Below are positions 1 through 64,000 of a stretch of DNA of 64,000 nucleotides, in pieces; within the stretch, counting starts at the first letter, position 1; every line of letters starts with the position of its first letter. Below the pieces are notes generated by a model. That model did not search any database. It worked only from the letters and a program-made list of their open reading frames with translations, and was not told the DNA's origin. A program made the translations under genes and the position numbers. This DNA is from Erythrobasidium yunnanense (taxonomy: Eukaryota > Basidiomycota > Cystobasidiomycetes > Erythrobasidiales > Erythrobasidiaceae): the NCBI GenBank assembly GCA_001600175.1, contig BCJC01000006.1, positions 1,565,968-1,629,967 of the forward strand, given 5' to 3'.

Positions 1-93
1 GTCAAGCAGTGCAGTGATCTTTCGCACGTGAGGGACATTCAGCCTGTGACAGCAAGGGGTCAGTGCAGGTCGCCGTACAGGAAGGGCGGCAAC

Positions 94-3000
94 CTACCAA
101 GCCGGAACGTAGGTGTAAAGATCCTCAATCTCCCGAGGCAAAGGAACTTCGTAAGGGCCGACCTCATCGAGCTCAGGAGGTAGAAGAAGATGATCATTCT
201 TGTCGCCTTGCATGACTCGCGCAGCAACAGCTTTCAGAACCTCGCTCGATATAGGAGTCTGTACATTCGAAATTAGCCATGTATTTAACAGCTCTTGTCG
301 AGAAGGCATACCTCGTAGTCGGCTGTAGCATAGTTGGAGATGAGTTTCTGTATTTGCGTCGGGCTGAGCATCCAGCAAACATCGCAGATGATCTGACAAA
401 GCCACACCGTCAGCAGTGTGCTTGTACCATGTCTCGATATTGCCTTACCTCGATGTCATGCGTGGTCGATTTCTTGAGCTGAAGAAGCTTTGTAGCCTGC
501 AGGAGGTGCTCAAGCTGTAGTGTGCCTTCAGGCATGTCCTAGAGGATTCGATGTCAGTGACCGACCATGCTTCGTCAACCACAGGCAGCTCACCTTCGAT
601 TGACACCACTCTTCCAGTCTAGTAATGTTATACTGGATCTGCATAGCGCGCTTCCAGGAGCAGAAGTTGCGCCTCATGAGGAGTTCATTGAACGCCGTTA
701 CTCCAACAAGTTTGAGCAGCTCAGTGACGACTTGGCCGACAACTGAATGTTCGACATAATAGCTTCGGAGACTCTTGTGAATCTTGTTGAGCAGGCTTAG
801 TATGTCGTCCGTGTTAAACGCAGGCGTCGTATTGCTCGAAAGTAATCGATTGAAGAGTTTAGAGCCGCCTTCATTGCTCAAGAAGCCAGGAAGAGCCTGG
901 TATTCGATGAGAGCGGGGACAGCCATCTTTGTAAGAATCTTCTTCGTTTCTTGCATCCAAGTGTGGTAGATATTATATTCTAGAGAATCTAGATCATGCT
1001 TGACGATAGAGACTAGTCGCTCGTACTCTTCCCAGTCGAAATCGCGGCCGGATCCATCTGCACCCGGACCGATGCCCTGCAAGATATCGCTTTCCGCTAT
1101 GCAGACGAAAGACAGGATCTCGTGCACATTAGATAGCCAGAAGATGCCTGGAATGATCGACTCTTCGCCAGAGAAGCTCTGCAGATTGGGCCAATCAGTT
1201 AGCGGCCAGCCAGGTTTCTACTTGGGTCAGACTTACCATGACATGCTGCTGTATTGTCTGCATGACATTCGCCAGGAAGCGCTCGCTTTCGCGCAGTAGA
1301 CCGTACTTCCACATCTCGTTCGTAACGAGCGAAATAAGGTGAGCAGGGAAAAGTACTTCCTTTGCACTCGGAGGCGTAGTTGAAGAAGGAGAAGGAATGC
1401 GAAGATTTGTGATTATGCCGCTCAAGATGTCGTCATCTAGAGCCTTTTCTTCTTCAAGCAGCTTGATAAGCTCGCTTGCGATCAGCTCGGCGTCTAGCTC
1501 TTCCTCGTTGACTAGCTTGCGCAGAGCATCCTGGTTGTAGTTCGCAACAGAGAATGCCTTGGGTTGGTACTCTTCGTAGGCTGGTAGAGTGGATTGCGTA
1601 GAATCGGAAGGATAGATCTGAGGCACGCTCCCGCGGCGGTTTCTCCGTTTCGCAGGAGTGCCATTGAGGCCCGAAGTACTGGGAGCACCGTTCGTCTGGC
1701 CGAGAGCCATGTTGAAGCTGCCCGGATGTTCTCGCGGGTGGGCGGCAATGGATCCCTTCGGTTGCGAAAGAGAAGTAGCACGAGTAAGCTGTTCTCGCAA
1801 TGACGCAAGCTCAGCTCGTAGCATGCCGACAGTAGAAGATTCGTCTGTAGACGCAGAAGGAGCATGTCCATTGAGTGCTTTCTGCCGCGCTTCGATCTCG
1901 TCTGTCTGTTTCGTGAGATCTGCCATAAGCTTGTCGAGTTGAGTGTCTTGATCAGCGATCTTCTTCAACGACTCGTTAAGCTTCTCGTCCACTCTCTTCT
2001 TCTCTTCGGCCAAAGCAGTGAACTCTGGCAGGGCCACACTGGATTGCTTGTGTTGCTCTACCATATCCTTTGCTCGGGACTCCGCCTCGTCGTGACGTGC
2101 GACCCACGATTGAAGCGATTCCTCCAGCGCTCTGATCTTGGCTTGCTGCTCCTTGTTCTCTAGTGTTCGCTTTTGCAGAGTTTGAGTAAGCTCGACCACC
2201 TTGTTCTCCAGCTTATACGAAACTTCTTTGAAATGCGAAGCAGAGCGAGCGGCGACCCGCAGCGTCTTGAGCTGATTGCGTGCTTGGCGGCCTCGCATTG
2301 CGTTCTGAACGATGATAATACGTTTGCGATCGTTCTGATATGCCTTGCGTAGAATTGCCCCGCGCCAGAAGCTTTGTATGCGGATAGCTGCAGCTTCTTT
2401 GCGAGCTTCCCTGAACGCAACACGAGCTTGCCGCCCTCGCAAAGCTGTAAAGAAGGCCAGTATTATCAGCCTGGTCACTTGGCGATGGTGCGGTGCACTT
2501 ACCAGACTGCAAGGTGATGACTGCCCGTTGTGTGCGGAGGTATTGCTTCCGCTGCAAGTAGCCACGAGTAATCCGCTGAATCTGTAAAGCTGCAGTCTCT
2601 CTTCTTCGCTTGTCGGCTTCTCGCTTGGCCAAAATTCTTCGCCAGCAAGTCTGTACTCCGATTGTCGCCTTGCGAAGTCGTTGGTATCGGCCTTGATGAT
2701 AGCCGCGAAGTGCATTCTTCTGGATAAGGGTGACGAGGTAGTTCAAGCGGTCTGTTCGGATCTTTTCCATGTACGCTAGCATGCCAGCTCTGAAGAAGAT
2801 CTTGCTGAGACCGACTTGGTACTTGTCATCTTCCTTGATGCTGGCTTCTAAGATGAGCTTGCAGAGCTCCTTGAGCTCCGGACCCCAATTTGTCGAAGAC
2901 GTAAGCATGTAGTATCTGAAGATGCATGTCAGTACTACTTGCGGAGTAAGCATTGCCAGCCTTACCTTTCTGCGAATTCTTCGAAAGACCACCGCGTCGG

Positions 3001-5647
3001 GTACCCTGCACAACTGATTCTGATCGTTTCCAGCACACCACAAGCCTTAAGCTGAGACAGCACAAGAGGCGGCTCAAACTCCCATGGCGCCTTCGCTTCG
3101 TTCGGCTTGATGCATCGAATGTAGTGTGCATTGGTAGAATCGATAGTCTCCTTCAGATTGATGAGAGATGCCTTGAAGATAGATCCAAGCGTAGGCTTCC
3201 GGACTTGTCCTCCAGCCTTCTTGCCAGGCTTTGCAGCGGTCGCATCTACATTCGCAGCTGCATCTGGCTTACCAGCTGAAGAATGAGATAATGCACGGTC
3301 GATGACTTCCTTCAAGAATGTATTTGAGCTGGAGTTGAGCATTGCCAGATGCTCATCGGGTACAGTATCTCTGTTCTTCTCCAAGAAGCCTTCGATCTCG
3401 TATGTAACATCGTGTGCGTAGTGTGCGATAGTGAAAGCGGTGGTGCCGAAACGTGGCTTCTTGAAGATGGTCTTGTTGGCAGGCTTGTCGAGTTGAGTGT
3501 AGAGCTTCTGAATAAGCGTAGAGTCGGATCCAGCTGGTAACCTAGATTCTTCGTCCAGAAGAGCGAGGATACCCAGCTTGCCCTCGATTACATCGATTGT
3601 TGGCTGGTTGTCGCTGAAGTCGATGAATTTCCAGTTAATCTGCTCTGCTAGGTATTCTTCCTGTTCAAGCTTGAAAACATGAGCATTGAACTCTTGTTGC
3701 AGCTGTTCGTTGGCGTAGTTGATGCAGAACTGCTCGAACGAATTCTTCTCTGTATATCATGGTAAATCAGCATGATTTACATCGCACCGACGATGGGCGT
3801 GACGCACTGAAATGCTCAAAACCGTAGATATCGAGAACACCAATAAAGCTGACTGATTCCGCTGCGTTCTTCGCCAGCGACTCATTGACGATGCTGACTA
3901 GCCAGTCGAACAGGCAAGCATAGATGAATTTGGCGACTGAGTCTCTAACGACTATCGCTTGTGCGGCAGTAAGAGCGGTAACGATCTTCTCTGACCGAGT
4001 CGTTATCTGCTTCTTGACTGTCCATTTCTTGTACTCGTTCGCATCGATGCCTAGGAGGTGCACGACATACTTCATATGCGGATCGTCTTCGGCGATCATA
4101 GCTTCCTTGCGAGTTTCCTTGATTTCGATGTTTCCGATATGCAGCAGGGCTCCCAGCAGCTTGAAGATCTGGAGACGAGTTTGGCTTGTAATACCGACCG
4201 TATCGAGCGCCTTCTGTGTGTATTCGAATTCTTTCGCATCATCGACGCCTGGAATAATCTTGGCTGAGGCGCCGCCCTGGTTCAAAAAGTGGAACTTGGA
4301 GGCGTCCTCGAGGCCGATTTCGCGAAGGTCGGAAGAAGGAAGGCCGGCCAGCAGCTGGTAGAAGATGTGGTAGTTCCGCTCAGTTTCAGGCTGGTAGACC
4401 AGTCGACTCCGCTCGAGAAGGTATGTACGGATTCGGGCTCCAATGATCGTTTGCGTCTTGTCGAAAAGGATCTGAGAACAGCCAAGTCAGCACAATACAG
4501 TGGTCTGGGAAGAAGCTGTATGTTCGTACCTCGATATACTTGCCGAAGCGAGATGAGTTGTCGTTGCGCGTCGTCTTTGCGTTACCGAAGGCTTCCATGA
4601 TGGGATTGGTCGCCAGAATCTGTCTTTCGACTTCGGACATGCCATCCTTGTCCTTTGACGTCTGCACAAATCGTGCTTCAGTAAAAACGCATTCCAGCAA
4701 TGATTCGCTAGCCCACCTTTCTTCGACCTGGTCTTTCTGGGTCGTCGACGGTTGCAAAGTACCGCATGATGTACTTTGCTGACACTGTCTTTCCTGCACC
4801 AGATTCTCCAGAGACGATAATGGTCTGATTGCGCTGATCTCGGATCATGCACCGGTATGCATCTTCTGCGATGGCGAAGAGATGCGGCTCGAGCTGGCGG
4901 TCGCTATGCGGTCAGTACATTACCATTCCTGCATTCATTATATCTGCTACGTACGTCTCCTTTACGCTTTCCAGCATACGCTTGCACGAGATTCGGCTCA
5001 TACAGAGGCACCGCCGCGAAAGGGTTGACTGCGATAAGCACGATACCAGAGTAGGTCTAGAGCGGTTGGAATGAGTATACGCTGCCATCGAAGCGATATA
5101 TTGAGTCGCAGCCTCACGTAGATCTGACCCTTGTCGGCATAACGCGTCTTGATAGAGTTGAGGACACCTCCTTCGTTCAAGTAGGATAGATTTGTAAGAT
5201 CTTCCGTTGCTTCGAGCATGGGCGGGTTGCGCAAGGCCGGTAGTGTCGCATATTGAGAATTCTCGAGTTCGTCAATAGTAGCCGTGAATGCGTGTTCCTG
5301 CGATAATGAAAGTCATTTTAGCATATGAAGTAGCTCATGATTACACAAGGTATGATCCCAGATCGCTGCGCAGTCTGTAGCGACCGTGCGAAGTTGGGAT
5401 TGATAAGTCGGTCTCAACGCTCACCCTGCCGCGGTCATCGACGAAGACGAGCTTGACGTCCTTATCTGAGATGTTGCTGCTGTCCAGAGTAGCCGAGATC
5501 CATCCCTCATCTGCGATGTTTCACACCAATATTTCGATGTTTGAGCGCGTTTGTTGGGCCAACTTGACGCCTGCTGTGCTGACCTGAATCCTGAAACCAG
5601 GCCTTGATTCCCTTCTGAGTGAACGGCGCAAGAGCTGAGGAGGCCAT
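94..5647 (-). CDS. MYO2: Class V myosin heavy chain (Myo2/Myo52 type)
   Basis: Actin-based motor that carries vesicles, vacuoles and other cargo to sites of growth. The gene has about a dozen exons and encodes roughly 1,600 residues. The first exon (5585-5647, starting MASSALAP) and the second give the short SH3-like opening (KAWFQDS, then EGWISATL). The motor follows, with the P-loop GESGAGKT near 4800, switch [11 protein letters not shown] near 4540 and switch [10 protein letters not shown] near 3820. Several IQ motifs for calmodulin or light chains lie at about 2250-2750 (for example [14 protein letters not shown]), then a coiled coil at about 1850-2215. The C-terminal cargo-binding DIL domain lies in the exons below about 1500. 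Motor, IQ, coil and DIL in this order are diagnostic of class V. The start is the first ATG before the conserved tryptophan motif. The stop is at 94; nothing is seen in the 93 bases beyond it. The symbol is by family, since fungi differ in naming. Confidence 0.95.
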
Positions 5648-6325
5648 CGTATCGTCGTCGTCGCTGCTGCCTCAGCTCGGGATCTGACTTCGTTCTTGTC
5701 GCGCTTTGGCGCCTCAGTTCTTGATGTTACAGCACACTTCTGGCCGACGTCGCAGCGCTACTAAGTGCTTGTTCCTTCGTTGATCACCAGGTCTCGTAGG
5801 TTATGTCGTGCAATCTGCGAGCAAAGGCCTGCCCTTGCGTGAGTTGAGGGATCTCAAGAAGACAAGGGGGACTTGTGCAAAATGTGAGTGGAGCACTACC
5901 GTACAATGCTAACGCTACTCTGAATGCAGTATAACAGACGTATATCGTAGATTGTAAGAAAAGCGATCCAAGTCTTGCCTTTTAAAGCGGTCCAAGCGCG
6001 TCGCGAGATAGCTTTTATGCTCAAGCGTTGTGACTTGCTAGTCGGACATCTTATTAAGCATAAGAGGGACTTGCGTTCGACAGAGTGCTAGACGAGCGAG
6101 AGGGAGGGAGGAGGGCGCGCTGTCCCAGAAGATGGAAGACAAAGCCAGCGCCTTCCGAACGGCTGGATAGCGAGTAGTTAGGACAAGCTAACGCTGTAGT
6201 CCGCGACTTTTATTGCTACCTTGTCCCGGCGTGAATTGCGATGTCTTATTGTGCAGAGAATTTAACATTCGTGTTGGTCCGAACGATGGCACTGTGGCCA
6301 GACGACAAATCGGCTGGCTGTAGGC
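5648..6325. other. Intergenic region upstream of the myosin gene
   Basis: About 680 bases between the myosin start codon and the end of the small minus-strand reading frame. No conserved coding sequence, RNA gene or repeat is seen. It must hold the myosin promoter, but no clear TATA element or named binding site could be assigned. Confidence 0.5.
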
Positions 6326-6718
6326 TTAACAAATCAAAACTGCGTTCTGGTAGTCTGTACGCTTGTATACACCTTGCCGTCCAGGAGCAAGAGCCAGTTG
6401 CCTGAGACCTGTCTCGAGTTGGTCGCTCCGTTGCATCTTCGCTGCAAGACAGCAGATTCTGAGAGGCGCGGTAAATCCATCTCGAGGAGGATGGTCATAT
6501 CGTTGGGCATGAGATTCTTGGGCGAGATAAGGCTGCGATGGGATGGCTTCGGGCGTAATCCTGTTTGGTTCGCACTTAATCGCCAGCTTACGATGCAAAC
6601 GAATCTGCTCTTGGATCTGCTCTCCTGACACGAAGTGCCGCAACGATGGGTCCAGGCTTGCTGCTCTTGCAGGGCGTTCAGACATCATCGAAGGTCGTGC
6701 TTCTGCAGAATCGGTCAA
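6326..6718 (-). CDS. Possible small gene antisense to the ABC transporter start
   Basis: An uninterrupted 130-codon minus-strand frame beginning MTDSAEARPSMMSERP; a second start could be the paired methionines near 6688. The first 70 residues are charged and protein-like (SGEQIQEQIRLHRKLAIK), with no membrane segment or motif that I recognise. The 5' end overlaps the most upstream in-frame start of the ABC transporter on the other strand, so the two models conflict over about 40-70 bases. It could be a real divergent gene, in which case the transporter start needs revising, or a chance open frame. No function is proposed. Confidence 0.35.
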   Translation of the reverse strand: MTDSAEARPSMMSERPARAASLDPSLRHFVSGEQIQEQIRLHRKLAIKCEPNRITPEAIPSQPYLAQESHAQRYDHPPRDGFTAPLRICCLAAKMQRSDQLETGLRQLALAPGRQGVYKRTDYQNAVLIC

Positions 6719-9700
6719 ATCGGCTCGACCATGCTTTGGCTATTCTTCCCGCATGCTGGCTCATCTTCTATATCTGTTCGAGGATCATCTGGCGCTTCTT
6801 GGTCCCTCGCGTCATCCGCAGAGCCATCAAGCCAATTTGCGAAGATGTGATTCTCCAAGAACATTTAGATGGGAAGTCGGCAATCGAAGTCGATATCAAG
6901 CTATGGAAGTCGCTAGCTATGGTGCTTGTAGCAGCTCTCAGGCTGGTCCTGGAGATTCTCATTCTGGTGATAAGCCTGAACGAAAGAAAGCGAGAATCGT
7001 GGGATGTAGTCATGCATGCGACCGCGGTCGGGAGCTGGGTATGCGTTGCTTCTATCCACTATTCGGGATTGTGCTGAAAATCTCTCAGCTTATCGTAACG
7101 CTTCTCACGCTTCTTCGGCCTTCGCCGACCCCGGCATACGGCCTGCTGCTCTTCTACAGTTTGGACCTCCTTACAGGGAGCTATATACTCTTGACTGCTC
7201 ATCATCACTATCTCGTATCACTGGACACCGTCCTGGCTTCTGGCTTGTCCTCGATCCTAATAGCGATCGTGTTCTCACTACCTATAAACGCCTACTATCC
7301 GTCGCCGGATGTAGCGTGCTCGTCCGATTACCCTACTCGAGATCTGGACTCTCCAGAAGATGGCACAAGCCTGTGGGCGTGGCTCACTGTCAACTGGATG
7401 CGTCCCCTCCTGTCTCTCGCGAAGAAGCAGACCTTGGAAGATAGCGATGTCTGGCAATTGTCACCCTTCTTCCGCCATTACATAATATATCCAGTCTTCA
7501 AGAACCTTCCTCAAACGAAGCTGTTGCACAGGATCTATCGCTTTACCGCATTCGATTTGTTCATTACTTCATGCTGCTCAATCGTGGTCGCAGTACTATC
7601 TTTCGCTGGTCCATACTTCCTGAAGAGGATTTTAGAAGCCCTCTCGTCTGATTCGCCAGAACTGCGAAGCTCGGCCTACAACCTTGCTTTGCTTTCATTC
7701 GTGCTCAACGTCCTTAAAGCAGAAGTCGACCTTTTCAGAACATGGCACTCCAGAAGAAGCTATGAACGAGTGAGAGGTGCTCTAGTCACACTCATCTTCG
7801 ACAAAGCTACAAGGAAGAAGGACACTTCAGGCAGCTTAGGGCACCGCAAGATGGACGAAGACGAGCAGGATGTGCAAGGTGCAGATTCGGGGAGAATACT
7901 CAACATGATGAGCGGAGACGCGTATTCTATCGCACAGTGGTTTTGGGAGGTATGCACGAACAAACCTCCTTTGGAAGAGCCGAGTCTGACTGGTCTAACA
8001 GATTTCAGCCATCATCAAAGCTCCTTTGGACTTGGTCATTGCCATCTCTTTCTTATACGCGTAAGCTGCATGACTTATGCTTCCCGGGTACCTCATAACA
8101 CGCTTGTCCCGCTTGCAGGATCCTTGGCTGGTCCGCACTAGTTGGCTTATCCTCCTGTTTCATCTCTTACGCCGCAGCGCACTTCATCTTGAAGCGCAAC
8201 CTAGCTCTTACACGCGAGCTACTCGCTGCAACAGACCGAAGAATATCGGTCATAAGCGAGCTTGTTTCCTCCATCCGCTTTCTCAAATATTATGCTTGGG
8301 AGAAGATCTGGGTGGATAAAGCTGTAGAAGCTCGAGAGCGTGAGCTGAGTGTGAGGTACAAGAGTAACTTCAACTCGGCCTACCTCTACCTCATCTTGTG
8401 CGTTGAGATGTCATTGCGCTAAGGCTGAAGCACACTAAGACAGATGCGTCCATTTCACAGTCTTATCACTCCAGCGATGATAACCTTCACGACATTCTTC
8501 TGCTATACCAAGATTGCGAAGCAAGAGCTCACCATTCCAGGTTCGCAAAGGGCTTGATCTCAGAATCCCGCTAACAAGAAATGTGCTTCACAGTCGCATT
8601 CTCATCGATCGCTGTCTTTGCAATGGTTCAGTCGCCTTTGACCGAGCTCCCTAGCAAGGTCATCATGTTTCTTCGCACCCTTGTTTCAGTCAAGCGGCTC
8701 GAGCGATACTTGGCTGAACCAGAGCTAGAGCATCTAAGAGATACGTCCGCCACACAAGCATCTTGTGGCAGCACGACAGACATTACACTTGGCTTCGAAG
8801 AAGCCAGGCTCATTTACCCGCAACATGAAGTTCGCGAAGATGCAGACCCTGTTTTCGAGCTCAGGGTACCATCTTTCGAGTTCCCTCAAGGCAAATTATC
8901 CATTGTATGCGGTAACAACGCAAGCGGAAAGTCTTCTATCCTGATGGCCCTGCTTGGAGGTATGACACTACACTCCAAATTTGGAGCGAACATCCCTGAT
9001 TTCGTACCATGACAGAGATGGACTGTATCGAAGGCAAAGTCAAGCGACCGACTGGTCGGAATGCATTTGCAATCGCAACGCAGGATGCTTGGCTCGAACA
9101 GAATACTATCCTCGAGAATATATTGTTCGGCGCTCCGTACGATGAAAAGCGATTCGAAGAGGTGGTAGAAGCATGTGCTTTACTGCCAGACCTTACAAGA
9201 TGGGCCTTGCGCGAGCATACCGAGATCGGCGAGCGCGGTGTCAGTCTCTCTGGCGGGCAACGAGCTCGAGTCGCTCTTGCTCGAGCGGTATACTCGCATG
9301 CTTCCTGTGTTTTGCTAGACGATCCGTAAGTACAGTCCAATTTTTCTGGACAATGCTGACCTCCGCTCAGACTATCCGCAGTAGACGCTCATACTGCTCG
9401 ACATCTGGTCGAGCGTTGTCTGGGAGGACCGCTTATGACAGATCGCACAGTGATTTTGGTCACGCATCATGTGAAGCTCTGTCTACCGGTCGCCAGCATG
9501 ATGGTGCGTATGTCGTCAGGCAAGGCAAAGCTTGAAACTCTGGATCCCGCAAAGCAAGCTATATTAGAAGAAGACATTGAAATGGATGACTCAGATGGTA
9601 CAGCTACTGGTACCGCTACACCGAAAGATGTCCTAGATAGCGGTACTGCAACGCCCGCTCAAATCGGTCTGATCACGAAAGAGCACCGAGCTGAGGTAAG

Positions 9701-12202
9701 TTCAACTTCATCACTCACACCGGATTTGGCTCATAAAGAAATAGGGTTCCGTCAAATGGCTCGTCTACTCAATGTACCTCAAGGCAGCCGGCTACGAGAC
9801 CTGGGTTGGCATAGTCGCGATGCTCTTCGCCAATCGGGGCATAAGCGTATTCCAGCAGTGGTTCGTCAAAGCTTGGGGCGAGAGCTACAGTGTCTCGCCT
9901 CAGAGTCTGCTGCCTCCAGCAGCCGAGAACGTCAACCCATGGTTAGCTTGCTATGTTGGCATATCGGCTCTATCGGCGGCAGTCATTCTCGGACGCTTGG
10001 CTTTTACGTACCACGGCTCTTTCAAGGCAGCCAGGGCCCTGCTATATGCCTGCCTCCTGCGCGTGACGAATGCGCCCAGTCGCTGGCTTGACGAGAACCC
10101 TACTGGCCGACTGCTGAATCGATTTACGGCGGACATTGGCTCTGTGGACTCGACGATGAACAACTCTGTTACCGATGTGCTCAACGGTTGTATCGGATTC
10201 GTGGTATGTTCAATTTAGCTTCGAATGGGGCAACAGAGACTGATCATTTGCTAGCTGGCTCTTGGCGCTGTGCTCGTCATTGTGCCTGAATTCATCTTTT
10301 TTGCTGCAACTGCCATGCTTCTATATGCTTTTCTGGCGACACCTTACGTTCGCTGCTCTCGAGACTTGCGAAGACTGTGAGTGTTGTCCGAATTGCATGA
10401 TACAACGGCTAACACTCTACGTAGGGAGAACAACCACCGGTCACCGCTGTTCAGCCGCTTCGGAGGGCTTCTACGGGGTCTTAAGGTCGTTCGAGCCTTC
10501 GGACAGCAAGATCGCTACATCAGGTTGCTTAACGATGATCTCGATATGTTTCAGTCGTGAGTCGCACACCTCAGAGTGGTCATTAGCTCGCTAATTCGCT
10601 ATATTGTCAGGATGGACCATTTCTTTTGGACCGCTCGATTCTGGCTGTCTCTCCGCTTCGACTTCGTTGGCTCGCTTGCGAATTACGTCTTGACGCTTAT
10701 TGCCCTGGCTGGCGGTGTTTCCCAAGGTTCAGCGGCTTTCGCAATCGTTCTCGCCATGCAGTTCGTTACGGCTTTACACGCGACCTGCTGGAGCTATGCC
10801 AAGCTTGAGTTGGACATAAATTGTAAGTTGCTCCAATCATGTCGTATGCCCCATTGTATCACTCAACATCGCATTCCTTAAAGCTATCGAACGTATACAC
10901 GAGTGAGTCTGGTGGACTTCGACATGTACGCTGTGCTGACAGGAGTTTCAGCTTGCTGGAGACAGTCCAAGAACCGCCTGCAATCATAGAGAAGAATAGG
11001 CCGCCTGCACACTGGCCGGCTAAAGGCGAAATCTACATAGAGAACTTGGCTGTTCGCTATGCGCCACATCTACCTTTGGCCCTCAACGGAATCAACGTGT
11101 CTATTCAAGCTGGTCAAAAGATCGGAATCGTAGGCCGGACGGGGAGCGGAAAGACCAGTACGCAAATTTTTGTTCATACAGCCCTGCCTTGTCTGACTTT
11201 GCACTACCAAAGCGCTAGCTCTTAGCTTGCTCCGCATCACAGACCCGGCAGCAGGATCGATAACGTAGGGAATACCTCTAGCCTGAAACCGTCGCCTCTC
11301 TAATCTATTTCACTGTAGTATCGATGGTATTAACATCGGCAAGATCGGCCTACGTGATCTGCGGGAACGAGTAGTGAGCTGAAATTGCACGATAGGCAGG
11401 CTATCAGACTGAATAGTCCTTGTTGCCCAGACCATCATTAGTCAAGAATCCACACTGTTCGAAGGCACACGTAAGCAGTTCCTGATTCAACTCAAGGCAC
11501 ACGACAGCTGATCCGGCGCCTCAGTACGCTCGAATCTCGATCCCAAGTTGCAGCACGATGATGCCGAATTATGGGATGTCCTGCGGCGGACTGGAATGGC
11601 GAAGTCTACCTTTGATAGCAACAGCGAGGGAAATGAAGAGGCTCGCTATATAACTTCCTTGGACTCTCAAGTCACCGCAGGGGCAGAGAACTTCTCGCAA
11701 GGCGAGCGGCAGCTTGTAAGGCTATATACGAGCAGCTCGTCCCGCCTCTCGGCTGAAGTCTCATTACCTCTTTAGCTGTCGATTGCGAGAGCGCTGCTCA
11801 GAAGAACAAATGTCTTCATTGCGGACGAAGCGACAGCCAGTGTAGACTTTGCTACCGACGAAAGAGTGGGTACAAGGCCCTGTGCTGTGCGATCATTCCG
11901 CTGAACTCCCGATAGGTTCAACGCACGCTTCGGAAAGAGCTTGCTAGCGCAACTGTAATCACTATTGCGCATCGTCTTCGAACAATAATAGGTACGCGAA
12001 TCTCTTCTTGTCTTCCGGAATTTACCAACTTCTTGCTCATGCAGATGTGGATCGCGTATTATTACTACAAGATGGAGTAGTGAAGGAGTTTGGACGGCCG
12101 AAAGAGCTTCTGCAGGATGAAGCTTCTGCCTTCCGTGAGCTGTGTCGGCAATCAAACGAGCTGGAAGAGCTAGAACGCCTAGCTGGAATAGACAAGCAGT
12201 AG
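6646..12202 (+). CDS. ABCC-subfamily ABC transporter (Ybt1/Bpt1/Ycf1 type)
   Basis: Full-length MRP-type exporter, expected in the vacuolar or plasma membrane, moving organic anions, conjugates or bile-acid-like compounds by ATP hydrolysis. Order: an N-terminal TMD0 (hydrophobic segments from about 6730 to 7330), TMD1 (SLWAWLTVNWMRPLL onward), NBD1, a linker, TMD2 and NBD2. NBD1 has Walker A GNNASGKSS near 8910, signature SLSGGQRARVALARA near 9250 and Walker B CVLLDDP. NBD2 has Walker A GRTGSGKT near 11140, signature NFSQGERQL near 11695 and Walker B VFIADEATASVD. NBD1 carries D rather than E after the Walker B aspartate, as is usual for ABCC proteins, so the first ATP site is probably degenerate. 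About 15 short introns are needed, for example 7039-7088. The start at 6646 is the only in-frame ATG before TMD0 but overlaps an antisense frame, so the true N-terminus is uncertain. The substrate cannot be read from sequence. Confidence 0.9.
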
Positions 12203-12303
12203 CAGTAGATGATATTCGTTGTTATAACATATTGGTATGCATGATCCGGAGCCTGTTTAGCAGTCGTGCAGCTTGTCCTCTGTTCATCATGCAATGACAA
12301 GCG

Positions 12304-14635
12304 ATGTCGCGAGTGTTCGACGGCAACGCCCACGCGAAGGCAGCACCGCGTCTTCATCTCCTGCCAATACAATCTCGTAAGCTGACGAACCTAGTGGAGC
12401 TGTCGCAGAGGAAGGCCGTCGCGAGACTGCAAACATACGCTCCGTCCGCCAACTTCGACGCCAGCTTCGCAGCAAGTTCTGCGCGACTTTGAGCTGACCA
12501 TACTCCTATCAGCGACCTAACATCATGCGTGCGACGTACTTCCGGGACGACGCCTCCAGGTCTCGTTGGATTCTCGAGCACCGTTATAGGCGACAAACTC
12601 TATATCTTCGGCGGCAGACTCGTTCATGTTCGCAAGATGGTCAACAACCTATGGGCTCTGGATCTGAATACTCTCGTCTGGGAGACTCTATGGCCGCCGG
12701 CTGAGAGCAATGATACAAATGGTCATGCTTCGCTTGTAGGTCCGCAACCACGATACTTCCATAGGTGTGTCCACTACAACATCGTAAGATGCTCAAGCAT
12801 ACAGCTAATCCGAACCTGCAGCGCGGACGCCTGGGGAAGCAAGCTGGTCATCTTCGGAGGGATGGGTCAAACACTACAAGAGAACGGGCAACCTCAGCAA
12901 GAAGCACCTCAGACAGAAGATGGAGTGGATCCAAACCTTTCTGTGCTGTCGGATTTGCTGGTCTACGATACCGTCGCCCGGACTTGGTCATTTCCTGAAG
13001 CTACCGTGAACAACGGAATTAAGCCTCCAACTGCGAGATACGCGCATCTATCTGCAGTCTCGAATGACTGTCTTATGATCCTAGTGCGTAAGCAGCCCAA
13101 GCTCCCCGACTACCCTGCTTACATGCTTCCGCAGGGCGGCCAAGACATCCTGAACCGGTACATTGAGCAGCTTTGCTGTCTCGAGCTCGAGAGTATGACG
13201 TACGTCCAGAGTACGGAATGGAAAGGGCATGCCGGTACCTACCGAAGCGTGGCTGTCTCGCGAACAGTATCAGTAGATCTGGGTGGAGCAGGTGCAACCC
13301 CCGATCGACCTGGCACAAGTGCTGGCTCTGTCCGTGATTCCAGATACTCAAGCTCGACTATCACCACCAATAACCGTCAAGATGGCGTAGAAGCTACAAT
13401 CGACGAGTCTCTCCAGCTACCGCACTCCATCCCTGCACTACCGGAAGAGCCTGTCTATACATTCACAAATTACAACTTTGCGGAAGTCAGGCGTGCGCTC
13501 GACATGATCTCTGCTCCATCGATGCCGGACTGGACATCGACAGTCACCTCTTTATCGGATCTCATGACTGGCTCACCCTCTTTACCGCCTGGCCTTCGCT
13601 TTCCTACAGCTTCAATGGTTGGAACACACCTCGTTCTTACCGGAACACTCATCACGCAGCAGGTATCAAGCTTTGCAGTCTGGACTCTAGACCTTACGAA
13701 GGCAATGGTACCCTCACAAGCGGCGGAACGGCCAAAGCTGGTCTGGCAGAAGATAGACGCTGGCCATGCCCTCAAGAGCGGCAGCTGGAACAGAGCTGTA
13801 GCTTGGAAGAATACAGTTGTGATTCTTGGTGATCGAGACCGAGATATAGCCGTCGATTACAATCGAAGGCAAAACAACTTCGCTCACATAGCATTTGTAG
13901 ACCTTGAGGTGAGTATTTCGCCTAGTACCCTTGCAGCAAGCTGATTTCCTTGCTGCGCCAGACCTTCGGCATTTATCACCCTCCTCCGCAGGTTTTCCCT
14001 TTCGCGACTCAGCAGCTGGGTCTGAACCTGCTCAACCAACCTCTCTTGGCCGACTTTGATATCGTCTGCTCAGACGGTGTACGTCTTCCATGCTCACGGG
14101 CCGTCCTGGAAGAAAGATGGCCGTGGTTCGCTGCGCAACTGGAAACCCACACCGCACAGCTCAATGCATCAGTCAATGCGATACTCGGCGATACAGACCT
14201 TACTCCAGAGCATCCAGTATCGGCGCACGAGCTGTTGCTTCCGGACGATAGCAGTGTCGGCATGGCTATCCTGCAATACTTCTATACCCTCAATTTGATA
14301 ACCCCTCTTCAGCTCTCCATCCCCATCCTGGTCTCTCTAATGCTCTTCGGGAAGGAGTATGACCTTTCCCACTTGCGAGCGCTGGTCGTACACGCTTTCC
14401 ATGGCATGCTTGGTAGTGGTCAAGTCAGCCCGGCTATCGTGTATGAGGCTGCAACGCTTGGTCACTGCATAGCATTGCAGACGAGAGCGCTCAAGATGAT
14501 GATGAATGTAGGTGACTAGTAAGGCCAGACCTTGGATGCACACTAATCCTTCGCTTGGTTGTCCAGGCAAATGCCAAAAATAAGCGCCCGAATGGGGCAG
14601 ATACAGCTCGCAAGCTGCAAGAAGTGCGGTCGTAG
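12304..14635 (+). CDS. Kelch-repeat and BTB protein of the Mds3/Pmd1/Ral2 family
   Basis: Fungal signalling regulator. Yeast Mds3 and Pmd1 act in nutrient and pH control of sporulation and morphogenesis, and fission yeast Ral2 acts on Ras. Kelch-type blades are seen (LYIFGGRLV, LVIFGGMG, then GGQDILNRYIEQ), followed by a disordered stretch and a second half with LPPGLRFPTASMVGTHLVLTGT. The C-terminal BTB domain begins DFDIVCSDGVRLPCSRAVL at about 14055. Introns at about 12764-12819, 13084-13134 (51 nt; its removal joins CLMIL to GGQD), after VDLE near 13910 and near 14510 restore conserved reading. The last exon ends at TAG 14633-14635. The N-terminus is unsure: the exon from ATG 12304 must be spliced to CGACCTAACATC at 12513, and the donor is not clear. 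The family call rests on the domain order and on the RRTSGTTPPGLVG opening. Confidence 0.82.
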
Positions 14636-14986
14636 ATATATTAGTCTTTAGTAGTATTGCTCCCGGTAGTAGCAGATGCAGCCATGTTCGCAAATGCAGC
14701 AGTTGTCGTTTCAGTAGAACTCTTTTCGGTAGCACTGCTGCCTGTAAATGTTGTTGTGATTGTCGTTATCAAGATACATATTTTATCACTACTTGCTGAG
14801 ACAACCTGTTGCGAACTTGTCCACTTTGCTGTTTGTTTTCCGGCTGTTTACTCGACTTCGATACAATCACGTACCAAGTTCGCCATCAGATATAGACATG
14901 ATCTGCATGATCTATACGACGTATCGCATCCCATAGTTCGGTCTTCTCGCCATCTTCAACGCTGCAAGCCTTTACGCGTTTGAAAG
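14636..14986. other. Intergenic region upstream of EXO1
   Basis: About 350 bases between the kelch-BTB stop and the EXO1 start, T-rich on the plus strand. No convincing coding or RNA feature is seen. It should hold the terminator of the first gene and the promoter of the second. Confidence 0.5.
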
Positions 14987-17971
14987 ATGGGAATCTCAGG
15001 CCTACTACCGCTCCTCAAAGACTGCCAGAACCGGACGCATATCAGAAACTTCAAGGTGAACAATCAAACGCGAAAGATCTCTAGCCAAATTGGCGAAAGA
15101 AGATAGCTGATCGGCCTGGTACGTAGGGCCAGACACTTGGAGTCGATGCCTATGTCTGGCTTCACAAAGGCGCATATGGCTGTGCTCAAGTAGGGATATA
15201 TGCCCTTAGCTTGAGCCAACGAGCCTCTGCTAACGAGCGTTGTTTTCAGGAGCTCGCGACCGGCCAGCAAACTGTCAAATGTAGGGAACGTTCGCAAAGC
15301 TTCGCCAGCTGGTGCTAATGCTGTACAATGATTCGCAGATGTCAAGTATGCTATGCACCGCGTCCGGATGCTCAAGCATTTTGGAGTGAAGCCCTACATT
15401 GTTCTCGACGGTGGACCACTGCCCAGCAAGCTTCACACGGAAAACGATAGAGAAGGGTGGGCAGCCTTCCATCTTTCCAAGGCAAGTTTCTTACTGATGG
15501 TCTTGCTCTCGCAGCCGCCGCACGAATGCTCTCAAGAGCGCACTTTCTCTCGTAGCCGAAGGCAAACACGCTCAAGCACGCGACTTCTTTGTGCAAGCCG
15601 TGGATGTCACGCCTCAAATGGCTTATCAGCTCATCAAGGTGAGTCCGCAGACCCATCTGCGACCGTCCACATACATACTAACCCTCTTTTGCGAATTTCA
15701 GGCCCTTAAAGCAGAAGACGTGCCATATGTAGTTGCGCCTTACGAAGCCGATGCTCAACTGGCGTATCTCGAGAGAACAGGATTCATCGATGGCATCATC
15801 ACAGAAGACAGCGATCTTCTCGTCTATGGGTGCAAGCAGGTCCTCTTCAAGCTTGATTCAGAGGGCGCTTGCGTGGAAATCAGGCGAGAGAACCTCACAA
15901 TGTGCAGGCAGGTTAGCTTTCATGGATGGACAGACACGGCGTTCAGGCAGTGAGTACATACTCGCACGATTGGCGTTGGGCCGTCTAACGCGATGTTTCT
16001 GCAAGCATGGCCATCCTAGCTGGCTGCGATTATCTCGAGAATATACAGGGCCTAGGCCTCAAGACTGCTCATGCACTGATCCGTAGATGCAAGTCACCAG
16101 AAAAAGCAATACTATACGTGGCTCGCGAAGGCCGATTCAAGGTACCTGCCGACTACAAGAAAAACTTTGACAGGGCGGAATACACTTTTCTCTTTCAGCG
16201 GGTGTTCTGTCCAGAGCAGCAGAAACTGGTACACTGCACTCCACTGCCAGATCACCTGCCGGACAAAGCCGAAGTAAATGAAAGCATCACCTTTATCGGA
16301 GCGTAAGTCGCGTTCATCTAGTCGCAGTCACTTCCTCGGTCTGATCTTCTGTCCCGTAGTGCATTGTCAGCAGAAGTAGCTGCTGGAATAGCGCGAGGGG
16401 ACATCTGTCCGATTAGCAAGGAAGCTATGATCGACATCGTGCCTGACCACCTGGCTGAGCGGGCGACTCGACCAAAAGCTAGCAACACATCTATAAGGGA
16501 CTTCTTCAGTGAGTTTCCCTTATGTAGATACGCAGATGCTGGAGACTAACTCGAGCTTCGATGTACAGCCGCAAAGCCTGTACCCAAAGCTAGACCTGCG
16601 AAGAAGGTTAAGGAGAGTCGCAGCACTGCAAACAATCTATTCCGGCCGAAGACGAGCGATGCGCCCCCAATTGCAGCCAAGCCCGTCAAAAGCCGATTCT
16701 TTGGGAAGCCTTTGGCCTCCGTTGCAAGCACTAGTCAGCAAATGATAGTCGATCTTTCAGCATCTACCGAAGAAGAAGAAGGACTTATGAATATTGTCGC
16801 ATCGCCCCAAGAGCAAGAAGAGCCAGCTCTGGGGGACATGCTGGAAGGCATTGCGTCTGATGGAGAGGATGCCTCCGTATTGCATGAGGAACTGGACGGG
16901 CAGACTACAATTACCTTCGCTGCTTTAGTATCAGATCATCAGATGGAGCAGCCTGTCAAGGCCGAACCACTTACGCCTAGAAAGGCTGTACCTCAATGGC
17001 CCTGCAAAAGTGCTAGTCCCCGGCCTCCTCTGTCCGAGACAGGCTTTTCGCATATCTCCAGTCCGCTCAATGTCGATGAAGTCATGCCTGCCATCAAGTC
17101 AAATGCATCAGAAGAAGATTCAGGATTCTACGAACCCGAGAATGGGTCCGGTGGTACCTGTATCCTCAGCAGTCCCGTCACATCATCTCCTCCGAAAGCG
17201 AGATTGACGCTGTTCGAGAACAACACACAGCCGTCTCGTAACGCTTCGCAAGAAGCTGGTACTTCCGACACTCGACCTATCAGATCACCGCCCCGCCGCA
17301 AGCCGTCTTCTCAGTCATTCATCGATAGCGTGCTCAACACAAGTGTCAAGGTCGAAACCGCTGGTCCCCGCACCTCACGCTCATCTTCCTCCGTCTCTTT
17401 ATCCTCGCCGCCTGCTTCTGCCATTCCGAAGCTTCAGAGACGAAATGCGATCGTAGCACCATCCTTCAATAAAGGCAAGAAGCGGAAATCTTCAATCATG
17501 ACGGCCGATGACATAGAAGAGGAGGATAAGCTGCTAGACGATAAACTCCAGTCTGTGATGTCATCATGGCGCGAAAGGTTCTCAGCAGTGAGTAGGCTCT
17601 TCAATGTATGTTCGCTGCAGATCAGACTAAAAATGTATATTTGGCAGGGTGCCTCGCGTTCTAGATCGTCGACTCCTTCAGCAGCCTTCAGATCAGGCAG
17701 GAAACAAACGCCTTCTCTTCATCCGTCAGCACAGCCGATTCTACCCATTTCCACCCAAGCAGAACCAAGCAAGCGTGCCAAACTATCTTCAAGAGCATCA
17801 TCCGATATTGATATGGAGGAGGAGCAGGAGCCAAATGCGCAAGTCAAAGCAGCTTCACGACCCATCGCGCCGGCATCAACTTCCTCGAGACTAGAGGCTT
17901 TCCGCTTCCGATCTGTCAACTCGCTAGCATCATCTAGCAGCTCTTCCTCTATTCTGAGCTCCCAAGGCTAG
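14987..17971 (+). CDS. EXO1: Exonuclease 1 (XPG/Rad2 family)
   Basis: 5'-to-3' exonuclease and flap nuclease of mismatch repair and DNA-end resection, nuclear. The N-terminus MGISGLLPLLKDCQN is characteristic, and the glycine after the start methionine is part of the active site in this family. The acidic catalytic residues are present: LDGG near 15405, YEADAQLAYL near 15745, TEDSDLLVYG near 15805 and AGCDYLENIQGLG with the helix-two-turn-helix near 16010. Exons are short; one between 15250 and 15282 is about 31 nt. From about 16560 the protein becomes the long disordered, Ser-rich tail typical of EXO1, about 450 residues. It contains KSRFFGKP near 16690, which resembles the Msh2-interacting (MIP/SHIP) box of yeast Exo1. 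Lysine-rich stretches such as KKRKSS near 17475 could be nuclear signals. The start is the first ATG and is fixed by family conservation. Confidence 0.95.
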
Positions 17972-18301
17972 GACGGCTCGCGCACGTGAGTGGCTTGCCT
18001 TTGCGTGCGTTGTGTACGCGTTCGGGCACTAGTCGTTTATTTGAACATTCGAAATTCGACGCATGTTATTATACCTTCCTTGATGTAGCCTCAACGTCGT
18101 TATAGCAGTGCTTTCCTATGCTCGTTGTTGTCACATTACATGCAAGGAGTTTGCTACTTTCAGCCGATGCCTGAGTATCAAATTTTAGGATGTAAAGAGA
18201 GACTTCTTGCATTTCACGACTGAGACTGCTAGAATTGCGGGCATCAAGCCACACAATTACTGACACGGACCATAACGACATTGTTAGAAGGCTCTCGCAA
18301 A
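17972..18301. other. 3' intergenic region between convergent genes
   Basis: About 330 bases between the EXO1 stop and the stop of the first NmrA-like gene on the other strand. AT-rich, with no coding or structural feature recognised. It serves as terminator region for both genes. Confidence 0.5.
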
Positions 18302-19766
18302 CTACAGCTTGGTCCAGTCTACGTTTTTGACGTAGTCGGCCCACTTCGTGGGTTTGCGGGCAAGGCCAGTCTGGCTAGCAGTGGCATCTTCCTTGCCGTA
18401 ATCTAGTGATAGAACGGGAAGAGCCAGTCAGCATTGCTAGTTCGTTAAACCAGATCAGCGCAGAAAAGGGACGTACAGCCATAGTGGAAGTGAGCAGAAA
18501 GCATCTCTTCAAACTCAGTAGCGACTCTGTCACCCATGTTCTGAGCAAGAGCACCTCGGAAGACCTGTGCAGGTACTTCGATGACTCCGATCTTCTTGCC
18601 AGCAGCTATGTATTTCGCAGATCGAGCGCGTCAGTCAATAGAATCGCACCTCCTATAGCAAGCATCCTCACCTTCAGATAGGACATCGAGGAACTCTCGA
18701 CCTGAGATTTGGTCGGATACAGCTAGTATTGTGCCAGTCTTGCCGGCATCTCCGCTTTCTAGCACTTTCTGGACGTAAAGACCATAGTCTGGCGCGATGT
18801 CGATGAGGGACAGCTGTGCCTTTGTGAACCCTTCCGGCATGAAGAGGTTGTAGTTGCCATCTTCGCCTTTGCGCGGAGCGCACTGCGAATGAAAAGCGAT
18901 CCATTCAGCCTCTAGGGTCGAGCAGAGGGAGAAGGAGGGACGACTTACTCCGCCTTGTGGCGCAAAGTTATTAGTATACATTGCAGGCTGTACCGATACG
19001 ATGTTTACGCCTTGCTCCTTTGCATAGGCTTCGACCTCGGCTTTTCCGTCAAAGTGGTCGACGTTGACGTACTTTCCAGCGGTGATCTCGTTGTAATTGG
19101 GTAGACCAGCATAGATAAAGAGGCCGACATTGGCTTGCTTCGCGGCATCTACCATCTGTCAGAGCGCAAGCATCGCATCAGCTTGAATAGCCAGAGTATC
19201 GAAGGCACAGCCTAGTGCTTACCATCCTGCCCTCCTTTACTTCCTAATAACAAACATACATGGATCAGCGTACGCTTTTCGGAGACTTTAGCCTGGCCTG
19301 CGCGTACTCTGGCTTTGTCGGTGTGTTCCCCTGCACATCAAGCGCATGTCAGCAGTCTGTAATAGTCTCTGGAACGCTGAAATGCTCGCAGAAGTTGGTC
19401 ATGCTAAAGACTGCCTGTGCGCCCGCGAACACCTTTGCGACCTCAGCAGTATTGTCGGCGGAGAGTGTGGTGGAGACCATCTTGACGCCTTGCGACTCGA
19501 GATCTTTCGCAGCAGGCTTGGATACATCGCGGGTGATTCCGGTGATTGCATATGGCTTGCTCGACTCTTTCAGGGCCTTGAAGACGGAGCCTCCCTGCAG
19601 CCAGTCAGCATTGTCAGTATGACCAATTGTGATGTTCCTGCTATGGCTATGCCTGCCTGGTTGCCAGTAATGCCTGCGACAAGGTCTCAATAAAATGCCC
19701 CGCTCGCGCACGTTGTCCTTACTCACCGGTTACTACGATCTTGTATCCGTCTGCTGAGAGAACCAT
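18302..19766 (-). CDS. NmrA-like NAD(P)-binding reductase, copy 1
   Basis: Atypical short-chain-dehydrogenase fold of the NmrA/HSCARG type. Such proteins sense NADP/NADPH ratio or reduce small substrates, in the cytosol; the substrate here is unknown. The Rossmann motif is split over exons: MVLSADGYKIVVTG, ITGNQ, then GGSVFKALKES. Next come the conserved GAQAVFSMTNF, WEHTDKAR, EVKEGRM and VDAAKQANVGLFIYAGLPNY. The protein ends YVKNVDWTKL, with TAG at 18302-18304, for about 310 residues. Two introns begin with GC: 19595-19656 and 19331-19389. Two consecutive exons are only 23 and 21 nt. Copy 2 lies directly upstream in the same orientation with the same gene structure, so this is a tandem duplication. 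Confidence 0.88.
19595..19656 (-). other. GC-AG intron in NmrA-like copy 1
   Basis: 62-nt intron read on the minus strand, with donor CCAG|GCAGGC and acceptor CTGCAG|GGAGGC. Removing it joins ATTACTGGCAACCAG to GGAGGC, restoring the family motif TGNQGGSV in frame. Reading through shifts the frame (62 is not a multiple of 3), and no GT donor gives the motif. The same position is an intron with a GC donor in copy 2. Confidence 0.8.
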
Positions 19767-20298
19767 GGCTTTATGATCTTGGTGAATTAGGATGATATCT
19801 TGCTATATTCCTTGTGAATGGTGGGAAAGAAAGAAGCAAAGCCCTGCAGATCCTCCTTATATGCTAGGTGTTGTGCCTATGACAAAGCGAAGGAATAAGC
19901 CTTCCTAACTTGGCAAATCCGATGACAGCCAACATAACACCGACGGACCTGACTGAGCGCGCACAGTCAGATGTATAGACGTCAGCAGCGTACGGAGCGT
20001 ATTACCATCGATAGCAACTACGTGGTATGCTGAATGACCTGGCTTCCTCAGCTCGGTCAGTCGGAAATCGTATGACGGACTTGCGTAGTAGAGGCAGATG
20101 GAGACATCCCAAATGTACCCGTTCGCCTTGAAGGAAGCAGGCTACAGCAGCAGAGGAGGTCAGAGAGTGCCCATGCGATGCTCCATTGATATGATGAGAT
20201 AGTCTACTCATTGCTACAAAGGAAAGCCATGCTTTGCGATAACAAAGCTGTAATTCGGCGATACAGATGTCTATGCAAAAGGAGTATTGATTTAAAGG
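19767..20298. other. Intergenic region between the NmrA-like copies
   Basis: About 530 bases holding the promoter of copy 1 and the end of copy 2. It contains only short open frames without family features (for example a 69-codon minus-strand frame at 20002-20211). No repeat that would mark the duplication junction could be recognised by eye. Confidence 0.45.
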
Positions 20299-21797
20299 CT
20301 ATAGCTGGCTCCAGTCGACCGCCTTGACATATTGCTCCCAGTTTCTGGGCTTTCGAGCGAGGCCAGCAGTGCTCTGACTGACGTCCGTCTTGCCGTAATC
20401 TGGACAAACAGTAGCTTTGACTTAGCTATATTCAAAATTTAGGGTCTGTCCATACTCACATCCGAACTCGAATTGGGCTGACAGCATCTCCTGGATCTCG
20501 AGAGCGAGCTGTTGTCCCACGGCTTGGCTGACAGCTTCTCGGAAAGCAGATGGAGGAACCTCGATAACTCCGATCTTCTGCCCGGCGGCTGTATAGATAC
20601 GAAAAGATACGTTACATCAGTCAAATGCATTAAAAGGGATGGCCAGCAAGCCGAATGAGACACTGACCCTCAGAAATGGTATCCAGGAACTTCTGTCCCG
20701 ACATTTGATCGGTTACAGCCGGGACTGTCTGGGATTGGGGCGTCTCTTCACTCTCTAGGATCCGCTGAACGAAAAGACCGTAGTCCTCGGCGGTATTGAT
20801 GAGGGAGACTTCTGATTGAGTGAATCCTTCCGGCATAAAGTAGTTATATTGCCCATCTTCGCCTTTGCGTGGTCCCATCATCTAGGGTAATACGCGCGTA
20901 AGCCTTTCAGTGACTGCAAACGGGGAGGAGGTGGTGTGCAACTCACGCCTCCGATCACAAAATTGCTCATGAACGCAGCGGGCTGTACCGATGCGTACTT
21001 TACGCCCGTCTCTTTGGCATAGGCCTCGACTTCTGCTTTTCCATCGAAGTGATCCACGTTCGAATACTGACACAGAGGCAGTCAGCACCGCGCGACGGTG
21101 AAAGTGGATTGCTAACACATACCTTTCCACCAGTCAGTTCTTTGTAATTTGGCAGGCCAGAATAGATGAAGAGTCCGACGCCAGCCTGCTTGGCTGCATC
21201 GACCATCTGGGAAAGCTAGTCAGACATAGTAGTATAGGGTTGATAAGTTATTTCCGCACCATCTTGCCTTCTGAAACCTCCTAAAGACGCTGTCAAGTCA
21301 GCATACGGTAGGTCTGAGAATGGGCAGACTTCTGACGTACTCTCGCTTTGTCGGCGTGCTCCCTGAGCAGAGAAGCATACTTTCAGCAAGTGACGAAGAT
21401 CATAAGAGCTTGCTCAACTGACAAGAAATTTGTAACGGCAAAGACAGCTTCCGCACCTTCGAAGATCTTGGCGACTTCTGCAGTATTGTCCGCAGATAAG
21501 GTAGTAGAGACCATCTTGACGCCTTGAGACTCTAGATGCTTCGCGGCTGGTTTTGTGACATCTCGAGTGATGCCTGTGATAGCGTATGGCTTGTTAGATT
21601 CCTTGAGGGCTTTGAGGACAGAGCCTCCCTGTTGTCATTCTTTCACGCATTAGAAAAGTCGCTTATGCGTCTGTTATATAGCTTGCCTGGTTTCCGGTAA
21701 TACCTGAGACAAAGTATGTCTCAGAAACGTGATCCTGCGTTGCGGGACCATCCAACTTACCGGTGATAACGACTTTGCGGCCTTCTGCAGATAGCAT
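20299..21797 (-). CDS. NmrA-like NAD(P)-binding reductase, copy 2
   Basis: Tandem paralogue of the gene at 18302-19766, with the same fold and probable NAD(P)-linked role. Exons encode MLSAEGRKVVITG, ITGNQ, GGSVLKALKES, KPYAITGITRDVTKPAAK, then LEHADKAR (about 22 nt), EVSEGKM (21 nt) and VDAAKQAGVGLFIYSGLPNY. The protein ends near VDWSQL, with the stop at 20299-20301. The intron after TGNQ (21629-21686) has a GC donor (CCAG|GCAAGC) as in copy 1. The next intron, a GC intron in copy 1, has an ordinary GTCAGT donor here, placed one base later so that the residue is L instead of W. All introns appear shared, so the duplication came after they were gained. Confidence 0.88.
21629..21686 (-). other. 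GC-AG intron in NmrA-like copy 2
   Basis: 58-nt intron with donor CCAG|GCAAGC, the commonest form of GC donor, and acceptor CAG|GGAGGC. It joins GGAAACCAG to GGAGGC (TGNQ to GGSV). The length is not a multiple of three, so retention would shift the frame. Confidence 0.8.
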
Positions 21798-22128
21798 GGT
21801 GATAATTGTATGAGTAGTGATGAATTGAAGAGAGAAGAGAAGAGGAGAAGCTCGACTCGGGCAGACCATTTATACCATACGCCGAATGGCGTATGACAAA
21901 TAGCCTGAGAACGGCATCAGCTTACATAAGCTTCCGACCTGTCAGGCAGCTTACCGATCTAGGCGCACTAACGGCATAGCTAGCTGTGACAGGTAATAGT
22001 AGTGGTGCCGGGTCTGCTTCGTTATCGTTACACAGCTGGAATGATGATAAAGAAAGGTCGAACGATAAGCCGAAGTCTTCCGGCATAAGATGATTACAAC
22101 AACACACTCATGCACGGCATGCGTCTGC
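21798..22128. other. Promoter region of NmrA-like copy 2
   Basis: About 330 bases between the start of copy 2 and the stop of the J-protein gene, both on the minus strand. The inverted sequence ATACGCCGAATGGCGTAT at about 21876-21893 is a near-perfect palindrome about 80 bases upstream of the start codon. It could be a protein-binding site or a weak hairpin; no factor is assigned. Confidence 0.4.
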
Positions 22129-23322
22129 TTAAGCAGCATTCGCATCATCTTGAGCGTCTTGCCGCCGAAGCTCTTCCTCAAGCCGTTCCCTCTCCTTCTC
22201 GCGCGCCCGCATCTGTTCTAGTATCCGGTCCTCATCGAGGCTAGGCAGCGCGATACCGGGCTTGAGCTGCTCCTCCTGGACCTTCTGCTTCTCTACGTGT
22301 GTGGGATTATGCCGTTGCCTGGCTCTCTTCACAGCTTCCGGCTCTTGTCCTGCGGCCCAGCTGATCTCGATATCTTTCAGTAGGCCACTGCCGCTGCTGT
22401 CCATCACTTTGACAGCGCTAGTGAGAGTTTTCAACGATACGACAGCTGTCCCGTTCTTTAGCTTGGCGTTGTTCAGCATCTTTGACGAGAGTACGAGCGA
22501 GTCGATGGCTTCGGCCTTCACAGGTAAAAGAGCGATTATGGCGTCCTTCTCCAGTTCAAGATGTGGAAACTGCTTGCGAGACCACTTCAGACGGACTGTA
22601 GTGTCGAGAGGACCCAATTCTTCTCCCAAAGTCGAGTTCGTAGCGTTGGCTTGTTCCCTTGCGCGTTTCTCTTCGGCCTGTTTCTCCAGCTTGGCAGCAG
22701 CTTCTCTTTGTTCTTCCTTATCTTTTCTCATCCTCTCTCCTTCTTCTCGCAGTCTATCGAGCTCAGCGCGCTCACTTCGCAAGTTCTGCTGTTCCTCGAG
22801 CTTGGCTTTCTTGTAAGCATCTTCTCTCGCTTGTAGATCGCTGGCTAGGTTCTTGCGCTTGTTGTCGAGGTTCTTGAAACGCTCTACTCGAGCTGCTCTG
22901 GCTTTGTAGACTTTGTCGAACTCGGCACGCTTGACGGCGTCTGAAAGGATCTCATGGGCGATACTGAGCTCATGGAAGAGGTGGGCTGCAGGAGGAAAGG
23001 CGTCAGAACACAGTTTATCTTTTCCTCGAAGTTGTTGCCTACCAGCTTGTGGATTGTCAGGATTCTAAGATCGCAATCAGCTCGTTGACTCTGCACCATC
23101 TCGCGAGAGCAGCCAACCTACCCTGTCTGGATGAACCTTCAAACTCTTCTGTCTGTATGCCGTGCGAATCTCCTTTGTGGAACTATATGTCCAAGCAAGC
23201 CAGCCAGAAATACCCAAGAAAATCGTCAGAACGTCGTTCACAGTAGATACACGTCGAAAGGCCACCTACGCTTCAGCAGAGACCTCCAGGAGTGCATAGT
23301 AGTCGATATCCTTCTCTTCCAT
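22129..23322 (-). CDS. J-domain and RRM splicing protein, DNAJC17/Cwf23 type
   Basis: Spliceosome-associated J protein. Yeast Cwc23 and fission yeast Cwf23 act with Prp43 in spliceosome disassembly; human DNAJC17 has a J domain and an RRM. The N-terminus MEEKDIDYYALLEVSAEA leads into TKEIRTAYRQKSLKVHPDR, with the HPD motif that stimulates Hsp70, then NPDNPQA and HLFHELSIAHEILSD. A long charged helix or coiled coil follows (about residues 70-180), then an RRM-like region (TVRLKWSRKQFPHL through KVMDSSGSG) and a charged tail. NPDNPQA is encoded by a 22-nt exon at 23043-23064. The order J domain, coil, RRM and the length (about 330 residues) match DNAJC17 better than a general DnaJ. The ATG at 23320-23322 sits directly before the J domain. 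Confidence 0.88.
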
Positions 23323-24099
23323 TGACGATGCGCCTGCCGAGTCGATAGCTCGCAGACCTGCACTCAGTCTCGCAGCGCTGACTCCTTTGAAAGCCACGTC
23401 GCTGAGATACGGCTTATCATAGCTGTACAACTGTGCTTTCCGATATCCTCAGGCTGAAAGAAGAAGCGGCATCTGCTTCTACTTTCGGAGCCGAATACAC
23501 AAGAACCACCCAAGAATCATTATAGCAGAAGTAAGTCGATGAGAAAGGGTCTAATTATCATGTTCACGAGGCTCACTTTATGTATTCTCGTCGCCATCTC
23601 CTGCCGTATGCATGCGGGATCGAAGGGAATGCTAAGATGATCAGGAAAACCGAACGTTGAAGACATTACTGCGCTATCATACCATCAATGCTGAAATCTT
23701 CTTTCGACATCTAGCACCAGTCTGTTCTCGCGTAGCGTCTACAATGGGCCCTGATGCTCGACGCTAAGTCGTAGTGCCGTTCGCAACAGCACAACTTCCC
23801 TTGAAATGACATCGAGCCATGCCAATCACGACGTATCGTACACTGGAAATCTCAGCGACGCGCATTCGCCCTGCATCACCCTGCCTCGGATTTGGAGCTT
23901 GAAATGCGGCAAAGGGCAACTCACCCTTGTAACCCTTGTCGCTAATCACCCGACCAATTCCCGATGAAATACTCTGAAGCAAGGAGGACCCGCTGAATAC
24001 GCTTTCCCTCTCAATCTCAACAAGTAAGACAGCAATAGCCGATCCAGTCAAATCGCCAACACAAGCGCCAGACCCGTTCAGTAGTATCTAGTGACCGCA
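23323..24099. other. Region with a weak minus-strand reading frame
   Basis: About 780 bases between two divergent genes. A minus-strand frame at about 23764-24087 is open without an ATG (LTGSAIAVLLVEIERES to CAVANGTTT, about 95-105 codons). It reads somewhat like protein but has no start, no clear splice partner and no family match that I recognise, so it is not called as a gene. The rest holds the J-protein promoter and no other visible feature. Confidence 0.3.
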
Positions 24100-24658
24100 A
24101 TGGCACATGTAACGATGCAGACCAAGATTAGCAGAACGCGGACTGGTTCACGAACTCCTTCTATCGGCTCGCAGATTAGCGATTCCTCAGCTCGCCCCAA
24201 TCTTCGAAGATCAAGTACGACTAATAGTGCGAGGGGGTCAACAAGCAGCTCTACAGACGACTTGGTAAAAGCGCGTGAAATGATACGTGCATTGCAAGCT
24301 GAAGTCAGGAGACTCAAAATCCAGATCGCGTAAGTCTAATCAGATGCAAGACTGTATCAAATCCCTTCTACAGTCGATTCTGACGCCTTGCGAACCACTC
24401 TGTAGGGACAAGTCTACCGATGGCGATTTCGTAATTTTGGACGTAGATCCATTGAACCTGACTATCATATGCTCCAGAGACAGAGAGTTCCTAATGGGCG
24501 ACTTTAAAGACACGGTTGACCGCTTACACATTGGCGACTTGAAAATCATGGCTCGTCGGGCGTTGGCCGATCCAACTTGCTTTCATAAGAGGGTGTCGGA
24601 CTTCAAGAGGATATACAGGGGTGTCTCAGTAACGAACGGCCGGCCTTCGCTCATTTAG
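24100..24658 (+). CDS. Small two-exon protein of unknown function
   Basis: Not recognised. Exon 1 (24100 to about 24328) encodes a Ser/Thr/Arg-rich opening (SRTRTGSRTPSIGSQ), then a short coiled coil (LVKAREMIRALQAEVRRLKIQIA). A GTAAGT...TAG intron follows, then an exon with a folded-looking part (DGDFVILDVDPLNLTIICS, FMGDFKDTVDRLH-like text with LMGDFKDTVDRLHIGDLK) ending NGRPSLI at TAG 24656-24658. The total is about 160 residues. There is no signal peptide or membrane segment. The intron has good consensus and the coil is cut exactly at A|DK, which supports a real gene. It could be a small adaptor; no role is proposed. Confidence 0.5.
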
Positions 24659-25417
24659 CACACAGACAGCTCTCGAAGTGCAATGTCAAGCCCTCTCCTT
24701 GTCTCCCGCTTCGCTACGTGTCCGTACACTGCCTATTGAATAAGGAGACGGAATAACTATCTTTTCTACTCAAGGATAGGCCTAAAACAACAAGAATGCC
24801 CAAAACACTACCTATGCTGTTCGTTCTAACTTGATTACATTCGCTATCGGGACAAACCTTGCACCTTGATTCCCGAGCGAACGATCGCGTAAACGCTGCA
24901 GCACATTTCGCGACAAAACTGCAGAGTAATAGTCTGATAGTCAAGACTAGATCTGAAAGACAGCCTTCACGCCCACGCAAGGGCAGCAACCTCGATTTCC
25001 CGCACAAAGAAACCAAGCAAGTCTGGCCCTGCAACACGGCCTACAGCTTTATAGCATACAGCTTAACCTATAGGCAGTCTGATGCCTTCTTCCACCATGA
25101 TTACGCGACGTTGTCGCCTCCGCTGGGCGGCCGATACCCGTTCGAACGCTGCTGAGCCGATGTTTGACATGCCAAACATGGCGAGCGCAAGCATCACGAG
25201 GACTGCAAGCGATACGACGACCCTATGTGCTGCCTTCTGCCTTTCTTCAAGTCAAAGCAGAGCTGTGTGCAGCTTCGCTATGCAACATTGGCTGAGGTGA
25301 TCCCAACACCGCTGCAAGAAAGCAGCAGGCCAGCAACGGCATCGAAAGTCAGAAATCGGACGTATAGCTCTCTCGTTGAAGACGCTCGAAAGCCTGGCGT
25401 GAGGGCTTTCCTCGACC
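24659..25417. other. Intergenic region upstream of TOR
   Basis: About 760 bases. Open frames on both strands are short and lack codon or motif support. It presumably holds the TOR promoter and any 5' leader intron. No repeat or RNA gene is seen. Confidence 0.45.
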
Positions 25418-28400
25418 ATGGCTATCCTATCGATATCCATACCTAGCTCTGCGCGGCGCTCCGTTTTCGCCCTGAGTGCTCCACATACTGCTCTGGCACA
25501 ACCTGCGACTGCCAGCGTTGCGACACCAGCGGCTATCTCAGAACACGGCCATCATGGCATCCTGGAAGCTGCTCCTCCTTTACCCGATGCAGGCGATATC
25601 TCTAGAGCCTTATCGGGGTTAGCAAGTCTCGACGAGCTCTTCGCTGCCCTAAAGACCAGGTAGGGCCATCTATCCTGTATTTGCTCATCTCACTGATCTG
25701 TGCCTTCAGGAATGCTCATGACCGACAGATCGCAGCGGAGCACTTCCACAATGCCTTACTTCGCGACCGGGATCTTGCAGCCAATACTAGCAACCTCAAG
25801 GGATTACCAGGAAACGCTGCTTCAATACATATGCCCGACTCGCTTCAAGCCAAGCTGCTTCAATACGCCTCTTCTGATGACGTTCAAGCTAAATGGGCGG
25901 TAGTGACAGCGGTCGGAGAAACCCTGAAGATACACCCACCTGACGCAAAGTCGGCTGCTCGGCTGGCTCTTGCCTTGTTCAAGGTCATTCCCTGCGCTGA
26001 TTCAGCAGTCATGAGGGAGGCCGCTGTGTTGTTCGCAGATCTGGCACCGCTGGAAGGTATGCACGCCCTGGCCCATACACAGTGTGCGCAAGCTTTGGAA
26101 TGGCTCGAAGGTATGTGTTGCTCGTACTCGTACAAGTCCAACCTTCACATTGCTGACAGTCTGCTGTAGACTCTCGAAGCGAGCGCAAGCGACTCGGTGC
26201 AGTCTTGCTGCTGACTGAGCTCATGAAGCGCCCCGAGTGCCGCAAGGTCCTCAACAATCACGCACCACGAGCTCTCGACGACCTCTGGGACCACGCAATG
26301 ACGGATGCAAACCTCGAGATACGACAAGCTGGTCAATCAGCACTTGAAGCTTGCATAATCGCACTGCCTCCTCAAATGAGCGTACTACATAAGGAGGATC
26401 TGATGAGAATGGCTCTTCTACCATTATCATCGATCGCAAGCTCCGCCTCTAGTTTGCATGGTGCAGTCTTGACGTGCACTGTTCTGGTTTCAAGCACGCA
26501 AGAAGGAGAAGACTTCGTATCACCGAGCTGGAAACTCGTCATGAAGGTCAAAGAGAGGGACAGCCTCGTATCAGCTGCCTGCATGGACTACCTTAGCGTA
26601 GCGGCGAAAGTGGACAAGGCTGTGTTCAGTTCAGAGATGCTACATCCAACCATGAGATGGCTTGTAGAAGCCATCAAGCGGGAGAAGGACCAAATTGCAG
26701 GTGAATTGCCGGATAAAAGCGATTGTGACCCGAATTGACGAGCGAATACCCAGCTTTCGATGCTCTGGCGAAGATATTGGCTGTCACGCCTCGGAAGGCC
26801 GTAGCAGCATACCAGGAATCCATCATCGTCGCTTTCCACGTCTGTCTTACGCAACAACGACGATCCCCGGCCCTCTCGGATGCCCTACTCAATACCATCG
26901 GTGGTCTAGCACAAGCATTTGGATCTTCTATCGAGCATGCGATCACACTTGCTCTGGACGCTATTTTCGCTGATGGACTTTCTGATCACTTGGTCGAAGC
27001 CTTGGCAAAGGTGCTTGAACACGTACCTGGGCTGGCATACTTCGTCCGCATCAAGCTACTGGACGCCATAGCCACGATCCTTTCAGGCAAGACCTTCCAA
27101 GAGTTTGCGATGCCCGTACCTTCTGCTCGCCGGGCTTCCGTTGCAGTCATAACAGAAACGCCAAAGCCGCCAAGTATGCATCGCAGGCGGACATCGAGCT
27201 TGCTAGGCCGCACAGCTCGCGGTCGATCAATATCTCCCCAGAGGCCGATGGTACCCACGATTCCTGAAGATGGTCCAGATCTGTCCGAGTTGGCTTTACG
27301 GACTCTGGCAACTTTTGATTTCTCAGACCAGCCTCTCCTTCTCTCCTTCTTACAGCAGCACGTACTGCCCTTCTGCACGTCAGAACAACCCAGTCTGAGG
27401 CGGGCAGCTATCGAAGCCTGCCATGGTTATCTTACCAAGAATGGTCTTTTGACCAGCCAGGAACATCGAACGTTCCCCGTCCGCGAAACGATCCAGACTA
27501 TCGTGTTTGCCGGTGTCTCTGACAGCAACGCCGAGATACGAGAGCTGGCCATCACCCGTTTGGATCACCGCTTTGACAGTTATCTAGTATGTACAGGCAT
27601 CGTCCCATCGATCAATGCAGCTGATGGATAATGCCTCTACAACAGCGCGAGTCTATGTTCGCGCACATGCTGATCTTTGGCATGAACGATGCGTCAATAC
27701 GCGTTAGACTTGCGATCATCCGCGTTTTGGGTAGAATGTATGTCTTCCATCAGTCCATATCTTCAACTATTGCTGATATCAAGACATGCTAGAGCGGACC
27801 AAGCCAAAGCTAGCGTGTTACCGGCTTTGCGCAACGAGCTTGCCGGACTGCTAACAACGCTCGATCAGACCAAGAACAGGCAAGTCCCCTCTTCTCAGCA
27901 AAGTTGCAGCAACTAAGCTCACACAAACCCACAGTCATGCTCGTATGCAGGTCATGACCGTTCTCAAGGAAATAATGGATGCGGCTCCGCCTCTCGCCGA
28001 TCTCTATTCAGCACCAATCACTAACGTGCTGTTAGATCTTCTCCGTAACACAGAGGCCGAAGACGTCACCGTGTTGGGCTTGGAGGTGGCTAGACAGTTA
28101 GCCAAGTATGCGGGCAACTCGCTCCGCTCGAACGCCATGGACTTTGTGGAACTAGCCTGCACAGCTCTTCGAGATCAAGCTTCGGTGCAGAAGCGCAGGA
28201 CAGCTGTCCTCGCGCTCACAGAGATCGTAGCGCAGACCGCTTGTATGGGAGAGATGGTGGAGCATAGGGACGATTACATAGACGCCCTCATCGGACACCT
28301 GGCTTTGGAAACGGACCCTGCCTCCCGTCGCGAGGTTGTCCGAGCTCTAGGCACCGTTGGCGCTCTCAAACCAGCCAACTCAGCATTGGACATCGCTGAT

Positions 28401-31400
28401 AAGCTGGTACAAGAATTGGCCGACTCGCCCGAGGCGGCAAGCAGTGCTGACCACCTAGAGGCGGGACTCATACCGTTGGACGAGGGTGTCATCAGAGTCC
28501 GGGTACCGCTATATATCGCAGACTGGGTGCTGGGTCAGCTGATGGAGATCTGGAATGAGCCTTCTCTGAAGCTTCACCATGCAAGAGTGAGCGCACTGTA
28601 TACCGATGCCTACTGTCCATGCTGACCTCCTATGCGCACAGGTCTTAGATGCCATCGTGCGCATCTTCCGCCACGAAGCAAGTCGGAAGAGGTCCTGGCA
28701 CTACACAAGTCGTATCATCACGAGACTCATTGCCGCCTTGAATGAGCCATCAAGTGATAATGTTACGACCTGCTTCCATATATCGGCACTGGGCACACTG
28801 GCTCAGATTGTCGAATGGCGTGTCGAAGAGCATACTGCGACAATATTGGCAATCCTCCTACGCGTAAGTCATGATTGAATAACAAAGCGTTATAGCTTAT
28901 TTCTTTCTGCAGCACTGGGACGAAGGCTTGGAGCCTAGCAATTGTATCGTGGATGCCATCGCCTCCTTGGCTATAGCTCTCCGCGGAGAATTTCAGAAGT
29001 ATCTGTCGATAGTCATTCCACGGATGACAGCGGCCCTCCTCGATGCGGCCACTCCAGATGGTACCGCCGCTGCAATCTTACACTTCATGCGCCAAGCAGG
29101 ATCAGAAATACGAGAGTGGACATCTTCGGTTGTTCCAGCGGTTCTCTTCGCGTGCGAGCACTACTCTACTGGTACTCGATCCTTGGCGATGCATGTCTTG
29201 CTCTCTTTGGCTAGCGCTACCTACCTCGGAAGCCATCTATCCCGAGTAATGGCTACTCTCGTGCAGTTGACGAAACAATCGGGCATATCGAGAGCTGCAA
29301 TCGAGACCCTTTGCGGCTTAGTGAAAGAGTGTGGTGCCGAGGCATTACCCTTCGCCTTGATGTATGAACGACAGCTTGGCTTCAGCATCCAGGAACATCC
29401 ATTCTTCCAGGCTTACGCAGAAGGCAGTGCTGCTGAGGTCGATACAAGGTGAATATGTGATGCTATAATTTAGCTTGTCATGCTAACAAGATGCTTCATC
29501 CCAGCGCCGCTCTCGTGGGCGAAGTCAACGAGATTGCCGAAGCTTTGGATTCCGATGCAATCGTTTCCGCCCTGAATGCACCTTTCGATGATGCAGAATG
29601 GCCACATTGGGTGAACAAGCTATGTGACAAGATGACAAAGGCTACCAATAACCACCATATACGCGCAACAGCTGCAGTAGCGGAAGCATATCCGCCTCTA
29701 CAGCGCAAACTGCTCAATTACGCCCTTTATAGCGCATGGGTGGATCTTACAAAGCAGCAAAAACAGGACATTTGCGATAACCTCCATAATTTGCTATCCA
29801 TCGACGCAACTGCTGAAGCGCACGATACCATACTTCAGTAAGCTTGGTAGACAACCAGCAGAACGCTCGTGACTTACTATAGTCCCCCTGCAGCCTTCTT
29901 GACTTTATGAGCCGCATGGGCGTAGATCTGAAGATTCCAGCGTACCTCTGCAAGGAAGTGGCCCTCCGTCGGCGGTTCCTTCACCGCGCTTGCAGATATG
30001 CCGAATTGGAGTACGAGGAGACGCAAGAGGAGTCCGTCATAAACGACCTGCTTCGCATTCATCAGAGCTTCTCGAATCGCGAAAATGATGATGCCCTCGG
30101 GCTTCTTCAGCACGTCACCTTCACAACGGGTAACGAGTGGGCCGAACTTGGCCAGTGGCATTCCAACCTTCAAGCATATGATGAAATGCTGCAGAACGAG
30201 CCGTATCAGCCGGAAGCTGTGAAAGGGGTCATGAGGGTATGTTAGCAGCTGACTATCTGCCGACGTCGCTAAGACGCTAATCTTCATGCTAGTGCCTGCA
30301 TGCTCTGCAAGAGTGGGACGTTTTACTAGACTTCGCCGACCAGAAGCTGCCCAACGTGGCATCAGACATCGAGATGACAGTTGCTCCGTTGCTTGCAAGA
30401 GCAGCATGGAGTGCCTCTAACCCTACGAAGATGCTTCAGGCAATCGATCACATGCAGCAACCGCTACGAGCTTGGTACTCTGCTGTAAGCTGTCAGATCG
30501 CAGGTAACCATAGCGAAGCCCTCTTCCACATCGACGAGGCGCGAGGAATGCTTTGTGGCGAACTAGGTGGGCGAAACTCGACACCAAGACGGCTTTCACC
30601 GCTGACAGCTTGTCTGGTTGTGATGCAGTCCAAGTGGGGCGAACGCGAACGGGGAGGGCTTACGACTTATTGACCCGCGCTCACCTACTAACGGAGCTAG
30701 AAGAGGCGTACGTTAACCTCGATATCATTCCAACGACCCTGTTCTGATTTTGGCTTGCTTCCAGCGGAACCTATATGCAAGGCACAGGTAACAAAGAGTT
30801 GATTAGGCAGAGGTGGTCATCGAGACTTTCCGCGCTTCAAAAGGAGATCGATGTCTTTGGCAGATGCTTACAAGTGCACCTCATAGCTGTGCCGCCTTCG
30901 GAGGACGTCAAGAACATGGTCAAGTACGCTAGACTCTGCCGAAAAGCCGAAAGGAAAGATCTTGCGTACAAGATTCAAGCGAACACAATGCAAAGCGAAG
31001 GATGCGACCCCTTGGACTTGTCTGTTATTGTAAGTGGAGTCTTCTGGCAGCAAGTTGTCCTTTCGTTGATCCCTCTGTACAGGCAGAGAATGAATTTCCC
31101 GGTCTCACGCTCGAACGCTGCCGATTAGCTTACGAGTTCGGGCACAAGGAGAAAGCTAGAGAAGGCTTACGCGATCTAGTGTGTCGCCTGAGTGACAGGC
31201 TCGAAGCGCTGACGAATCTTGGCAAGAAGAGCAAGAAGGTGCTGGACAAGATCAGCGAAGAGAAGGCTCTCTTAGCTCGGACTTTCCATTCTCTTGGGGA
31301 CTATTCCAGAGGCGAAGACGCGGTAAGCCGCATCCTGTCAGACTTCATTAAAGCTGTACTGAACTCGTATGGCTTCTCAATAGACAAGACTGTCCGAAGC

Positions 31401-34031
31401 CCAGATCTGCTACGAAAGGTCAACCGACCTACATCCATACATCAAAGGTTTCAGGAAGCTGGCCAATACCAATCTCGCTATCATCGATGTGCTCGAGAGC
31501 TCGAAGCCGCCAGGCTACAATGAAGCTGTGATCACTTTGGCGGTTAGCACTGTTGATGGTCAGTGCATGGTATACATACGCTCCTAGTCGTATTGACGCT
31601 TTGTTACTGCACTCTAGCCTACTCGCAAATCCTGCAGCGGGCTCCTTCTTTCCCGTTACAAGACGTTTTAGGACTGCTTACTACCATCTTCAAGTTTGGC
31701 CAGCACAGAGACGTTGCAATGGCCGCCGAACGTGCCTTCAATACTCTTTCCATAGACTGCTATTTGGAAGCAGTCCCGCAGCTTACTGCTCAGCTCAACT
31801 ACCCTTCGGCCCGACTTCAGCCTATTATAGAACAGCACATGCAGCGTCTGGCTCGAGCACATCCCCACACGCTCCTAGCATCTCTGACGGCGGTCACTCA
31901 ATATCCATCTCAGCCAAGAGCAGTCGTTGCGAAGCGCTTAGTCAATGTCATGCGTTTATACGATGATACTTTGGTCAGCGAAGCCATGTTGCTGAGCGAA
32001 GAGCTTATGCGAACAGCCATTACATGGGAAGAGAAGTGCTGTCACTGCGTAGAGGCATCGGCAAAGTACATCTTCGGTGAAGGCAAGCGAAGTGAGTCCG
32101 AAGCGTCATAGTCTGAACTAGAGTACTCAGGCTGAATAATCCGCTTAGATCCAGCAGGTCTTGTCGCTGCGATGGAAGAGCTTTGCAAGAGTTTTGAGAA
32201 TCCAGAGACCGTTGGCGAACACGAATTCACCGTCAAATACGGCGAGACTTTGCGGGTTGCTCGGGGTGAGCTATCTCAAAGATATATTTACGAATGTATC
32301 GCTAAAAACCAAAAACCGCTCATTCAGACCTCGGGCGTAGATGCTTGCAGACTGGCTCCGAGAAAGACTTGGCCAACTTATGGAGAAAGTGGCATACGAT
32401 CCACAAGATCTGTTCGCAAGGCATCAAGTACGTGCATAATTCGAAGTCACAATGCTGGTCATAGCTGAAGCCATCTACAGGGATAGTCCGCTTCATCTCG
32501 AGCTGTGCGATGTTTCACCTCGTCTAGCTGCCGCCCGGAACATGTCACTTTCGGTTCCTGGAACATACATTAGGCATGGCGGCGAAGATATACGTATCAT
32601 GGAAATCAACAGATCTCTAGAGATCCTGTCGTCCAAGCAAAGACCTCGGAAACTGACTATGAAGGGCTCAGATGGCAAGACGTATCGCTTCTTATTGAAG
32701 CCGAGAGAGGACCTGCGACTGGACGAACGTTGCATGCAGCTTGTACGTTTCACAACTGCCGACCCTCCTAGATACGCTTACTGACATACTTCAACAGTTC
32801 ACTCTGGTGAACTCTCTGCTACAAAGCGACCAAGATGCGAGCAAGCGTCATCTACGCATTGTGCGCTTCGCGGTCGTCCCGCTCAGCCACAATGCCGGGT
32901 TACTATCTTGGTTTGAGCGAGGAGACACGCTTCAAGCTATTGTACGACAGCATCGACGTCTCTTCAACACGCCAGTCGATCTTGAACTCAAGTACGCTCT
33001 GCTTCATGGCTGACCTGAGCCATACTGATCCATCTGAAAATAGGCTCCAAGCGCAATTCGCACCTGGTATCACGAAAGGCACGCTAAGCAGTCTACAGTT
33101 AGTCGAAGTGTTCGAGCTAGCTCTCGATGCTACGAAAGGCGATGAACTCTCATCTATCCTTTGGCGAAAGAGCGCTTCTGCTGCTGGATATCTCGAAAGA
33201 AGGACTGCTTATTCCCGTTCAATGGCTACGAACTCCATGGTCGGACACATCCTCGGTCTAGGAGAGTAAGTGATGGTCACAGCTCGTGCGAGGCATTCTG
33301 ATCTGATGCTCCGTTTGACAGCCGCCATCCCTCGAACGCTCTGCAAGACAGAGTGACTGGCGAGATAGTTCACGTAGACTTTGGCGACTGCTTCCAGGCT
33401 GCTCAAGAACGAGGTTAGTCATTATATTCGCAACTACCTAGCCTTTGCTGACCACGCGGCCGACCCAGACTCCTTCCCTGAACGGTTCCCCTTCCGCCTT
33501 ACACGACAGCTCATACGAGCGATGGGACCTACCGGTGTTGAGGGTCATTTCCGGCTCTGTTCACAGAACGTTATGCGTCTACTTCGGGAGAACAAAGAAT
33601 CCATCGAGGCCGTTTTCTCTGCATTCGTGCACGATCCGCTCATTCAGCATTTAGTTCTCCATCCTCGACAGCTCGAATACGATGACATCCTACACATCCC
33701 CACTGAGAACGACGAGACTGCTCAAATCGGCACTCCCTCAGCACGGTTCTCGCAAAGACGGAGGAAGGTGGATCATAATATGGATAAACTGGTCACGCAG
33801 CTCAGTCCGAGAGCTCAGAGAGTAGTGGCGAGAGTCAGGGAGAAGTTGGAAGGAACAGAATTTGGGTCGGAGGAAGCGGTGCCGGTCGATGAACAGGTCT
33901 CGAAATTGATCCTGCAGGCGACGGATGTGTTTGCGCTGTCGAGCGCGTATCAGGGGTGGTAAGTGTCTCTCAAGGAACGAGTTGCCGAAGCAGAGGGACT
34001 GATACTTGGCTACAGGTGCGCTTTCTGGTGA
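25418..34031 (+). CDS. TOR: TOR serine/threonine kinase (PIKK family), divergent FRB
   Basis: Catalytic subunit of TOR complexes, controlling growth in response to nutrients. The gene has some 25 exons. The order is N-terminal HEAT repeats (25418 to about 29500), FAT domain (about 29500-31950), FRB (about 32040-32420), PI3K-like kinase domain (about 32480-33700) and C-terminal FATC ([25 protein letters not shown], split by an intron before CAFW). Kinase motifs are complete: [15 protein letters not shown], catalytic lysine in FLLK, GDRHPSN (formed across the intron at about 33267-33321) and VDFGDCF. Unusual points: the region after the lysine reads [11 protein letters not shown] where TOR normally has KGHEDLRQDER, and the FRB rapamycin-contact positions are largely changed. 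The protein would be about 2,350 residues. TGA is at 34029-34031. Whether it is the only TOR or a second, TOR-like copy cannot be told from this window. Confidence 0.93.
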
Positions 34032-34149
34032 TTCAGCTACGCATCGCATTCGGTTCATACTTGAACATAGCACATGGCAGTCTTCTGTACCACCTAGTGT
34101 CGTGTTCGCCATAGATCTCGTTGTACCGTGCTCCTGCCTCGATATTGTA

Positions 34150-34931
34150 CTACCGCCTTGACGGACTGCGACTTCTGTCTCTGGTGGCATACGGATCTTT
34201 CGCCCTATCCCTGTCTCTTCTTCTCGAGCTCGAGTCTGTACTTCTATGCGAGTAGTCGTCCTTGCCGTATCTCGAGCGGCTCTTCTCGCTTTTGGATTCA
34301 CTAGCTATACCCGCGGTGTATTTATTTTCAGCACTCCCGCTTGCTGACCCAGCACTTGCAAAGCTAATCTTATCTCTCTTCCCTCTTTCCTGCGCTTTCT
34401 GTCGCTGTTCATTCTGCGATTTCTGCTTCTCTGCTATCGCATCTGCAAAAGATTCTTTGCCAAGTCCTTCTGCTGATGTCCAGACATCCTTCGGGAAGGC
34501 AGATAAGGACTCGTTCACTGCTACGAAGTCTACGAGTTTCGAAAGAATGGAAGGGTTGCGGAAGGACTTGTTGCTCTGCAAAGTTGCGTTGAAGCGGATG
34601 TTCTGAGCTCGAAGAGCGTGGAAATGCTTGAGCTTGGCCTGTGTCCAGATGCATTAGTATGTTCTCAACAAGATGTATTGAGATAGCGCACAGCTACTGT
34701 TGGATCAGGCAGGACGTCTGTAGAAGGAGGAGGTATGCCATATTCTGCAAGACCCCATGGCTTTTCTACGGGAGCAGGCTCGTCCAGAGTGACAGCGGAA
34801 GTAGAAGCTACAGGAGCTGCCTGCTCGTCCGTCTCGTCGACGTGCATGCGCTGCAAAGCTTGACGTTCTTCGTTTAGGCGTTCTTCAATCTCCAGCCGTC
34901 GAGCTTGGAGTGCAATTTCAGCATTGTGCAT
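34150..34931 (-). CDS. SAP30BP/HCNGP-family nuclear protein
   Basis: Homologue of human SAP30BP (HCNGP), a nuclear protein linked to transcription control and to splicing with RBM17. Diagnostic text: WGLAEYGIPPPSTDVLPDPTVA in one exon, then after a short intron (about 34633-34690) KLKHFHALRAQNIRFNATLQ and SNKSFRNPSILSKLVDFVAV with FPKDVWTS. The tail is Ser/Arg/Asp-rich (RRRDRDRAKDPYATRDRSRS), as in many splicing proteins. The stop is at 34150. The frame stays open upstream of the ATG at 34929-34931 to about 35025, so the true start is probably further up or in another exon; the acidic opening usual for the family was not located. The gene converges on TOR (118 bases between stops) and diverges from GPI8. 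Confidence 0.8.
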
Positions 34932-35189
34932 TGATAGCAGTGAACGTTGGCAGTACCTTCTGCTACTCCGCGTATCGTCAGCCCAGATTCTGCCTAGAAA
35001 GTGCGAAGAGCCAGAAAGCTCGCCAATGTCGTCGCGCTGAAAAGGCAGAGTTGATGCTCACCTGGTCTACAATGAACAGTTACAATCATCAGCTTGATCC
35101 AGTGATTTACTTGGATGTAAACTTGCCTGATTCCATCTTAATCGATATCGAAGTCTGGTCAAGCTGTAAACAACTGACGATTTCGGCTG

Positions 35190-36595
35190 ATGATGACCAC
35201 CACGACGATGCTACGCGCGCTGTTTCTGCTCCTTCTGGCTGCCTTATATCCTACCTACATCTATGCTGCCGCTGCGACTGCTCCTCCTGCAAGCACAAAC
35301 AACTGGGCTGTCCTCGTATGCACGTCGCGGTACTGGTTCAACTACAGGCACATGGCCAATACCCTCGGGATGTGCGTCGTACCATACTCCCATAATTATA
35401 TCTCAAGCTTAGTCGCGCTGGGCTGCAAAGGTACCGCACGGTCAAGCGTCTCGGCATCCCAGATAGCAACATTATCCTCATGCTCGCAGACGATGTGGCT
35501 TGTAATCCACGCAATAGCTTTCCTGGCAAGGTATATGCGAATGCAGGGCGACATCTCGATCTATATGGCGAGAGCATCGAAGTTGACTATCGAGGCTACG
35601 AAGTCAGCGTAGAGAGCTTCATACGACTTCTCACAGGTATGCTCTCCTGTTTGACAGCAGCCAGTATACAGCTGATCGAGCTTCTTTAGGCCGCACATCT
35701 CCAGACACTCCAGTCTCGAAACGCCTAGATACGAATGAGCACAGCAACATCTTCATATACATGACTGGGCACGGCGGAGACGAATTTCTCAAGTTCCAAG
35801 ATGCAGAAGAGATCTCTGCTTTCGATATAGCCGATGCGTTCCAGCAGATGCACGTACAGAAGCGGTAGGGAGCTTCAACACCAGGCAGATCTTTACGCGA
35901 CTGAAGGCATGAAACACGACAGATACAAGGAGATCTTCTTCATGATTGATACGTGCCAAGCTAACACGATGTACACGAAGTTCTACTCGCCCGGAATACT
36001 CGCAACTGGATCTTCCGGCAAAGGCGAGAACAGCTATTCAGTAAGCCCCGCTCCTCCCTTCACACTCTACACATTCGCTTATTCACTCTCTTATGGTCCT
36101 AAGCATCACTCCGACCCCGATTTGGGCGTAGCAGTGATCGACAGATATACACACGTTATCCTAAACTACCTCGAGGGAATCAACAAGACATCCACTAAGA
36201 CGCTCCAGGATCTCTTCGACCAATACAACTACGATGACTTCCACTCGAACGCTGGGATCAGAGAGGATCTGTTCGCAAGAGACGTCAGTCAGGTCCGCTT
36301 GACTGATTTCTTTGGAGGAGTACAGCAGGTCGACATGCAGAATGCTAGGTCGGCTGTGAATAAAGAGACACTTCTGGGTGAAAGTAGTCAGCTGCCGACA
36401 ACACTTAAGCAGCGGGAATCTCACAAAAGGGCAAGGAAAGGCACAGAGGGCGACCATGAAAGGCGAATTCTACAGGGCGGCACTCGAGACGCTTCAGCCA
36501 TAGTCATCTATCACCTCGCTGGACCGGCTGCCTTGCTGGCGGGAGGCTATCTACTCGCATCTGGCATTTCTCGAGCTACACCGAAGCGAGCTTGA
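35190..36595 (+). CDS. GPI8: GPI transamidase catalytic subunit GPI8 (PIG-K)
   Basis: Caspase-like (C13) cysteine protease of the ER transamidase that attaches GPI anchors. A signal peptide starts at ATG 35190 ([20 protein letters not shown]). The conserved catalytic part begins [23 protein letters not shown], then [28 protein letters not shown]. The catalytic histidine lies in [15 protein letters not shown] (about 35760) and the cysteine in [13 protein letters not shown] (about 35945). After [25 protein letters not shown] the protein ends with a lumenal tail and one C-terminal membrane segment ([22 protein letters not shown]). Four introns are needed, near 35375, 35640, 35866 and 36043. All active-site residues are present. 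Confidence 0.95.
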
Positions 36596-36927
36596 GGGAT
36601 ACGTCAAGACGTAGCAGCATTACCCATGCAAGATCCAATTAGCAGGAAAACTATCCGCAAGTCTCTATCTGGCCTTTGTCCGTATCCGACCTTTATTCTA
36701 TTACAGCCCTTACAACATTCCGCCCTCGCTGGCTAGCGGTCGCTGTGATCCAGCTCTCTTTGCGTTCGATAAGCTCCACGAGCCATTTCGTGAATAGTAC
36801 AGGCTCTAGCTGGTCAGTACGTGAGCACAAGAGTTTATAGAGACGGCTTCGCTTACTCGGTAATGCCTATCAGCCGAACCTCAGAACCTCAGCAATACGA
36901 TCAGGTATATAGCACAGGCAGACTATC
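36596..36927. other. Intergenic region downstream of GPI8
   Basis: About 330 bases with no coding sequence or RNA feature recognised. Confidence 0.45.
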
Positions 36928-37179
36928 ATGCCACTACACTGCCCAACGTGCAATCAGAATTTGGGGGCACCGATTCCAGTGATCGGTCCACCCGACAATT
37001 ATGGCCAAACGAGCAAGGATGTGAATTACATGTGCACTCACTGCAACAAGCTTGGCACCTATTGTAATCTTGCCGGACGGCGACATGTGTGGGAAAGGCG
37101 TGCGGATGGGTACTCGGTCTGTTTCTACGGCTGCTTGTCTAGGAGGATAGGACATGGTAACTCGAGGAGATGGGCTTGA
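36928..37179 (+). CDS. Possible small zinc-ribbon-like protein
   Basis: Intronless 83-codon frame starting MPLHCPTCNQNLG. Two CxxC pairs (CPTC at residues 5-8 and CTHC at about 36-39) and later cysteines could bind one zinc ion, as in small zinc ribbons, but the C-terminal part (GCLSRRIGHGNSRRWA) is not typical. It lies alone between GPI8 and the tRNA synthetase. It could also be the first exon of a longer gene, since GTAACT follows GGACATG near 37156. No function is proposed. Confidence 0.35.
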   Translation: MPLHCPTCNQNLGAPIPVIGPPDNYGQTSKDVNYMCTHCNKLGTYCNLAGRRHVWERRADGYSVCFYGCLSRRIGHGNSRRWA

Positions 37180-37303
37180 CGAATTAAGTTCGTCATGTAG
37201 GTATCACGAGCGCCGGCATCACGTCAATTATTGTCTGCGGCCGCCGGAGAGACGCGTACTACTATGCTAAGACAGAGGCAGCAACAGACATGTGTTGCCT
37301 CGT

Positions 37304-38856
37304 CTAGAATCTACTGCCCTCACTACCTCTAGGAAACGCAATACATTCCCTAACGTTTTCCAATCCCGTAAACCAGCTAATCAACCTTTCCCACCCCAAT
37401 CCAAAGCCACCATGTTTGACACTCCCATACCTCCTTAGATCAATATACCATTCATACTCTTCTATATTCATATTTCTTTCTCTCATGGTGGTTAAAAGAG
37501 GGTCGAGACGCTCTTCGCGAAGAGAGCCGCCTGCTAATTCGCCAATGCGCGGAATGAGAAGATCGAAACATGCTACTGTCGCGTCATCCTCTGAAGAAGA
37601 GGAGGAGGAAGAAGAGGAGGAGGAAGGGGAAAAAGAGGAAGAACGGTTGGCACGCATGTAGAATGGTTTCTGCGCCGCTGGGTAATCCGTTACGAATGTT
37701 GGCCCAAATTGGTCGGCTAACCAGCGCTCATGCTCGCTTTTCAAGCCTGCTGAATACTCGACTGAATGTTGGAAGACTGCTTTCTTCTCGCGGACTACTT
37801 TTTGGAGTATTTGTATAGCTTGTGAATACCGCAGCCTCTTCCACGGCTGGTCTTTTTTCTTGACTAGCTCCTGTATGACTTTATACCCTTCTGGAAGTAT
37901 ATCTTGCATTTCCTTCTGCATCCTTTCCTCCGCTGCTATACTGCCAGCTAGATGCTTGACCAGTCCTTCGACAACTTGCATAACGTCCTCCAGATTCTCC
38001 GTGAATGCCAGCTCCGCTTCGCACATCCAAAATTCATTCAAGTGTCGATTCGTATCGCTCTTCTCCGCTCTGAAAGCCGGTGCGAGATGCCATATCTTGT
38101 TCATTCCTCCTCCTACGACTATAGCTTCTTGGTGCAACTGCCCCGAGACGGATAGATACGCCGGTCTCTCGTAGAACGGTTGTTGTTTCTCTTTACCCTT
38201 CACACTTCCATGGTATAGAGAGAAGACTTCACCGGCACCTTCGCAGTCTGAAGAAGTCGTTAAAGGCATGGTGACGTTTAAGAAACCTTGGCTGGAAAAG
38301 TAGGAATAGCAAGAGGTTGTGAGATGACTGCGGAGACGCAGCATGGTGGATATGAGGGAGGTGCGACCGCGTAGATGGGCATTGCGGCGGAGGAAAGGCA
38401 GGGAGTGGTCTTTAGCTTGCATGGGATACGTCGCGCCTGCGAATGCAATCGCTCTTAGTCAATACGCGAAGGAGAAGTGTATGTAGGCTGACCATCGCAT
38501 TCTCCGAGGATATCAAAGCTCTCAACTTGCAGTTCTTTCACACCTTGATCCACGCCTTTCCCAGCTTTCTTATCCTGCAATTTCCCTCGAAATACGACAC
38601 TTGCACCACTCGTCAATCCACTCTTCAACTTCTCATCATGCTCCTCCAATATGTGAGAAGGAATGACGGCTTGTAGACCTTGAGATGAAGAGCCGTCATT
38701 TAGAGAAACGAACGAGAGCGTCTTCTGTCGGCGAATGGTCCGGATCCAGGCGTGGACACTGATTGATTGCGATGAGGATGAGGAGGTGGAGGAGGATGAA
38801 GAGAGAAGATGCTCCGCTATGCTCTTGACGGCATGCCGGACGAGCGAGCAACGCAT
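37304..38856 (-). CDS. Asparaginyl-tRNA synthetase, mitochondrial type (NARS2/Slm5)
   Basis: Class II aminoacyl-tRNA synthetase charging tRNA-Asn. Exon 1 (about 38500-38856) holds the OB-fold anticodon-binding domain (SISVHAWIRTIRRQKTLSFVSLND). Exon 2 holds the catalytic core with motif 1 region (LRLRSHLTTSCYSYFSSQGFLNV), motif 2 (APAFRAEKSDTNRHLNEFWMCEAELAF) and motif 3 (HGGFGLGWERLISWFTGLENVRECIAFPR). The short opening MRCSLVRHAVKSIAEHLL could be a mitochondrial presequence, and the compact size (about 480 residues) fits the organellar form. The intron between OB fold and core joins ECDG to ATYPMQAKDH. A Ser-rich stretch encoded at 37591-37644 interrupts the otherwise colinear PFYMRAN...DDATVACFDLL and may itself be an intron (separate entry). 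Confidence 0.92.
37591..37644 (-). other. 54-nt pyrimidine tract: polyserine insert or in-frame intron
   Basis: On the minus strand this segment begins GTTCTTCC, ends CTTCTTCAG and is otherwise all C and T. Read as coding it inserts about 18 residues, including 11 serines in a row, between MRAN and DDATVACFDLL. Read as a GT-AG intron it is 54 nt, a multiple of three with no stop, and splicing gives MRANQDDATVACFDLL, which aligns without a gap to other NARS2 proteins. The donor GTTCTT is weak and no branch-point sequence lies inside, so splicing may be partial (an exitron). Confidence 0.6.
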
Positions 38857-39378
38857 CGGAACAAGGGCAAGCAGGCAAATGCATGATTTCGATGGGAAGA
38901 TGTGAACACTCTACATGCCATATTGTGACTACGTGCACATCAAGGGTATTCGCGATTGCCCAGACATGGAAACTGAGGCGTATCACTTAGTAGCACTAGC
39001 AGCCTCGAAACTTTGCTTTTCAGTTGTCATGCTTCGGATTGAGCCTGCTTTCAGCTCCTGACGGAGGCCGTTACAGTTCAGCAGTAGTCAGTACATAGAT
39101 CAGGTGTTACTCCAGCCCAGTGTCTTTCGCTATATTCTTCATTTTTCAGTTCGCACACTTCCTGATCATACAAGTACAACCTCGTTGCAAGAGAAGGCTG
39201 TGCATATCTCTCCATATACGCTGCCCTTGATCATCGTGCGAGATAGGTCTTCACGCCAGCAGCCAGCCTATATAGAGCATCCATAGGCGTTTTCGAGGGA
39301 ATAGATTGAGAGAACGGTAATCGAGAGCGCCAAGGGCAGGGGTAATCGCACATTCGATGATAGAATAGATATAAGCGT
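38857..39378. other. Intergenic region between AsnRS and SmD1
   Basis: About 520 bases covering the promoter of the synthetase and the 3' end of SmD1, both on the minus strand. No further gene or repeat is seen. Confidence 0.45.
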
Positions 39379-40127
39379 TTAACGGCGTCCTCTGGGTGGT
39401 CCACCGACTAGAAAGTCGGAAAAGAAAGGAAAGAACACATCGCATCAGCAAGCGGTTCTCTCTTTCGCGCAGACAGCAGTACTGATGATTGAGCACACTC
39501 ACTTCCTCTTCCTCTTCCTCTCCCACCTCTCCCTCTATCCATTCCTCTTCCACCTCTAGCCGCCGCTCCTTCTTTCTTCTTCTTTGGTTTGGGCGCATCG
39601 TCTACCAGGAGTGTATCTAGTGGTAATGAGTCCGGTAGGATGTAGTATCGTATATTGCTTCCTCTTATGCTCAGACTGTCGAGTGATTGGGGGCTTCTGT
39701 TCCGGACTGTCATTTTGACCTGCGAGACGACGAGCGAAGCGAAGCGAGTCAGTGGAGGAAAGCTTGAGACGGAGTCAAGTAGATGTACTGATTTCAAATG
39801 CGTGTTCATGGCCATGTCCACAGCTAGCAGCATCCAAGATGTCAGTGTTCTCTGATTTCTCTAGCCAGACGAGATACGGGCCGCACCAGTGATTGTTCCA
39901 TGGACCTGTGTCCCGTTCTTGAGTTCGATAGTGACAGACTCGTTGTTGAGCTTCATCCTGGAAATGACACAGCAGACATCAGCTTGATATCGCTCGTCCA
40001 TTCTGCCAGTCCCAGAACTCACAAGAATCTGCGAGACCAGCGTCCAGCAAGGGAGAGCGAGCGAGCAGAGTCAGCCATGGTGTATTGGATGTAGTCCAGT
40101 GTATGCTGCCCACCTGATGAGCTTCAT
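39379..40127 (-). CDS. SMD1: Small nuclear ribonucleoprotein SmD1
   Basis: Core Sm protein of spliceosomal snRNPs. The exons read [62 protein letters not shown] and onward through [19 protein letters not shown] to an RGG tail ([17 protein letters not shown]) and GGPPRGRR. Sm1 and Sm2 motifs are intact, and the RG tail is the target of arginine methylation in this family. About 120 residues and six exons. Exon 1 is 14 nt (40114-40127) and exon 2 is only 6 nt (40023-40028); this is required for the universally conserved RFLMKL. The start ATG is 40125-40127 and the stop TAA is 39379-39381. Confidence 0.96.
40023..40028 (-). other. 6-nt microexon of SmD1
   Basis: ATTCTT on the minus strand, flanked by ...CTCGCAG and GTGAGT.... 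It lies between an 85-nt intron (40029-40113) and a 65-nt intron (39958-40022). With it, AG|ATTCTT|G ATG gives R-F-L-M, as in SmD1 proteins generally; without it the protein reads MKLIRMKLNN. Because it is 6 nt, skipping keeps the frame and only removes Phe-Leu. Confidence 0.88.
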
Positions 40128-40195
40128 GATGGGCGAAGAGACTTTGATGATTTGAGCAAAGAACGAGCTGCTAACTTGTAACTTGGGCTAAAACC
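40128..40195. promoter_or_regulatory. 68-bp bidirectional promoter of SmD1 and SPC19
   Basis: The only DNA between the start codons of SmD1 (-) and SPC19 (+). No TATA box is seen. The two 5' leaders must be very short or overlap the other gene. Confidence 0.7.
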
Positions 40196-40817
40196 ATGAT
40201 GTCCGGCCTCGAAGCAAGTAGCAGTGCTCTAACAGCGTGCAATGCGACGGTACAACAGACAACATAGCCATGATAGAATGCATCTAATGCCTTTGATGCT
40301 CCCAGATCCACGCCAGTGTGCTTTCTCTGGGCGAAGGGACATCCGACTACTCCAGGCTCATCGATATACTGCAAGTAACACAGGCATACGAACTGGTATC
40401 TGTGGATGAGATAGAACAGGCAAAAAGGGATGTGGAAGCACACGTAGAACCGCAGATACAGCAGCTCATACAGAGGGCAGAACAAGGGTTGGAGGCATTG
40501 CAGAGGAAGGAGAGGAGGTGCAATGAGCAGGTATGCACTCACACATACACTCTCTATGGTCCGAATGCGTGCTGTGTTGACGCGCTTGGATGGGACAGGC
40601 CGAACAGCGTAAACAGAGGCATCTGAACAGCCAGACATCACAGCAGCAACAGCAAGTTCTCCCTACTGCGACAACAGCCACATCCATGGAAGTCGCAAAA
40701 GCACGCGCTAGACTGATGGCCCTGCAGACACAAAAGGAGTGGGTAACCCAGCTCCAGTCACAATACTCTGAAGCTGATACTATAGTGCAACAGGACCCTT
40801 CTCAAAACTGCAGATAG
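40196..40817 (+). CDS. SPC19: DASH/Dam1 complex subunit Spc19
   Basis: Kinetochore protein of the ten-subunit DASH ring that couples chromosomes to microtubules. Three exons are seen: MMSGLEASSSALTACNAT; then IHASVLSLGEGTSDYSRLIDILQVTQAYELVSVDEIEQAKRD with PQIQQLIQRAEQGLEALQRKERR; then a glutamine-rich region with a second helix (VAKARARLMALQTQKEWVTQLQSQY). The pattern of a GT-D-RL-turn, F/YELV, and a helix with P-I-L-RAE-L-L is that of the Spc19 family. It would be about 170 residues, the usual size. The stop at 40815-40817 may not be the true end if another intron is used near 40790. It shares a 68-bp promoter with SmD1. Confidence 0.82.
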
Positions 40818-41351
40818 GGTATCGGAAGATATACGAAGCAAGAAGGTTCTCCTCGAAGCAGACTAGCCCAAGAGAAGCTATCAATACGCTGTAAAGACCC
40901 GAACTGTCACACCGCGCACAGGTGTCCTGCTTCATCTATTCCCTATGCCGCGTCTTGTCACCACGATGTACACGAGCTGCCTCAGGCCTGGAGGGACCCG
41001 CATTATCGGTGCTCGTGACGATCAGGCGCGACAGTGCAGAAGCTATCGCAAAAGGCAAGCAGAGGCAGCCATTGACGATAGCAGCAATAGCAGTATACTC
41101 TCGCTAAAGGACTACGAGGAAACAGCTCTGGAGACGAACAGCCACCCTAGCTATAGATAAGACAGGACAGGTCGCGTCCGGCCAGAGACGATGCAAAGAT
41201 AGCCAAGCCAGAAAGAGTCGTATCTTGTCACGTATGCTAGTTGTACTGAATGATGTAGACGACTCTTCTCAGATTCTGACTGCTTGACTGCATCTGTTCC
41301 TTGTTCGCACCTTGCCAACCCTTCGATATCGTCATTTCTTAGCGAACAGGC
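40818..41351. other. Region between SPC19 and the alpha-glucosidase
   Basis: About 530 bases. The stretch 40922-41160 contains overlapping plus-strand frames (one ends ILSLKDYEETALETNSHPSYR) that could be extra coding sequence, perhaps a 3' exon of SPC19, but no splice pair or homology supports this. The remainder holds the promoter of the glucosidase. Confidence 0.3.
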
Positions 41352-44160
<2,809 letters not shown>

Positions 44161-44453
44161 ATCGATCGTGTAGCGGCGCAATGTCGTGAAAGGCCTGACC
44201 TAGAAACCTCTGGCCCGTTGTTGCGTAGCTTCTAGTGCCTGGCGTACAAAGCTCTACTTCTTCGAAGCCGCGCTCGCCAGCCTGCCATTGTGGGTAGCGG
44301 CTCCCACTGAGAACACCCCCAAACGCTAGTGTTTCCGGATGTGCGCACTTACTTTACAGGTGAATGACTGGGTCTTCCAAAAGGAGCGGATGCTGCCGAG
44401 CTGTGATTGTGTCATGTATTAGCCGTCTATGGTGCTTCTAATGATAGTTAAGG
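44161..44453. other. 3' region of the alpha-glucosidase
   Basis: Just under 300 bases between convergent coding sequences. Nothing recognisable. Confidence 0.4.
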
Positions 44454-45740
44454 TTACTCACGACCCTGTTGGAGGATGATATGGCTTAGCAGAGGGACTC
44501 GCCGCGATCTGGACGAACGCTGGCGATGATGCACCATGTTCCAACCACTCTCGTTGCTGCGACTAGCACCATGCACGACTGGAGCTGCATTCTCTTTGGG
44601 AGCTTTCGCAGCTGCTCTGATCGGAGGGTCTTCCGGAGCCTTTGATTGTTTCGCTGGGCTTCTCTGATTATGAGACGCGCCCATAGCTTCAACGCTCGCA
44701 GTAGTGACTGCTCTTTCGTGCTTGCCTAGAGACTGAGGCATCTGCGCTTCCTTCAGGATGGATCGGGTGCTGCCACGGCGTTCCGGGCGTTGTCGACAAG
44801 TCTGTCGGCGGCGGGTGTAGCGAATAGGACTGATGGGCGCTTTCCGATAGTGGGAAATGAGGCAGGCATTGTTGACTCCGCTCTGAAGCGCATTGCCGCC
44901 TGTCCCATCGGAAGACTTTTGATTGCCTCCATGCCCAGCATCTTCTCCTGCTCGCCTTGAGGAGGACTTCTGTTTGACTGAGCCTGGCCAAGCTATATCT
45001 CGATCGTCTGAATTTCGCCTCTGGCCTGAGCCTGCTACAGTGACATGTTTGTAGCAGTCTGGTTGGCTGTATCGCATGGAAGGACGGAGTACATGAGCAT
45101 GATCTTATTGTAGTCCGCAGGAAGTGATATTGGCGTAGAAACTCACCGGTCCAGGTCGGTCTTGCTTTGTACTTGTTGGCTTCATTTGCTGGGAGCTCGG
45201 CAGTGGATAGCAGGCTATCACAGTTGAATCTTAGATCACTAGTATATAGTCTCGGATAGGAAGTATGCTACTGAGGAGGGCGTGTAGTAGGTCTTGCTGC
45301 GTTGGTACTGGAAATGACCAAAGTCTTAGCAGGCGATGACCGCACTCAGTGTATTCAAGCTTCCTACATAGTGGATGGACCGGGTACACTAGATGGCCTT
45401 ACGCCGAGATCTTGCATTCCATTCATCGCTTCCTTGACTACGCTGGCAGTGGATGCTGTGAAAGGGCCGGCAGTAAGCTTTTCGCTGGCTCGCTGTTCGT
45501 CAGTCGCGTAGAGGATTCTGTCATCCTCTGCATCTTCTGCCTGACGCTTGAATTTGATGACTAGATCTCGCAAGTCTACATGTGTTCCGAGTAACACTTC
45601 CAAAGGGATGCTGTTAATCTGGTCATTTGTGAGGTCTGCGATGATGCCGACCTGGGGATGGCTGTCGATTTCGGGTATACTGTCTAGCTGATGGATCTGG
45701 TGTCAGCCTGTGTGGTCCTAGACTATGCTGGATAATATAA
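44454..45740 (-). CDS. Unresolved multi-exon protein of unknown function
   Basis: Several minus-strand stretches look coding but no complete model could be built. At about 45364-45700 the frame reads LDSIPEIDSHPQVGIIADL, INSIPLEVLLGTHVDLRDLV and IKFKRQAEDAEDDRILYATD, a soluble, charged, folded-looking part. At about 45165-45230 a short open piece (LLSTAELPANEANKYKARPTWT) is bounded by AG and GTGAGT. From about 45077 to 44454 a 200-codon frame is Ser/Arg/Lys-rich and disordered (NAAPVVHGASRSNESGWNMV, RSSRSRR). An alternative frame (MLGMEAIKSLPMGQAAMRF) also reads like protein, so introns remain unplaced. No family was recognised and the ends are approximate. Confidence 0.4.
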
Positions 45741-46590
45741 TCATCACCTTGTCTGATCAGTCCAGCCGATTGAATGTGATTATTTACGGTAAGATAATCA
45801 GATCTTCCTTGTTGACTTGCCAGGCTTTAGCTGGCCATGCTGAATAACCAAACCCGACAAATTTTTCGTACAGAAGGTTTGTTGTTGTTTGCTGAGAATA
45901 ATATGCACGCTGCTGCACTTCTGTCATCTTGGGTAAAGCCAGCTGCAGTAGCCGACACAACGCCTGGAGAGGTCCATGGCGCAGGTCCTTCCATGCGTCG
46001 TTAAGGTTAGATATATGAATATGAAAATATAGTGTAGTAAAAGGAAATTTGTGAGAATCATATCAGTGCATTAGTCGATTATGAAGAGGCAGAAGGAGTG
46101 AGAAAGGCAAGTAGAAGCGCGGTACTTATGCCCTGCAACCCTGGAAGATACTACGCCACAACTTCCAATCTCACGGAAGTGGAAGAAATGTGGCGCTAGC
46201 GCAGCTTATCGGGAGAAGGTCGGAAGACATGGGAGCTGATCGATGTTGCAGAGCATGCGTACGACGGGAATGTACGGGACGTCGTTGCTCCGAACTCGCA
46301 TGCAGCACCTGCTCCTGTGCGTCTCCTCTTCCCTTGCAGTTCTCCTGCAATAGTGCGCTGAAAACGCAGGACAGTTTGATACTCGCTGTTGAAGCAGGGA
46401 AAGGTTTGGCCTAATCGGGAATGAAAGCGGGATTGTGCACATTCGTCTAGATTGAGAAAAAGGACCCTAGGCGTCAGCAGGCGAACTACCACCGTGCAAG
46501 GCAGAATTACTGCTTTACACTGTATAGAGAACCTTGATATTGACTCGTCCTCCGTCTTGCTACCGATCGTGACAGGTACTGCTATGAATC
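45741..46590. other. Region without a supported gene
   Basis: About 850 bases. 45800-46190 is AT-rich with only short frames. A minus-strand frame at 46196-46590 is open but arginine- and cysteine-rich (for example RTIAGELQGKRRRTGAGAAC) and could be the tail of the next unresolved gene only if a different splice choice is made. Confidence 0.3.
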
Positions 46591-47260
46591 TCAGTCGGAC
46601 GCTTTCAGCAGCACAATTGCCCTTGACAGAAGTATTTTCACCTCGTTGATCTGTGTCTGCACTCTTCTATTGCGCGCCCAAGCCTGACAAGAACATATCA
46701 GCACGTTGGCGGGGCCAGAGTTCATCATCGCTCACCTCTCCAATAGATGAAGGTGTCGCAGATAGCGTAGTGTTCTTTTGCTTATCGTGACGCGTCAGCA
46801 AGTGTTCTCAATCTTGTAAGGTATCGGAAGAGCACCTGGAAAGCTTCTTCGATGAAAGTGTCAGAGCCTTGCGTCGAGTGCTGTGCCGTCTCAAGGAATG
46901 CGTTCACAGCCTGACCTTTATCTTCAGCGTAGATATCGAAACATAAGCGCTAGTACATACTCGCAAATCCAACTGCAGTTCCTCCTCCAGATCTTGCACG
47001 TTCTCCAGGATGTCTAGAATTTCGGGAGCCCATGGAGGTGTATACTCCTCCTCTTCGCTTATTGAAGACATTCGGCTCGTCGCAACAGTCTTCTCAACAA
47101 GTCCCATGCGCTCTTCTAGTAAGTTTCCAGCCTTTGCCTCGACTTGCTCGACCTTGTTCGCTCTTGCGAGCTTGCTTGTGGTTCTGCATCGTCTGAGCCG
47201 AATCGCAAACTACTGAGCGTGCTGGCATCAGCTGTCATGTCATCTGTCGCTGCAGCCATA
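46591..47260 (-). CDS. Unresolved small coiled-coil protein
   Basis: Minus-strand exons can be followed from about 47180 down: KLARANKVEQVEAKAGNLLEER and MGLVEKTVATSRMSS, then the acidic EEEEYTPPWAPEILDIL and ENVQDLEEELQLDLR. An intron at about 46912-46973 (GTATGT...GTCAG) leads to AVNAFLETAQHSTQGSDTFIEEAFQ. After that either the frame runs on to a nearby stop (VLFRYLTRLRTLADASR) or further splicing leads to an amphipathic helix RVQTQINEVKILLSRAIVL, stop 46591. The N-terminus may be MAAATDDMTADASTLSSLRF near 47253, but the joining splice could not be found. Mostly helical; no family recognised. Confidence 0.4.
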
Positions 47261-47903
47261 TCGCCTGCTAGCGAGGGAAACAGGAAAGAAGGCAGTCGTC
47301 GTGGGGCTTTCTTCTGCTGCAATCCAAGAAGTTTGAACAAGTAGACACAAGCATGCACGTCCGTACACGCTTGATATGACTACAGAAGATTCTGCCATCA
47401 TGGTTCTGCATTTCCGTCCATGAAGGCTGTCATTTCGCGGCATCGTCTGAAGACAGAAGGCAAGAGCCATCGACCATGACAAGACCCTGCGACAATATGC
47501 ACACTCCTACGACAGTTCCTTGATAGCAAAGACCTGCTTTTCCGACAGGCTTTGTCCTCCCAGTCTAATGAAGCCGGTAGCCATACGGACCCTGTGCAAG
47601 CGCCTCGTTCTCTAGGCGGCAGCAGGGCTGAAGTGATGCGGCAGACGATCTCTTCTTGCCTTCGTACACCCCTAGTTCTCTCCCTTTCGTTATACATACA
47701 GCCCATCCTTTCCCTACTGCTCGTCCATGCTGTAATTTGGTTCCATCATCGCATAGCATAACATCACAGGTGCGCCAGGCTTCAAAACCGTGCGCATCGA
47801 ATGATAGCTGATCCTGTATGCATATGTAGTCTTTACATCTTGCACAGCACACCTTCGAAAGTTCAACGACCTCTGCTGAACATCCACACTCTTTACCGAC
47901 ACA
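47261..47903. other. Upstream region of copper radical oxidase 1
   Basis: About 640 bases with overlapping open frames on both strands but no supported gene. The last 200 bases before 47904 should be the oxidase promoter; no binding site is assigned. Confidence 0.35.
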
Positions 47904-50421
47904 ATGCGCACTACAGCCAGCGCACTTCTCTGGCTATCTTCTTCCTTCTTATTGGTGAAAGCTGCTGTATACTCGACCGACGAAACATACAATGGCGATT
48001 GGCAACTCCGCTTGGCAGGCGTTTCGGGCGTTCATGCCATGCAAATAGCAGTCATCGATGACGATAACATTCTCATAGTGGACAAGTATGAGAACAATCC
48101 TCTCAAAGTCAATGGGCACCCAGCTTGGGGCGCAGTGTACAGGATCTCAACATCGACAGTCCGGCCTTTGGATCTTCAATCAAATTCTTTCTGCGCGGGA
48201 GGCGCATGGCTTAGCAATGGCACAATGGTCAATATTGGAGGAGATCCAAGATCAACAAAGTATAACGTAGGAGGAACCGATGGCATCCGTTTATTCAACC
48301 CTTGCGAAGACTCCGATCAGTGCGACATGTACGAACACCCGAATATCAAGCTCGATACCAATCGCTGGTATCCCACAACCTGCCGCCTCAGTGATGGCTC
48401 TATCTTTGTTATGGGTGGCAGCATCGATGGCAACTACATGAACACTGCGTGAGTGAAGGTTCACCTGCCTCGCATTTTCGGCAACGACGCTGACTTCCTC
48501 TCTCAGTAAGATCAACAATCCTACTCTCGAGTACTATCCTCGCAAAGATATAGCAGGCTCTAAGGGCAAATCGATCCGGTCGCAATTTCTGATCGATACC
48601 ATGAATTCGAATCTCTTCCCTATCGTCATCTTCCTACCCAACGACAAGATATTCGTAGCTGCAAATCAAGGAGCTATGATATACGACTGGCGGACCAACA
48701 CAGAACGGCGCCTACCGAACATCCCGAATGGCGTTCGCGTCACGTATCCCATGACAGGCAGCGGCATACTACTTCCTCTGACTCCGGAGAATGACTATAC
48801 GCCAGAAGTCCTGATTTGCGGAGGCTCGACGGCGTCAGACAAAGACACCTCGGGAAACTCGCTATCCTCCCGATTGCCCGCTTCGGCGCAGTGTTCGAGG
48901 ATGGTGCTTACTGAGCAAGGCATCGCAGAAGGCTGGAAGGTTGAGCATATGCCAGAGCCAAGAATCATGCCGGACATGGTCCTCATGCCGGGAGGAGGTA
49001 AGTCTGCGTTCTGCCTATCCTGCTGGGTAAAGCTGATGGGCGCTTGACCTAGAAATCTTGATTGTCAATGGCGCCAAGACTGGTGTAGCTGGATACGACA
49101 ATGTCAGTCAGCGAGTTGGAGCATCAAATGCCGATAACCCAGCCTACAAAGCTGTGCTATATCGACCGAATGCACCAGCTGGTCAACGCTTTTCCTCGGC
49201 GGGAATCCCCGCTTCAAAGATTCCTCGAGTATATCACAGCGTTGCGACTCTTCTGGTGGGTTCTGTGCCTCTACTCAAGTCAGCGCCAAGCAGAGGCTGA
49301 TGTTTCCTCACAGCCTTCAGGCGAGATCTTCATTAGTGGTTCCAATCCCAACTACGATGTCACTACGAGATACTACCCAACGTGAATCTGAAGCTGCTTG
49401 AATTGGTGCTATACATGCTGAAGTCAAAGTATACAGGGAATACCGTGTCGAGCGCCTATCGCGTAAGTGGAAGCAACGGTATGAACTCTTTGGCAGCTGA
49501 GAGCTCTTTCAACAGCTCCTTACATGTTCAAACATCGACCCGTCCTGGAATGGCTCCCGAACCGCATTTCATACGGCGGTCTGATAATCATATCCGTCGA
49601 TCTACCTTGGGGCACCCAAGTCTCTGATATGAGCGGTGAGGACTGCCAAATGAATTGATAGTCTACAGTAATTGATCAATGTCTATCATTCAGTTTCTCT
49701 TCACGATCTCGGCTTCGTTACGCACAGTCTGCCTATGTCCGCGAGGATGGTCGGCCTCAAAGTCGTTAGCCTGACTTTCGATGGCAGACTACTTGTGGTA
49801 CAAGGTCCACCAACGCCTCAGATCTACCCACCTGGACCAGCATGGCTATACGTCACAGCCAATGGAATACCGAGCGCCGGGAAGAAAATACTAGTAGGGC
49901 AGAGCGAGGATCCTCCTGTTTACGAGCCACCTTCACCTCAGCCTCCGCCTGTCACTACTACAAAGCCGGTACCTCAAAGTACTGGTTCTGGTGTATGGCA
50001 AAGTACGGCTTCTTCTACCACCATCTTCATCACGACTGCTCCTATAAGCAGCAAGTGTGGCGCTGCGCACGGTACACGCACTGTGTGTGAGACTCCTCTG
50101 GCTACTTGCAAGACGAAGACGGGCGCTAGCCACTCAGTGTGCTCTGCACCCCTCACGATCCCTACGGCCCTGCCTATCACATCACGATCGGGAGTCTGGC
50201 AGAGTACGGGGAGCTCGACTACAATACAGATCACAACGGCATCTGTCAACAGTCGTTGTGGCGCGCAGTTCGGAACAAGGACAGTCTGTCAGACTCCGCT
50301 GGCTTCTTGCAAAAGCAAGAGCGGGGCAGGCATATCGACATGTTCACCAGCAGCTACGCACGCACCTCTGGCGCCCCGGATGACTGCACATCGCGCCAGC
50401 CAGAACAAATTGCGGCATTAG
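47904..50421 (+). CDS. Secreted copper radical oxidase (glyoxal oxidase, AA5_1), copy 1
   Basis: Extracellular enzyme oxidising aldehydes or related substrates and releasing hydrogen peroxide. A signal peptide at 47904 (MRTTASALLWLSSSFLLVKA) leads into the seven-bladed propeller. The radical and copper ligands known from Phanerochaete glyoxal oxidase are all present by motif: Cys in NSFCAGGAWL, Tyr in NRWYPTT, Tyr-His in RVYHSVATLL and the later His in FVTHSLPMSARM. The C-terminal Ig-like part ends at PPGPAWLYVTANGIPSAGKKI. A Pro/Thr linker then leads to two copies of a 51-residue four-Cys module (49990-50142 and 50191-50343). About 690 residues and seven exons; the introns near 49382 and 49460 rebuild TEYRVERLSPPYM. 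The tandem neighbour at 51679 is a close paralogue. Confidence 0.92.
49990..50343 (+). repeat. Two 51-residue Cys modules at the oxidase 1 C-terminus
   Basis: Two copies, each exactly 153 bases, separated by 48 bases. Each starts GVWQST, has a Thr/Ile-rich strand region (TTIFITT or TTIQITT) and four cysteines in the spacing C-x9-C-x6-C-x10-C with the core GTRTVCxTPLA. Two disulfides per module are likely. It is not CBM1 or WSC by cysteine spacing. Confidence 0.88.
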
Positions 50422-51678
50422 AACTTTACACGGCGCTCGCTTCAAGCCATACTTACCACTGCATAGCGTCAGACACTCCTTTTCTACACATTCCTTCTCC
50501 ACGGACATACTTGTTATATACTCAGTAGCGGTCTTGCCATTAGTCCTGTACATTCGGCATTTCTCGCATTCCTTCTCATTCATCGGAACTCGTGTTCTCA
50601 GAGAGTATGGAGGATACAGGTGCCAGACTACATATGATAACAATGGGAGGACACACGTTCTCCTGCAGCCAGCATCGAGCAAGCAGCCCCTTCGGTGCAT
50701 TCATTCGTCCGGGAGCTTTGGTAAGTCACAAGCCATGTAAATGGAGAGAAGGCATCTGACGATATGTCGAGATCCATATGGTAGCTTGATAGGCGCAACT
50801 CTGCGGCACGTCTCTTATGAGCAGACCAACTCGCGCTAATGAGAAACTTGACCGATGCTGCAGTAGACTTTGTTTCGAGGAGTACATGCACATACATACA
50901 AGAAGAAAATCAAGACGCCCGCATCTATGCTACGCAGCGCCTTCTATTCGATGATACCGCCTCGATTAGCAGCGGCGCTTCTCAACCGTACAGCCCATAC
51001 CGCCTACTTCAACGACATCAGAGACAAGTCAGAGAGCAAGTCTAGCAAGCACACATCCCTGCAACGCTCTCCTTACCACTACTTTCACTGTCTTTCCACG
51101 AATGTTGATCGGCTGTCTACTTTTTTGACATCATCCCGATTAGTCATCTTGACAGCTGCCTAATTTCCGGGTCAGGGACCAGGGCAAGCAGAGGAATGCT
51201 GGGGTTCCTTGTGGTGCGGTATATAACATATATGGATCTATCTTCGATCCTTGCGGTTCTTCAGGGCGTCGATTGGAAGGCGAACCAGGGTCGCCCAGAC
51301 TCGGCTTCTCACCAAGAGCCATGAGCTGCGATGAACTTCTGCTCTTCAAGCGGCAGTGTCGCTAGTCGCTACGCCAGGAGGCGAGTTCGAATGATGTAAA
51401 GATGCAGGCCCTTGCCCGTCCCTCCCTCACCAGTCTCTCTCGTCTACTCCTGTCCCTTCTAACATCCCTTCGCAGTCTCTCGCTTTTCCTCTTACTGTAT
51501 CGCTTACGCTCGCAGGTCGTTCGGAAGGTACAGTAGTTAGCAGTCTTGCAGGTGCGCAAAGTCTATGGCCTTAGAAGGGTAGCACATATACTGAACGTAC
51601 TAGACAGTCCTGAACACACTCCTAACACATCACAAAGCCGTACCGACTACATCCGGTACATCTACGCACACATCGACC
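50422..51678. other. Intergenic region between the two oxidases
   Basis: About 1,260 bases with only short frames lacking motifs. TATATAACATATAT at about 51221-51234 is AT-rich but lies over 400 bases from the next start codon. The rest should hold the second oxidase promoter. No transposon or repeat is seen that would explain the duplication. Confidence 0.45.
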
Positions 51679-54406
51679 ATGCGTTTGCCAGCCAGCGCAC
51701 TCCTTCTTCTCTCCTTCTACTCCTCCCTGGCGAAAGCAGCGACCTATTCGACAAATCAAACTTATAATGGCAATTGGCAGCTCCGCTTGGCTGGTGTCAC
51801 TGGAGCATCTGCTATGCAGTTAGCTGTAGTTGACGATGATAACGTTCTCATAATCGACAAATACGAGCAGAACCCCTTGAAGGTGAACGGTCATCCAGCT
51901 TGGGGAGCGGTCTACAGGATATCCACCTCTACAGTCCGACCCCTGAACATGCAGACAAACTCGTTTTGCGCCGGAGGCTCGTGGCTCGCGAACGGCACAA
52001 TGGTCAATATCGGAGGCGACATGCTGTCAAGCAACTATACAGCGCCAGGCCTGAACGCTATCAGACTCTTCAATCCATGCGGGGACTCCGACAGCTGCGA
52101 TATCTATGAAAGTCCCAATATTCAGCTCGATACGAAGCGCTGGTACCCTACTACGATTCGCCTCAGTGACGGCTCCATTTTCATCATGGGAGGTAGCACA
52201 TATGGCGTCTATCTGAACTCTGTGTGAGCACACAACACTACGCTCCTGATAAGCAGTTCTGAGATTTGCGTCCTCAGCGCCGCCAACAACCCTACGATCG
52301 AATACTACCCGCGGAAGAATATTGCTGGCTACAATGGAACATCCATACCATCTCAGTTCCTCATGGACACTTTGACAGCAAATCTCTTCCCGATCGTTAC
52401 TCTGTTGCCCGACGATACAATCTTCGTGGCAGCAGATCATATGGCAATGATCTACGACTGGAGAACGAATACAGAACGGCGCCTTCCAGATATTCCCAAT
52501 GGCGTTCGTATCACCTACCCCTTGACGGCGGGCGCTGTCCTTCTCCCTCTTACTCCAGAAAACAGCTACACGCCGGAGATTTTGATCTGCGGAGGATCGA
52601 CCGCTGTAGACTCACAACTCACAGTCAAAACCTTGGACGTTGAAAGACCAGCATCTACACAGTGTGTCAGAATGGTGCTTACAGCGCAGGGCATAGCGGG
52701 AGGGTGGGTAGTGGAGCAGATGCCAGAGAGTAGGATCATGACCGACATGATCCTCATGCCGGGCGGCGGTGAGTGTTCAGCCGGACAAAGGATATCCCAC
52801 TATCTTTGCTGACATTTATCACTCCAGACGTTCTCCTCGTTAATGGTGCAAAGAGTGGCACCGCCGGTTACGCCAACGTACCAAAGCGGATCGGTCAATC
52901 GAATGCCGACAATCCAGATTACAGAGGCTATCTGTATTCCCCAAACGCACCAGCCGGTCAACGCTTCTCGTCAGCGGGTATACCTGCCTCGAACATTCCC
53001 CGAATGTACCATAGTACTGCTACGCTACTGGTCAGCTGCAAGCATAACTGTTCAGCTCTTTGCTGACTTCGCTTCTGTCTTAGCCGTCCGGGGAAATCAT
53101 GCTTGCCGGATCTAATCCGAACTACGACAATACACCTAGGCGCTATGCTACGTAAGTGCTTACCTTCGCAAGTACCCTGAAGTCAATATTTACTGCGATT
53201 CTCCTTTAGCGAGTACCGGGCTGAGCGCTTATCGCGTAAGTGCAAATTCCTTTTGGGCATGTTCCCAGGCTGATCCGTCTCTGTAGCGCCCTACATGTTT
53301 GCATCTCGACCTGCACTGGCTGCGGTGCCGAGCAATATCACCTATAACACTCTCTTCAACCTTACAGTTAGCCTGCCGCAGGGCACGTCATTCGCCAACT
53401 TGAGCGGTGAGTCGCCGCTTGTAATGTACCTATCTTAAACAACGAGCTGATGTAGTAATCAGTCGCACTACATGACTTTGGCTTCTCCACGCACAGTGTG
53501 CATATGTCGCAAAGAATGGTCGGACTACAAGTCATCAGCTTGAGTGCTGACGGCACTCAGCTCGTTGTGCAAGGTCCTCCAACGCCACAAATATATCCTC
53601 CCGGACCAGCTTGGCTTTATGTCATGGCCAACGGCATACCTAGCGCTGGCCGAAAGCTCATGGTCGCTCAAGCTCCAGTACCTCCCCCTCCGTCTACCAC
53701 TACTACTACCTCATCGTCGTCTACGTCCAGCACCAGTACATCTACTCCTGTGCCTATTACGACAGGCACCGGAGTTTGGCAGAGTACTGCCTCTTTCACT
53801 ACGATCTTCATCACAACCGCTTCAGTAAGCGGCAAATGCGGAGCGGCTTTCGGAACCCGAACCATATGTCAGACTCCCTTCGCAACATGCCTAAGCAAGA
53901 CACGAGCTGGTTACTCTACCTGCTCGCCTGCCCCGTCTACAGCGTCACCATCATCGATATCCACACTTAGTTCATCCTCAGCTGCTATCTTGTCCTCTAC
54001 TTCTACTTCTATCTCGACATCGTCTTCTGTCTCTGCTTCATCCGCACCATTCACGACACCAGTGTCGTCTACAATTTCCAGCTCGTCTACAACTTCTAGC
54101 TCGTCCACAACTTCAGTACCGTCCACTTCATCTATGCCTACCATAACGAGTGCCACGCCAATTACGACGGGAACGGGTATATGGCTGTCCTCCGCCAGCT
54201 TTACGACAATTCAGATCACGACAGCTCCAGTCAATGGTCGCTGCGGCGCGGCTTTCGGGACTAGGACCGTCTGTCAAACACCTCTTGCAACCTGCATGAC
54301 CAAGTCAGGCGCTAAAATATCCACCTGCTCTCCTGCGTCTACGCAACCGGCCTTCGCTGCGGGTGCACCTACACCACGAGCGAGCAACAAGAGGCTGCGA
54401 CTCTAG
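51679..54406 (+). CDS. Secreted copper radical oxidase (glyoxal oxidase, AA5_1), copy 2
   Basis: Tandem paralogue of the gene at 47904 with the same exon plan. A signal peptide (MRLPASALLLLSFYSSLAKA) precedes mature text nearly identical in places (QLRLAGVTGASAMQLAVVDD). Catalytic motifs are intact: NSFCAGGSWL, KRWYPTT, RMYHSTATLL and FSTHSVHMSQRM. It ends with the same pair of 51-residue Cys modules (53771-53923 and 54176-54328). Here they are separated by 84 residues of almost pure Ser/Thr/Ala, against 16 in copy 1. That linker is likely O-glycosylated and extended. About 755 residues. Expected to act outside the cell, perhaps bound to the wall through the modules (inference). Confidence 0.92.
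53771..54328 (+). repeat. Two 51-residue Cys modules at the oxidase 2 C-terminus
   Basis: Both modules are again exactly 153 bases, with the same C-x9-C-x6-C-x10-C pattern and CGAAFGTRT core. The 252-base linker between them is a Ser/Thr-rich low-complexity tract with short direct repeats (such as TCGTCTACAA and AACTTCTAGCTCGTC-like units near 54065-54110). Confidence 0.88.
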
Positions 54407-55257
54407 ACGATCGTTATCGCTTCGACCAGCGCAAAAATTACGAGCTTTTACGGCTTCTCGCTGGCGTCTCATTTTCCTTATCCGATGGCTTCCTCTTCGT
54501 TACATTCGTTCTAATCAGGTCCTCGACCTCTTTGTTCTTTTCGTTCTTGTTAGTTTGTCAGTCTCTTCGTTCATTCGTCTTAATCAGGTGTTCAACCTTT
54601 CGTTATATCTTTTCTCTAAATTTTTGGAGGGCAATCAGTGCTGTATACCTCCACGAATGTTCAATCGAAGAAGGCTGTGGTCTCTTAGTCAACAGTCAGT
54701 TTAGTTCAGTCAGTACCCGTTGTTTCAGTGAGGCAAGCCTGCCCAGCAAGCATGCAGCTGATAATTCAGCTTCTGCAACGATGCTAACTTTGACATCTTG
54801 CTGCACTCCGTTATCCGATAGTCGTTTCGCAGACAGTACTCACTCAGCATTGACGCAGATTTTAGATTCAGAGCACGCTCATAATCGGAACGGTTGTACG
54901 GTCTTCTTTTCGCTAGTCGTACGTTGCTTCTGAATAGTACAATGACAGCTTTTCTCGTATCGTCAGACTACTACAATAAAACTACCATTGGCAACACCTT
55001 GATCCAGTACTAGCAGCAGCATCCTCCGCCAAATGGGGTATCCTCAGCCAAATTCTCTTGCGGAGGGATACCTCGTTTTACGGGCTTCTCGCTGATGGCC
55101 GTCCACCAAGGACCACCCCCCTACAACTGAAATTGGCTTGTAAGGGGGGTGTTCTTGGTGAGAGCGAGTACTCGCAGCGGTAGCAGGCTCTCATTCGGGG
55201 TGCACCGCCATACCGTTTCCAGCCAGACCGCGTAGCGCAGGCAGAGGGTAGTCTGAC
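54407..55257. other. 3' intergenic region between oxidase 2 and VPS16
   Basis: About 850 bases between convergent genes. The left two thirds are T-rich without coding support. The right part (about 55020-55160) contains two inverted repeats, described separately. Confidence 0.45.
55103..55160. repeat. Strong inverted repeat (hairpin) near the VPS16 3' end
   Basis: Arms 55104-55124 and 55140-55160 pair at 17 of 21 positions plus one G-T pair around a 15-base loop (CACCAAGGA...CCCCCCTAC against GTAAGGGGGG...TTCTTGGTG). It lies about 100 bases beyond the VPS16 stop. A second inverted repeat lies just before it (CCTCCGCCAAAT at about 55023 with TTGCGGAGG at about 55062, and GGTATCCTC with GAGGGATACC inside it). 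They could be transcript 3' structures, a terminator or a small non-autonomous element. Confidence 0.6.
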
Positions 55258-58200
55258 CTAGAAAGACCTCGTACTCTCCAAGATGGATGTCAACTGAGCT
55301 GTGATGATATTGTTTGGAGACCGCAGGATGAGTTCGTTGAGTTTGCCGCGATCGCCTCGATCTCGACATTCTGCATGTAAAGGACTGCATCAGCAAATGC
55401 CTAACGAGGGGGGCATATTTATAAGTTCACCTTCGGCTGCTCTGACCCATTCGCCTGCTCGAACGTATAGCTCCGGCCTGTTCCTCGCTTCGCACCTCGG
55501 TATGTAGTTGAGAGCCTGCCTAGTATTGCCAGTAGCGATCAAGTGGTCCGCGAAGGGCTCGAAACCGATAGGAGACCTCTTGCTTTTCGCGAATAGTTCC
55601 AGCTGCTCCCAGTTGCGTGTCTCCGTAAGTGCCTTCAACTTGATGTACCACCATCGCTTGTCGGAGACCTTGAAGTCTGCTCGAAGCTTTTCTGCCTTCT
55701 TCGCCCAGGCAGGATGGATGAGACATTGGCGGATGGTCTCGTTCAAGCTCAAGCCAACGTAAGGTACAGGATTGGTGGCATCGGCTTCTGTCTGCAGTGT
55801 CTGCTGGAAAGCAAGCAGCCGAAGTTGCTCATCGCACATCTGCGAATAGCGGTCGGATCAGTTTCCGTCAGGTGCACTAGACAGGCACTACATTACGCAC
55901 CTTAGCCTCAAAGCCGCGTTCTTTATCCTCTCCGAACGTCTTCTGAGCACTTCGTATCCTCTCCATCTTCTCACCAAACTGCTCAGCCGACAGCATCTCC
56001 GTAGCTCCCCCTCCGACTAGCGCAGCCGCTTGCTCTAGGTCGAAGCAAGCACTCTCAGGTCTTCGATCATCCTGGAACCAGAAATCTTTGACGAGCTCTT
56101 TGTCATACTGTTTGCCGTAGTTCGTTAATATCGCTATAGCTTCGTCTTTGCCGTCTAAGAAGCGGAAGAAGGTGCCAAGAGAGTGCTGCTTGCGAAGCGA
56201 GAGCAGAACAGACAGGACTTAGGGAGGATTAGCAGGGTCTTCTCGATATACGGAAGACCAGGCAAAGACGTACTGAGATCGCTGTCTCCTGACCGACTGG
56301 CTTTCGACAATGCTGAATTATCTTCTTTCATGCTCAATAGGAGATGCACCTGTTTGCTTGCTCTCGGCTCGTGCTCCAATAGCTAGGCAGCAGACAATAA
56401 AGAGAAGCATCAGCTCTGACCGAATGTGGCTGCCAGCAGGGCATACCTTCGCCGCCAAAGCTGTCTTCCCCTGATCCCAAGCCGTCTTTGCAACATCTGC
56501 ACAGCTGACCTGACTACCTCCGAGAGACTCTCCACTTCCGTAATTCTCCTTCAATCGATTGACAATGATATTACACGTTTTTTGACTGTCTGATGCATCA
56601 TTCTTACTCATCAAGACCTCGAGCTGCGCCCAATGCCGCAGTACCGGAGCACCAGAGATTTTGAGGAATGAACAGATACGTAGAGCTAAGAGGTGGTGGT
56701 TTCGAAGAGTGAGACGGGAAATAAGGGCTGAGGGAGACTGACTAGTGTATCTAGAGGGCGAAGAATGCTCAGCTAAAGAGTTTCGGTGAGCGTGCGAAGG
56801 CTTGCACATACTGATCATACGATATCGGTATTCCGATATCATAGTACCTGACGGCATTGAGTACTCGCAGAGTATTCGCCATATTGACAAACTCGTTCGG
56901 ATTATACAGATCCAGGAACGTCTTGCCGAAACTAGCCATCTTGAGCAAACTTCTCTGGGAAGAAATTGAATATTCGCGCGAGGCGGCATCTATACATGTA
57001 TCTACTGCTTCCAAGAGATCGATCTTGATGTTCGTGAGTAGTTCGTGCGCTTGGGCGTTCTTGGCGATGAACTGATTGTACGCTTCCGCTAGGATCGCTG
57101 CAGGATGCGTGGACCCGGGCGAAAAGATGGCAACGACGGAGGCTAGTCGACAATGGGGTTAGCTAACTACGTAAAGCACTTCAATTGGAAACCGCAGACT
57201 TACCTGAAACTTTCTGCAGGAACTCGCATTTGTCCAGAGAATGGATGCGAACACCGTCTACTTCCGTCACGAGATGCACTGCATCCATATAGTAATATCT
57301 ATATAGAGCATCAGCGCGAACTCTGCGACCAAGCTTAATAGACATCTACCGCAAAGTCTGGCCGTATGGACCAACCATGAGTAAAGATGTCTCCCACGCC
57401 AAGACAACACTGTTGTTTCCACACCACACAATACTTTTGATGGGTTCCTGACCGTCCTGTTCCTCCGATAATTCATACTCCGACAATGTCTCTGCATAGT
57501 TCGAAGACACGACATACAATTTCCTCGGTGTCGATTTTGAGCTTATCGAGGTGAGAAGGGCAATGAAGCGCCCATTAGGAGATGGCAGAATATGTGAAAA
57601 GGGCCCTTTCGAGAAATGTTGATCTTGCATCTCGAGTTGATCGATACTCATCAATGCTGGAGAGGAGGAAGAGGGTGAGAAGAGGACTTCGGCTTGCCGG
57701 CTTGTACTCTGTTCAGGAGTAAGCAAACACCACGCAGATGGCGATCTGTCTAAGCCAGAGTCTACAAAGCGTTCCACCCTGCCTCCGCGAGCGTTTGTAG
57801 GGGCAGATGAAGATGAGCTTGATATTAAGATATCAATATCGTTCTCCGGCCATCCTTTCACTTCTAAGAACTGGTAGGAAGATAGTAGAACGACCATGCC
57901 ATACTCGTATATTCTGGCATCGAGCACGGTTGCCGCCTCGAGCATGTCATGCGCCAGGGAGTGTTGGGAGTAAGGCGGGATAGTGGCAGAGGAAGAAGGT
58001 AGAGTATCGCTATCAGATGCTCCACCAGCAGTAGATATTGGATAGATCCGATATGTCCCATCTTTGGCCAGGACGACGAGAGCTTCGTTGGATGTGAAGC
58101 CCATCTTGACAACCCGGCTCGGGTGATCCCACTGTACATTCACATACACTCAATGTTCACCATACTACGCACATTGCTAGAGATCAGCCCACCACTATGC

Positions 58201-58480
58201 TCCGGATGAGGCTGCCAGCAGCCGAATGGATCCATATTCGTTTCTTCTGCTTCGAGGACGAGGTAGCAGTAGCTTGATCTTGCACTACGACGAGCTTTGT
58301 ATCGTCTGCTGTGTATGCGACTGGCCCTCCATCGCGAGCGCCAACGCATACATAGTCGCCCAGGTCGGTCGCATTTGCAGCAGCGTTGTTGAATTTCGAA
58401 GTCAATCTCAGATCTATGTCACTGTAGAGTGTAGTTCTTCGATAGAAAGCGCCGCTATCGCCCAGAGCATCCCAGTCCAT
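55258..58480 (-). CDS. VPS16: Vacuolar sorting protein VPS16 (HOPS/CORVET core)
   Basis: Core subunit of the HOPS and CORVET tethering complexes for vacuole and endosome fusion. The N-terminal exon starts MDWDALGDSGAFYRRTTLYS, typical of Vps16, followed by the beta-propeller region (YVCVGARDGGPVAYTADD, KRIWIHSAAGSLI, NVQWDHPSRVVKMGF). The C-terminal alpha-solenoid (Vps16_C) includes LYNPNEFVNMANTLRVLNAVR, HWAQLEVLMSKND, KTALAAKLLEHEPRASKQVHLLL and KRWWYIKLKALTETRNWEQL. The last exon ends ITAQLTSILESTRSF with TAG at 55258-55260. About 880-900 residues and some ten exons. The start codon is 111 bases from that of HAP2 on the other strand. Confidence 0.93.
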
Positions 58481-58591
58481 CAGCTTGATCTTATCAGATC
58501 AAAATCAAGACTTGGATCAGCACCAATTTCAAGGAAACATCGAAGAAAGCTTTCAAGAGGGACAAGAAACAACGGCCTGCGGTGCGCACCG
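58481..58591. promoter_or_regulatory. 111-bp bidirectional promoter of VPS16 and HAP2, with CCAAT
   Basis: The whole space between two divergent start codons. It contains CACCAATTT, with the CCAAT pentamer at 58523-58527, about 65 bases upstream of the HAP2 ATG. CCAAT is the target of the complex that contains Hap2, so feedback control is possible (inference). No TATA box is seen. Confidence 0.55.
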
Positions 58592-59542
58592 ATGGATCCC
58601 AGCGCCTTCCATGGCCTCTACATCCCGGTGTCGCCAAGCAGTTTGCAAGGCGATTCTGAATACATCCTTTCCCGCTACGTCGACGCATCCCAGCTGGATG
58701 GAAGCAATAGCGAGTTCTACGGCGATGGGTCAGGAGGTGTCGATGTAGAAGCCCTCGACAAGCCGTTTGCTATCGAACAGCTCGAGCTGGGCAGTCTTTT
58801 AGGCACCGGAGTAGCAGGGGATCAGCTGCAACATCATCTAACAGATCATACAGACCTTGTACATTCATACTACCACCCTCATCAGCTGGAAAATCATGCT
58901 CCGATAGACCCCGTCAATGTCTCATACCCGAATCCTACCCATCATCATCACCAGCATCTACACGAGCATCACACTCCTCGAGCTTCTACCTCCGCCTCTT
59001 CTTCTTCTTCCTCATCACTTGTAAACCTCCATCACCTCAACAAGTCCCATCTTCCTCCTACGCCGACTTCAACCATCTCGAACTACGACCAGCAGCAGCA
59101 GCATCTACCGTATCAATCGCAGAACCAGATACCCGCTCTACATCAACAACAGCATCATGAAGTATCACAACAAGATGCAGATCCCTACAATCTTCTAGCT
59201 GCCGGGCCTGCCGGAGATAGCAGCAACAGCAATCCAGGGCTTGAATACTCATCCCGTCCGCCGCTCCATCCGCCGTTTCCAGATCCACCCCAGCAGCCAG
59301 TAGTTAACACTGTCCAGGACACGGAGCCGCTGTACGTGAATGCGAAGCAGTATCATCGGATAGTCAAGCGGAGGAATGCTCGGGCGAGACTGGCAGAGGT
59401 GCACAGGCTAAGCAATCAGCGCAAGGTGAGTCGTAGACTCCGGTAGTAATGCCAAAGCTAACTCGAAATATACTAGCCGTATCTACACGAAAGCAGGCAT
59501 AAACATGCGATGAGGAGGCCGAGAGGGCCAGGCGGGCGGTAG
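58592..59542 (+). CDS. HAP2: CCAAT-binding factor subunit Hap2 (NF-YA)
   Basis: DNA-contacting subunit of the CCAAT-binding complex (Hap2/3/5), a nuclear transcription factor for respiration and other genes. The N-terminus MDPSAFHGLYIPVSP is followed by a long disordered His/Gln/Ser-rich region (HHHHQHLHEHH, DQQQQHLPYQ). The conserved core reads EPLYVNAKQYHRIVKRRNARARLAEVHRL, then SNQRK. After one intron (about 59426-59476) comes PYLHESRHKHAMRRPRGPGGR and stop. Both the Hap3/5-binding helix and the DNA-binding helix with its His and Arg residues are intact. The core ends the protein, so there is no C-terminal activation domain; activation would have to come from the N-terminal part. Confidence 0.95.
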
Positions 59543-60196
59543 GCGGTCGCATTATAGTAAAAGTTGATCTAAAGCTGAGCCTCTTCTTGTTTAGCTTCCT
59601 CACCAAAGAAGAACTGGCAGCAGAGAAGCAAAGAACAGGAAATAGTCCTCAGAACAGCGAAGGCACACAAGAAAGCACTACCTGACGCCGATGCGTCATT
59701 CCAGCACTTATGGCGGTAGTCACAAAGGCTTTATACAAAGGCTGCAACAGCCATGAACTGCTGGCGACGAAAGACGAGCGTTTCATGGCTATACCAGCCT
59801 TTCTTCATCCTTCAAGGATCATGCATACTAGACAGTACAGGGCATAGAGAACATTGTTGTGTGTCAACATTAAAACAGGTTTCGCGTAAACTAATCTAAA
59901 AGTTATACATTGCGAACAAGCACATGCAGGTCGGATGCGGGCTCCAACGGCTAGGACGCAGAAGCTTGCTACAGTTCTAGCAAGTTGTATGTACCTACAT
60001 GCTTCTATGGTGTTTGCCAGTCTTCCTTGTGTGTTTTCGCCCTAACGGGCAGTTTGGTACGTCACGTTTGTGCCATGACGTGCGCTAGTTCCTCCATCAG
60101 TCGAGTCTCCGCCCGGCTGAAGAAGTCTCAGATTGTTGCTGCTCTTCTTTGCTCTTCACGCACATTTGCATAATACTTACAAACATTCAAGACAAC
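59543..60196. other. Intergenic region upstream of the dehydrin-like gene
   Basis: About 650 bases holding the HAP2 3' end and the promoter of the next gene. No coding sequence or RNA gene is supported. Confidence 0.45.
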
Positions 60197-61602
60197 ATGA
60201 CCTCTTCAAACTCTTCCTTCACTCCGTTCGTAGACTTCCACCTTATCCCGCCCAGCCTTCTGCTTTCGCAGCAATCTTCCCAGCCCAAAAGAGGAAAGAA
60301 AACAGAGCTTACTAACACATCTGCTCCGTTTCTGTGCATCCGTCTGAAGCAGTGAAAACATCGTTTCTGGCTCCGGTGTCTGGGCTCCCGGAAAGACCGT
60401 CAGAGAGATCGAGGGTCACTTCCACCCTGTAAGCTCCTCTAATAGACGCATACCTCGAGGCATAATGCTTATATCCTCCTCGTATAACAGGAAAACGAGC
60501 CAAAGGATGCCGTACCCATCTCTGGAACCGGAGGTGAGGACGCTGTCTCGTATATGATTGTTTTGAGCCGATTACCGAATATGCTGCATGTATAGGTGTA
60601 CCCAAGGTCGACTTTGACCCAAGAAACCTGCTGCACCACGGATCTGGATCTGGCGCAACTGGAAGCCATTCAGGATCAGGTCTGACTGGAAGCCATACCG
60701 GCACTGGATCAGGTCTGACCGGTACTCACACTGGTACTGGATCTGGCTTGACCGGTACTCACGGAACCAGCTCTGGCTTGACTGGCGATCATGCCCACTC
60801 CTCCACTACTGGATCGGGCCTCACAGGCTCGCATCACGACAACACTACCCACGATGGCAAGAAGCCCAGCGTTGTCGAAAAGGTCAAGGATGCTGTCACT
60901 GGCGACAAGAGCGCCCACGACTACGACAGCAACCGCGATCACCACACCACCAATGCAACAGGTCTTACAGGCCAGACTGGCCGAACAGGTCACTCCGACT
61001 TCACAGGGACCACCGGTGCACCTGTAGGCACCACTGGATCCTCAAGCACTGCTACCCACGGTGCAACACACGGCATCTCTGACTCCGCCGAGAGAGATCT
61101 CCAGCGAGGTTCTGGTGCCCACTCGTCCGGTCTATCGCACGGAACCACTGGAGTGGGAGCTACTGGTGCTGGCTTGACTGGTGCTGGTGCAACCGGAACT
61201 GGAGCTGGTCTCGTTACCAACGCCAACGGTGGTGTACCAGGAACTGCTGCCTCTACTCACGAGAGCGGTGGAAGCGGTATCGCTACACACCTCCGCAATT
61301 CTGTTGACAGCAAAGGTGCGTTACAGACTTGGCTCAGTCTACTGCACACTGAGCTGACTCCTCGTCTTCAGGCCACACCGGAGATGTTACCACTGGCAGA
61401 ACTGGAGACGTTACCACTGGACGAACCGGCGATGTTGCTAGCACAAACGCTATGACTGGCTCTACAACCGGCACATCCGCTGCTGACCACAGCACGACTG
61501 GTCACCACACTTCGACCACCCACGGCAACAACACAACCCACGGCACCGACTCCCCCAAGAAGGAAGGATTCCTTGCCAAGGTCAAGAACGCTCTGCACTA
61601 AA
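60197..61602 (+). CDS. Repeat-rich hydrophilic protein, dehydrin-like
   Basis: Not a named family. After a short exon (MTSSNSSFTP) and an intron with donor GTTCGT (about 60228-60354), exons read ENIVSGSGVWAPGKTVRE, IEGHFHP, ENEPKDAVPISGTG and GVPKVDFDP. This ~45-residue domain is shared with the gene at 62008. The rest is about 290 residues of Gly/Thr/His/Ser repeats: GSGLTGTHTGT units near 60650-60800 and three TGRTGDVT-type units near 61375-61440. Two Lys-rich segments, KPSVVEKVKDAVTG and the C-terminal KKEGFLAKVKNALH, resemble the K-segment of plant dehydrins. It is almost free of hydrophobic residues otherwise, as in hydrophilins that protect against drying. No signal peptide. A stress-protection role is inference. 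Confidence 0.75.
60650..60830 (+). repeat. Tandem Gly-Leu-Thr-Gly repeats
   Basis: Direct DNA repeats of about 24-33 bases (such as GGATCTGGCTTGACCGGTAC and GGATCAGGTCTGACCGGTAC) encode at least five GSGLTG units within the dehydrin-like protein. Unit length varies, and copies differ mainly at third codon positions. Confidence 0.8.
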
Positions 61603-62007
61603 CGATTAAGAAGCGCTTCGCCGAGTCGTTGTAGTACAGAGGGGCAGTGATACCAGCTTTACGTGCCCTTAGTCCACTGCGTAGGTCCTCACTCCATATA
61701 ATCTCGTACTTGTAGCTCTAGTCCGTTTCCTACTTCTAGCATACACGCTTATAATGCCAACATTGTGCTCACCATAATCTGCTCTTGCAACATTTCTGAG
61801 ACATCGCGGCTGCAGTAGGAGGTAAACGCGTCCAGCTTAAACGTGAATAGCAACATCATCCCGTGCTGCGCTCATCACGCTTTTGCGCGTTTCTTTAGGT
61901 CATAGGATGTGGCGTGCGCGCGATGATGCAAGTAGCAGATCTTCGCCTGTCTTCAAGCTTTCATGCTTCTTTGCTTCTACTTCACCAAACACATACTCCA
62001 GTAAAAC
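61603..62007. other. Intergenic region between the paralogous pair
   Basis: About 405 bases. No coding sequence is recognised. It holds the 3' end of the first gene and the promoter of the short paralogue. Confidence 0.45.
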
Positions 62008-62618
62008 ATGTCGTCCACCAACAACACCTCTTCCGCTGGCTCTGCTGCCTCTTCTGCCATCAACACGGCGTAAGTACTGCCGATCCTTCTCTCTGCCAAC
62101 GGCTTTTGACAGGCGCCTGTCAACGGACGCGAGCCGTTGCAACGGCCTGTCATCGCAATTAGTTGCTGACTCTATGCTGCCGTCGCTACAGAACTCAGGC
62201 CGTATCTGGTGCTGGAGAATGGAAGTCTGGTAAGCAAATGATGTCGCGTTCAGCCCGTATTGCTCTGAACTGACATATTCCTTAGGAACAACCGTTCGAG
62301 AGGTGCTTACAATCAACTCGATGCAGCCGAGTCATACTCTCATAGCTGACCTTTCTGTCCCATCCTACCTATCTTACTTCCCACAGATTGAGGGTCACTT
62401 CAACCCTGTAAGCCTTGCAGCTATGCAAACATCCGGATCATTGGACTGATGTATCGAATTGCAGGAACACAACCCCAAAACCGCGCCCATCTCTGGCTCC
62501 GGTAGGATCTCCAGCTGATCAGATGGCCTTACCTCCCGGCTCATGCCTATTTGTCCAAACAGGCGGTGTACCAAAGGTCGACTACGATCCCTCCAAGACC
62601 AACGAGTCTACCAAGTAA
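62008..62618 (+). CDS. Small protein sharing the dehydrin-like N-terminal domain
   Basis: About 75-residue protein from five or six small exons: MSSTNNTSSAGSAASSAINT, then ATQAVSGAGEWKS, GTTVRE, IEGHFNP (21 nt), EHNPKTAPISGSG and GVPKVDYDPSKTNESTK, stop at 62616-62618. The introns before E(H/N) and before GVPKVD are at the same positions as in the gene at 60197, so the two are tandem paralogues. This copy lacks the repeat region. One extra intron (VRE|IEGHF) is present here and absent in the longer gene. Ser/Thr-rich start, no signal peptide. Function unknown. Confidence 0.72.
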
Positions 62619-62975
62619 ATTAGAGGAGCTTCTATACGAGAGGCAAAAGCACTGTAGTACAGTCTGTACGTACACTAGATAGCCGCCCGTCTCGGAATAG
62701 GCGATGAAGATATAGCTTTAGCGAAATGCATACATTTCATGACACTCGATGACTGCTGACACCAAGTTTGCGAATGCTATGGCTCGTTATTCCAGATCAA
62801 CAACATCTAAAGAAGGACAGAAACACGACAGTCCGCCTTTAACGTTTACGCCTGCATAAGCTAATTCTCAACTAACAGCTAACTTAAGAAACTGACATTA
62901 TCTATCATTCCGAACAGACTTTATGCACCTCTAAGCGCCGCATATCGGCTTCCACTCGGTTTCCTGCCTTTCTCC
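62619..62975. other. 3' intergenic region
   Basis: About 360 AT-rich bases between convergent genes. Nothing recognised. Confidence 0.4.
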
Positions 62976-64000
62976 TTACCATCCGAACATAATGACCACT
63001 GCGCCCACTTTGCGTGTTCTATCTAACAGCGGCGTGACCGCTAAAGGACAGGTTCTCCCCTGCTTGACGTACGCCTCGCCAGGTGGGAAGACACGAAGTT
63101 TCGGAGAAATGCTGAAGAAGTCTTGTCTAGCTATCTGCTTGCGAATGCTTGTAATGGTCCCTGGAGGGTTGAGCTCCTCGATGAGATCTGCGAAGGATTG
63201 ACCTTGCGCCCAGTCAAGAGGCAATGAGGGAGAAGAAAATCGAATGACCAAAGTCTCAGGATCCAGGAAGATCAGCTTCGCAGGTGACTGGCGTGCAGAC
63301 ATCAATGGTATACTCGATATTTCGTCTGAGAAGCTTGGGCTGACCTTATTTCGCCATTCGAATATCTCAGTTGGATGTTGGACCTGCTCGACGCCAGTAA
63401 TGATCCCTCTCTCCACTTTGCTGCTTGTTGCTCCTAATATACCAAGCGGTGCACATGCAGAAGTCGGTTGCCGCCTGACTTCGAAGGAAGAGTGCCGTTC
63501 TCGAGCGTGGCCTGGACCGCTATGTCTCGCAGACGTGGCCTCGAATGCCAAAGCGGCTGCATCTTGAAGACGCTTGTTGCGGTCCCTGGTCTGCATTTCC
63601 AGGCGTGTGCATGCTGACGAACGGGATGAGGACACTGCCTCTTTGTGCAGCTCTGATACCTCCGATGCATGGCCCCTTGTGACGTCTAAGTTGTCTCCCA
63701 GAAGCCATGACAGATCGGATGTTTGGGAAGTGAGATTCAGTTGCTATATCACAGCAGGCAAATCAGTCAGCAGGTTAGCCACACCGAATCTAGGAACGAC
63801 TTGCGCTTACATGACCTAGTATGTAGCGGACAGCACCAGTCTCGTCACGCAGGCATGCCATTTGCAGCAGTACCCAGAAGGGTGCGCCTGCCTTGGTATA
63901 GTTGATCATGAGCTCTGTGACGATGGGTAAGCATGCATCCCCGGATTGGAATGTTCACGCACCTTGAGTGTCGGCTCCAAGCTCGATAGCTTTCCTTACT
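62976..64000 (-). CDS. PAS/LOV-domain protein, partial at the window edge
   Basis: The 5' part lies beyond 64000. The visible exons give the second half of a PAS/LOV core: VRKAIELGADTQ, then ELMINYTKAGAPFWVLLQMACLRDETGAVRYILGHQLNLT. This compares with the NYRKxGxPFxNLL...xxIRYFIGxQxD of LOV domains in white-collar and related photoreceptors. A disordered linker follows, then a C-terminal second PAS-like domain (LIFLDPETLVIRFSSPSLPLDW to VVIMFGW). The cysteine that forms the flavin adduct in LOV domains would lie upstream, outside the window, so a light-sensing role cannot be tested here. No kinase, RGS or GATA finger is seen in this part. Confidence 0.75.

Follow-up and report, generated by a model that had tools for sequence, protein, structure and literature searches.

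A probable 6-nt microexon in the SmD1 gene of the basidiomycete Erythrobasidium yunnanense

The SmD1 gene of Erythrobasidium yunnanense raises the question of whether a block of only six nucleotides, ATTCTT, lying in the 156-nt interval between the first coding exon and the next longer stretch of coding sequence, is an exon in its own right. We addressed it in the window, i.e. the whole 64,000-nt stretch of DNA that was analysed, and in the surrounding genome. Agreement between homology and ab initio prediction indicates that ATTCTT, at 40028-40023 on the minus strand, is very probably a genuine and most likely constitutive 6-nt microexon of a single-copy SmD1 gene. By its functional-looking flanking splice sites, this predicted exon qualifies as a member of the microexon class (internal exons of at most 30 nt).

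The locus is carried by contig C6 of a genome of 10 contigs and 20.9 Mb. The gene model, on the minus strand, comprises six exons that make up 372 nt with the stop codon and translate without interruption. Coding exon 1 (40114-40127; ATGAAGCTCATCAG), taken from the sequence and the gene model, encodes MKLI and the letters AG of an Arg codon. It is followed by intron 1 (40029-40113, 85 nt, phase 2), which runs from GTGGGC to TCGCAG and carries the branch motif CTGAC; the minus-strand letters 5' of ATTCTT, on the side of the acceptor CGCAG, are TCTCGCAG. The predicted microexon (40023-40028) completes the Arg codon and gives Phe plus the TT of Leu. Intron 2 (39958-40022, 65 nt, phase 2) runs from GTGAGT to TTCCAG with the branch motif CTGAT, and after its acceptor TTTCCAG the minus strand reads GATGAAGCTCAACAAC from 39957, where exon 3 (39887-39957, placed by homology and the model) begins with GATGAAGCTC. 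A transcript with ATTCTT spliced in would carry ...ATCAGATTCTTGATG... at this point. The initial annotation had placed ATTCTT at these coordinates between a good acceptor and a good donor, GTGAGT; both the position and the sites were confirmed, the latter being of median strength or better.

The remainder of the gene consists of intron 3 (39824-39886, 63 nt, phase 1, GTGCGG to TGCTAG), exon 4 (39789-39823, placed by homology), intron 4 (39720-39788, 69 nt, phase 0, also placed by homology, with a donor GTACAT of 3.1 bits), exon 5 (39503-39719), which starts VKMTVRNRS and includes most of the RG-rich tail, intron 5 (39408-39502, 95 nt, phase 1, GTGAGT to TTCTAG), and exon 6 (39379-39407), which encodes GGPPRGRR and the stop. 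Retention of intron 4 (39788-39720, minus strand) would leave the frame open and give a longer protein, the gene finder reading through it in frame. A six-frame search found SmD1 in a single copy in the genome: three of the four matches with E values up to 10 are its own exons, and the fourth, at 35% identity, overlaps a match of the LSM family. A pattern scan of viral contigs returned 71 matches, with no relative among them.

The identity of the gene is clear from a search of the PDB with the predicted protein minus its last nine residues. SmD1 chains were matched from residue 1 with a best E value of 7e-51, whereas the best chain not named SmD1, a 'putative' snRNP protein, reached 2e-14, and the next, SmD3, 1e-10. 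The predicted product therefore matches SmD1 better than SmD3 or LSm proteins, in agreement with the assignment made initially. The best five of 36 distinct PDB sequences all start with MKLVRFLMKL, as in 1b34 and others, versus MKLIRFLMKL here, and the alignments start at residue 1. Three of these five chains have an identical N-terminal sequence, so that they amount to three independent readings; we take three of the five to be human, and the others to be from S. pombe and C. elegans.

The N-terminal RFLMKL block is obtained only with the microexon included. When Phe-Leu was left out of the query, a two-residue gap opened exactly at 'fl' in all of the best five PDB alignments. At a cut-off of 1e-12 for the comparison, the removal cost between 9.1 and 11.5 bits in each of the 11 PDB sequences common to both searches, and one further chain that passes this cut-off with Phe-Leu dropped off the list without it.

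Splice paths from the ATG at 40127 were also enumerated, allowing one or two introns, GT or GC as donor, and a minimum intron length of 35 nt. Fifteen open two-intron paths contain MKLNNES. Two of these yield Phe-Leu before MKLNN, both via ATTCTT; the one that uses a GC donor loses Leu-Ile-Arg, and a single path among the 15, namely inclusion of ATTCTT, relies on GT donors alone. The 11 listed one-intron paths with MKLNN all fail to supply Phe-Leu. The proposal that RFLMKL is reached only through the 6-nt exon is borne out in this space, where inclusion is the sole GT-AG route, and the enumerated paths contained no alternative exon supplying Phe-Leu, the counter-evidence that the initial annotation had envisaged.

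We trained a gene finder, with no use of homology, on the window and about 200 kb upstream of it on the contig (263,967 bp in all); it converged on 117 genes, SmD1 being one of them, and 516 introns with a median length of 58 nt. The signals it learned (donor GT[AG]NG[TC], branch CTGA[TC], acceptor [CT]AG) represent a plausible fungal pattern, and the intron density and donor pattern would suit a basidiomycete. An earlier collection of introns, based on the codon bias of flanking 90-nt stretches, was dropped, as it was noisy and gave a weak donor consensus. For SmD1, the ab initio exons are 40127-40114, 40028-40023, 39957-39887, 39823-39503, and 39407-39379, i.e. the 6-nt exon is recovered exactly and intron 4, whose donor is very weak, is missed. 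The gene finder also produced no model over the L006 match, nor on the two short oriented SmD1 and SmD3-like loci L029 and L031, and is therefore not a complete annotator.

Ranked among the 516 introns, intron 1 stands at percentile 51 for its donor, 86 for its acceptor and 46 for its branch motif, and intron 2 at percentiles 62, 87 and 71, respectively. The branch motifs lie 43 nt (CTGAC, intron 1) and 22 nt (CTGAT, intron 2) upstream of the acceptors, and in intron 1 the tract between CTGAC and the acceptor is free of AG, which fits selection of the first AG. The model scores the inclusion path at 6.3 bits and skipping at 0.65, i.e. 5.7 bits apart. Intron 1 contributes just 1.0 bit in total, because it is long (36 of the 516 introns measure at least 85 nt) and its branch motif is distant (43 nt, the 95th percentile being 42).

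How easily such a block could arise by chance was assessed by dinucleotide shuffling of the 156-nt interval, with both introns held to at least 38 nt. The 200,000 shuffles contained 25,871 AG-N6-GT blocks, 26 of which spell R-F-L and two of which equal both splice sites, while none does both. Across both strands of the real sequence (2 x 263,967 nt), one AG-N6-GT is equally strong on both sides, a count to be read with the proviso that its place was not identified and that the SmD1 block satisfies this two-site threshold by construction. Among the 39 model introns of at least 82 nt, 11 AG-N6-GT blocks occur and none is equally good. A second control of 20,000 shuffles considered any in-frame exon of 3 to 30 nt: the best such exon attains the observed 5.7-bit gain in 17 shuffles, in none of which it is 6 nt long, and some spurious exon outscores skipping in 343. 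The ab initio call by itself is good, but not beyond chance if many long introns are screened. We accept the microexon because ab initio prediction and homology agree.

These data also bear on other ways of reading the interval. It might be spliced as a regulated cassette, in which skipping, giving SmD1 without Phe-Leu, or retention of intron 2 would tune the amount or activity of the protein. Both flanking introns are in phase 2, so that skipping keeps the frame, as had been pointed out initially, and a transcript that retained intron 2 would meet a TGA immediately behind Phe-Leu. There are also parallels for such control in the literature, in the autoregulation of human SNRPB (SmB) through an alternative exon (PMC4109005) and in a glucose-dependent microexon switch in Trichoderma (PMC11121469). 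We nevertheless consider this improbable: no donor or acceptor here falls below median strength, skipping requires a 156-nt intron, which is long here (19 of the 516 introns are that long) and lower-scoring, and Phe-Leu is present in all of the best five SmD1 alignments. The second isoform lacking Phe-Leu that was suggested initially accordingly stands as far as the reading frame goes, but its skip intron is long, scores 5.7 bits worse, and would cost residues kept in five alignments.

Still less credible, in our view, is the reading in which there is no microexon at all and the 156 nt form a single intron, or a twin intron excised stepwise, leaving SmD1 without Phe-Leu. The path 40113-39958 is indeed open and in frame, giving MKLIRMKLNN, and twin introns are known in fungi (PMC6616335). 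However, this would delete two residues found in five SmD1 alignments and leave unexplained a 6-nt block that combines two good sites with the right coding, a combination absent from the 200,000 shuffles. Least likely of all is that Phe-Leu comes from another source, for instance through use of a GC donor or from some other exon. The SmF gene offers a precedent, since a GC-AG intron seems to close a two-residue gap there (see below), but both SmD1 paths that yield Phe-Leu use ATTCTT within the space enumerated, which starts at the ATG at 40127 and covers one or two introns of at least 35 nt whose donors are GT or GC. The same GC-AG remedy was sought directly for SmD1, where it fails by path enumeration.

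These observations most likely reflect a constitutive microexon whose two flanking introns are excised in succession. Short introns are the setting in which pairing of splice sites across introns is thought to occur, and 400 of the 516 introns in our set are at most 65 nt long. Both introns flanking ATTCTT could be recognised in this way, by intron definition, and would then be removed in order, since a distance of 6 nt leaves hardly any room for two sets of splicing factors. After excision of either intron, the six nucleotides would be part of an exon of normal size, and the second splice would be an ordinary one. The initial annotation had seen an obstacle in the need to recognise splice sites across almost no exon. 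This objection belongs to exon definition, and with introns as short as those found here pairing across introns may suffice. The exon probably originated because two introns came to lie near each other in a genome rich in introns, rather than for the sake of a second isoform.

Very short exons are already known in basidiomycetes, and the SmD1 case adds to a known type. Published accounts describe exons 'as small as 1 bp' in the RNA-seq-based annotation of Cryptococcus neoformans (PMC3990503), which likewise has an intron-dense fungal genome, a shortest exon of 6 bp in P450 genes of Phanerochaete (PMC1184071), and minimum exons in bglA of 5 bp in Sirobasidium magnum and 6 bp in Rhodotorula minuta (PMC9142197). 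The P450 and bglA exons belong to enzyme genes, whereas SmD1 is a core spliceosome gene. The view that an exon of this size is a special oddity here is not supported, given these 1-6 bp examples and the other homology-supported microexons of the same genome described below.

Outside basidiomycetes, constitutive ultra-short exons include a 9-nt exon of potato invertase, a 6-nt exon of chicken cTNT and a 1-nt exon of Arabidopsis APC11, for which an ordered model based on intron definition is given; in the plant exons the flanking introns leave in an ordered or recursive manner, ordered removal being reported for the 9-nt exon and proposed for the 1-nt Arabidopsis exon (PMC4674806). As described there, these plant or animal exons were tested in minigenes, whereas the SmD1 microexon is predicted from the DNA sequence. 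A further fungal microexon is that of Xlr2 of Trichoderma virens, where conditional inclusion changes the DNA-binding domain (PMC11121469), while the SmD1 sequence bears no sign of regulation. Another candidate precedent for a 6-nt exon, PMC4624585, was set aside, as the passage in question concerns 6 nt of exon 2 in a construct and no microexon. Among open-access papers, none combined SmD1 with microexons, and titles and abstract openings listed no microexon in SmD1.

If the microexon is genuine, SmD1 would be made correctly only when the splicing machinery joins across a 6-nt exon, making a core splicing protein dependent on the machinery to which it belongs. It would also be a useful test substrate for ordered intron removal in a short-intron organism, and an annotation that ignores such exons would lose two near-invariant residues of SmD1. 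Were inclusion regulated, the result would be a self-reporting loop; we saw no sign of such regulation in the sequence.

SmD1 is not the only gene of this genome with predicted exons of this kind: 15 of 408 internal exons in the gene models are at most 10 nt long. Three of zero length are doubtful, as is a 2-nt exon in a model that seems to fuse separate genes. Homology was consulted for four more genes. On contig C1, the SmF gene (L005, G000:C1:4723305-4726406) is predicted to have two adjacent microexons of 10 nt (1783-1792) and 11 nt (1872-1882). They encode CNN and VLW, which make up most of the Sm2 motif, and this stretch is gap-free in the best three of 32 PDB matches. The first SmF intron (L005, about 1603-1656) appears by eye to be of the GC-AG type, with a donor GCGGGT after ...AACGTGCAG; the ab initio model is two residues short, and the GC-AG intron would restore MNVQLANTEE. 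A further reading, highly improbable in our estimation, would see the 6-nt exon of SmD1 and the adjacent 10- and 11-nt exons in the Sm2 motif of SmF as hard-to-splice exons that serve as built-in sensors of spliceosome capacity. If they were, a shortage of snRNPs would lead to mis-splicing, and this in turn to an altered output of Sm proteins.

An Obg-type GTPase gene, about 176 kb to the left of the window start, has a predicted 9-nt exon, GGAAAGGAG, on the plus strand of contig C6 at about 1390351-1390359 (L011, about 4351-4359). It encodes the Gly-Lys-Gly of the conserved AGKGGDG, and the best four of six matches have no gap there. Within the window, a GH13 alpha-glucosidase-like gene (42170-44160, plus strand) has a predicted 11-nt exon, AGGCTGGAATT, at 43276-43286. 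This exon encodes GWN before ENHDQ, and the best four of 44 alignments match GWN or GW, although three of these four carry a one-residue gap just before it. These homology-supported microexons suggest that the fungus handles such exons. A GH26-like protein for which the model predicts four tiny exons, of 13, 12, 8 and 4 nt, had no match in the PDB search.

The zero-length exons mark AG/GT points at which the model cuts a long intron in two, as at about 34015 (plus strand) and 21703 (minus strand) of the window, and may represent artefacts of the model, sites of recursive splicing or twin introns. Finally, the plus strand of the window holds a large predicted gene of 25 exons at 25418-34161, whose product, judging from its sequence motifs, presumably resembles a PI3K-related kinase.
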